Below are positions 1-34,561 of a DNA stretch of 34,561 nucleotides, in pieces. The translations under genes were made by a program, and so were the position numbers. The stretch spans positions 1-34,561 of the forward strand of contig JAQWQB010000108.1 in NCBI GenBank assembly GCA_029245065.1, read 5' to 3'. The stretch is from Flavobacteriales bacterium. Its GTDB lineage: Bacteria > Bacteroidota > Bacteroidia > Flavobacteriales_D > Sanyastnellaceae. The first letter of the stretch is position 1. Each line of letters starts with the position of its first letter. A model generated the notes under the pieces. It made no database searches and was not told the DNA's origin. It saw nothing but the letters and a program-made list of their open reading frames with translations.

Positions 1-490
1 TACTCATGATTGCTCCCATTAAAAGATGGGCATTTGAGTAGCACTTTAACGTGGGGATTTTTGACCTAAAAAAGGTAATTATTTCAGCCGTTAGCTCTGA
101 ATTACCGAGGTCTGCAAATAGCAATTTCGCGTTCAGCTCAGGCAAGTCGGCAGTGGTAATTTCTCCCTTCCACTCTCTGAATGAGAGGCCCATTAACTGT
201 TCAGATTTTGCTGGGTCGAACAAACCAGAAGGAATCATGCTAGCTGGAGCCCCTCTTACTACAAGGGCCGATGACTGATAAGCATAACTAAATGTTCGAA
301 TAGCTGCCAATGTTTCTTTTGTAGGCGAAAAAAGCTCTCCCACTTCAACCACCATTCCTTTATCGATGGTTGTAACAGCCCATTGCAAGCTGTCCCTATC
401 AACAAGAAGGCTGAGATGGCAGTAATCTGCCAACTCAGCCGTAAAGTTCTTATCCGATAGGAGAAATTCTTTTTTACTTCCAGTTACCAT
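1..490 (-). CDS. DUF3822 family protein (N-terminal part; runs off the left edge)
   Basis: An open frame reads leftward from an ATG at 488-490 and is still open at the window edge, giving about 163 codons. The N-terminal stretch (FTAELADYCHLSLLVDRDSL) and the following beta-rich pattern resemble DUF3822, an uncharacterised Bacteroidota family with an actin/hexokinase-like fold, usually about 260 residues. The ATG lies inside the 3' end of the upstream membrane-protein gene (17-nt overlap), so the two are probably co-transcribed and perhaps translationally coupled. No Shine-Dalgarno sequence is visible. The family assignment is from memory of its sequence pattern; the function is unknown. Confidence 0.7.
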   Translation of the reverse strand, partial: MVTGSKKEFLLSDKNFTAELADYCHLSLLVDRDSLQWAVTTIDKGMVVEVGELFSPTKETLAAIRTFSYAYQSSALVVRGAPASMIPSGLFDPAKSEQLMGLSFREWKGEITTADLPELNAKLLFADLGNSELTAEIITFFRSKIPTLKCYSNAHLLMGAIMS

Positions 491-1355
491 CGGTAATTGG
501 ATCTTTCAAGTTTCCGAAGCGAAGTGTGTCTTTCACCACTTTCTCTCTACCAAAAGGTGTTGGATCTTGTACCAATATAGTAGACTTCGTTACCCCACCT
601 TGATTCGCCGTGCTCGTTCTCATGATGAAACGCTTGCCAGACGAAGGCGTGAATGGTAAAGAATCTAGATCTACTGGAGGAAGTTTCTTTGCAACTCTTT
701 TCTCAGGAGTAAAGTTTTCTGCGTAGAAGGTGGTGAAGATATTGTCACGCACTTTGTACGCCGTCTTATCTTCTTCAATCAGTTTGGAAAAGTCTTCTGC
801 TGAGTAGCCGTTTTCGATTGCTACAGAATCAATTTCTTGGAGCGTAAGAACATACCCCATTTCATAGTACTTGTCTTCTGGCATTGAATCCGTGTAGAAC
901 GTACCACTAGAATATGGAATAGCTACTGCTGGTTTTTGAATCCACTCTAGCAACGTATCAAAGTTGTTGGTGAATTTACCATTCGCTTCTTCATATGCTT
1001 CTTGTGCAGAACGGATATCGATGAGTCTTCTCTTTGTTAAGTTGTCGTACTTCACTTTTTTCTCTTGGAAGGCAATTTCGTCATCAATAGAGAAGTAAAC
1101 TGAATATCCTAGATAAGCTGTTACAGCCAACCCACAGAACAACATTATTACAGTCGCCTTTTTTCCAATGTGTTGTAAAACGTCAGGAGCCGCTAGCACA
1201 CCAAGGGCAATAAGAATAAGTGCCGAAAACAACATTTCGATTGGCTGTGTTTCGATTTCATCACCACTTAAATACTTGAAAAGGAAGAATAATCCGAAAA
1301 CCACCAAGATTGCTGTGATCACATATTTTCCGAGGGTTCTTACAATTTGTTCCAT
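474..1355 (-). CDS. uncharacterised membrane protein with three N-terminal helices
   Basis: A 293-residue protein I cannot name. Three hydrophobic segments sit near residues 10-29, 38-56 and 66-90. A charged linker and a soluble, mainly extracytoplasmic-looking domain follow to the end. The segment just after the helices (RLIDIRSAQEAYEEANGKFT, about 110-130) is an amphipathic helix followed by a G-K-F-T turn, a pattern reminiscent of pilin-like or pseudopilin domains but not sufficient to assign one. It overlaps the downstream DUF3822 gene by 17 nt, so both likely belong to one operon. A perfect TAnnTTTG box lies 44 nt upstream of its ATG. No enzyme motif is visible. Confidence 0.8.
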   Translation of the reverse strand: MEQIVRTLGKYVITAILVVFGLFFLFKYLSGDEIETQPIEMLFSALILIALGVLAAPDVLQHIGKKATVIMLFCGLAVTAYLGYSVYFSIDDEIAFQEKKVKYDNLTKRRLIDIRSAQEAYEEANGKFTNNFDTLLEWIQKPAVAIPYSSGTFYTDSMPEDKYYEMGYVLTLQEIDSVAIENGYSAEDFSKLIEEDKTAYKVRDNIFTTFYAENFTPEKRVAKKLPPVDLDSLPFTPSSGKRFIMRTSTANQGGVTKSTILVQDPTPFGREKVVKDTLRFGNLKDPITDGNWK

Positions 1356-1399
1356 TCTTTGCTATTTGTTGATCTTGCTTACTTCTATCAGAAGTGGAG

Positions 1400-1407
1400 C
1401 AAACTTA
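1400..1407 (-). promoter_or_regulatory. promoter -7 box TAAGTTTG for the membrane protein/DUF3822 operon
   Basis: On the minus strand this reads TAAGTTTG followed by C, an exact match to the Bacteroidota -7 consensus TAnnTTTG. It would give a leader of roughly 40 nt. No clear TTG -33 element stands at the usual distance. Confidence 0.6.
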
Positions 1408-1633
1408 CAATTTTTTGTTGTTCGCGTGAAGCGAATATTTCCATAGATTTTTACAATTCTACTCTGTCTTGGCAGTTCTTTCACTCCTTCAGACATCAAG
1501 ATTACGTTATGAATGGCGAAAGTATTTCATCGAAATAAAAAAAAATTCGAAATAAATGTGACCCTTTCAAAAAGCTTGCGTCCTAATGGTGATTCCGTCA
1601 AAGGATGGAACAACGAATGTTAGTGTTTTATTG

Positions 1634-1731
1634 CCGAAGCAGACAGCGACAGGGTTTTTGTGGCTATATTAAAAGGTCACCATTGGGAGAGAGTGGTGAA
1701 CTCCCTAGAGTCTGCTTCGGTTCTTTTTTTT
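1634..1731 (+). ncRNA. candidate structured small RNA ending in an intrinsic terminator
   Basis: Between the divergent genes (gap 1356-1862) lies an element closed by a perfect 11-bp stem, CCGAAGCAGAC at 1634-1644 with GTCTGCTTCGG at 1710-1720. It is followed almost at once by eight Ts (1724-1731). Inside, AGGG (1651-1654) can pair with CCCT (1703-1706), and TCACCA (1677-1682) with TGGTGA (1694-1699). A competing pairing GGGAG (1685-1689) with CTCCC (1701-1705) is also possible. The T-run is downstream only on the plus strand, which sets the direction. ndk has its own -7 box further on, so this looks like an independent transcript of about 100 nt and not an ndk leader. It matches no RNA family I know (not SRP, 6S, tmRNA or RNase P). 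No convincing promoter was found, and the rest of the gap holds nothing I recognise. Confidence 0.5.
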
Positions 1732-1828
1732 CAGTTCTACGCCACCATTTCTCCATCATTTTTATTCCGTTTTAACATTTTAATGCTCAATTACTTGCAA
1801 CAGATTCGCATTTCTGCATCTGTAGCCG

Positions 1829-1836
1829 TACCTTTG
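1829..1836 (+). promoter_or_regulatory. promoter -7 box TACCTTTG for ndk
   Basis: Exact TAnnTTTG match followed by C, 26 nt before the ndk ATG at 1863. It lies downstream of the small-RNA terminator, so ndk transcription would be independent of that element. Confidence 0.6.
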
Positions 1837-1862
1837 CGCCGATTTTGAAAAAAGACCATACC

Positions 1863-2282
1863 ATGGCTACGAATAAGACATTTACTATGATTAAGCCTGA
1901 CGCAACTGGCGCAGGAAACACAGGGAAAATCATTGACCGTATTATTGGCGCAGGATTTTCTATTACTGCTATGAAGCTAACTCAGCTTACACAAGCTGAC
2001 GCTGAAGCATTCTACGCAGTGCACAAAGAACGTCCGTTCTACGGAGAATTGGTTGACTACATGACTTCTGGTCCTATTGTAGCGGCAATTCTTTCGAAAG
2101 ACAACGCGGTAGAAGATTACCGTACGTTGATTGGAGCTACCAACCCAGCGGAAGCTGCAGAAGGTACTATCCGTCGTGACTTCGCTGAATCAATTGCTGC
2201 CAACGCAGTACACGGTTCTGATAGCGATGAGAACGCAGCCATTGAAGGTTCTTTCTTCTTCAGCAACCGCGAAGAAGTTTAA
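1863..2282 (+). CDS. ndk: nucleoside diphosphate kinase
   Basis: A 139-residue cytosolic enzyme that transfers the gamma phosphate of an NTP (usually ATP) to NDPs through a phosphohistidine, balancing ribo- and deoxyribonucleotide pools. The active-site signature NAVHGSDS is present with the phosphorylated His at residue 117. KPDAT near residues 11-15 and the RPFY segment (57-60) are also typical, and the length is normal. The open frame extends upstream to a TTG at 1845, but the ATG at 1863 gives the usual N-terminus and sits a normal distance after a TACCTTTG box. The gene is monocistronic in appearance: a hairpin follows it and the next gene has its own upstream region. Confidence 0.97.
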
Positions 2283-2301
2283 TCTTACCGAATTGAAATA
2301 G

Positions 2302-2332
2302 ACACCTCGCCTTGTGCGGGGTGTTCTTGTTT
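2302..2332 (+). terminator. probable terminator after ndk
   Basis: ACACCTCGC (2302-2310) pairs with GCGGGGTGT (2316-2324) through eight Watson-Crick pairs and one G-U, around a 5-nt loop. It is followed by the T-rich stretch TCTTGTTT. The weak T-tract limits confidence. Confidence 0.55.
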
Positions 2333-2354
2333 AAGAACGCTTGTAATTTCAATA

Positions 2355-2375
2355 TAAGTGTTGATTTTACACTTA
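2355..2375. repeat. perfect inverted repeat upstream of isocitrate dehydrogenase
   Basis: TAAGTGT and ACACTTA form a perfect 7-bp inverted repeat around a 7-nt T-rich spacer. It lies about 60-80 bp upstream of the probable -7 box of icd. It could be a protein-binding operator or a second terminator hairpin behind ndk; no T-tract follows, which favours the first. Confidence 0.35.
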
Positions 2376-2433
2376 AAGTAAGCGATCTTTGATTCCCTTC
2401 TTCGAAATCAGCACGTTTTGCCATTTTGAAGCG

Positions 2434-2441
2434 TATATTTA
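2434..2441 (+). promoter_or_regulatory. probable -7 box TATATTTA for isocitrate dehydrogenase
   Basis: One mismatch to TAnnTTTG, 32 nt before the ATG at 2474. It is the best candidate in the 190-bp gap. Confidence 0.4.
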
Positions 2442-2464
2442 CAATCCCCCATTGGGACTTTTAA

Positions 2465-4687
<2,223 letters not shown>

Positions 4688-4704
4688 TCAATACTACTTG
4701 AAGT

Positions 4705-4734
4705 AAAAAGCCGGCTGAGAAGTCGGCTTTTTTT
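4705..4734. terminator. bidirectional terminator between icd and the helicase gene
   Basis: AAAAAGCCG (4705-4713) pairs with CGGCTTTTT (4724-4732) around a 10-nt loop. T-runs occur on both strands, so it can stop the two convergent transcripts. The stop codon of the helicase gene (4733-4735) lies in the T-run. Confidence 0.85.
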
Positions 4735-6214
4735 ATGCCTTATCAGCAAAAAAGGCATCGGAAAAGTTCAACAAATACAACTCTTGTTGAGCTCGTGTGA
4801 AGGCCGTATAGAACCATCTTAATAGCGAAACATCCAGCATTTCTTCAGTGAGGTATCCTTGGTCTACAATGACTGCTGGCCACTGTCCACCTTGAGATTT
4901 ATGGCAGGTAATGGCGTAGGCAAACTTCACTTGAATCGCGTTGTAAAAAGGATCCTTCGATATTGCTTCATGTATTTTTCGCTTACTCCCCAACTCCAGA
5001 TAATCCTCTCCTACTAACGCATACAGGTTTCGTTGGGCGGCCATGCCTAAATTGGCTTGATCGATATTCAAGGTATCGAGCATAATTCGCACCTCAATGG
5101 CCGGGAAATCTGGGTAATCAACCATTTTCACCAAGACATCAGCAAACCGATGCCCGTACAGCTCATGGTACTTCACAATTTTCTGAATCTCTAAGCTGTC
5201 TCCGTTCGCAATGAAGGGAGTGGGCGCGTCTTTGTATTCTTCTAGCCAATAGTAATTATTTCGCACCACCATAAGCATGTCCCCAGCCGCTATTTCATCT
5301 TCCTTCCACAGGATTCTGGCACGAATTTGCTGGTTAAAAAGATTGGCTCTTTTATTGGACCTGGTGATAACTGTCACTCCTTCCTGTCCTTCCCTTCCGT
5401 ATAAATCTTCCAGCACGTCTTGAAGCACCTCTCCGTTAATGACTTTCAAATCTGGAAAACCTTCCACTGAAAGTTGCGGAAAGCCTTCAATTCCTTGTAA
5501 TAATTGCTGACGCAAGGTGTTCGCATTGAATAAGATTCCCGAATCCAGTTCTTGTCTTACTACTTCTGTCAATTCGAGTTCAGCTATGGTCAGACCGTAA
5601 GTTCGCTCCAAGTATTTGGCCCGCAACGCCGGACTTTCATCGCTTCCTACAGGTGGTAATTGTGCCCCATCGCCGATTAAAACAAGACGGCAATTATCGC
5701 CTGAAAAAACGAATTCCATTAAATCTTCCAACAGATCTCTGTATTCAAAGGCTTTATCGGCTTGCATGGAAGAAGCTTCGCCAATCATCGAAGCTTCATC
5801 AACTAGGAAAACGGTATTTTTTCGTCTATTCGGCGCTAGTCCGAACGACACATTTCCCGCCTTGGTACTCTTCACATAAATAGTTCTGTGGATCGTGTAC
5901 GCAGGATGTGCCGAAAAAGAGGAAAGCACTTTGGCAGCTCTCCCTGTTGGGGCCATGAGAACAACTGGGTAATGAAATTGCTTCAACGTTTTCACGACGG
6001 CTCCGGTGACCGTGGTCTTTCCTGTTCCCGCATATCCTTTCACCAAAAGCGTGCAACGTGGTTTAGCCGAAAACAAAAAGCGTGTAAAGGCATGCAGCAG
6101 CTGTCCTTGTCCGTCTGTGGGTGGATAAGGAAATGAATTGATCAATTGGTTTTCAAATTCTTCGCGCATGGAATGAAACAAATGTAGCGAGAAGAAACTG
6201 TTTTCATCTTCCAT
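4733..6214 (-). CDS. RecD/Pif1-like superfamily 1 DNA helicase (AAA family ATPase)
   Basis: A 493-residue ATP-dependent helicase of the RecD2/Pif1-like type common in Bacteroidota. Walker A GYAGTGKT is at about residues 60-67 and motif Ia (APTGRAAKVL) follows. The Walker B motif is VDEASM (about 138-143), with GDGAQLPP as motif III. The C-terminal UvrD-like segment has a CHKSQG motif and the YTAFTRA motif VI. It likely acts on DNA 5'-3' in repair or replication restart; the substrate cannot be read from sequence. It lacks the long N-terminal domain of RecD2 proteins. The frame is open upstream to a GTG at 6265, but the first ATG (6214) leaves room for the divergent rocD promoter and is preferred. 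Confidence 0.9.
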   Translation of the reverse strand: MEDENSFFSLHLFHSMREEFENQLINSFPYPPTDGQGQLLHAFTRFLFSAKPRCTLLVKGYAGTGKTTVTGAVVKTLKQFHYPVVLMAPTGRAAKVLSSFSAHPAYTIHRTIYVKSTKAGNVSFGLAPNRRKNTVFLVDEASMIGEASSMQADKAFEYRDLLEDLMEFVFSGDNCRLVLIGDGAQLPPVGSDESPALRAKYLERTYGLTIAELELTEVVRQELDSGILFNANTLRQQLLQGIEGFPQLSVEGFPDLKVINGEVLQDVLEDLYGREGQEGVTVITRSNKRANLFNQQIRARILWKEDEIAAGDMLMVVRNNYYWLEEYKDAPTPFIANGDSLEIQKIVKYHELYGHRFADVLVKMVDYPDFPAIEVRIMLDTLNIDQANLGMAAQRNLYALVGEDYLELGSKRKIHEAISKDPFYNAIQVKFAYAITCHKSQGGQWPAVIVDQGYLTEEMLDVSLLRWFYTAFTRAQQELYLLNFSDAFFADKA

Positions 6215-6237
6215 TATGCGCTCCGAACTTACTTTCT

Positions 6238-6245
6238 TAGCTTTG
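6238..6245 (+). promoter_or_regulatory. promoter -7 box TAGCTTTG for ornithine aminotransferase
   Basis: Exact TAnnTTTG match followed by C, 34 nt upstream of the ATG at 6280, in the short divergent gap. An AAAGGA sequence just before the ATG is one of the few Shine-Dalgarno-like sites in the window. Confidence 0.6.
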
Positions 6246-6279
6246 CGAAGCACATGAGTGTGCACTTAAAAGGAATATT

Positions 6280-7566
6280 ATGGCAGAAGTAATGGAAGGA
6301 AAGCTGAATTCAGCTCAAGCAATGGAATTGGAGAATAAGTATGGTGCTCATAATTATCATCCACTTCCCGTAGTTCTAGACAGAGGCGAAGGCGTTTATG
6401 TTTGGGATTTGGAAGGAAAAAAATATTACGATTTTCTTTCGGCTTATTCTGCTGTAAATCAAGGTCACTGCCATCCGCACATTGTGGGTGCTATGAAAGC
6501 ACAAGCAGAAAAACTCTGCCTTACTTCACGCGCTTTTTACAACAGCGTACTTGGAAAGTATGAGAAGTACATCACTGAGTACTTCGGTTTTGAAAAGGTA
6601 CTTCCAATGAATTCAGGTGCTGAAGCGGTTGAAACAGCTATCAAGATTTGTAGAAAGTGGGCTTACGAGAAAAAAGGTGTTGCTGCTGATCAAGCGAAAA
6701 TTATTGTTTGCGGTGAAAACTTCCATGGAAGAACAACAACCATTGTTTCTTTTTCTAGTGACTCTGATGCTCGAAACAACTTTGGTCCTTTCACAGGCGG
6801 ATTCGAGAGCATTCCATATAACGACTTGAACGCACTTGAAGCTGCGTTACAGGACCCTAATGTTGCTGGTTTCTTAGTGGAGCCTATTCAGGGCGAAGCC
6901 GGAGTGAATACTCCAGCCGATGATTTCATTCAAAAAGCGGGTGCACTCTGCAAGTCGAAAAATGTACTTCTCATTGCTGATGAAGTTCAGACAGGAATTG
7001 CACGTACGGGAAGCCTACTTGCTGTTTGCGGAAACTGCAATTGTCAAGGAAACTGTGAGCGTCAAGCGACGTACACAAAACCAGATATTCTTATTCTAGG
7101 GAAGGCCCTTTCTGGAGGTTCTTATCCTGTTTCAGCAGTACTTGCTGATGATGAAGTAATGATGGTTATCAAGCCTGGAGAACACGGTTCTACATTCGGC
7201 GGAAACCCTATTGCGGGTGAAGTAGCCATTGCAGCTCTTGAAGTGGTAGACAATGAGCGTCTTGCTCAGAACGCACGCAAAATGGGCGAACTCTTTCGCA
7301 CTGAAATGCAAAAAATGGTTGACACCACATCCATCGTTAGCCTTGTGCGAGGAAGAGGTCTTCTTAATGCCGTTGTGATCAATGACACACCAGACAGCAA
7401 AACTGCTTGGAACATTTGTGTTGCATTGAAAGAGAACGGATTGCTAGCGAAGCCAACACACGGAAACATCATTCGTTTTGCGCCTCCTTTGGTCATGAAT
7501 GAAGAACAACTTCTTGATTGTGTTCGCATCATTAAGGAAACCATTCTAACCTTCGAGAAAGCTTAA
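6280..7566 (+). CDS. rocD: ornithine aminotransferase (ornithine-oxo-acid transaminase)
   Basis: A 428-residue class-III PLP aminotransferase that converts ornithine and 2-oxoglutarate to glutamate semialdehyde and glutamate in arginine/proline metabolism. The start [14 protein letters not shown] is characteristic of the family. IADEVQTG holds the PLP-ring Asp (D234), and ILGKALSGG holds the Schiff-base Lys (K275). The unusual part is residues 250-259, [10 protein letters not shown], four cysteines in ten residues. They lie about 15 residues before the catalytic Lys, where the typical enzyme has a short loop. The 3' end overlaps the stop codon of the convergent gene: both stops share TTAA at 7563-7566. 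Confidence 0.95.
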
Positions 7567-8606
7567 TAAAAGACCTCTATCGCTTCGTTTCTTTCGAGCG
7601 AAGTGCTAATGGTGAATTTCTTTTTACGAAGTCCTGCTCGGATTTCGCAGCTTGCGGTATTCGGAGAAATTCGCCCTTCATTGTGGGCGAAGATGGTAAT
7701 GGTATTGGTTCCTTCTTCAAGTTTGATAACGAGCTTCGCCTTTTCTCTTGTCAGCTCCATGTTTTTAGCGATGTATTGACCATTCACCATTACGGAGATT
7801 GAATCACCATCTTCTGTTGCGTTGTCCCACAAATTGAGAACCAGTTTGTTCTTCTTGGAATCAAAGCGTTGGTTGGTCACCGTTTTTCGCCCCATGAAAT
7901 CAGTGTATTCCATCGGCGGATCAACTGAAGGTGTTTCGAATGGTAGGTGTCCGACCACATCCAATGTGTACCGAAAACGCAAAGTGAGGTAGTCTCCTTT
8001 CGCAGATGCCAAAGCAGAACCTTCATCTGAAACCATCTTTGTCATCAAGGTGACTTGATCTTCATAGTGATATACGTAGGATAACAACAGACTCATGGTG
8101 CCCCTATCCATGGTGTTGGTCACGCCAAGTTCTGGGCCAATAAAGAAGGATGTTTTTCCTTGTGAATAGGTGTCATATTGCACACCTCCAACGTTGTTGG
8201 AAATGGAATCGGGCCCGTAGAACGTATAGCCCACTTCAGATCCAATGTGCCACTGCGTGCCATACTTGTTCGTTTTGGGAAGCAAGTAATTGGCATGAAA
8301 TCGCAAATCACTAATGAGGTTGTAAACGTCGTAATTCGACCCATCTCCTTCAAAAAAGTAGCCGTCAAGGACGAACCCTCCAGTGACGCCCAGCGCCATT
8401 TTTTGATTCACTCGGAAACCGAGCCCAGCACCAAGTGTGAGCACCATTCCTGGATTCTGTCGAAATACCCGAATGCTGTCGTTGTCAAATTTGGCGAAAT
8501 TCGTACCGATTTCAACCTGCATCGGCACCGTTAAACGACTGGTTCGCTGCCCTGTAGAAGACAGCATTGAAAAAACTAAAAGTAAAGAAAGGGTTATGTG
8601 GCGCAT
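7563..8606 (-). CDS. secreted outer-membrane beta-barrel-type protein with C-terminal Ig-like domain
   Basis: A 347-residue protein beginning with a signal peptide ([20 protein letters not shown]). Residues of about 30-235 have alternating strands with aromatic girdles and glycine-rich turns, fitting an outer-membrane barrel. The last 115 residues match a domain recurrent in Bacteroidota: strand-rich, with [14 protein letters not shown], then [20 protein letters not shown] and a final polar tail. Its role is unknown, possibly binding or anchoring at the cell surface. The frame is open to 8687 but would overlap the upstream gene; the ATG at 8606 starts the signal peptide and lies 28 nt after that gene's stop. 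It is probably the last gene of the permease-cysteine-synthase cluster. Confidence 0.8.
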
Positions 8607-8634
8607 GACCGACATGCTACACATATTGTACCAT

Positions 8635-10002
8635 TTATGCCATCGCAGAAATAAGGTCATGACGCGTGATGATATGGTAGCCACCATCGTTCAATTTTAC
8701 CATCACCGCAGCCACGTCTTTGCTCACCAGCTTGGAAATGTGTTCAATGGTGTCTGACTCGTTCACGATCGGATAAGCTGATCCCATGTAATCTGAGACG
8801 GATGCATTGAGCGCGTTTGAATCGTCTACCACCTTTTCAAAAAGCGTTCGATCATCAATGGAGCCAACAAACTCTCCGTTGTGTACCACAGGCATTTGAG
8901 AGATGTTGAATTGACGCATTTTCTGAACCGCTGCTGACACCAATTCGCCAGAGTACATTTGAAGCAATGGGAGATTGCGGTGTTCCTTTACCAAGTCAGC
9001 CGCTGTTTTGACCTCATCTTTCAGGAAACCTCTGTCTTTCATCCAATCATCGTTGTATACTTTACCAACGTAACGACTGCCGTGATCGTGGAATAGAACA
9101 ACAACCACATCGTCTTCTTTCAACGTGTGTTTCATTTGGCGAAGAACCTGAAAAGCGGAACCAGCGCTATACCCAAGGAAAAGGCCTTCTTTCAAAGCGA
9201 TTTCTCTAGTGACTACTGCACCATCTTTATCGGTTACTTTTTCAAAATGATCAATTACACTGAAATCAACATTCTTTGGTAAGATGTCTTCACCAATTCC
9301 TTCAGTGATGTATGGATAAATCTCTTTTTCGTCGAACTCTCCCGTTTCGTGGTATTTCTTGAATACCGAACCGTAGGTATCAGCACCCCAAATTTTGATG
9401 TCTGGGTTCTTCTCTTTCAAGTATTTCCCAACACCCGAGATGGTACCACCTGTTCCAACACCCACTACAAAGTGGGTAATCTTGCCTTCGGTCTGTTCCC
9501 AAATTTCTGGGCCCGTACTTTCGTAGTGTGCTTGTCGGTTTGACAAGTTATCGTACTGGTTGCACCAAATGCTGTTCGGTGTTTCTTTCTGTAGTTTCTC
9601 CGCAACAGAGTAGTAGCTATCTGGATGATCTGGTGCTACATTCGTTGGGCAAACAATTACCTGAGCACCCAACGCTCTTAGTACATCAAACTTTTCCTTT
9701 GATTGCTTGTCGTTTGACGTGCAAATGAGTTTGTATCCTTTTACAACGCAAGCTAGTGCTAGGCCCATCCCTGTATTTCCTGAGGTACATTCAATCACCG
9801 TACCACCGGGCTTAATGGCTCCGCTTTTTTCCGCATCCTCTAACATTTTGAGGGCCATGCGGTCTTTTACAGAGTTGCCTGGATTGAAATATTCTACTTT
9901 GGCGTAGATGGTTCCAGGAAGATCTTTTGCTATTTCATTGAGTCTGATCATTGGTGTATCACCGATAGACTCCAATACGTTGTTGAATACTCTTTTGCTC
10001 AT
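8635..10002 (-). CDS. PLP-dependent cystathionine beta-synthase / cysteine synthase with C-terminal CBS domains
   Basis: A 455-residue fold-type II PLP enzyme. The internal-aldimine Lys is in NPGNSVKDRMA (K46), the phosphate and substrate loop is TSGNTGMGLA, and the glycine-rich PLP phosphate loop is VGTGGTISG. Residues of about 340-455 form two CBS motifs, a Bateman module that usually binds adenosyl ligands and regulates the enzyme. This makes cystathionine beta-synthase (serine plus homocysteine to cystathionine) the most likely activity, though O-acetylserine sulfhydrylase activity cannot be excluded. It lies 20 nt after the permease gene on the same strand, yet has its own exact TACCTTTG box in that gap, so it may be transcribed separately with almost no leader. 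Confidence 0.9.
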   Translation of the reverse strand: MSKRVFNNVLESIGDTPMIRLNEIAKDLPGTIYAKVEYFNPGNSVKDRMALKMLEDAEKSGAIKPGGTVIECTSGNTGMGLALACVVKGYKLICTSNDKQSKEKFDVLRALGAQVIVCPTNVAPDHPDSYYSVAEKLQKETPNSIWCNQYDNLSNRQAHYESTGPEIWEQTEGKITHFVVGVGTGGTISGVGKYLKEKNPDIKIWGADTYGSVFKKYHETGEFDEKEIYPYITEGIGEDILPKNVDFSVIDHFEKVTDKDGAVVTREIALKEGLFLGYSAGSAFQVLRQMKHTLKEDDVVVVLFHDHGSRYVGKVYNDDWMKDRGFLKDEVKTAADLVKEHRNLPLLQMYSGELVSAAVQKMRQFNISQMPVVHNGEFVGSIDDRTLFEKVVDDSNALNASVSDYMGSAYPIVNESDTIEHISKLVSKDVAAVMVKLNDGGYHIITRHDLISAMA

Positions 10003-10009
10003 GATAGCG

Positions 10010-10017
10010 CAAAGGTA
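10010..10017 (-). promoter_or_regulatory. promoter -7 box TACCTTTG immediately before the CBS-enzyme gene
   Basis: Exact TAnnTTTG match followed by C on the minus strand, squeezed into the 20-bp gap behind the permease stop codon. Only 7 nt separate it from the ATG, so a transcript from it would have a leader of a few nucleotides at most. Confidence 0.5.
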
Positions 10018-10022
10018 ATTAA

Positions 10023-11537
10023 CTAGTCGAATCGAATGGCCTTCACAGGGCTTATCTTTGCAACGTAAAGGGCAGGAATTAACATCATCACAACACAGAT
10101 AACAAATGTGATGACTTCAATTTGAAGCAAATACATCCAGTCGAACTTGATCGGAACGTATTTAACATAGTAGCTTTCTGGATTGAGCGTAATGAGTTTG
10201 GTTTGTTGCTGAAGCAAGGCCAATCCGATGCCAAGAAGATTTCCAACGAGCAACCCAATGCCAATTATTCGCGCCGCGTGCCGAACGAAAACCTGCATGA
10301 TATCCCGGTCATTCATTCCGAAGGCCTTCAGTAAACCAATCATATTTGTTCGCTCCAAAATAATAATGAGCAAGGCGGAAGTCATGTTGACCACAGCGAT
10401 CAAAATCATCATGTAAATGATCAGTTCTACGTTGAGATCAAGCATTTCCAACCAAGAGAAAATTTCAGGGTTACGATCTGTCACACTCATCAACTGCATG
10501 TTGTACGGCGTTTCATCGTACAGCAACTCATCAATCGTATTCAGGTCATCATAGTTTTCAATGAGTACTTCGAAGCCACCTACGTATTTATCACGAGAGC
10601 CACCCGTTGTTCTCAGTTCGTAGGTGTAACCACAGGGCAAACTGTCTGGATGAACTTGGGTAAAGGTAACCCAAGCGGTATCATTGATGGTAGCACCTTT
10701 ATCTGAAACGACCAGTGTGATTTCAAAATCTTCCCCTTCTGGATAAATGGTGTGTGGTCCTGAGCCTTGCCAAGGCGTTCCGATCCATTCATAACGCAGG
10801 TCTCGTTGTCCTCCGAACCCCAGTCCTTCAATCATAACCCCATCGTCGATGCACGAATCTGAGACTAGAATTTGCGCTTCAATTCCCCACTGATTGATGC
10901 GTTGAATGTGCGCAATATCTACAAAGACGAATTGTTCATCAAATTCCTTCAGTCCAGTTGAGTAAATGGCTGAGACAGCGAAATTCCTTGGTTTGATATT
11001 TCCTTCTTGGAGGACAAAGTATAAGGTCACTTTGTCATCAATTTCGAGCCCCAACCTTCTGGCCGTATACGCTGAGATCATAATATCTTTCGACGCATCC
11101 AGTCCGTCTACTCGGATGGAATCTCCTTTGACAATTTTATCTTCGAAAAAACTCCAGTCAAAATCTTGTCCAACCCCTTTGATAATGCACCCCTGAAGAT
11201 TGTCTGTGGTTTCCATGATTCCCGGCTTGGTTGCAAATACTTGCACATGCCGAATTCCCGGTAAATCTGCTAGTTCTGGATAGAAATCTTGTTCTTTTAG
11301 GACCCTTGAGCTTTCCTTATTGAACGATTGTTGGGCGTTGACAATTTGGTAGTGCGCCCCGAAACCAACTACCTTGTCTCGAACTTCTTGTTGGAAACCC
11401 GTTACAATGGCAACGGATAGGATCATTAGAGCAACTCCGATGGCAATACCAGCAGTGGCAATGACCACTACGGGCTTTGACAGGCGTGTACCCTCACCTT
11501 TTCCTGCCATACGAGAAGCTATGAACCGAACTATCAT
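10023..11537 (-). CDS. FtsX-family ABC transporter permease (LolC/LolE-like) with inserted periplasmic domain
   Basis: A 504-residue inner-membrane permease. One helix lies near residues 22-46, then a large periplasmic MacB/LolC-type domain, then three C-terminal helices (about 368-394, 420-442, 470-492). The start IASRMAGKGEGTRLSKPVVVIA and the cytoplasmic coupling segment ERTNMIGLLKAFGM resemble the lipoprotein-releasing LolC/E group, so it probably extracts lipoproteins with a separately encoded ATPase. LolC/E proteins are normally about 400 residues. The extra length is at about 225-317, a strand-rich PKD/Ig-like block (RYEWIGTPWQGSG, then ITLVVSDKGATINDTAWVTF) with Cys229 and Cys302. It is the first gene of the cluster with the CBS enzyme. 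Confidence 0.85.
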   Translation of the reverse strand: MIVRFIASRMAGKGEGTRLSKPVVVIATAGIAIGVALMILSVAIVTGFQQEVRDKVVGFGAHYQIVNAQQSFNKESSRVLKEQDFYPELADLPGIRHVQVFATKPGIMETTDNLQGCIIKGVGQDFDWSFFEDKIVKGDSIRVDGLDASKDIMISAYTARRLGLEIDDKVTLYFVLQEGNIKPRNFAVSAIYSTGLKEFDEQFVFVDIAHIQRINQWGIEAQILVSDSCIDDGVMIEGLGFGGQRDLRYEWIGTPWQGSGPHTIYPEGEDFEITLVVSDKGATINDTAWVTFTQVHPDSLPCGYTYELRTTGGSRDKYVGGFEVLIENYDDLNTIDELLYDETPYNMQLMSVTDRNPEIFSWLEMLDLNVELIIYMMILIAVVNMTSALLIIILERTNMIGLLKAFGMNDRDIMQVFVRHAARIIGIGLLVGNLLGIGLALLQQQTKLITLNPESYYVKYVPIKFDWMYLLQIEVITFVICVVMMLIPALYVAKISPVKAIRFD

Positions 11538-11541
11538 GCCG

Positions 11542-11549
11542 TAAAGATA
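11542..11549 (-). promoter_or_regulatory. probable -7 box TATCTTTA abutting the permease start
   Basis: One mismatch to TAnnTTTG on the minus strand, with 4 nt between the box and the ATG at 11537. A transcript from it would be leaderless or nearly so. Confidence 0.4.
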
Positions 11550-11608
11550 ACAGAGATGTTTGAGGTGGAAGCCTTTTGAAGTTCGGAATGATTATTGAAC
11601 TTCGCTGT

Positions 11609-12820
11609 ATGATGATAAGACTTTTGATTTTCTTCTTGCTTTCGAGCTTTTGCTCTTTCGGACAAATGGTCATTGGCAACACCTATGTGAATGATTTGAA
11701 GGTAGATAGCACGATTGAAGTAGGTGCTCTTGCCTTCGATAAGTACCTCCCTTTGCTCGCAGGCAAGTCTGTTGGAGTGGTTGCCAACCATACTTCTATG
11801 TTAGGAGAGCAGCACTTGGTGGATGTTCTTCTTTCGAAAAAGGTGGACATCGAAGCCGTATGTGCTCCAGAGCATGGTTTTCGTGGAAAGGCGGCCAATG
11901 GCGAAAAAGTAGAAAGCGGAAAAGACGCAAAAACAGGACTTATCATACATTCCTTATATGGAAAGACGAAAAAACCAAGCAACACCATGCTCGTTGGTGT
12001 GGATGTGATGATCTTCGACATGCAAGATGTTGGTGCACGATTTTACACCTATTTAAGTACCATGCATTATGTCATGGAGGCGTGCGCCGAAAATCAGATT
12101 CCGGTTATCATATTGGACCGACCAAATCCCAACGGCTTTTACATCGATGGCCCAGTTCTTCAACCAACGTATTCTTCTTTTGTTGGAATGCACCCCATCC
12201 CTATTGTTCATGGAATGACATTGGGAGAATTGGCCCAAATGATCAATGGCGAAGGGTGGTTAGACAACTCCATTAAATGTGACCTAACTGTTGTGCCTTG
12301 TGCTAACTATGATCACAACGACCTGTACGAATTACCGGTAAACCCAAGTCCAAACCTCACTTCACAAGAGGCTATATACCTGTACCCTTCGCTCTGCTTG
12401 TTTGAGCCTACGAAGGTTAGCATTGGCCGTGGAACAGATTTCCCTTTTGAAGTAATCGGACACCCCAGTCATGAATATGGTTCTTTCTCTTTTACCCCAG
12501 AAGACCGTCCAGGAAAATCTGTCAATCCAAAACACGAAGGGAAAGAATGTCGGGGACAAAACCTGAACAGTTTTGGGGAATTCTATTTTACATCGCATCG
12601 TTGCATGTACCTCGAGTGGCTTGTGGCCATGTATGAGTTTTACCCAGATAAAGCTTCTTTTTTTACTAGTGCAAATTTCTTCGACAAACTTGCTGGTACC
12701 GATGAGCTTCGGAAGCAGATTGTAGCCGGAAAAAGTGCGGAAGAGATTCAGCAAAGTTGGCAAGAAGGGTTGATGGAGTTTCGGTCGAGGCGGCTGCCTT
12801 ATTTGATTTATGCGGATTGA
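11609..12820 (+). CDS. namZ: exo-beta-N-acetylmuramidase NamZ-type protein (DUF1343)
   Basis: A 403-residue protein of the DUF1343 family, whose characterised members (NamZ) remove terminal N-acetylmuramic acid from peptidoglycan fragments. Family signatures are all present in order: VANHTSML, PEHGFRGKA, SLYGKTKKPS, FDMQDVGARFYTY, ILDRPNPNG, GMTLGELAQM, and SIGRGTDFPFE. A signal peptide (MMIRLLIFFLLSSFCSFGQ) puts it in the periplasm or outside. The frame is open from 11576, but the tandem ATGs at 11609/11612 begin the signal peptide. It likely works in cell-wall recycling or scavenging. No dedicated muropeptide transporter is next to it. Confidence 0.9.
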   Translation: MMIRLLIFFLLSSFCSFGQMVIGNTYVNDLKVDSTIEVGALAFDKYLPLLAGKSVGVVANHTSMLGEQHLVDVLLSKKVDIEAVCAPEHGFRGKAANGEKVESGKDAKTGLIIHSLYGKTKKPSNTMLVGVDVMIFDMQDVGARFYTYLSTMHYVMEACAENQIPVIILDRPNPNGFYIDGPVLQPTYSSFVGMHPIPIVHGMTLGELAQMINGEGWLDNSIKCDLTVVPCANYDHNDLYELPVNPSPNLTSQEAIYLYPSLCLFEPTKVSIGRGTDFPFEVIGHPSHEYGSFSFTPEDRPGKSVNPKHEGKECRGQNLNSFGEFYFTSHRCMYLEWLVAMYEFYPDKASFFTSANFFDKLAGTDELRKQIVAGKSAEEIQQSWQEGLMEFRSRRLPYLIYAD

Positions 12821-12828
12821 TCACCTAC

Positions 12829-12960
12829 GCATCGCCTATGCTGAAGCTTCGGCGAATGCTGGGCGAATGCTCTAGAGTCTCGTCTGAAGAAGATTGAAGC
12901 ACGCAAGTGGCGTCTCTTTTGGGAAGAAGAAGTCGCGCAAGCGGAGCCTCCGTGTCGGGA
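12829..12960. repeat. degenerate intergenic repeat fragments
   Basis: The 223-bp gap 12821-13043 has no gene. It holds a GC-rich stretch with repeated CTTCGGC/GCGAATGC words (12829-12870), which resembles the 29-nt repeat found at 17835 and 19730. A second word (GCGGAGCCTCCGTGTCGGG, 12941-12959) recurs in variant form at 33520-33539. These look like decayed dispersed repeats. Confidence 0.5.
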
Positions 12961-13043
12961 TTTCAAGGCTATGCAACTTTCGGGAGGGCGAATTTGTCTT
13001 AGATATAGAGAAAAGCGTATTTTCACGCTCTAATTTAATTGTG

Positions 13044-13556
13044 ATGAAGAAGTTCCTTTTATTCTTTAGCCTTGTTCTTGGACTTGCATTTGTTGGATGT
13101 CAAAAGTCTGAAGATTTCGTAAATCCAGAATTCATGTGTGAATGTGGTTCACTTAACTGGAACGGTCAAGAGTACCCACTCTTGATGGCTGAGTACGTAT
13201 TGGAAGGAGAAGATTTATTTTTATCTAGAAGGTACTTTCTGACCACGGATATCCGACTAGAGGGTGAGTCTAAGCCACACAATTTGAGCTTTCAATTAGG
13301 GATTGACTCTGTAGATCAAGCTGTCCTTTACATTCCAGCAGACACTGTTTTCAACTTGGTTGAAGAAGTAGACCAGAACGATGAATTGTTCCCATACAGA
13401 ACATACACTGGAACCAATGGAATTGTAAACGTGAACCCAGCTATTCTTGGAGGTACTGAAAGTGTGAGCTTCCAAATTATCTTGAGGGAAACGGTGAACG
13501 GAGATACAGTCGGTTTTGACATTCCATTCTCTGGAAACTTTACTGTAGACATTTAA
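13044..13556 (+). CDS. predicted lipoprotein, possibly surface-exposed
   Basis: A 170-residue protein of unknown function. The N-terminus MKKFLLFFSLVLGLAFVGC is a type II signal peptide with lipidated Cys19. The residues after it (QKSED) are acidic with a K at +2, resembling the lipoprotein export signal described in Flavobacteriia for surface display; this is inference. The rest is a strand-rich single domain with no recognised motif and two early cysteines (CEC). The open frame begins at 12894, but that 5' part runs through repeat DNA; the ATG at 13044 starts the signal peptide. Its stop codon shares TTAA with the stop of the convergent peptidase gene. Confidence 0.8.
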   Translation: MKKFLLFFSLVLGLAFVGCQKSEDFVNPEFMCECGSLNWNGQEYPLLMAEYVLEGEDLFLSRRYFLTTDIRLEGESKPHNLSFQLGIDSVDQAVLYIPADTVFNLVEEVDQNDELFPYRTYTGTNGIVNVNPAILGGTESVSFQIILRETVNGDTVGFDIPFSGNFTVDI

Positions 13557-15004
13557 CGTTGCGCGGCGCCATCGCTGCCTTGCAGAACGTAATCCAAGAC
13601 TATATCTCTGTCTTCTCGCATCGAACGCGGAATGATAACAACATCGGGCTGAACGCCTCCGTTGTGATCTCCCTTTACATTTAGATCAAACCAGATACGC
13701 GGTAAATTCACCACAAACTTAGAGTTTGGGAGTTCTACTTGGTAGTAATATCCGCTGGTGTGCCCTTGGTAGCCACCACATGCTTCTTCCCCTACTAACT
13801 GACAATTATTCACGTAGTCTTTTGCCAAGGCGGCGAATTCCGATGCTCCGGAGAATACTGAGTGATCAATTAGAATAGACACTTTGCCATTGTAGACATA
13901 ATCAGGTGAGATAAACGTGCGTTGGAAACGGTTTCGTCGCAGCCACCTTCCTTCATCATCTTGACGAAACTCCACTGCTCTGTAAATCACATCTTCCATT
14001 CTGCGCTTGAAAGGCTGGTTCATGTATTTGTAATAACTAGAGGTCGGTTTTCCGATTTCTACCTCATCATATTTCATGTCTAAATTGTGGTCTAAATACG
14101 ACATCAATAGGTTTTCGACGCCTTCTCTTCCGCCCCCATTTCCACGCAGATCAATAATTACCTGGCTCACTTCATTCTCATCAAATGTGGCAAATGCTTG
14201 ATCAAAAGCATTTTCAAACTGCTTCAACGACATCCCGTTAAAACCAGAAACACGTAAGTATCCTGCTCCACTTAACACTTCATGCCTGACCGGCACCTCT
14301 GGCTGATCATCCTTGGCATAAATTTCATTGATCTCCGAAATTCGGTCGTTCATATGAATAGCGAAAACTCGGATCTGTTCCATTTCACCTTTTTCAGTTC
14401 GAAATGAGATTTCATGGATATCTGGTGTTCCGAAGTGAATTCCGTAGTACCACCAAAACTGACCTTCTAACCCACCGAGTTTTCCAGAAAGGCCAAACCC
14501 ATCACACGTGAAGTAAGGTAAGAGTTCGCGAACGATGGCCCGAATTGAAACGCCATTGATAGCGGTAATTTCGGTCCCTTCTTCCAGCCTGTAGCTATCG
14601 CTAAAATTCTGGTTCACGTGCATTGTCGTTCCGTTTACTCTTACCGTAAGCGGAAGAAATCGGTTGGTGCTAAGAAGATATCCAACAGCTGATTTCGATG
14701 GCATGACATAGGTGTGTCCATCGTGAACAATGTCAATGTAACCAGCAATGGCAGCATAACATTCACTCAGTGATATGGGTTTTTTGTTCTCTTTGGATTG
14801 AAGCAAGTAGGCTTCGCGGTCTAACGGAGTTGAATACCGATTGATTCCAGCATGGGATTCTTGCATAATTTGCTCCAAAATCTGAAGATCTTCTAACAAC
14901 GCTTCGGGCGGCAAACTTGCATCACGCCAAATGTCATCTTGTGCCAAGAGTGGCAAAGAACACGACAACAGCAAAAGGAATATAAGTCGCTTAAAGATGA
15001 GCAT
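13553..15004 (-). CDS. secreted S41-family (C-terminal-processing/tricorn-like) peptidase
   Basis: A 483-residue exported protein with signal peptide (about 1-21, ending LLAQ). The tail-processing peptidase core is clear: DLRGNGGG at 285-292, a serine in HSVFSGASEF (S385), and NGGVQPDVV at 448-456 as the C-terminal landmark. The usual catalytic Lys of CtpA enzymes (FGKG) is replaced by EEACGGYQG at 406-414. A HDGHT motif (H94-T98) matches the His of tricorn/IRBP-type members. The likely catalytic set is therefore Ser385, His97 and Glu406/407, not a Ser-Lys dyad. A PDZ-like region sits near 115-165. The substrate is unknown. The 3' end overlaps the convergent lipoprotein gene by 4 nt. Confidence 0.88.
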   Translation of the reverse strand: MLIFKRLIFLLLLSCSLPLLAQDDIWRDASLPPEALLEDLQILEQIMQESHAGINRYSTPLDREAYLLQSKENKKPISLSECYAAIAGYIDIVHDGHTYVMPSKSAVGYLLSTNRFLPLTVRVNGTTMHVNQNFSDSYRLEEGTEITAINGVSIRAIVRELLPYFTCDGFGLSGKLGGLEGQFWWYYGIHFGTPDIHEISFRTEKGEMEQIRVFAIHMNDRISEINEIYAKDDQPEVPVRHEVLSGAGYLRVSGFNGMSLKQFENAFDQAFATFDENEVSQVIIDLRGNGGGREGVENLLMSYLDHNLDMKYDEVEIGKPTSSYYKYMNQPFKRRMEDVIYRAVEFRQDDEGRWLRRNRFQRTFISPDYVYNGKVSILIDHSVFSGASEFAALAKDYVNNCQLVGEEACGGYQGHTSGYYYQVELPNSKFVVNLPRIWFDLNVKGDHNGGVQPDVVIIPRSMREDRDIVLDYVLQGSDGAAQR

Positions 15005-15122
15005 AAAGAGTATCTAACTCTATAAGTACGCAAAATATGGGCGTTTAGTTTCGTGACGCAAAGACTTTTTAGGCCTCCAAATGGTCAATAAATCCTATTT
15101 TCGCCCAAGAAGCTTCGGCACA

Positions 15123-16055
15123 ATGCAGTTAGAATCACTTTTAAAGGACTATTTGACGGCACAAACAGATGAAAATCCGTTGGTGTTTAACCTGTTGACA
15201 GAGGCCGACACGGCTAAGTTCTACAGCGACATGTATTCCGAAGGTTTCGAACCGGAACGCCCTGCATTGTACCAACAAAATAAGAAAGAGTTTTCAGTGA
15301 AGGACAACGCCCACGGGACGATGTCTACGCTGATCCAGAAGATTAAGACATTGATTCCTGAGGACGGATCGGTGATTGAGTTGGGAGGAAGCGTGTACCA
15401 AAAGCGATCTGGTAATGCCGTTCATGAATTGAAGAATTACTTCCCGCTTGACATCTCTTATTCGTCGATGGCTCGCTATGCCAATCAATTCAACAGGCAG
15501 GCTATTGTGGCTGACGCCACCATCCTTCCGTTCAAGGACAAAAGTGTTGATTGTTTTGTGACACATACTTTTTTGGAACACCCTCACCGTCCAGATTTAG
15601 TATTGGAAGAAGTTCATCGCAGCTTGAGACCAGGAGGAATTGTGGTGCATAACGACGCTTGGTTTTGCCGGTGGTGGCACCGTTTCGGAATTGTTGGTTT
15701 GAAGCCTTGGAGCGATATGAACTTCAAGGAGAAGATGGTTTACAACGGCTACAAGATCACAGAATTCAAGTTGATTCGTATCCCTCCAATTATCATCAAG
15801 CGATTCTTGAAGGACCTTTTCGCGAAGCCGAAATACCCGATTAAGCTGAGCTACAAAAAACTCAAGCCCAATTACGACCTGCACTTAATGTGCGATGAAG
15901 ACGCGGCCACTTCCATTGACCCAGTTGATGTGATTCGTTTCTATGAAAGTAGAGGGTATCAGCTGATCGAACCGCTCACCTTCAAAGAGCGTCTTTTTCT
16001 AGGCAATCGATGGGTTGGCTTTCGCAAGAAAGATGAGACGAATCAATCGGAGTGA
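15123..16055 (+). CDS. class I SAM-dependent methyltransferase
   Basis: A soluble 310-residue protein with a Rossmann methyltransferase core in its middle third. It has VIELGGSVYQK (motif I), VADATILPFKDKSVDCFVTH (motif II to post II region) and LRPGGIVVHNDAW (motif III region), as in Methyltransf_11 proteins. The regions before and after, rich in basic and aromatic residues, are not recognised; substrate unknown (lipid, glycan or small molecule). The frame is open from an ATG at 15081. The first 14 codons run over a GCTTCGGC word typical of the local noncoding repeats, and a near-consensus box (TATTTTCG, 15096-15103) lies just before the ATG at 15123, so the later start is preferred. Confidence 0.8.
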   Translation: MQLESLLKDYLTAQTDENPLVFNLLTEADTAKFYSDMYSEGFEPERPALYQQNKKEFSVKDNAHGTMSTLIQKIKTLIPEDGSVIELGGSVYQKRSGNAVHELKNYFPLDISYSSMARYANQFNRQAIVADATILPFKDKSVDCFVTHTFLEHPHRPDLVLEEVHRSLRPGGIVVHNDAWFCRWWHRFGIVGLKPWSDMNFKEKMVYNGYKITEFKLIRIPPIIIKRFLKDLFAKPKYPIKLSYKKLKPNYDLHLMCDEDAATSIDPVDVIRFYESRGYQLIEPLTFKERLFLGNRWVGFRKKDETNQSE

Positions 16056-16064
16056 TTGATCACT
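16051..16064. repeat. perfect palindrome at the junction of convergent genes
   Basis: AGTGAT and ATCACT form a 6-bp inverted repeat around TG. It spans the methyltransferase stop codon and reaches the stop of the opposite gene. It could act as a minimal bidirectional terminator, but there is no T-run. Confidence 0.3.
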
Positions 16065-16861
16065 TAACGTCTTCGCGATTTGATTCGTTGTCTGAATTTC
16101 CACCATCTAATCTTTTTTACCTCGAGGTATCCAATGGGATATTCTCTGGGATGTATAATAGGCACTCCAGCTAACGCTTCGTAATGCTCAATTTTCTCTA
16201 CGTGTGCAACAATTTGAACTTCACCCAGGGTGGTTGGACTCAACTCCAGTTTCAGGTTTTGACAACCAGACTCGAGTGACTCTTGCTTCAACGTCATCGT
16301 GAAGTCATCGTATCCTAAGTATTGGACCCTTAATTTGACGTCCTTTTTTCTGAACTCCTTTGGGATTTCCAGGACGAAATTTCCATCCAAGTCAGCATTT
16401 ACGCCATACGTGGTACTGTCAATTCTCACGGTTGCCATGATGAGCGCTTCGCCGTTCACCGCATCGTTAACGGTTCCAGAAATGAGAAAGGGTTTGGTAA
16501 CTACGGGAGAACTCTCTTCTTGTAATTGGATCACTTCGCTTGAAGCTGTACTAGTTGAATCCTGGGCGAGGGAATTGCCTAATGCCATCGTTAGGAGCAT
16601 TGAAGCGGCATATTTCAGGTAATTTGGCGAAGACGTCGTTTGAGGAACAGACAATGGTCTTTCCAATTGATCTGGTCTGAACCAACCGCAGACATCACCA
16701 TTTGTTTGATGGAAAATCTTGACAATCTCTTGATCAGGGAGTTTGGTAAAGTCAACAAGGTCTCGTTTGCATGCGCCGCAAAATTTACCCCGCTGGGTGG
16801 GTTTCATTTTGGATAAGTCTTCACCGCAAGGGTTGTCTATTCTAACTTCAAAAGAGTTCAT
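16064..16861 (-). CDS. membrane-associated protein with N-terminal cysteine-pair domain and carboxypeptidase-regulatory-like domain
   Basis: A 265-residue protein. Residues 1-70 contain paired cysteines (NPCGEDLSKMKP, FCGACKRDLVDF, then DVCGWF) in a small domain seen at the N-terminus of many Bacteroidota proteins and probably metal-binding; it lies on the cytoplasmic side. One hydrophobic helix follows (about 78-100), then a CarboxypepD_reg-like beta-sandwich (ISGTVNDAVNGEAL to LDGNFVLEIP, about 128-200). It ends in a basic tail (RQRIKSRRR). The topology suits a transmembrane sensor or an envelope-linked regulator. It lies 60 nt behind the sigma-factor/small-membrane-protein pair, so it is probably in their operon. 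The exact role is unknown. Confidence 0.75.
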   Translation of the reverse strand: MNSFEVRIDNPCGEDLSKMKPTQRGKFCGACKRDLVDFTKLPDQEIVKIFHQTNGDVCGWFRPDQLERPLSVPQTTSSPNYLKYAASMLLTMALGNSLAQDSTSTASSEVIQLQEESSPVVTKPFLISGTVNDAVNGEALIMATVRIDSTTYGVNADLDGNFVLEIPKEFRKKDVKLRVQYLGYDDFTMTLKQESLESGCQNLKLELSPTTLGEVQIVAHVEKIEHYEALAGVPIIHPREYPIGYLEVKKIRWWKFRQRIKSRRR

Positions 16862-16921
16862 TCCGAATGTTTTTTTATTGGGATGCAGGCTTTTGAGTTA
16901 TTCCATAAAATAGGTCGAAGA

Positions 16922-17188
16922 TTACTTAGGCATATCCGTGGATACGCTATCCATTTGTTGAATTTCTGGGGAGACATCGTTCTGACGATCTTCTTCTGCT
17001 GCTTCAAACACGAGGTACGCCACGAGTATTATCATGACTAAGAAGAGGAAAGCTTTTGGGTCCTTGTACAAGGGCTTTTTGTGCAAGCGATTCAGCGTTG
17101 ACTCATAATTGGTAACGAGCTTCCCGAAGTCTTTGTACTTCGAAGGATCTTTCTTCTCTACGTTGTTGTCGATCTTAAACTTCTTCAT
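16922..17188 (-). CDS. small one-helix membrane protein coupled to an ECF sigma factor
   Basis: An 88-residue protein. A basic cytoplasmic-looking N-terminus (about 1-45) precedes one hydrophobic helix (FLFLVMIILVAYLVF, about 48-62) and a short acidic tail. Its ATG overlaps the sigma-factor stop in an ATGA arrangement (17185-17188), the classic signature of translational coupling. That position is typical of anti-sigma factors, but there is no zinc-binding HxxxCxxC motif or recognisable anti-sigma domain, so the role is inferred from context only. Similar small proteins behind sigma factors seem common in this group. Confidence 0.75.
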   Translation of the reverse strand: MKKFKIDNNVEKKDPSKYKDFGKLVTNYESTLNRLHKKPLYKDPKAFLFLVMIILVAYLVFEAAEEDRQNDVSPEIQQMDSVSTDMPK

Positions 17189-17727
17189 GACACCCCTCCC
17201 ATCATTGATCGCAATTTAACGACTATTCTGTAGACCCGCTTCTTGGCCGCTTCCTCTGAACAACTGAACAACATGGCAACTTCTTTGAATGATCGTTCTT
17301 CGAAGAACCTCAATTCAATTAGTTCCACTTCCTCCGAAGTTAATTTATTCAAGGCGTTCACAAGTGCCACTCTTTTTTTCATTTTATCATCTGACGAAAC
17401 GTCTTGCTCTTCAGATGCCAGGACTTGGTCCAACTTGGCTTCGGAGATGGAGACTTCAACCGACGGGTTTTTTCGAAAGAACATGCGTATTTCATTCAAG
17501 GCAATTCGAAACAACCAAAATTGAAAAGGTACACCGCGCATTTCGTACTTTTTGATGTTGTGCATGGCTTTCACAAAGGTCTGACTCGTCAGATCACCGG
17601 CTAAATCGTAGTTCATGGTTTTATTGAGCACAAAGCCAAATACGGCATCGAAATACCGCTCGTACAAGGGTCCAAATGCCTTATAATTTAGCTGAGCTGC
17701 CCGAATGAGTTTTTCCTCTTGATTCAA
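17185..17727 (-). CDS. RNA polymerase ECF-type sigma-70 factor
   Basis: A 180-residue sigma factor. Region 2 lies at about residues 8-85 (YKAFGPLYERYFDAVFGFVL, then LTSQTFVKAMHNI and FQFWLFRIALNEIRMFFRKN). Region 4 lies at about 125-178 (LNKLTSEEVELIELRFFEER, then SFKEVAMLFSCSEEAAKKRVYR, the helix-turn-helix that reads the -35 element). There is no region 3 domain, so it is ECF-like. The frame opens with TTG at 17727 and no ATG is available upstream, so the start codon is probably TTG. It heads a three-gene cluster with the 88-residue and 265-residue membrane proteins, which suggests control of an envelope response. Confidence 0.88.
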   Translation of the reverse strand: MNQEEKLIRAAQLNYKAFGPLYERYFDAVFGFVLNKTMNYDLAGDLTSQTFVKAMHNIKKYEMRGVPFQFWLFRIALNEIRMFFRKNPSVEVSISEAKLDQVLASEEQDVSSDDKMKKRVALVNALNKLTSEEVELIELRFFEERSFKEVAMLFSCSEEAAKKRVYRIVVKLRSMMGGVS

Positions 17728-17834
17728 TGAAAAAGGTTTCTTTCTTAACGAAGTAATGCAAGATGTATTGAAAAGGGACGGAATACTTCTTCTTTTTCAA
17801 TTTCAACGCTTCTTTTTTCCACCTTTTTGCTTCT

Positions 17835-17940
17835 TCGCCTTCGCCAAGGCTATGGCGGATGCTACGGCAGATGCTGGTCGAATAGAAAAGGCTACGGCAC
17901 TTCGACACTTCGATAAACTCAGTGACCTATACTCAGTGAC
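17835..17940. repeat. dispersed repeat region (29-nt repeat copy A plus degenerate hairpin repeat)
   Basis: 17835-17863 is identical over 29 nt to 19730-19758 (it contains CGCCAAGGCTATGGCGG, itself partly self-complementary). Just after it, 17897-17930 carries a degraded form of the CTTCGACAAGCTCAG word that builds the 86-bp hairpin repeats at 32360 and 33539. The whole gap 17728-18012 has no gene that I can support. Confidence 0.65.
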
Positions 17941-18012
17941 CCAACTCAAGCATTTTTTTGAAACAATTTTCTGGGAGTTGCCGTAAAGAGTAAAGAATAA
18001 CACCCTATTCCA

Positions 18013-18408
18013 ATGATCCGAATGATCCTCCTCTCAGTGTTTTTCTTGGGGCCGATGAGCCTTCAGACAGACATGATGGAGAAACATATAGTTCGAAAGC
18101 ACAACAACGGCTCACCCTACGTGGTGATGTATACCTTTGGTGAAGAGCACGTCCGTGTAAAGGAAGAGCTGTATTATCCCAATGGACAGTTAGACTATGT
18201 AGGTCATTATAAAAATGGCGTGGAGCATGGTGAGTGGATCTACTACTACGAAAATGGAAATCTGAAATCATACGAAAACTACCTTCGTGGTATGGAGGAA
18301 GGAATTCATTATGATTTAGATGAAGAAGGAAATCGAATCAAAGAAGTTCACTACCGAAAAGGGGTTGTTCTCCGTGAGATTGATTTTTCAGCTGATCCGA
18401 AGAACTGA
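18013..18408 (+). CDS. secreted MORN-repeat-variant protein (YwqK-type)
   Basis: A 131-residue protein with a short signal peptide (MIRMILLSVFFLGP). Repeated YxNGxL units follow, each about 20-23 residues: EELYYPNGQLDYVGHYKNG, then WIYYYENGNLKSYENYLRG, then IHYDLDEEGNRIKEVHYRKG. This is the MORN-variant repeat often annotated as the YwqK family antitoxin. Nothing here supports a toxin-antitoxin role: there is no partner toxin, and the protein appears exported. The 3' end overlaps the convergent pdeM gene by 21 nt. Confidence 0.8.
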   Translation: MIRMILLSVFFLGPMSLQTDMMEKHIVRKHNNGSPYVVMYTFGEEHVRVKEELYYPNGQLDYVGHYKNGVEHGEWIYYYENGNLKSYENYLRGMEEGIHYDLDEEGNRIKEVHYRKGVVLREIDFSADPKN

Positions 18409-19020
18409 TCCGTCTGCACTCACATACACCTTATCACTTTTTTTCGGCTTGATCGTATGCGATCCTGTGAAATAGCCAAATGACGGCATGATTCCTTGAT
18501 TTTCACCAAAGTAAAAACAGGGAACTCGTAAGCGCTGTCGCCCACCTCCTCTAAGCACTACTGCCGGATGAATATGTCCGCATAGATTGTAGCCTTCCCA
18601 CTCCTCCAGAGGTTCATGACTGAAAATGAACGGTCCTTCGCGCAACTCTTCGACCAGTTTGATATTGGCATCTTCAAAATGATACTCCGGAATCACATCA
18701 TGATTGCCTCGTACCAGCACTTTTTCAATGGCTGGAAATTGGTCGAGCATGTCAACGAATTGATCCCATTCTTTGTTTATTCGGCTGTGAAAGAGGTCTC
18801 CCAGCAACAGCAAACGATCAGGTTTGTGATCCATGAGTAAACCAGAGAGCGTCCACAAGTTTTGCATATTCACTTCAACGGGCAACGCTACCCCATTTTT
18901 TCTAAAGTGTCCGCCTTTGCCCATGTGGAGGTCGCTTACCAACAAGGTATTCGTCTCTTTCCAAAGCATGGCTTTTTCAGGAAGGAGTAAGAATTCATGA
19001 TCAAGTAGCGAATGAAGCAT
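18388..19020 (-). CDS. pdeM: ligase-associated metallophosphoesterase PdeM
   Basis: A 210-residue calcineurin-like phosphoesterase. The metal motifs are in order: SDLHMGK, LLLGDLFHS, VRGNHD, SHEPLEEW and CGHIHP. The pattern LLPEKAMLWKETNTLLVSDL followed by DLHMGKGGHFRKNGVALP is typical of the PdeM family, which usually sits with an ATP-dependent DNA ligase and a helicase in a DNA damage response cluster. Those partners are not in this window, so this copy is detached from them. The frame is open to 19122, but the ATG at 19020 lies 3 nt after an exact TAnnTTTG box and gives the normal length. It overlaps the convergent MORN gene. Confidence 0.88.
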   Translation of the reverse strand: MLHSLLDHEFLLLPEKAMLWKETNTLLVSDLHMGKGGHFRKNGVALPVEVNMQNLWTLSGLLMDHKPDRLLLLGDLFHSRINKEWDQFVDMLDQFPAIEKVLVRGNHDVIPEYHFEDANIKLVEELREGPFIFSHEPLEEWEGYNLCGHIHPAVVLRGGGRQRLRVPCFYFGENQGIMPSFGYFTGSHTIKPKKSDKVYVSADGSVLRIS

Positions 19021-19023
19021 GTG

Positions 19024-19031
19024 CAAATTTA
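19024..19031 (-). promoter_or_regulatory. promoter -7 box TAAATTTG abutting the pdeM start
   Basis: Exact TAnnTTTG match followed by C on the minus strand, 3 nt from the ATG at 19020. Any upstream extension of pdeM would have to read through this box. Confidence 0.5.
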
Positions 19032-19281
19032 AGCGGAAGCTAAGGGATTTCCATTGTGAAAGGATTGGAATTACGGTGTTTCGGAACACTTGGGTAACTG
19101 CTTGGTAACATATCGCCCGCAAACCTCTGTCATTCTATACCTTACAATACTTAAAAAGGAACAAAAAAAAGATCATTTACCCCTCTATTTCGTAATGTAT
19201 GCTTCACTTGACATTAACCGAACAATTGAGATAAGAGGCGGAATTTTGCACCGAAATCTAAAAATAGAAACTGTGAATAGA

Positions 19282-19608
19282 ATGATTCGTTCTCTCGCTT
19301 TTATTGCCTTCGCACTGGTCAGTGCGACATGTTTAGCAGGAAATACTCCAGCAGCAAACAACACCGAAATCAGGAAAGAGGTGTCCCGTGCTATTGGATA
19401 TCCTTCTGCGCTATCAACCAGCCATGATACCGAAATGGTTTTGGTCAGTTTTGAAGTAGAGCCATGTGGTATGATTACCATTTTGGAAACTAATTCGAGC
19501 AACAAAGAATTTGAAACGTATGTATTGAACAAGCTACAAGGAATGCATTTTGATGCTTCTGAAGGAGCGTTTCTAAACATGAAATTTACGTTTACACCGA
19601 AAGGGTAA
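19282..19608 (+). CDS. small secreted protein of unknown function
   Basis: A 108-residue protein with a signal peptide (MIRSLAFIAFALVSATCLAG). A compact domain follows whose pattern (IRKEVSRAIGYPSAL, VLVSFEVEPCGMITILETN, LNKLQGMHF, LNMKFTFTPKG) resembles small TonB-C-terminal-like folds common in Bacteroidota, with strands flanking a helix. That resemblance is weak and it is not assigned. A GTG three codons upstream is an alternative start; the open frame reaching back to 19090 overlaps the divergent pdeM 5' region and is not believed. Confidence 0.65.
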   Translation: MIRSLAFIAFALVSATCLAGNTPAANNTEIRKEVSRAIGYPSALSTSHDTEMVLVSFEVEPCGMITILETNSSNKEFETYVLNKLQGMHFDASEGAFLNMKFTFTPKG

Positions 19609-19697
19609 ACAACACTAACACATTTTGAAATTGAAAGCATGGAGGTGTTTTCATGGTCGGCATATCGCCGCATTTGTTTTGGTTAACAGTCTTAGGG

Positions 19698-19728
19698 TGC
19701 CTAGCTAAACGTAGCTGGGCATTTTTTT
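19698..19728 (+). terminator. intrinsic terminator
   Basis: TGCCTAGCTA (19698-19707) pairs with TAGCTGGGCA (19712-19721) around the loop AACG, with one G-U pair. Seven Ts follow. It stands 90 nt after the small secreted protein gene and probably ends its transcript. Confidence 0.8.
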
Positions 19729-19729
19729 A

Positions 19730-19758
19730 TCGCCTTCGCCAAGGCTATGGCGGATGCT
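19730..19758. repeat. 29-nt dispersed repeat, copy B
   Basis: Identical over 29 nt to 17835-17863 and in the same orientation. It starts right at the end of the terminator T-run and continues into another GCTTCGGCG word. Confidence 0.7.
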
Positions 19759-20130
19759 TCGGCGTATGCGGATAATAATCTCATCCTTTCCTTTTGAAGC
19801 TACGACGAGTATAAAACGAATAGGGTCACAGGCAAAGTTGATGTTGGACGAGGTTGTTTAAGGAGTAGATTGGAATAAATATGGAAGAGATGAAATGACG
19901 GTTATAAAATAGATTGGGGCGTTGGCAAAGTTGGCGCATTCTCATAGCAATCAGCACGATAGAAGTTTGTAGCTTCGGAGAGCTGGTTGGAAAAGGTGGG
20001 GGAGGGAGGGCCCGCAAGGGCTAAGTCTCGTTCGAATTCAACCTACTTCCAAATTTGTCCACTGAATCATTCAGTTCAACCATGCCCCTCAACATTTTTC
20101 ACTAACTATGTAACAACCAACAACACCATC
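19759..20130. other. gene-free stretch
   Basis: No supported gene. Visible features are a small hairpin with a GCAA loop (GCCC/GGGC near 20010-20021), a purine-rich run (about 19990-20010), and a perfect 6-bp inverted repeat ACTGAA/TTCAGT at 20061-20075 upstream of the truncated barrel gene. Part may be decayed coding sequence. Confidence 0.4.
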
Positions 20131-20436
20131 ATGAAACTCCTTACCCTCTCTCTAGCCTGCCTACTAAGCATCCTCTCGTTGCAAATGAACGGTCAAAAAG
20201 AACGAACGGTTGACTCGTTGAATCATTCCATTGGATTACATGTAGGCTCAACTTCTGGGTATGGCCTCTCCTACCGCTACCGCCCAAATAGATTAGGTGT
20301 TCAACTTTCATTTACGCCTTATAAAAACACAGACCGTACGGTGTTGGTTTCCGGATTGAGCTTCATGTATGTTCTTTCTGAATACAGAGACATTAATTTC
20401 TTCCTCTACCAATTGTGCCCATCCCCATTAATCTGA
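20131..20436 (+). pseudogene. truncated outer-membrane beta-barrel protein (N-terminal remnant)
   Basis: A 101-residue frame with a clean signal peptide (MKLLTLSLACLLSILSLQMNG) and the first strands of a small barrel: IGLHVGSTSGYGLSYRYRPN, then LGVQLSFTPYKN and VLVSGLSFMYVLSEYRDINF. Proteins of this kind are usually about 170-200 residues; here the frame stops abruptly after the fourth or fifth strand with an unrelated tail (LCPSPLI). No continuation is seen in other frames before the terminator at 20458. It is most likely a gene cut by a deletion. The product would probably not fold as a barrel, though expression as a short protein cannot be excluded. Confidence 0.6.
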
Positions 20437-20457
20437 ACTAATTTATTATATTATATG

Positions 20458-20493
20458 AAAAACCCTCAACAGCTTCTGCCATTGAGGGTTTTT
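20458..20493. terminator. bidirectional terminator
   Basis: AAAAACCCTCAA (20458-20469) and TTGAGGGTTTTT (20482-20493) form a perfect 12-bp stem around a 12-nt loop. There is a T-run on either strand, so it ends both the remnant barrel gene and aconitase. Confidence 0.85.
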
Positions 20494-20512
20494 ATATGTC
20501 TTCGTATCAAGC

Positions 20513-22777
20513 TTATGCCTGCTCTCTCTTGATCAAGTTCAATGCTGAACCAGCACGGAACCACTCAATCTGTTGCGCGTTGTACGTATGATTCACTTTG
20601 ATCTCATCCTTGTTTCCGTCCTTATGAACAAGCTCAATGGTAAGCTGCTTTCCTGGGGCGAAATCTTTCAAATCAATAAAGTTGAATGTATCATCTTCTT
20701 GGATCTTATCGTAGTCCGCTTCATTTGCGAATGTGAGTCCAAGCATTCCTTGCTTCTTCAAGTTCGTCTCGTGGATACGAGCGAATGATTTCACAATCAC
20801 TGCTGCTACACCCAAATGACGTGGCTGCATGGCTGCGTGCTCTCTACTTGAACCTTCACCATAGTTGCTATCTCCTACTACTACTGTAGGGATGCCAGCC
20901 GCTTTGTATTCACGTTGAACAGCAGGAACTTCGCCATACTCACCCGAAAGCTGACTCTTTACAGAGTTAGACTCTTGGTTGTATGCGTTGATTGCTCCTG
21001 TGAGCGTGTTGTTCGAAATGTTATCGAGGTGACCGCGGTAACGCAACCAAGGACCAGCCATCGAAATGTGGTCAGTAGTGCATTTTCCGAATGCTTTGAT
21101 AAGAAGCTTCGCTCCCATCATGTTCTCGCCATTCCAAGCAGCGAAAGGCTCCAATAGCTCCAAACGTTCGCTTCCTTCCTTCACTACAACTGAAATACCA
21201 GATCCATCAGCAGCAGGTGCTAGGTATCCCGGATCCTCCACATCAAATCCTTTGCTTGGCAGCTCATCTCCTTTCGGAGGATCAAGCTTCACTTCTTCAC
21301 CATTTTCGTTGGTCAAGGTATCTGTAAGCGGATTAAATCCTAATCTTCCAGAGATAGCGATTGCCGTTACAAGCTCAGGTGAACCTACAAAGGCGTATGT
21401 ATTTGGGTTACCGTCTGCTCGTTTAGAGAAGTTACGGTTGAATGAGTGAACGATGGTGTTCTTCTCTTTCTTATCATCTCCTTCCCTAGCCCACTGACCG
21501 ATACACGGTCCACAAGCGTTTGAGAATACAGAAGCACCCATTTTTTCGAAAGTACCAATGAAGCCATCACGTTCTACCGTGTAACGCACCTGTTCTGAAC
21601 CTGGCGTAATGGTAAACTTCGATTTCGTTTTCAAATTCTTCTCTACTGCTTGAGCAGCAATAGAAGCTGAACGAGCAATATCTTCATAACTAGAGTTCGT
21701 ACACGAACCGATCAATCCTACTTGCACTTCTGTTGGCCAACCGTTCTTCTCAGCAGCTTCTGCCATTTGAGAAATAGGGGTTGCCAAATCTGGTGTAAAT
21801 GGTCCGTTCAAATGCGGTTCCAAATCAGAAAGGTTGATTTCAATTACTTCGTCGAAATACTGTTCTGGGTTCTCATACACTTCTGGATCAGCCGTCAAGT
21901 GTTCTTTAACAGCGTTCGCTGCATCAGCCACATCTGCTCTTCCAGTAGCACGTAGGTAACGTGCCATTGATTCATCGTAACCGAATGTTGAAGTGGTCGC
22001 ACCAATCTCAGCACCCATGTTACATATCGTACCTTTACCCGTACAAGAAAGTGAAATAGCCCCAGGGCCGAAGTACTCAACAATAGCACCTGTTCCACCC
22101 TTCGCTGTAAGGATACCAGCAACCTTAAGAATAACGTCTTTTGCGCTTGTCCAACCGTTCATTTCACCGATTAGACGTACACCAATCAATTTCGGGAATT
22201 TCAACTCCCATGGCATTCCTGCCATCACGTCTACCGCGTCAGCTCCACCAACACCGATAGCGACCATTCCCAATCCACCGGCATTTACCGTGTGCGAATC
22301 AGTTCCGATCATCATTCCTCCAGGGAATGCATAATTCTCCAATACTACTTGGTGAATGATACCTGCTCCAGGCTTCCAGAATCCAATTCCGTACTTATTT
22401 GATACAGATTGAAGGAAGTTGAATACCTCGTTGTTTTTATTGATCGATTCTTGAAGGTCAGTGCTTGCACCTACTCTTGCTTGAATCAAGTGATCACAGT
22501 GAACCGTTGAAGGAACTGCTGCTTTTACCTTTCCTGCTTGCATAAATTGAAGCAATGCCATTTGAGCCGTTGCATCTTGCATCGCCACACGGTCAGGGGC
22601 AAAATCTACGTAAGACTTTGCACGTTCATGCGCTTCAGTAGCATCACCTTGCCAAAGGTGGTTGTAAAGAATTTTTTCAGAAAGGGTAAGAGGTTTACCT
22701 GTGATTTGGCGCGCTTTTGCAATGCGGCCAGGCATCTTGGCATATACCTCTTTGATCATATCAATATCAAAAACCAT
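20513..22777 (-). CDS. acn: aconitate hydratase (mitochondrial-type aconitase)
   Basis: A 754-residue [4Fe-4S] enzyme isomerising citrate to isocitrate in the TCA cycle. The three cluster ligands are visible: C359 in [10 protein letters not shown], and C422 and C425 in ACGPCIGQ. The active-site GTDSHT (158-163) and the C-terminal swivel domain, with [13 protein letters not shown] carrying the catalytic Ser, are intact. Length and motif spacing match the roughly 750-residue mitochondrial-type aconitase, not the roughly 890-residue AcnA or AcnB. The product goes to the isocitrate dehydrogenase at 2.5-4.7 kb. A TATCTTTG box lies about 50 nt upstream and a strong terminator follows the stop. Confidence 0.97.
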
Positions 22778-22823
22778 AGAGATCGTAATTGTAGTGTTAA
22801 AAAGAACGTTTATTCAAGGGCTG

Positions 22824-22831
22824 CAAAGATA
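22824..22831 (-). promoter_or_regulatory. promoter -7 box TATCTTTG for aconitase
   Basis: Exact TAnnTTTG match followed by C on the minus strand, 46 nt before the ATG. A 14-nt stretch around it (GTATCTTTGCAGCC) is identical to the one upstream of the peroxiredoxin gene. Confidence 0.65.
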
Positions 22832-22912
22832 CGAAATCTCAACCATCTTGCCATACGCCATTTGCCTTCGCCGTTCGCGGAAAAAGTTCAGCCTGAAAGA
22901 ATTGAGAATGAC

Positions 22913-22920
22913 TACTTTTG
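22913..22920 (+). promoter_or_regulatory. promoter -7 box TACTTTTG abutting the MacB-like permease start
   Basis: Exact TAnnTTTG match with only 4 nt before the ATG at 22925, which predicts a leaderless transcript. Confidence 0.5.
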
Positions 22921-22924
22921 AGCC

Positions 22925-24163
22925 ATGACTAAGGGCACCATTTTAGAAATCATTAAAGTTTCGCTCAGGGCAATTCGAAGTCAATTACTTCGAACCGTGC
23001 TGACGGTCTTCATTATTGGTATCGGAATCATGGCGCTTGTATCTATGGTAACCGCCACAGAAGCTATCAAAGCCAATGTGCAAGGAGAATTCTCTAGTCT
23101 GGGAACGAATACCTTTAGCATCAAACGCAAGACCAGTCAAGGGCGACGAATGGGAATGGTTCAACGTGAAGGTGACCCCATTAGCTATCAACAAGCGAGA
23201 GACTTCAAACGCAATTACGAATTTGACGGATTGGTGTCTGTTAGTGCATTTGGCTCTGGAATTGCCACCTTGAAAAAAGGAAGCACCACGACCAACCCGA
23301 ATGTACAAGTGCTGGGAGTGGACGAAAACTACTTGCAAATTTCTGATAAGCAATTGGCAACAGGACGTGGCTTTCTTGCCTCTGACCTGTCCAGTTCGCA
23401 AAACCTCTGCATCATCGGCAACGACGTCGTCACTAAACTATTTAAGGAGTACGAATCTCCAATTGATGCAGAAATCATGATTGGTAGCTACCCGTATGTG
23501 GTTGTTGGCGTGTTGGAATCAAAAGGCAGTAGCATGGGAATGTCGCAAGACAACCAAGTGTATATCACCCTTTCCAACCTTAAGAAACAATACGGAACTG
23601 CCCGCACAGATTACAACATTAGTGTACTGGTCGAAGATGCAAAAGATCTTGACATGGCCATTAGCGAGGCTTTTGGTACGATGCGCGTCATTCGTGACGA
23701 TGTCTTCAAATCAAGTGAATCATTCAAGATTGATCAAAGCAACGGACTGGTTGATGCTATGTTGGAGGGACTATCAGGCGTCACGGTGGCCGCAACGATC
23801 ATCGGTCTCATTACGCTCTTTGGAGCCGGGATTGGTTTGATGAACATCATGTTGGTAACCGTAACAGAGCGTACCAAAGAGATTGGTGTTCGAAAAGCCA
23901 TTGGTGCCAGTGGAAAAGTGATACGATTTCAGTTCCTCGTGGAATCTATTATCATCGGACAGATTGGTGGAGCCTTTGGTATTATCCTAGGCATTGCCGT
24001 TGGAAACCTTGTAGCGAATCAACTAGATGCGCCTTTCGTGATGCCTTGGTTCTGGATCATCGTTGGATCTATGTTGTGCTTAATTACGAGTGTTGCCAGT
24101 GGATACTACCCGGCGAAACGGGCGGCGGCATTGGATCCGATTGAGGCGTTGCGCCATGAATAA
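22925..24163 (+). CDS. MacB-type FtsX-family ABC transporter permease
   Basis: A 412-residue inner-membrane protein. One helix at about residues 22-44 is followed by a periplasmic MacB-core domain (about 50-270) and three C-terminal helices (about 283-310, 335-360, 372-395). ERTKEIGVRKAIGAS is the cytoplasmic coupling helix that docks on an MacB/LolD-like ATPase, and the end YYPAKRAAALDPIEALRHE is the family signature. The ATPase and membrane-fusion partners are not adjacent, so the substrate is unknown. The gene is divergent from aconitase. Confidence 0.9.
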   Translation: MTKGTILEIIKVSLRAIRSQLLRTVLTVFIIGIGIMALVSMVTATEAIKANVQGEFSSLGTNTFSIKRKTSQGRRMGMVQREGDPISYQQARDFKRNYEFDGLVSVSAFGSGIATLKKGSTTTNPNVQVLGVDENYLQISDKQLATGRGFLASDLSSSQNLCIIGNDVVTKLFKEYESPIDAEIMIGSYPYVVVGVLESKGSSMGMSQDNQVYITLSNLKKQYGTARTDYNISVLVEDAKDLDMAISEAFGTMRVIRDDVFKSSESFKIDQSNGLVDAMLEGLSGVTVAATIIGLITLFGAGIGLMNIMLVTVTERTKEIGVRKAIGASGKVIRFQFLVESIIIGQIGGAFGIILGIAVGNLVANQLDAPFVMPWFWIIVGSMLCLITSVASGYYPAKRAAALDPIEALRHE

Positions 24164-24183
24164 ATGATTTCGTAAATAATAAA

Positions 24184-25461
24184 TTACGACACCTTCACAA
24201 TTCGTTGCGTCACTCCATGCATCTTCAAGAAATAAATCCCTTCTGACAGTTCTGATAGGTCGATTTGATTAAAGCCTTCTTTGGCTGTTGTACGCTTGAG
24301 CACTTCTCCTTGAATATTCATCAATAGCACTTCTTCGCCATTCGACGCCTGAAAATTAATCACACGCTCTGTAGGAACAGGCCATACTTGCAAGTCATTC
24401 ACTTCCAATTCAGCCGTGTACAATGAACAATCTGGAGCTTCACCGGCAGCTTCCACCAATGCGCCTTCGTCTACATACCAATCAAACCACTCACCGCCAT
24501 TGAAATTGGTCCAGTTGTTTAAGTCCAGGTAGAAATCACCAGCCAAGTTCGCATTGATGCGCAATACTTTTAACGCTTCGTCCCCTTCGTCCCACGTAAG
24601 CGGAATGCCTTCTTCACACACTTGTGGATTAATCTCTCCGGTGCAATTCGGTCGAACGAAGTATACATAGTCATCGTAATCAGGCGCTTCTCCAAAACAA
24701 GTTGCTAGCCCGTTTTCATCAATACACACCGCTGCAAATTCGTCGCAAGAGATACCCTTCGGCACTTTCCCTTCGTCTACGGCCATTCTCGCCATGAATG
24801 TGACGTGTCTTCCCTTTCGATCTGGATCGTCGTAATGTGTGTCGGTAACTACGTCTTCTAGAAATGGCGCTTCAATAAAATCGTTGTGTCCCAATTGCAC
24901 TTGGTTATCAAAAGGATTTTCTAATGCATCTTCGCTGGTAACCGTTCCTAGTGAGGCATTGAAATAAGTTCCTCCCAACACAGCCATTCCCGCAGAAATG
25001 CCTCCAACAACTCCACCTGTTTCGTTCAGTAGCGTATTGATCGCATCTTCAATGGCTGTTCCTTGCCAGTAAGAAACGTAATTCCACTGGTCTCCTCCGG
25101 CCATCCAAATCGCTTCTGCATTTTGGACTTGTTGAATCACGTACTCATCTGTGGCCGCGTCTCCACTATTGAACAGAATGGTTTCAACCGAATTCACTTC
25201 CACCCCTAAATCCGAAAACAGGTAATCATTGTATCCGTCGCTTCCACTGGCTCTTAGCACAACTACATCTCCTCCGTTGGCGCGTTCTAGGAACCACTTC
25301 ATGGCCTCATCATTTTCGCCTGCACCTCCCATTAATACTACACCAAAAGTGGGCGTAACTTGAGCGTCAGCTTCATCGCCTGTGAAGTAACTCACATAAT
25401 CTTGAGCGAGGGATGTACTTGTTGAAAAGAGGAGGAAAAAGGAAAAGTAGATGTATCTCAT
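24184..25461 (-). CDS. secreted cyanophycinase-like S51 peptidase with T9SS sorting domain
   Basis: A 425-residue protein with a signal peptide (1-20, ending SLAQ). A peptidase S51/cyanophycinase-like domain spans about 38-300: VVLMGGAGEND, IWMAGGDQ, the nucleophile Ser156 in GGISAGMAVLGG, and DTHYDDPDRKGR as the family histidine region. A type IX secretion sorting domain (about 355-425; VWPVPTERVINF, LSEGIYFLKM, final KVS) predicts export across the outer membrane and surface attachment. It probably degrades a peptide or cyanophycin-like polymer outside the cell. The domain between 300 and 350 is unassigned. It ends 20 nt from the convergent permease gene. Confidence 0.88.
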   Translation of the reverse strand: MRYIYFSFFLLFSTSTSLAQDYVSYFTGDEADAQVTPTFGVVLMGGAGENDEAMKWFLERANGGDVVVLRASGSDGYNDYLFSDLGVEVNSVETILFNSGDAATDEYVIQQVQNAEAIWMAGGDQWNYVSYWQGTAIEDAINTLLNETGGVVGGISAGMAVLGGTYFNASLGTVTSEDALENPFDNQVQLGHNDFIEAPFLEDVVTDTHYDDPDRKGRHVTFMARMAVDEGKVPKGISCDEFAAVCIDENGLATCFGEAPDYDDYVYFVRPNCTGEINPQVCEEGIPLTWDEGDEALKVLRINANLAGDFYLDLNNWTNFNGGEWFDWYVDEGALVEAAGEAPDCSLYTAELEVNDLQVWPVPTERVINFQASNGEEVLLMNIQGEVLKRTTAKEGFNQIDLSELSEGIYFLKMHGVTQRIVKVS

Positions 25462-25558
25462 GGAAAGTCATTTTACGAAATGAAGATACAAAACGATGAA
25501 TAACCCTAGTGAATGAATGGGGAAATTAACATCCTTTTACGGCCAGTTATTCAGGCAC

Positions 25559-25593
25559 AAAAAAAGCCAGCATCGTTGAACGATACTGGCTTT
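25559..25593 (-). terminator. intrinsic terminator of the peroxiredoxin gene
   Basis: Reading the minus strand, AAAGCCAG and ATCGT pair with ACGAT and CTGGCTTT around a 3-nt loop, with one mismatch. Seven Ts follow. It lies 24 nt after the stop codon. Confidence 0.85.
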
Positions 25594-25616
25594 GAATTGC
25601 AGTTAAATAAGCCTGC

Positions 25617-26243
25617 TTAGTTTTCTGAAAGGTATTCTGCAACACCGTCAAAAGACGCTGTCATTGCTTTGGTACCTTCTTGCCAGTTAGCCGGACAAAC
25701 TTCTCCGTTGTCTTCGAAGTGACGAAGTGCGTCTAGCGTTCTGATTGCCTCATCAACATTTCTTCCAAGAGGAAGGTTGTTGACTAATGAGTGCTGTACA
25801 ATTCCTTCCTTGTCAATAAGGAAAAGACCACGGTAAGCGATCATTGGTCCTTCTGCAACCATTTCTCCTTGCTCATTGTAATCGTAGTCTCCTGCAAGAA
25901 CACCGTAGTTCATGCTGATGGTCTTCGTAGTGTCAGCAACCATTGGGTACTTCACTCCGTTGATACCACCTTTGTTCTTATCCATCTGCAACCAGCTCCA
26001 GTGAGACTCTTCCGTGTCTGTAGAACAAGCTACAACCTCACATCCACGTGCTGCAAACTCATCCATTTTAGCTTGGAAAGCGTGCAATTCTGTTGGGCAA
26101 ACGAATGTGAAATCCTTCGGGTAGAAGAAGAAACAAACGTACTTACCTTTATACTGATCAAGTGAAAATCCTTGAACGATTTCATTTCCCTTTACTACAG
26201 CTGGCGCGCTGAATCCAGGAGCTTTTTTCCCTACTAGTGTCAT
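25617..26243 (-). CDS. typical 2-Cys peroxiredoxin (AhpC/Prx1 group)
   Basis: A 208-residue cytosolic thiol peroxidase that reduces hydrogen peroxide and organic peroxides. The peroxidatic Cys49 is in FTFVCPTE and the resolving Cys183 in EVCPANW. The C-terminus (EYLSEN) lacks the YF motif, and the GGLG motif is changed to GGIN, so the enzyme should resist overoxidation; this is inference. No reductase gene is adjacent. The promoter box TATCTTTG is 33 nt upstream of the ATG, and a good terminator follows. Confidence 0.95.
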   Translation of the reverse strand: MTLVGKKAPGFSAPAVVKGNEIVQGFSLDQYKGKYVCFFFYPKDFTFVCPTELHAFQAKMDEFAARGCEVVACSTDTEESHWSWLQMDKNKGGINGVKYPMVADTTKTISMNYGVLAGDYDYNEQGEMVAEGPMIAYRGLFLIDKEGIVQHSLVNNLPLGRNVDEAIRTLDALRHFEDNGEVCPANWQEGTKAMTASFDGVAEYLSEN

Positions 26244-26276
26244 TGGTTTATTCTTTTAGGTGTCAAAATTCGGCTG

Positions 26277-26284
26277 CAAAGATA
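26277..26284 (-). promoter_or_regulatory. promoter -7 box TATCTTTG for peroxiredoxin
   Basis: Exact TAnnTTTG match followed by C on the minus strand, 33 nt before the ATG. It shares the 14-nt context GTATCTTTGCAGCC with aconitase. It is divergent from the ppk1 promoter 70 bp away. Confidence 0.65.
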
Positions 26285-26354
26285 CAACCTCTATCGCAAA
26301 AGAGGGCAATGTTAAGAGTGTTCAAATTAGATTCGATTTTTACCTTGTTGCCCC

Positions 26355-26362
26355 TACCTTTG
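26355..26362 (+). promoter_or_regulatory. promoter -7 box TACCTTTG for ppk1
   Basis: Exact TAnnTTTG match, 17 nt before the ATG at 26380. It supports that start over the upstream extension of the frame to 26260. Confidence 0.6.
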
Positions 26363-26379
26363 TATTGAAACCCCGTGCT

Positions 26380-28461
26380 ATGTCGATTTTAAGTAATTCC
26401 AATTATGTCAACCGAGAATTAAGCTGGTTGTCTTTCAATGAACGTGTGCTTCAAGAAGCCATGGATGAGCGCAACCCACTTGTGGAACGCTTTCGTTTCT
26501 TGGGTATCTTTTCCAATAACCTGGATGAGTTTTTCCGTGTTCGTGTGGCTACATTGAGAAGAATGGCTGAATTCGACGAGACGACGAAAACGGATTTGGA
26601 TTTCTTCGCCTCCGATACCTTAGAGACTATCAGGACGAAAATTGATGAATTGCAAAAAAGGTACAGCGAGACTTTTGAATTGTTAGATCAGGAGCTGCGC
26701 GAAAAAGGAATCGATATCCTCAATGAAACGGAGCTTTCTGAAGAACAAGATGCCTATTGCCGCGACTATTACAAGAAGACCATCCGTCCGAACCTTGTTC
26801 CACTTATGTTGGGAGGAAAGAATGGATTCCCTGAGCTGAGAGATCAATCGGTTTACCTTTCGGTTGCTTTACATATTGGTGAATCGAAAAAGCTGAAATA
26901 CGCCTTGATTGAGATTCCGAATCACTTGCCGCGATTTGTTGAAATTCCGGCTGAAAAAGGGAAGCACGCCGTGATTTTCCTGGAAGACATCATTCGCCTG
27001 AGGCTGCACAGGTTATTCGCTATTTTCGATGCGAGGGACATCAAGGCGTACACGATTAAAATCACCCGTGACGCTGAATTGGACATCGACGATGACATCG
27101 ACAAGAGTATTGTTCAGAAGATGCAGCGAAGCTTGGACCGACGTAAAAAAGGGCGCTACGTGCGATTCCTTTATGATGCTAGAATGCCAGACAGCATGCT
27201 GGAGTACATCGGGCGAAAAATGCGTATCAAAGACAAGAATAACATGATCCCCGGTGGTATTTACCACAACAAAAAGGACCTCATGGGCTTTCCTGACTTT
27301 GATAGAAACGACCTTCGTTTTGAGAAGCTTCCGCCCCTGCCCCATAAAGACCTGATGAAACGTACCAGCTTGTTGGACCAAGTGAAGAAGCGCGACATCA
27401 TGCTGCATTATCCCTACCAGCAATTCACCTACATCGTTGACTTGCTTCGCGAAAGTGCCATTGACCCGAATGTGACCGAAATCAAACTGAACATTTACCG
27501 TGTTTCGAAGAACTCGAACATCGTGAATGCGTTAATTAACGCCGCGAAAAACGGAAAACATGTTCAAGTAATCGTAGAGCTTCAAGCACGTTTTGATGAG
27601 AAGAACAACATCCACGTTTCCAACCAACTTCAAGAGGCCGGAGTGCAAGTAATCTATGGTGTGCCAGGATTAAAAGTACATAGCAAGCTCATGATGATTA
27701 CCCGTAAAGAGGCGAAGAAAGAAGTTATTTATGGACACATTGGTACAGGAAACTTTCACGAAAGCACGGCCAAAATCTACAGCGATACTTCGTTGCTTAC
27801 TGCTGACCAACGCATCACAAACGAAATCTCCAAGCTGTTCGACTTTTTTGAAAGCAATTACCAACGCGTACTGTATCGTCACCTCATCGTTTCGCCCTAC
27901 AGCACACGAAGAAAGTTCACTGAATTGATTAATACTGAAATCCGAAATGCGAAAGCCGGAAAGAAGTCGTGGATCATCATCAAGCTGAACAACTTGGTTG
28001 ACGGTGGCATGATCAAGAAACTTTATGATGCAAGTAACGCCGGGGTCAACGTCAAACTTATTGTTCGTGGAATCTGCTCCCTTATTCCTGGAGTGAAGGG
28101 CAAAAGTGAAAACATCAAAGTCACCAGTATTGTGGGCCGTTTTCTAGAGCATTCGCGCGTGTTTGTCTTCAGCAACGATGGAAACCCCAAGTACTTTATT
28201 AGCAGTGCCGATTGGATGTCGCGTAACTTGGATCACCGAATCGAAGTTTCCGTTCCTATTTACGATGCCCGACTGCATAGCGAGTTGACAGATTACCTGA
28301 ACATGCAGTTCAAAGACAATGCGAAATCGCGTATTATCGACAAGAAGCAGAAGAACGGATATGTGACCGCGGGGAGAAAAGAAGAATCGTACAATTCACA
28401 AGAAGAGGTCTACAAGTATTTCGCCCGAAAAGTCAAGAATAAGAAGCTTCCAGAAGACTGA
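26380..28461 (+). CDS. ppk1: polyphosphate kinase 1
   Basis: A 693-residue enzyme that reversibly polymerises the ATP gamma phosphate into inorganic polyphosphate. The N-terminal domain begins NRELSWLSFNERVLQEA. The catalytic phospholipase-D-like halves carry the autophosphorylated His434 in KVHSKLMMITR and the second active-site His591 in FLEHSRVFVF, which correspond to H435 and H592 of the E. coli enzyme. The length is standard. The upstream frame to 26260 passes through the promoter box and is rejected. A Ppx/GppA gene follows 85 bp downstream on the same strand, forming a synthesis/breakdown pair. Confidence 0.97.
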   Translation: MSILSNSNYVNRELSWLSFNERVLQEAMDERNPLVERFRFLGIFSNNLDEFFRVRVATLRRMAEFDETTKTDLDFFASDTLETIRTKIDELQKRYSETFELLDQELREKGIDILNETELSEEQDAYCRDYYKKTIRPNLVPLMLGGKNGFPELRDQSVYLSVALHIGESKKLKYALIEIPNHLPRFVEIPAEKGKHAVIFLEDIIRLRLHRLFAIFDARDIKAYTIKITRDAELDIDDDIDKSIVQKMQRSLDRRKKGRYVRFLYDARMPDSMLEYIGRKMRIKDKNNMIPGGIYHNKKDLMGFPDFDRNDLRFEKLPPLPHKDLMKRTSLLDQVKKRDIMLHYPYQQFTYIVDLLRESAIDPNVTEIKLNIYRVSKNSNIVNALINAAKNGKHVQVIVELQARFDEKNNIHVSNQLQEAGVQVIYGVPGLKVHSKLMMITRKEAKKEVIYGHIGTGNFHESTAKIYSDTSLLTADQRITNEISKLFDFFESNYQRVLYRHLIVSPYSTRRKFTELINTEIRNAKAGKKSWIIIKLNNLVDGGMIKKLYDASNAGVNVKLIVRGICSLIPGVKGKSENIKVTSIVGRFLEHSRVFVFSNDGNPKYFISSADWMSRNLDHRIEVSVPIYDARLHSELTDYLNMQFKDNAKSRIIDKKQKNGYVTAGRKEESYNSQEEVYKYFARKVKNKKLPED

Positions 28462-28546
28462 GATTTCTGAACAATTTGCACGGCTTATCCACAACTGAAC
28501 CCGCTTCTCTTGAGGATACCAAGATAATTCTGTAATCTTACTTTCC

Positions 28547-29437
28547 ATGAAGCTAGCGGCGATAGACATCGGTTCAAACGCAGTGCGTCTTTTGATCGAA
28601 GAGATCATTGAAACCAAAGACGGAGTGCATACTCAGAAGGTATCTTTCACTCGGATTCCTCTTCGTTTAGGCGAAGACGTTTTTGAGTACGGCGCTATTA
28701 GCCATCAAAAAGCAGTTCAGCTTGTCAAAGTAATGAAGGCCTTTTGGTACCTCATGGATGTCCAAGACGTTGAGTTCTTTCGTGCCTGCGCTACAAGTGC
28801 CATGCGCGAAGCGGAGAACGGAAGTGAAGTAGTTGCCATGGTTCAGCGCGAAGCGAACTTAACCATCGAGCTCATTCCGGGCAACGAAGAAGCAGACCTC
28901 ATTTTTGATGCCTTCTTTCACCAGAAGATGAACCCCAAACAGAATTACCTGTCCATTGATGTGGGCGGTGGTTCAACCGAATGCACACTCATTAAAAAGG
29001 GACAACGTGTCAAGGCCAAATCATTCAAAATTGGAACGGTGCGTACCTTGAAAGGAAAAGTGAAAGAAGAACATTGGGATGAAGCACGTGCTTGGGTGAA
29101 AGGATTAGCCGCGAGCGAAAAGAACCTCATGGCCATTGCCACCGGCGGAAACATCAACCGCATGTTCAAAATGAGTGGAGGTGGTATGAAAGGAACTATG
29201 CCAACCACCGAGCTAGAACGCATTGTGAAATACCTCAAAGGAAAAACCTTGGACGAACGGATGTATAAGTTGGGCTTGAAAGCTGACCGTGCCGACGTGA
29301 TTGTTCCAGCAGGAGAGATTTACCTTCGCATTCTTAAAAAAGCTAACATTGACGAAGTCCTTGTTCCAAAAATTGGCCTTTCAGACGGAATCGTACTAGG
29401 TCTTTACAACAAGTGGAAAACTGATCACAAGAAGTAA
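28547..29437 (+). CDS. Ppx/GppA family phosphatase (short form)
   Basis: A 296-residue ASKHA-fold enzyme. AAIDIGSNAVRLLIEE (residues 4-19) is phosphate loop 1 and YLSIDVGGGSTECT (about 141-154) is phosphate loop 2. It lacks the C-terminal HD and extra domains of the roughly 500-residue E. coli PPX and GPPA, so it is the short single-module type. With ppk1 just upstream it most likely hydrolyses polyphosphate (exopolyphosphatase); pppGpp hydrolysis is the alternative. The stop codon is 2 nt from that of the convergent phosphodiesterase gene and no terminator lies between them. Confidence 0.92.
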   Translation: MKLAAIDIGSNAVRLLIEEIIETKDGVHTQKVSFTRIPLRLGEDVFEYGAISHQKAVQLVKVMKAFWYLMDVQDVEFFRACATSAMREAENGSEVVAMVQREANLTIELIPGNEEADLIFDAFFHQKMNPKQNYLSIDVGGGSTECTLIKKGQRVKAKSFKIGTVRTLKGKVKEEHWDEARAWVKGLAASEKNLMAIATGGNINRMFKMSGGGMKGTMPTTELERIVKYLKGKTLDERMYKLGLKADRADVIVPAGEIYLRILKKANIDEVLVPKIGLSDGIVLGLYNKWKTDHKK

Positions 29438-29439
29438 TT

Positions 29440-30177
29440 CTACTTTACTAAATGCGTCAACAATTGAGGGGCATCCGTAATTAGCTCATTTACACCAAGC
29501 TCCATCAAGTGCCTTGCTTCTTCCAGTGAATTTACCGTCCACGCTGCTAGTTCCAATCTGCTTTCTTGCGCCCTGCTAACTATTGCTTCGTCAATGAGGT
29601 CCTTATGAAGACCAACACCACTCATCCATGAAGGCCAAAGTTGGGTCAACTTCTTTTTATCTTCAATCAATAAATGACAAGGAACGGTGTTCATGAGTTC
29701 ATGAAATGATTCCAAAAAGGCTAACGAGAAACTTTGGACACGGAACGGATTATACGCATGTGTCTTGAGCCAATTTGCAAAATGCTTGGCTATTGAAGAA
29801 GCCCTCGACGGGTCTTCAATTTTCACCTCAATTATAAAACGGTTCTCTTGTTCGGGGAACAAAGCGATCAACTCTTGCAACGATGGCACCGATGTTGACA
29901 GCTCTTGCTGTTCAGGAAACTGTTCTAATCGTTGCTGACCAAACCCAACAGCAGTTAAATTCTGAAGGCTACTTTCGGCAACTGTCAAGGACGAATTCAA
30001 AACATAATAGCCAGGATGAAGAACACCGTCGTGAACGACGATGAAGTCATCATCGCTCGTAAGATGCACATCAATTTCAACAGCAAAGGCGCCACAAGCA
30101 AAAGCTGCTTGGACGCCTTCAATACTATTTTCCGGGTATACCGCTCGGCACCCCCGATGTCCGTGAATACGAAGCAA
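29440..30177 (-). CDS. glycerophosphodiester phosphodiesterase
   Basis: A 245-residue TIM-barrel enzyme that hydrolyses glycerophosphodiesters from phospholipid turnover to glycerol 3-phosphate and an alcohol. The catalytic set is visible: HGHRGCRAVYPENS with the first His, and EIDVHLTSDDDFIVVHDG with the Glu/Asp metal ligands and second His. A signal peptide is absent, so it is cytosolic. The frame begins with TTG, 2 nt after the TAA stop of the upstream TlpA-like gene, and no ATG or GTG suits better. That suggests translational coupling to the upstream gene and a TTG start. Confidence 0.9.
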   Translation of the reverse strand: MLRIHGHRGCRAVYPENSIEGVQAAFACGAFAVEIDVHLTSDDDFIVVHDGVLHPGYYVLNSSLTVAESSLQNLTAVGFGQQRLEQFPEQQELSTSVPSLQELIALFPEQENRFIIEVKIEDPSRASSIAKHFANWLKTHAYNPFRVQSFSLAFLESFHELMNTVPCHLLIEDKKKLTQLWPSWMSGVGLHKDLIDEAIVSRAQESRLELAAWTVNSLEEARHLMELGVNELITDAPQLLTHLVK

Positions 30178-30179
30178 AA

Positions 30180-31616
30180 TTAATTCAGCTTCGATTTCAA
30201 AAATTGCTCTACTTGGTAGATGCGCTTTGGCTTGTCTACAATGCGCATTTCGCTATCCAACAAGAACAGGCTTGGTGTTTGCGTCACTTTGTAGTCTTTC
30301 GCTACTGGAGAGTTCCACATTTGAAGCTGAGACACATTTGGCCAAGTCACACCATTATCTGTCACCGCTTTTTCCCAGGCTGCTCTGTTCTGATCTACAG
30401 AAATTCCAATTACACCGAATCCTTTGTCTGCATATTCTTCGTACACTCCTTTCAATACTGGAATCTCCTGCTCACACTTGTGACACCAAGAAGCCCAGAA
30501 CATCACCAAGGTGTAATCATGTTTCTTTACTTCTTTTGCCAATTCTACTTTTCCGCCATTTACTTCTTCAATGTTGAAGTTAGGAGGTGTCTTGCCAATT
30601 TGTAGGTTGATGATCCCCTGTGCACGCTGCTTGATCACATCCGATAAATCAGCACTGCAATCTTCATCCAAAATGTAGGCGTCAAGTACGTACATGGAGA
30701 TGTTCTCCATTCCTGATTGGTAGAATCCATCAAGCATCGTGTAAAGGGCGAATTCCATTACCTGTGGATTCACTTCCGCTTTCGCTTTTACAATGTCAAT
30801 GCAATTGTAAAACCCTGACTCTTCGCCTCCAGAGTATCCACGCATAAACTCTTGAATTCTGTTCGGAATGACCGGTGTTTTAATGATGGATACATCGGTA
30901 AAGTCGATGTCCTCCCAGTAGGTTCCCTTTTCAGAGGGATTGTCTGAATTTTTCCAACTCATGAACTTCGCCAAGAACGTATCTGGGTAGCTTGCAATTG
31001 CAGTTTGCTGTGCAGCTTTCTTTTCGTCTTCCTTCCCTGCTATCTGTTGGTCAATTCGCTCCTTGAAAGAAGACTTCGAACGAGATCTTCTCAACGTTCT
31101 TATTTCGTTGTCTAACTTCTTTTCAATTTTGAAGTATTCGATCCACCCCTTGTTTTCTTCGCTCACCTTAGCAGTTGGCAATGATTCAAGTCTAGAGCTA
31201 CCGAAATCAACTTCCACATCTTGCTCATCAGGATTCATGATCAACGCCATCTTGTTGTTCACGTCAAATCCAACCATGTAAAACCCTCTTCCGTAGTCAC
31301 GAACACCAAAATCGTAAGAACCTCCTTTGATCTCGGTACTGTCTACCACAGCATCGTTCTTGCCTTCCGTTTCATAGAGGTAAATTACTTTACCGTCCAG
31401 CATTCCTTTCACTTTTCCATGCAAACGGATGGGGCCGACCTTGTCTCCTGCGTTCTTATCCGTAATTCCAGAAACCGTTGCCACTGGGTTACTTTCAACT
31501 ACGGGAGATTCAGCTTGAACTGCATCTTGTACCTTGCTTGACGTTGTAGAAGAGTCTGTATTTGAGCAGCTTGCTAGCGTGAACAAACTGAAAAGTGTAA
31601 TAAGAATTTGATTCAT
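30180..31616 (-). CDS. TlpA-like thiol-disulfide lipoprotein with DUF4369-type N-terminus
   Basis: A 478-residue envelope protein. The lipoprotein signal peptide (MNQILITLFSLFTLASC) ends at Cys17. A strand-rich DUF4369-like domain follows (about 60-165; LHGKVKGMLDGKVIYLYETE, VVDSTEIKGGSYDF), then a helical linker. The C-terminal thioredoxin fold carries the active site WCHKC (C378 and C381) and the cis-Pro loop TQTPS. It probably reduces or isomerises disulfides of exported proteins. The frame is open far upstream to 31832, but the signal peptide ATG at 31616 follows a TATATTTA box. The phosphodiesterase gene starts 2 nt after its stop. Confidence 0.9.
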   Translation of the reverse strand: MNQILITLFSLFTLASCSNTDSSTTSSKVQDAVQAESPVVESNPVATVSGITDKNAGDKVGPIRLHGKVKGMLDGKVIYLYETEGKNDAVVDSTEIKGGSYDFGVRDYGRGFYMVGFDVNNKMALIMNPDEQDVEVDFGSSRLESLPTAKVSEENKGWIEYFKIEKKLDNEIRTLRRSRSKSSFKERIDQQIAGKEDEKKAAQQTAIASYPDTFLAKFMSWKNSDNPSEKGTYWEDIDFTDVSIIKTPVIPNRIQEFMRGYSGGEESGFYNCIDIVKAKAEVNPQVMEFALYTMLDGFYQSGMENISMYVLDAYILDEDCSADLSDVIKQRAQGIINLQIGKTPPNFNIEEVNGGKVELAKEVKKHDYTLVMFWASWCHKCEQEIPVLKGVYEEYADKGFGVIGISVDQNRAAWEKAVTDNGVTWPNVSQLQMWNSPVAKDYKVTQTPSLFLLDSEMRIVDKPKRIYQVEQFLKSKLN

Positions 31617-31635
31617 TTCTTCCGTTTTGGGGACG

Positions 31636-31643
31636 TAAATATA
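31636..31643 (-). promoter_or_regulatory. probable -7 box TATATTTA for the TlpA-like gene
   Basis: One mismatch to TAnnTTTG on the minus strand, 19 nt before the ATG at 31616. Confidence 0.45.
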
Positions 31644-31719
31644 CGAATTGCCTGTCTGACATCGCGACAAAATAAGCGAACTACAGCAGTTGAAATGAGA
31701 AATTAATAAGTCTTTAACA

Positions 31720-31727
31720 TAGTTTTG
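31720..31727 (+). promoter_or_regulatory. promoter -7 box TAGTTTTG abutting an uncharacterised gene
   Basis: Exact TAnnTTTG match followed by C, with only 4 nt between it and the ATG at 31732, which predicts a leaderless message. Confidence 0.5.
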
Positions 31728-31731
31728 CCCC

Positions 31732-32295
31732 ATGCAACAATCAAATGCCCTTCTTCTGCTCGGTTTAGAAACCACTCCGTCTGAATCGGACTTGGTGGAT
31801 TTGGTGGAGGAGAAAGTCTTTGAAATCCGCACTTACTTCTTGCGGCAAACGATTGTTCCAGAGCTTTATCGGAGTAGGGCGAAGAAATTAGTTCAATTTG
31901 GTGAGGCTGCACGTATTCTGGGATTAACATATTCCCCCACAATCTTCCCAAATTATGAAGGACAAGCTCCAGAAACCCTACCAAAACTATTGACTTGGTA
32001 CGGATCGGGGGTTGCTTATTACCGTTTTCAACTGTCCAGCACGCTTAATCCGTTCGACTTAGAAAATATCGTCGAACAACTGATTTCTCACCAAATCAAC
32101 TTTGAAGATGCCTTCTACGAAGCTTCCAAAACGGTTGATATGAGCGAAGAAACGATTCCCGCGAGCCAGGCTATTGACTACGCCGTGTTGCAATCTCATT
32201 TGCGATTAGGGGAAAATGAATTAGCGCAGGTGTTAATCGCGCAAGAACGAAAAAGGATTGACGGGCGTTATGAGCGCGAAGGCAAGCAGAAGTAG
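31732..32295 (+). CDS. uncharacterised soluble protein
   Basis: A 187-residue, mostly helical protein with no signal peptide or membrane segment. I do not recognise it. The first 60 residues (LLLLGLETTPSESDLVDLVE, then KVFEIRTYFLRQTIVPELYR) look like two amphipathic helices with a regular spacing, as in small helical-bundle or J-domain-like modules, but there is no HPD motif. Codon use looks like its neighbours. It is divergent from the TlpA-like gene and followed by repeat DNA, so it seems monocistronic. Confidence 0.7.
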   Translation: MQQSNALLLLGLETTPSESDLVDLVEEKVFEIRTYFLRQTIVPELYRSRAKKLVQFGEAARILGLTYSPTIFPNYEGQAPETLPKLLTWYGSGVAYYRFQLSSTLNPFDLENIVEQLISHQINFEDAFYEASKTVDMSEETIPASQAIDYAVLQSHLRLGENELAQVLIAQERKRIDGRYEREGKQK

Positions 32296-32359
32296 CCTTT
32301 CCGAGAAAGGTGGGCAGATTTGCTGAGGGGAAGGTAACACACCAAGATCGATTGCACCT

Positions 32360-32464
32360 GGAGGTCCCTGAGCCTGCCGAGGGGTTGGTTGAAATTTCCA
32401 ATTATCGATAAAACGAAAGAGGCTTCGACAAGCTCAGCCACCTCTCCTTAGCTCAGCCACCTCT
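32360..32464. repeat. 86-bp hairpin repeat, copy 1, with a 15-nt tail duplication
   Basis: 32360-32445 matches 33539-33624 at 80 of 86 positions in the same orientation. Its ends are complementary (GAGGT..CTGAGC and GCTCAG..ACCTC), so each copy folds as a long imperfect hairpin around an A+T-rich loop. AGCTCAGCCACCTCT at 32431-32445 is repeated at 32450-32464. The gap 32296-32614 holds this repeat and no gene. Confidence 0.75.
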
Positions 32465-32614
32465 CAGGAATTCCACTAAAAACTTCGAACACTAAAATAA
32501 ACGAAACCTTCAGAATCCTCCTACATAGGAATCCCATTCACATCTTGTTCTCATCTGCAAAACGGAAAGTAAATTCCTACCTTCAAGATGAAACCAATTT
32601 AAATCTCAAGGATT

Positions 32615-33433
32615 ATGAAAAAATCATTACTCTTTGGTGCCGTTGCAATGGCATCACTTTCCGCTTCGGCACAAGTAACTGGCTATGGCGAAGGAGACAC
32701 CATAGACAACTTCACGGTTGTTGACGTAAATGGTGTTACGCACGATCTATATGAATATGCAGAAGCAGGAAAGTACATCCTACTTGACTTCTTCTTCGAC
32801 ACATGTGGACCATGTCAGGCAACAACACCTATTTTCAATGAGTTCCATGACAAGTATGGCTGCAACGAAGGCGATGTTATTTGCATTTCCATGAACAACG
32901 GCACGGACACAGACGCTGAGGTTATCGCATTCGAAGATACTTATGGAGGCGATTTCAACCACGCTCCAGCAATTTCTGCTGATGGTGGCGCGGGAGATGT
33001 AGACGACGATTTCGGTGTTTCTGCATACCCAACGTACACGCTTATTGCTCCAGACAAGACGCTTCTTGTAGCTGACATCTGGCCTTTGGATGACGTTGGC
33101 ACGTTCGAAAATGCATTCCCAGACGGAGCCATTTCTGAAATGCCTTGTTCGGTGAACTTGGATGAAATTGAAACTACGTTGAACTTGGACAATGTATACC
33201 CGAACCCAACTTCTGGTAACTTGACCATTGAATTCACTACTTCTACTGCACAAGCAGTTTCTGTTTCTGTCATCAACCTTATTGGTGAGCAAGTTGCTAC
33301 ACTGTTTGAAGGAACTGTGGTTGTTGGTCAACACAGAGAGATCGCAGATCTTTCAGACCTTTCTGCAGGAATCTACATGTTACGAATTGACATGAATGGC
33401 AAGACTGTTACACGCAAACTGATTGTTGAATAA
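32615..33433 (+). CDS. secreted thioredoxin-fold (redoxin) protein with T9SS sorting domain
   Basis: A 272-residue protein. The signal peptide is about residues 1-20 (ending SASAQ). A TlpA/redoxin-type domain follows with the active site CGPC (C64-C67) and cis-Pro P139 in AYPTY. A type IX sorting domain occupies about 193-272 (VYPNPTSGNLTIEF, LSAGIYMLRIDM, KLIVE), so the protein should be exported and anchored on, or released from, the surface. A periplasmic TlpA-like lipoprotein also lies upstream, so the organism has both an exported and an envelope thiol protein here. The gene stands between the two 86-bp repeats and ends in a good terminator. AAGGA precedes the ATG. Confidence 0.9.
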   Translation: MKKSLLFGAVAMASLSASAQVTGYGEGDTIDNFTVVDVNGVTHDLYEYAEAGKYILLDFFFDTCGPCQATTPIFNEFHDKYGCNEGDVICISMNNGTDTDAEVIAFEDTYGGDFNHAPAISADGGAGDVDDDFGVSAYPTYTLIAPDKTLLVADIWPLDDVGTFENAFPDGAISEMPCSVNLDEIETTLNLDNVYPNPTSGNLTIEFTTSTAQAVSVSVINLIGEQVATLFEGTVVVGQHREIADLSDLSAGIYMLRIDMNGKTVTRKLIVE

Positions 33434-33455
33434 CACCAGTTGTAAACACATTTTG

Positions 33456-33492
33456 AAGACCCTGATTGGCTTGCCGATTGGGGTCTTTTTTT
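33456..33492 (+). terminator. intrinsic terminator after the redoxin gene
   Basis: AAGACCC (33456-33462) pairs with GGGTCTT (33481-33487), with further pairing inside (GG/CC around CTTG). A run of Ts follows. It lies 22 nt after the stop codon. Confidence 0.85.
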
Positions 33493-33538
33493 ATGCGGGG
33501 CGGGCGAAGGATGCGCTAAAGCGGAGCATTCATGTCGG

Positions 33539-33624
33539 GGAGGTCCCTGAGCTTGTCGAAGGGTTGGTTGAAATTTCCAATTAGCAATAAAACGAAAGAG
33601 GCTTCGGCAAGCTCAGCCACCTCT
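33539..33624. repeat. 86-bp hairpin repeat, copy 2
   Basis: Same unit and orientation as 32360-32445, with six substitutions. GAGGT..CTGAGCTTGTCGAAG at the left pairs with CTTCGGCAAGCTCAG..ACCTC at the right. Just upstream, 33520-33539 carries the GCGGAGC..GTCGGG word also seen at 12941. The gap 33434-33643 has no gene. Confidence 0.75.
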
Positions 33625-33643
33625 TCGACCTACCCTATAAAAC

Positions 33644-34057
33644 TCACCCAAACGCCTTTTCCAAAAAGCGCGACCAACTGACCCTATTGGAGAAGGAAGT
33701 TCCGATCTTAATCAGCCCTTCATCCAATTGCAGCAACAGAATGCCCGTTTGATCATCTTGGATTTCGGAGCGGATGAATTTCACATGCGAGTGATGAATG
33801 GGAATACCGTACACTTCGAGTCTAACTTTGAAATAAAGGATTCCACCATCGTGGGTGCGCTGGATGTTGCAGTAATCAATGTTGGATGTTTCAAAACGCA
33901 TTTCATTGAGCGATGCGGGCAAGGCCAACAACTTGCCTCTTGGAGAGCCTGTCCCTCCTACCCTGATGCTTTGGACGAAGGAGTAGGGTTTTCCGCTGAT
34001 AGCATACACTTCTGCCCATCTTCCGGGATCATTATACGTCAAATTCCAGCAGTTCAT
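33644..34057 (-). CDS. uncharacterised protein overlapping the cryptochrome gene
   Basis: A 137-residue protein with no signal peptide that I do not recognise. It has a plausible compact fold of strands (YCNIQRTHDGGILYFKVRLE, then VYGIPIHHSHVKFI and GILLLQLDEGLIKIG) with several aromatic and basic residues. The frame is open to 34153, but the ATG at 34057 fits best. It lies inside the last codons of the cryptochrome gene in another frame (26-nt overlap), so the two are probably co-transcribed and coupled. The function may be linked to the photolyase-family protein. Confidence 0.65.
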   Translation of the reverse strand: MNCWNLTYNDPGRWAEVYAISGKPYSFVQSIRVGGTGSPRGKLLALPASLNEMRFETSNIDYCNIQRTHDGGILYFKVRLEVYGIPIHHSHVKFIRSEIQDDQTGILLLQLDEGLIKIGTSFSNRVSWSRFLEKAFG

Positions 34058-34561
34058 TGTTCCATTTTTGTTGGTACTTCCCTTGCGCATCATACATGGA
34101 TGCTTGCTTTTGGGTGTTGAATTTTCTGTTCGGACGTGGGTCATTTCCAACACCCGCTAAGTACGCCCAATTGCCATAATTGGCCGTAGGGTCGTAGTCG
34201 ATTAAAAAGTGTTCGAACACAGCGGCTCCTAAGCGCCAATCAATGCCTAGATCGTGCACCAAGTAGCTGGCTACGTTTTGTCGCCCGCGGTTCGACATCC
34301 AACCTGTTCGGCGGAGTTCATGCATGTTGGCGTTCACAAATGAGTCGGACGTTTTGCCTTCGATCCATTTATTCAACACCTCCTTGTTTTGCGACCATTG
34401 CGGAGCGCTTGCTTTCAATCCGTTCTTGAGGAAAAGTTGATTTCCGTACTTCATGGCCACAAAGCGAAAGTAATCGCGCCACAACAATTCGAATATGAGC
34501 CAATACGTGCTCTGATTTGATCCGTGCTCTTGTTCGTATTCCTTCACTTGGTGCACAATGC
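34032..34561 (-). CDS. DASH-type cryptochrome/photolyase (C-terminal part; runs off the right edge)
   Basis: About 176 codons of the FAD-binding domain are visible, and the frame is still open at the window edge. The pattern is that of cryptochrome-DASH: STYWLIFELLWRDYFRFVA, then NANMHELRRTGWMSNRGRQN, VASYLVHDLGIDWRLGAAVF and NYGNWAYLAGVGNDPRPNRK, ending LLEFDV. These helices hold the FAD pocket and the DNA-lesion cleft. DASH proteins bind FAD and a folate antenna and repair cyclobutane dimers, mainly in single-stranded DNA. The N-terminal antenna domain lies outside the window. Confidence 0.92.
   Translation of the reverse strand, partial: IVHQVKEYEQEHGSNQSTYWLIFELLWRDYFRFVAMKYGNQLFLKNGLKASAPQWSQNKEVLNKWIEGKTSDSFVNANMHELRRTGWMSNRGRQNVASYLVHDLGIDWRLGAAVFEHFLIDYDPTANYGNWAYLAGVGNDPRPNRKFNTQKQASMYDAQGKYQQKWNNELLEFDV

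Follow-up and report, generated by a model that had tools for sequence, protein, structure and literature searches.

A structured RNA upstream of ndk in one family of Flavobacteriales and its putative place in an ECF sigma factor feedback loop

The DNA analysed here, referred to throughout as the window, is a stretch of 34,561 nucleotides from a Flavobacteriales bacterium. It raises the question of what kind of RNA is encoded by the strongly self-complementary segment lying between a membrane-protein-like gene and ndk, and on what that RNA might act.

Fold and conservation of the RNA

The segment is built around a perfect 11-bp helix joining 1634-1644 to 1710-1720, or 12 bp when the G1633-T1721 wobble is counted, which is followed by TTC and then by eight T at 1724-1731, as an earlier note on this DNA had described. 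Folding z-scores were -3.56 for 1620-1735 and -4.36 for 1632-1722 (0 of 200 shuffles folded as well in either case), and the predicted fold of 1589-1728 has an energy of -49.0 kcal/mol. The note's further statement that the element fits no RNA family agrees with searches of Rfam 15, which gave nothing at the gathering threshold over the whole window and nothing on the RNA's strand up to E 10 in 1500-1870; a description of this RNA was likewise not found in narrow searches of the open-access literature. The RNA is also crossed by two ORFs, 56 and 62 codons long; since the sequence of the closing stem differs from genus to genus, we regard them as chance occurrences. The element is a real structured RNA, novel in having no Rfam match.

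Copies in relatives (genomes and loci are designated below by G and L numbers) were collected by several routes. A DNA search covering 40 genomes, that of the window among them, located copies in four more members of the window's family (G024, G004, G011 and G015), and R1, a covariance model of the core that was based on five sequences and run over 399 genomes of the order, added G046, G048, G049 and G040 among 39 genomes matching at E up to 0.1, most of them weakly. In addition, ndk was located in 96 of 114 family genomes, and the region upstream of it, scanned in 67 of these and printed for 29, contributed G270, G005, G010, G045 and G458, bringing the total to 14 genomes. A second model, R2, built from 11 of the 14 copies, recovered all 14 over the same 399 genomes, G045 and G458 only by stem P3 and weakly, and gave nothing strong beyond the window's family in these and a further 395 genomes of the phylum, with a first pass that scores only about 14 candidates per genome, so that diverged copies can be missed. 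Convincing copies thus come from 14 genomes, all of the window's family, with one per genome; the stretches of G049, G024 and G048 also occur in three named records, those of Cryomorphaceae bacterium ASP10-05a, Flavobacteriales bacterium MAG_179 and an uncultured Flavobacteriales bacterium, respectively. A 15-base pattern scan of contigs returned at least 80 loci, and in the 23 of 80 that were rescanned with R1 three strong full-length matches appeared (L057, L062 and L089), which are the G049, G024 and G048 copies.

Several candidates were set aside. Weak model matches at L029, L031-L036 and L092 lacked the RNA layout when they and their flanks were viewed by eye, the G028 match of the first DNA search falls outside the RNA, and a GGGAGAG upstream of ndk in G001 appears by eye to be part of a divergent coding gene. 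Weak R2 matches were taken as chance both in the order (G436, G425, G309, G360, G562 and a second place in G458; E 0.0008-0.009) and in six genomes of the phylum (E 0.0045-0.0086), as were the other weak model matches. One weakly matching locus, in G014 (L032 1501-1814), carries three almost identical units, spaced by about 137 nt, in all of which a strong hairpin AAAAGGTCACC/GGTGACCTTTT occurs; the stretch looks tRNA-like and is not the ndk-linked RNA.

The window RNA, all of whose parts lie on the forward strand, can be divided into three stems. The closing stem P1 (1633-1644 with 1710-1721) ranges from about 7 to 17 bp, and most genera differ in its sequence: the window has GCCGAAGCAGAC/GTCTGCTTCGGT, G015 has GCGACAAGAA/TTCTTGTCGC, and in G049 the helix is AT-rich. 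The short P2 pairs AGGG at 1651-1654 with CCCT at 1703-1706 and occurs in the variants AGGG/CCCT, GAGG/CCTC and GGGG/CCCC. A one-sided bulge, GUGGCUA (1660-1666), separates P2 from P3 (1676-1684 with 1692-1700), which varies in sequence beneath a constant loop at 1685-1691 that reads GGGAGAG in 12 of the 14 genomes and UGGAGAG in the other two (G270 and G005). In a composite alignment of 10 distinct rows from 12 genomes (A9; G024 and G049 left out), which was hand-trimmed to the proposed stems and hence favours them, both sides changed in 16 of 19 pairs, a count equalled by 1 of 500 shuffles; 96.3% of cells were paired, against 42.9-56.3% in slid versions, the covariation score was reached by no shuffle, and P2 was paired in all 10 rows. 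RNAalifold, applied to 11 less trimmed sequences, recovered P3 and not P1 or P2, in an alignment where the P1 strands are out of register and some of the 11 lack most of P1. At the level of sequence comparison, these results demonstrate a predicted fold of P1, short P2, one-sided GUGGCUA bulge and P3 with its GGGAGAG loop that is kept by compensatory change.

This fold bears on a proposal of the earlier note, which had pointed to two interior pairings, TCACCA/TGGTGA (1677-1682 with 1694-1699) and GGGAG/CTCCC (1685-1689 with 1701-1705), as the mark of a switch-like or pseudoknotted RNA whose stems should show compensatory changes. Both pairings are present in the window, and compensatory changes were indeed seen in the composite for the closing stem and for the TCACCA/TGGTGA hairpin; for GGGAG/CTCCC, judged by eye, no covariation was seen. 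CTCCC is kept in the window, G004 and G024 and is replaced elsewhere by CACCTC, CGCCTC, CGCCCT, TGCCCT, TGCCCC, AACCCC or AGCCCC, and by eye each variant matches the P2 5' strand upstream of the bulge while the loop stays constant. The CTCCC strand therefore changes with P2, and we replaced the proposed switch by the covarying P2 helix; a contact of the loop GGG with part of the CTCCC strand remains conceivable.

The bulge itself is identical in 10 of 14 genomes, reads GUGGCUC in G010, G045 and G458 and is lost in G049. In predicted folds it is mostly paired in the window (mean unpaired probability 0.30) and still more so in G010, G045 and G458 (0.03-0.16), with values of 0.58-0.78 in the other eight. 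The terminator described in the earlier note is likely for the window's lineage, with its eight T at 1724-1731, and is not general: a T-run right after the stem is clear in the window, G004, G011, G010 and G045, reduced to four T in G046 and G040, and absent in G015, G048, G270, G005, G458 and G049.

The simplest role for an RNA in this position would be that of a cis-acting leader or attenuator of ndk (1863-2282, forward strand; nucleoside diphosphate kinase, PF00334, E 7.7e-52), a reading favoured by its location upstream of ndk on the same strand in 12 of 14 genomes. Against it, the RNA of G004 and G024 precedes an FtsX-type permease gene and ndk lies elsewhere, so that the RNA does not always occupy the 5' leader of the same gene, and the window's ndk has, as the earlier note stated, a promoter-like box of its own past the T run, a sigma-A-like -7 element TACCTTTG recognised by eye at 1829-1836 on the forward strand and outside the RNA (consensus TAnnTTTG, PMC9723704; this source and PMC11005410 are cited here from partial text). 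We dropped the attenuator as the main reading on account of these two genomes, and consider it extremely unlikely. The divergent gene on the other side of the RNA (474-1355, reverse strand) has no Pfam or NCBIfam match; by eye, a similar gene adjoins the RNA even in G004 and G024, the two genomes in which RNA and ndk are apart.

A promoter-like block and its putative regulon

A feature that the earlier note had not described lies 50 nt upstream of P1, where a -35-like element, TGTGACC (1557-1563, forward strand), is followed after 15 nt by a -10-like CGTC (1579-1582, forward strand). The pattern TGTGACY-N15-CGTC stands upstream of the RNA in 10 of 14 genomes, window included, always with a spacer of 15; it lies 39-59 nt before P1 in nine genomes, among them the window's, and also upstream of the G024 RNA, and it is missing within 140 nt in G010, G045, G458 and G049. 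CGT-type -10 boxes correspond to motif SM6 of PMC9723704 and suggest an ECF sigma factor. A transcript driven from this block would start 7 nt past CGTC and end at the T run, giving a proposed small RNA of about 140 nt at 1589-1731 on the forward strand.

To what extent the block marks other genes was assessed in nine genomes, where the exact pattern occurred 50 times against 23 for the same pattern read backwards, or 41 against 23 (p 0.016) once the nine RNA sites that prompted the pattern are removed; in 20 of 30 inspected matches the block lies outside ORFs of at least 80 codons. Regulon content is more telling than motif count. An ECF sigma gene lies behind the block in G011, G046, G015, G048 and G005. 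Seven of the nine genomes have in this place the gene of a related coiled-coil protein whose start resembles a signal sequence (no Pfam family in the two examples tested). Three genomes have a neutral zinc metallopeptidase and three a related secreted-looking protein, the window's being among them in both cases, and two have MscL. OmpA-like, outer-membrane barrel and M48 peptidase genes occur singly, and the other matches are without a recognisable partner, a few of them inside genes. Downstream of the ECF gene of G011 come the genes of two MscS-type channels and of a DUF3078 protein. We read the block-bearing genes as a putative envelope or osmotic stress regulon. As the block stands before the ECF sigma gene itself and before related genes that different genera have in common, the RNA is probably a member of such an autoregulated ECF regulon. 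G011 also has an ORF of 64 codons (L332 2732-2926) that lies ahead of the MscS genes and overlaps the sigma gene at its end; its product might be a small anti-sigma factor or a coupled protein.

The block is missing from four genomes that have the RNA, and the shape of the RNA is rod-like and closed, as might be expected of a structured RNA with no relation to the ECF factor, such as a 6S-type or protein-binding RNA located behind a motif that arose by chance. The identical spacer in 10 genomes and the same block before regulon genes shared between genera speak against this reading, as does the comparison with 6S-Flavo (RF01685), and we regard it as improbable. 6S RNA had been our first guess from shape, since 6S-Flavo is also a small closed-stem RNA in Bacteroidota; its core and layout differ, and RF01685 had no match at E up to 10 in 1500-1870. 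The same model matched 21 of 198 phylum genomes, and none in the window's own genome or 60 relatives, among which no positive control matched either. At the one 6S-Flavo locus checked (L007, about 1501-1607), the RNA precedes, by eye, an RNase Y-like gene.

An orthologue of the ECF sigma factor was found in 8 of 24 tested genomes (G004, G011, G046, G270, G015, G048, G005 and G040), all eight of which have a motif-bearing RNA and carry the block upstream of the sigma gene. Because five of these sigma genes were found through the motif, only G004, G270 and G040 test the block afresh; their sigma genes, found by protein search, lack the exact motif, and the block differs from it by one mismatch in G004 and by a spacer 1 nt shorter in G270 and G040. 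Orthologues were not found in G010, G045, G458 or G049, in ten genomes without a recognised RNA, or in the window's assembly and G024, both of which have a motif-bearing RNA. The orthologue was found in 8 of 10 genomes with motif-bearing RNA (Fisher 6e-5 over the 24 genomes, a set of related genomes of our own choosing). Among 17 sigma-like matches in the genome of the window, the closest reaches 27% identity. Since related regulon genes of that genome also carry the block, we favour a gap in the assembly of 143 contigs as the reason for the missing orthologue, with loss or replacement as a conceivable alternative. The sigma ORF of G015 is shortened to 120 codons (L282 1554-1913) and seems to run into MscS-like sequence, through either a fusion by deletion or an assembly error; its end resembles a portion of the MscS-type channel encoded after the sigma gene of G011.

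Complementarity between the bulge and the sigma factor leaders

A second finding beyond the earlier note is that the ECF sigma mRNAs, which have short leaders, contain a complement of the bulge 0-9 nt before their TTG start. It extends over 9-10 bp in five of the eight genomes (AUAGCCACA in G011 and G046, UAGCCACAUU in G040, CUAGCCACAU in G005 and AACUAUAGCC in G048) and over 6-7 bp in the other three (UAUAGCC in G015, GCCACA in G270 and UUAGCC in G004). Among 2000 dinucleotide shuffles of each leader, with genomes treated singly and their relatedness uncorrected, as strong a pairing was reached by 9 in G011, 10 in G046, 3 in G040, 2 in G005 and 5 in G048; the values for G015 (53) and G270 (58) are marginal, and that for G004 (865) is no better than chance.

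Of 50 motif matches, 36 leaders of motif-driven genes were compared for pairing with the bulge, leaving out the nine RNA matches and five that were unfetched; the ECF leaders of G004, G270 and G040 fall outside the 36 because their motifs are not exact. The four strongest duplexes all belong to ECF leaders, the five of which rank 1, 2, 3, 4 and 7, and no non-ECF leader of the 36 has more than seven consecutive Watson-Crick pairs. For the top four the probability is 8.5e-5, or 6e-4 after collapsing G011 and G046, in what is again an author-chosen set of related genomes. When all RNAs were set against all leaders, the RNA of the same genome was best or tied for only three of eight leaders (G011, G046 and G005), and the RNA of G010, a genome where no orthologue was found, scored best on the leaders of G004, G270 and G048; species-specific coevolution of RNA and leader is therefore not supported. 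The bulge GUGGCUA is intact in all eight genomes with an orthologue and in two without, and altered or lost in four without.

From this promoter type, regulon and complementarity, which constitute sequence evidence, we infer transcription, sigma dependence and repression. The ECF sigma factor would transcribe both its own operon and the RNA, whose bulge would pair just upstream of the sigma start codon, and this pairing would lower sigma translation, thereby closing a negative feedback loop. We give somewhat better than even chances to this model of a free-standing, ECF-driven small RNA of about 140 nt whose bulge acts as a seed on the sigma leader. Evidence against it comes from the orthologue missing in the window's assembly and in G024, from the weak pairing of three leaders, from the four genomes that have the RNA and no block, and from the predicted fold of the window RNA, in which most of the proposed seed is paired. 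That the RNA instead activates the ECF mRNA appears very unlikely: FoxJ, a sigmaE-dependent small RNA, does activate some of its targets (PMC11005410), but with a complement ending 0-9 nt before the start codon of a very short leader, pairing would be expected to hinder initiation.

More weight attaches to a reading in which the RNA is ECF-driven and its real targets are other mRNAs, for example those of outer membrane proteins, contacted through GGGAGAG, with the match to the ECF leader coincidental or minor. The loop is kept in 14 of 14 genomes, irrespective of whether an ECF orthologue was found in them; three of the eight leaders pair weakly; and known envelope-stress small RNAs repress outer membrane proteins (PMC11005410). 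The rank of the ECF leaders among the 36 and the distribution of the intact bulge, kept wherever the orthologue was found and altered or lost in four of the six genomes where it was not, argue for the sigma leader as a target, and we judge this reading rather unlikely.

In the feedback model too, the loop probably has another partner, either mRNA or protein, since it is kept where seed and block are gone; a search for its complement in the first 250 nt of the ECF mRNAs gave no consistent site, with G011 alone reaching -13.5 kcal/mol. Furthermore, since G010, G045, G458 and G049, in which no orthologue was found, keep the loop without the block and with the seed altered or lost, we tentatively consider a stress RNA of two modules, in which GUGGCUA would silence the RNA's own sigma mRNA and GGGAGAG would have a role independent of that sigma factor, a possibility to which we give less than even chances.

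Relation to known envelope-stress small RNAs

RybB and MicA are sigmaE small RNAs of Escherichia coli and Salmonella. The RNA proposed here would resemble them in forming the noncoding part of a response to envelope stress under an ECF sigma factor, with feedback on the activity of that factor (see also PMC11005410); their feedback is described as running through repression of outer membrane proteins, whereas here the predicted target is the sigma mRNA, sequences having been compared by the Rfam search alone. While envelope-stress sigma small RNAs are best known from Proteobacteria, recent cases have come from Fusobacteriota (PMC11005410). Like the RNA proposed here, FoxI and FoxJ, the sigmaE-dependent small RNAs of Fusobacterium nucleatum, are assigned to an ECF sigma factor of envelope stress in a phylum other than Proteobacteria. 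FoxI and FoxJ have a C-rich seed and directly repress the porin FomA, and overexpression of either lowers rpoE expression (PMC11005410). In the available text of that source we found no claim of direct pairing to rpoE mRNA; here, comparing by description, the proposed seed is GUGGCUA and the predicted target a sigma leader. Within flavobacteria, the putative regulatory RNA Rfp11 of Flavobacterium psychrophilum lies behind an ECF-type SM6 (CGT box) promoter, of a type that also precedes an ECF sigma gene (PMC9723704). Again by description, it differs in that the available text gives no target for it and in that the SM6 regulon centres on T9SS and Band-7 genes.

A narrow search of the open-access literature, which is weak evidence, found no small RNA feeding back on an ECF sigma mRNA by base pairing. 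If the proposed loop is true, an ECF sigma factor would be restrained at the level of its own mRNA through an RNA whose transcription it directs, and the locus brings together in one unit the RNA, a putative promoter, a candidate for the sigma factor and a pairing site that is open to testing.
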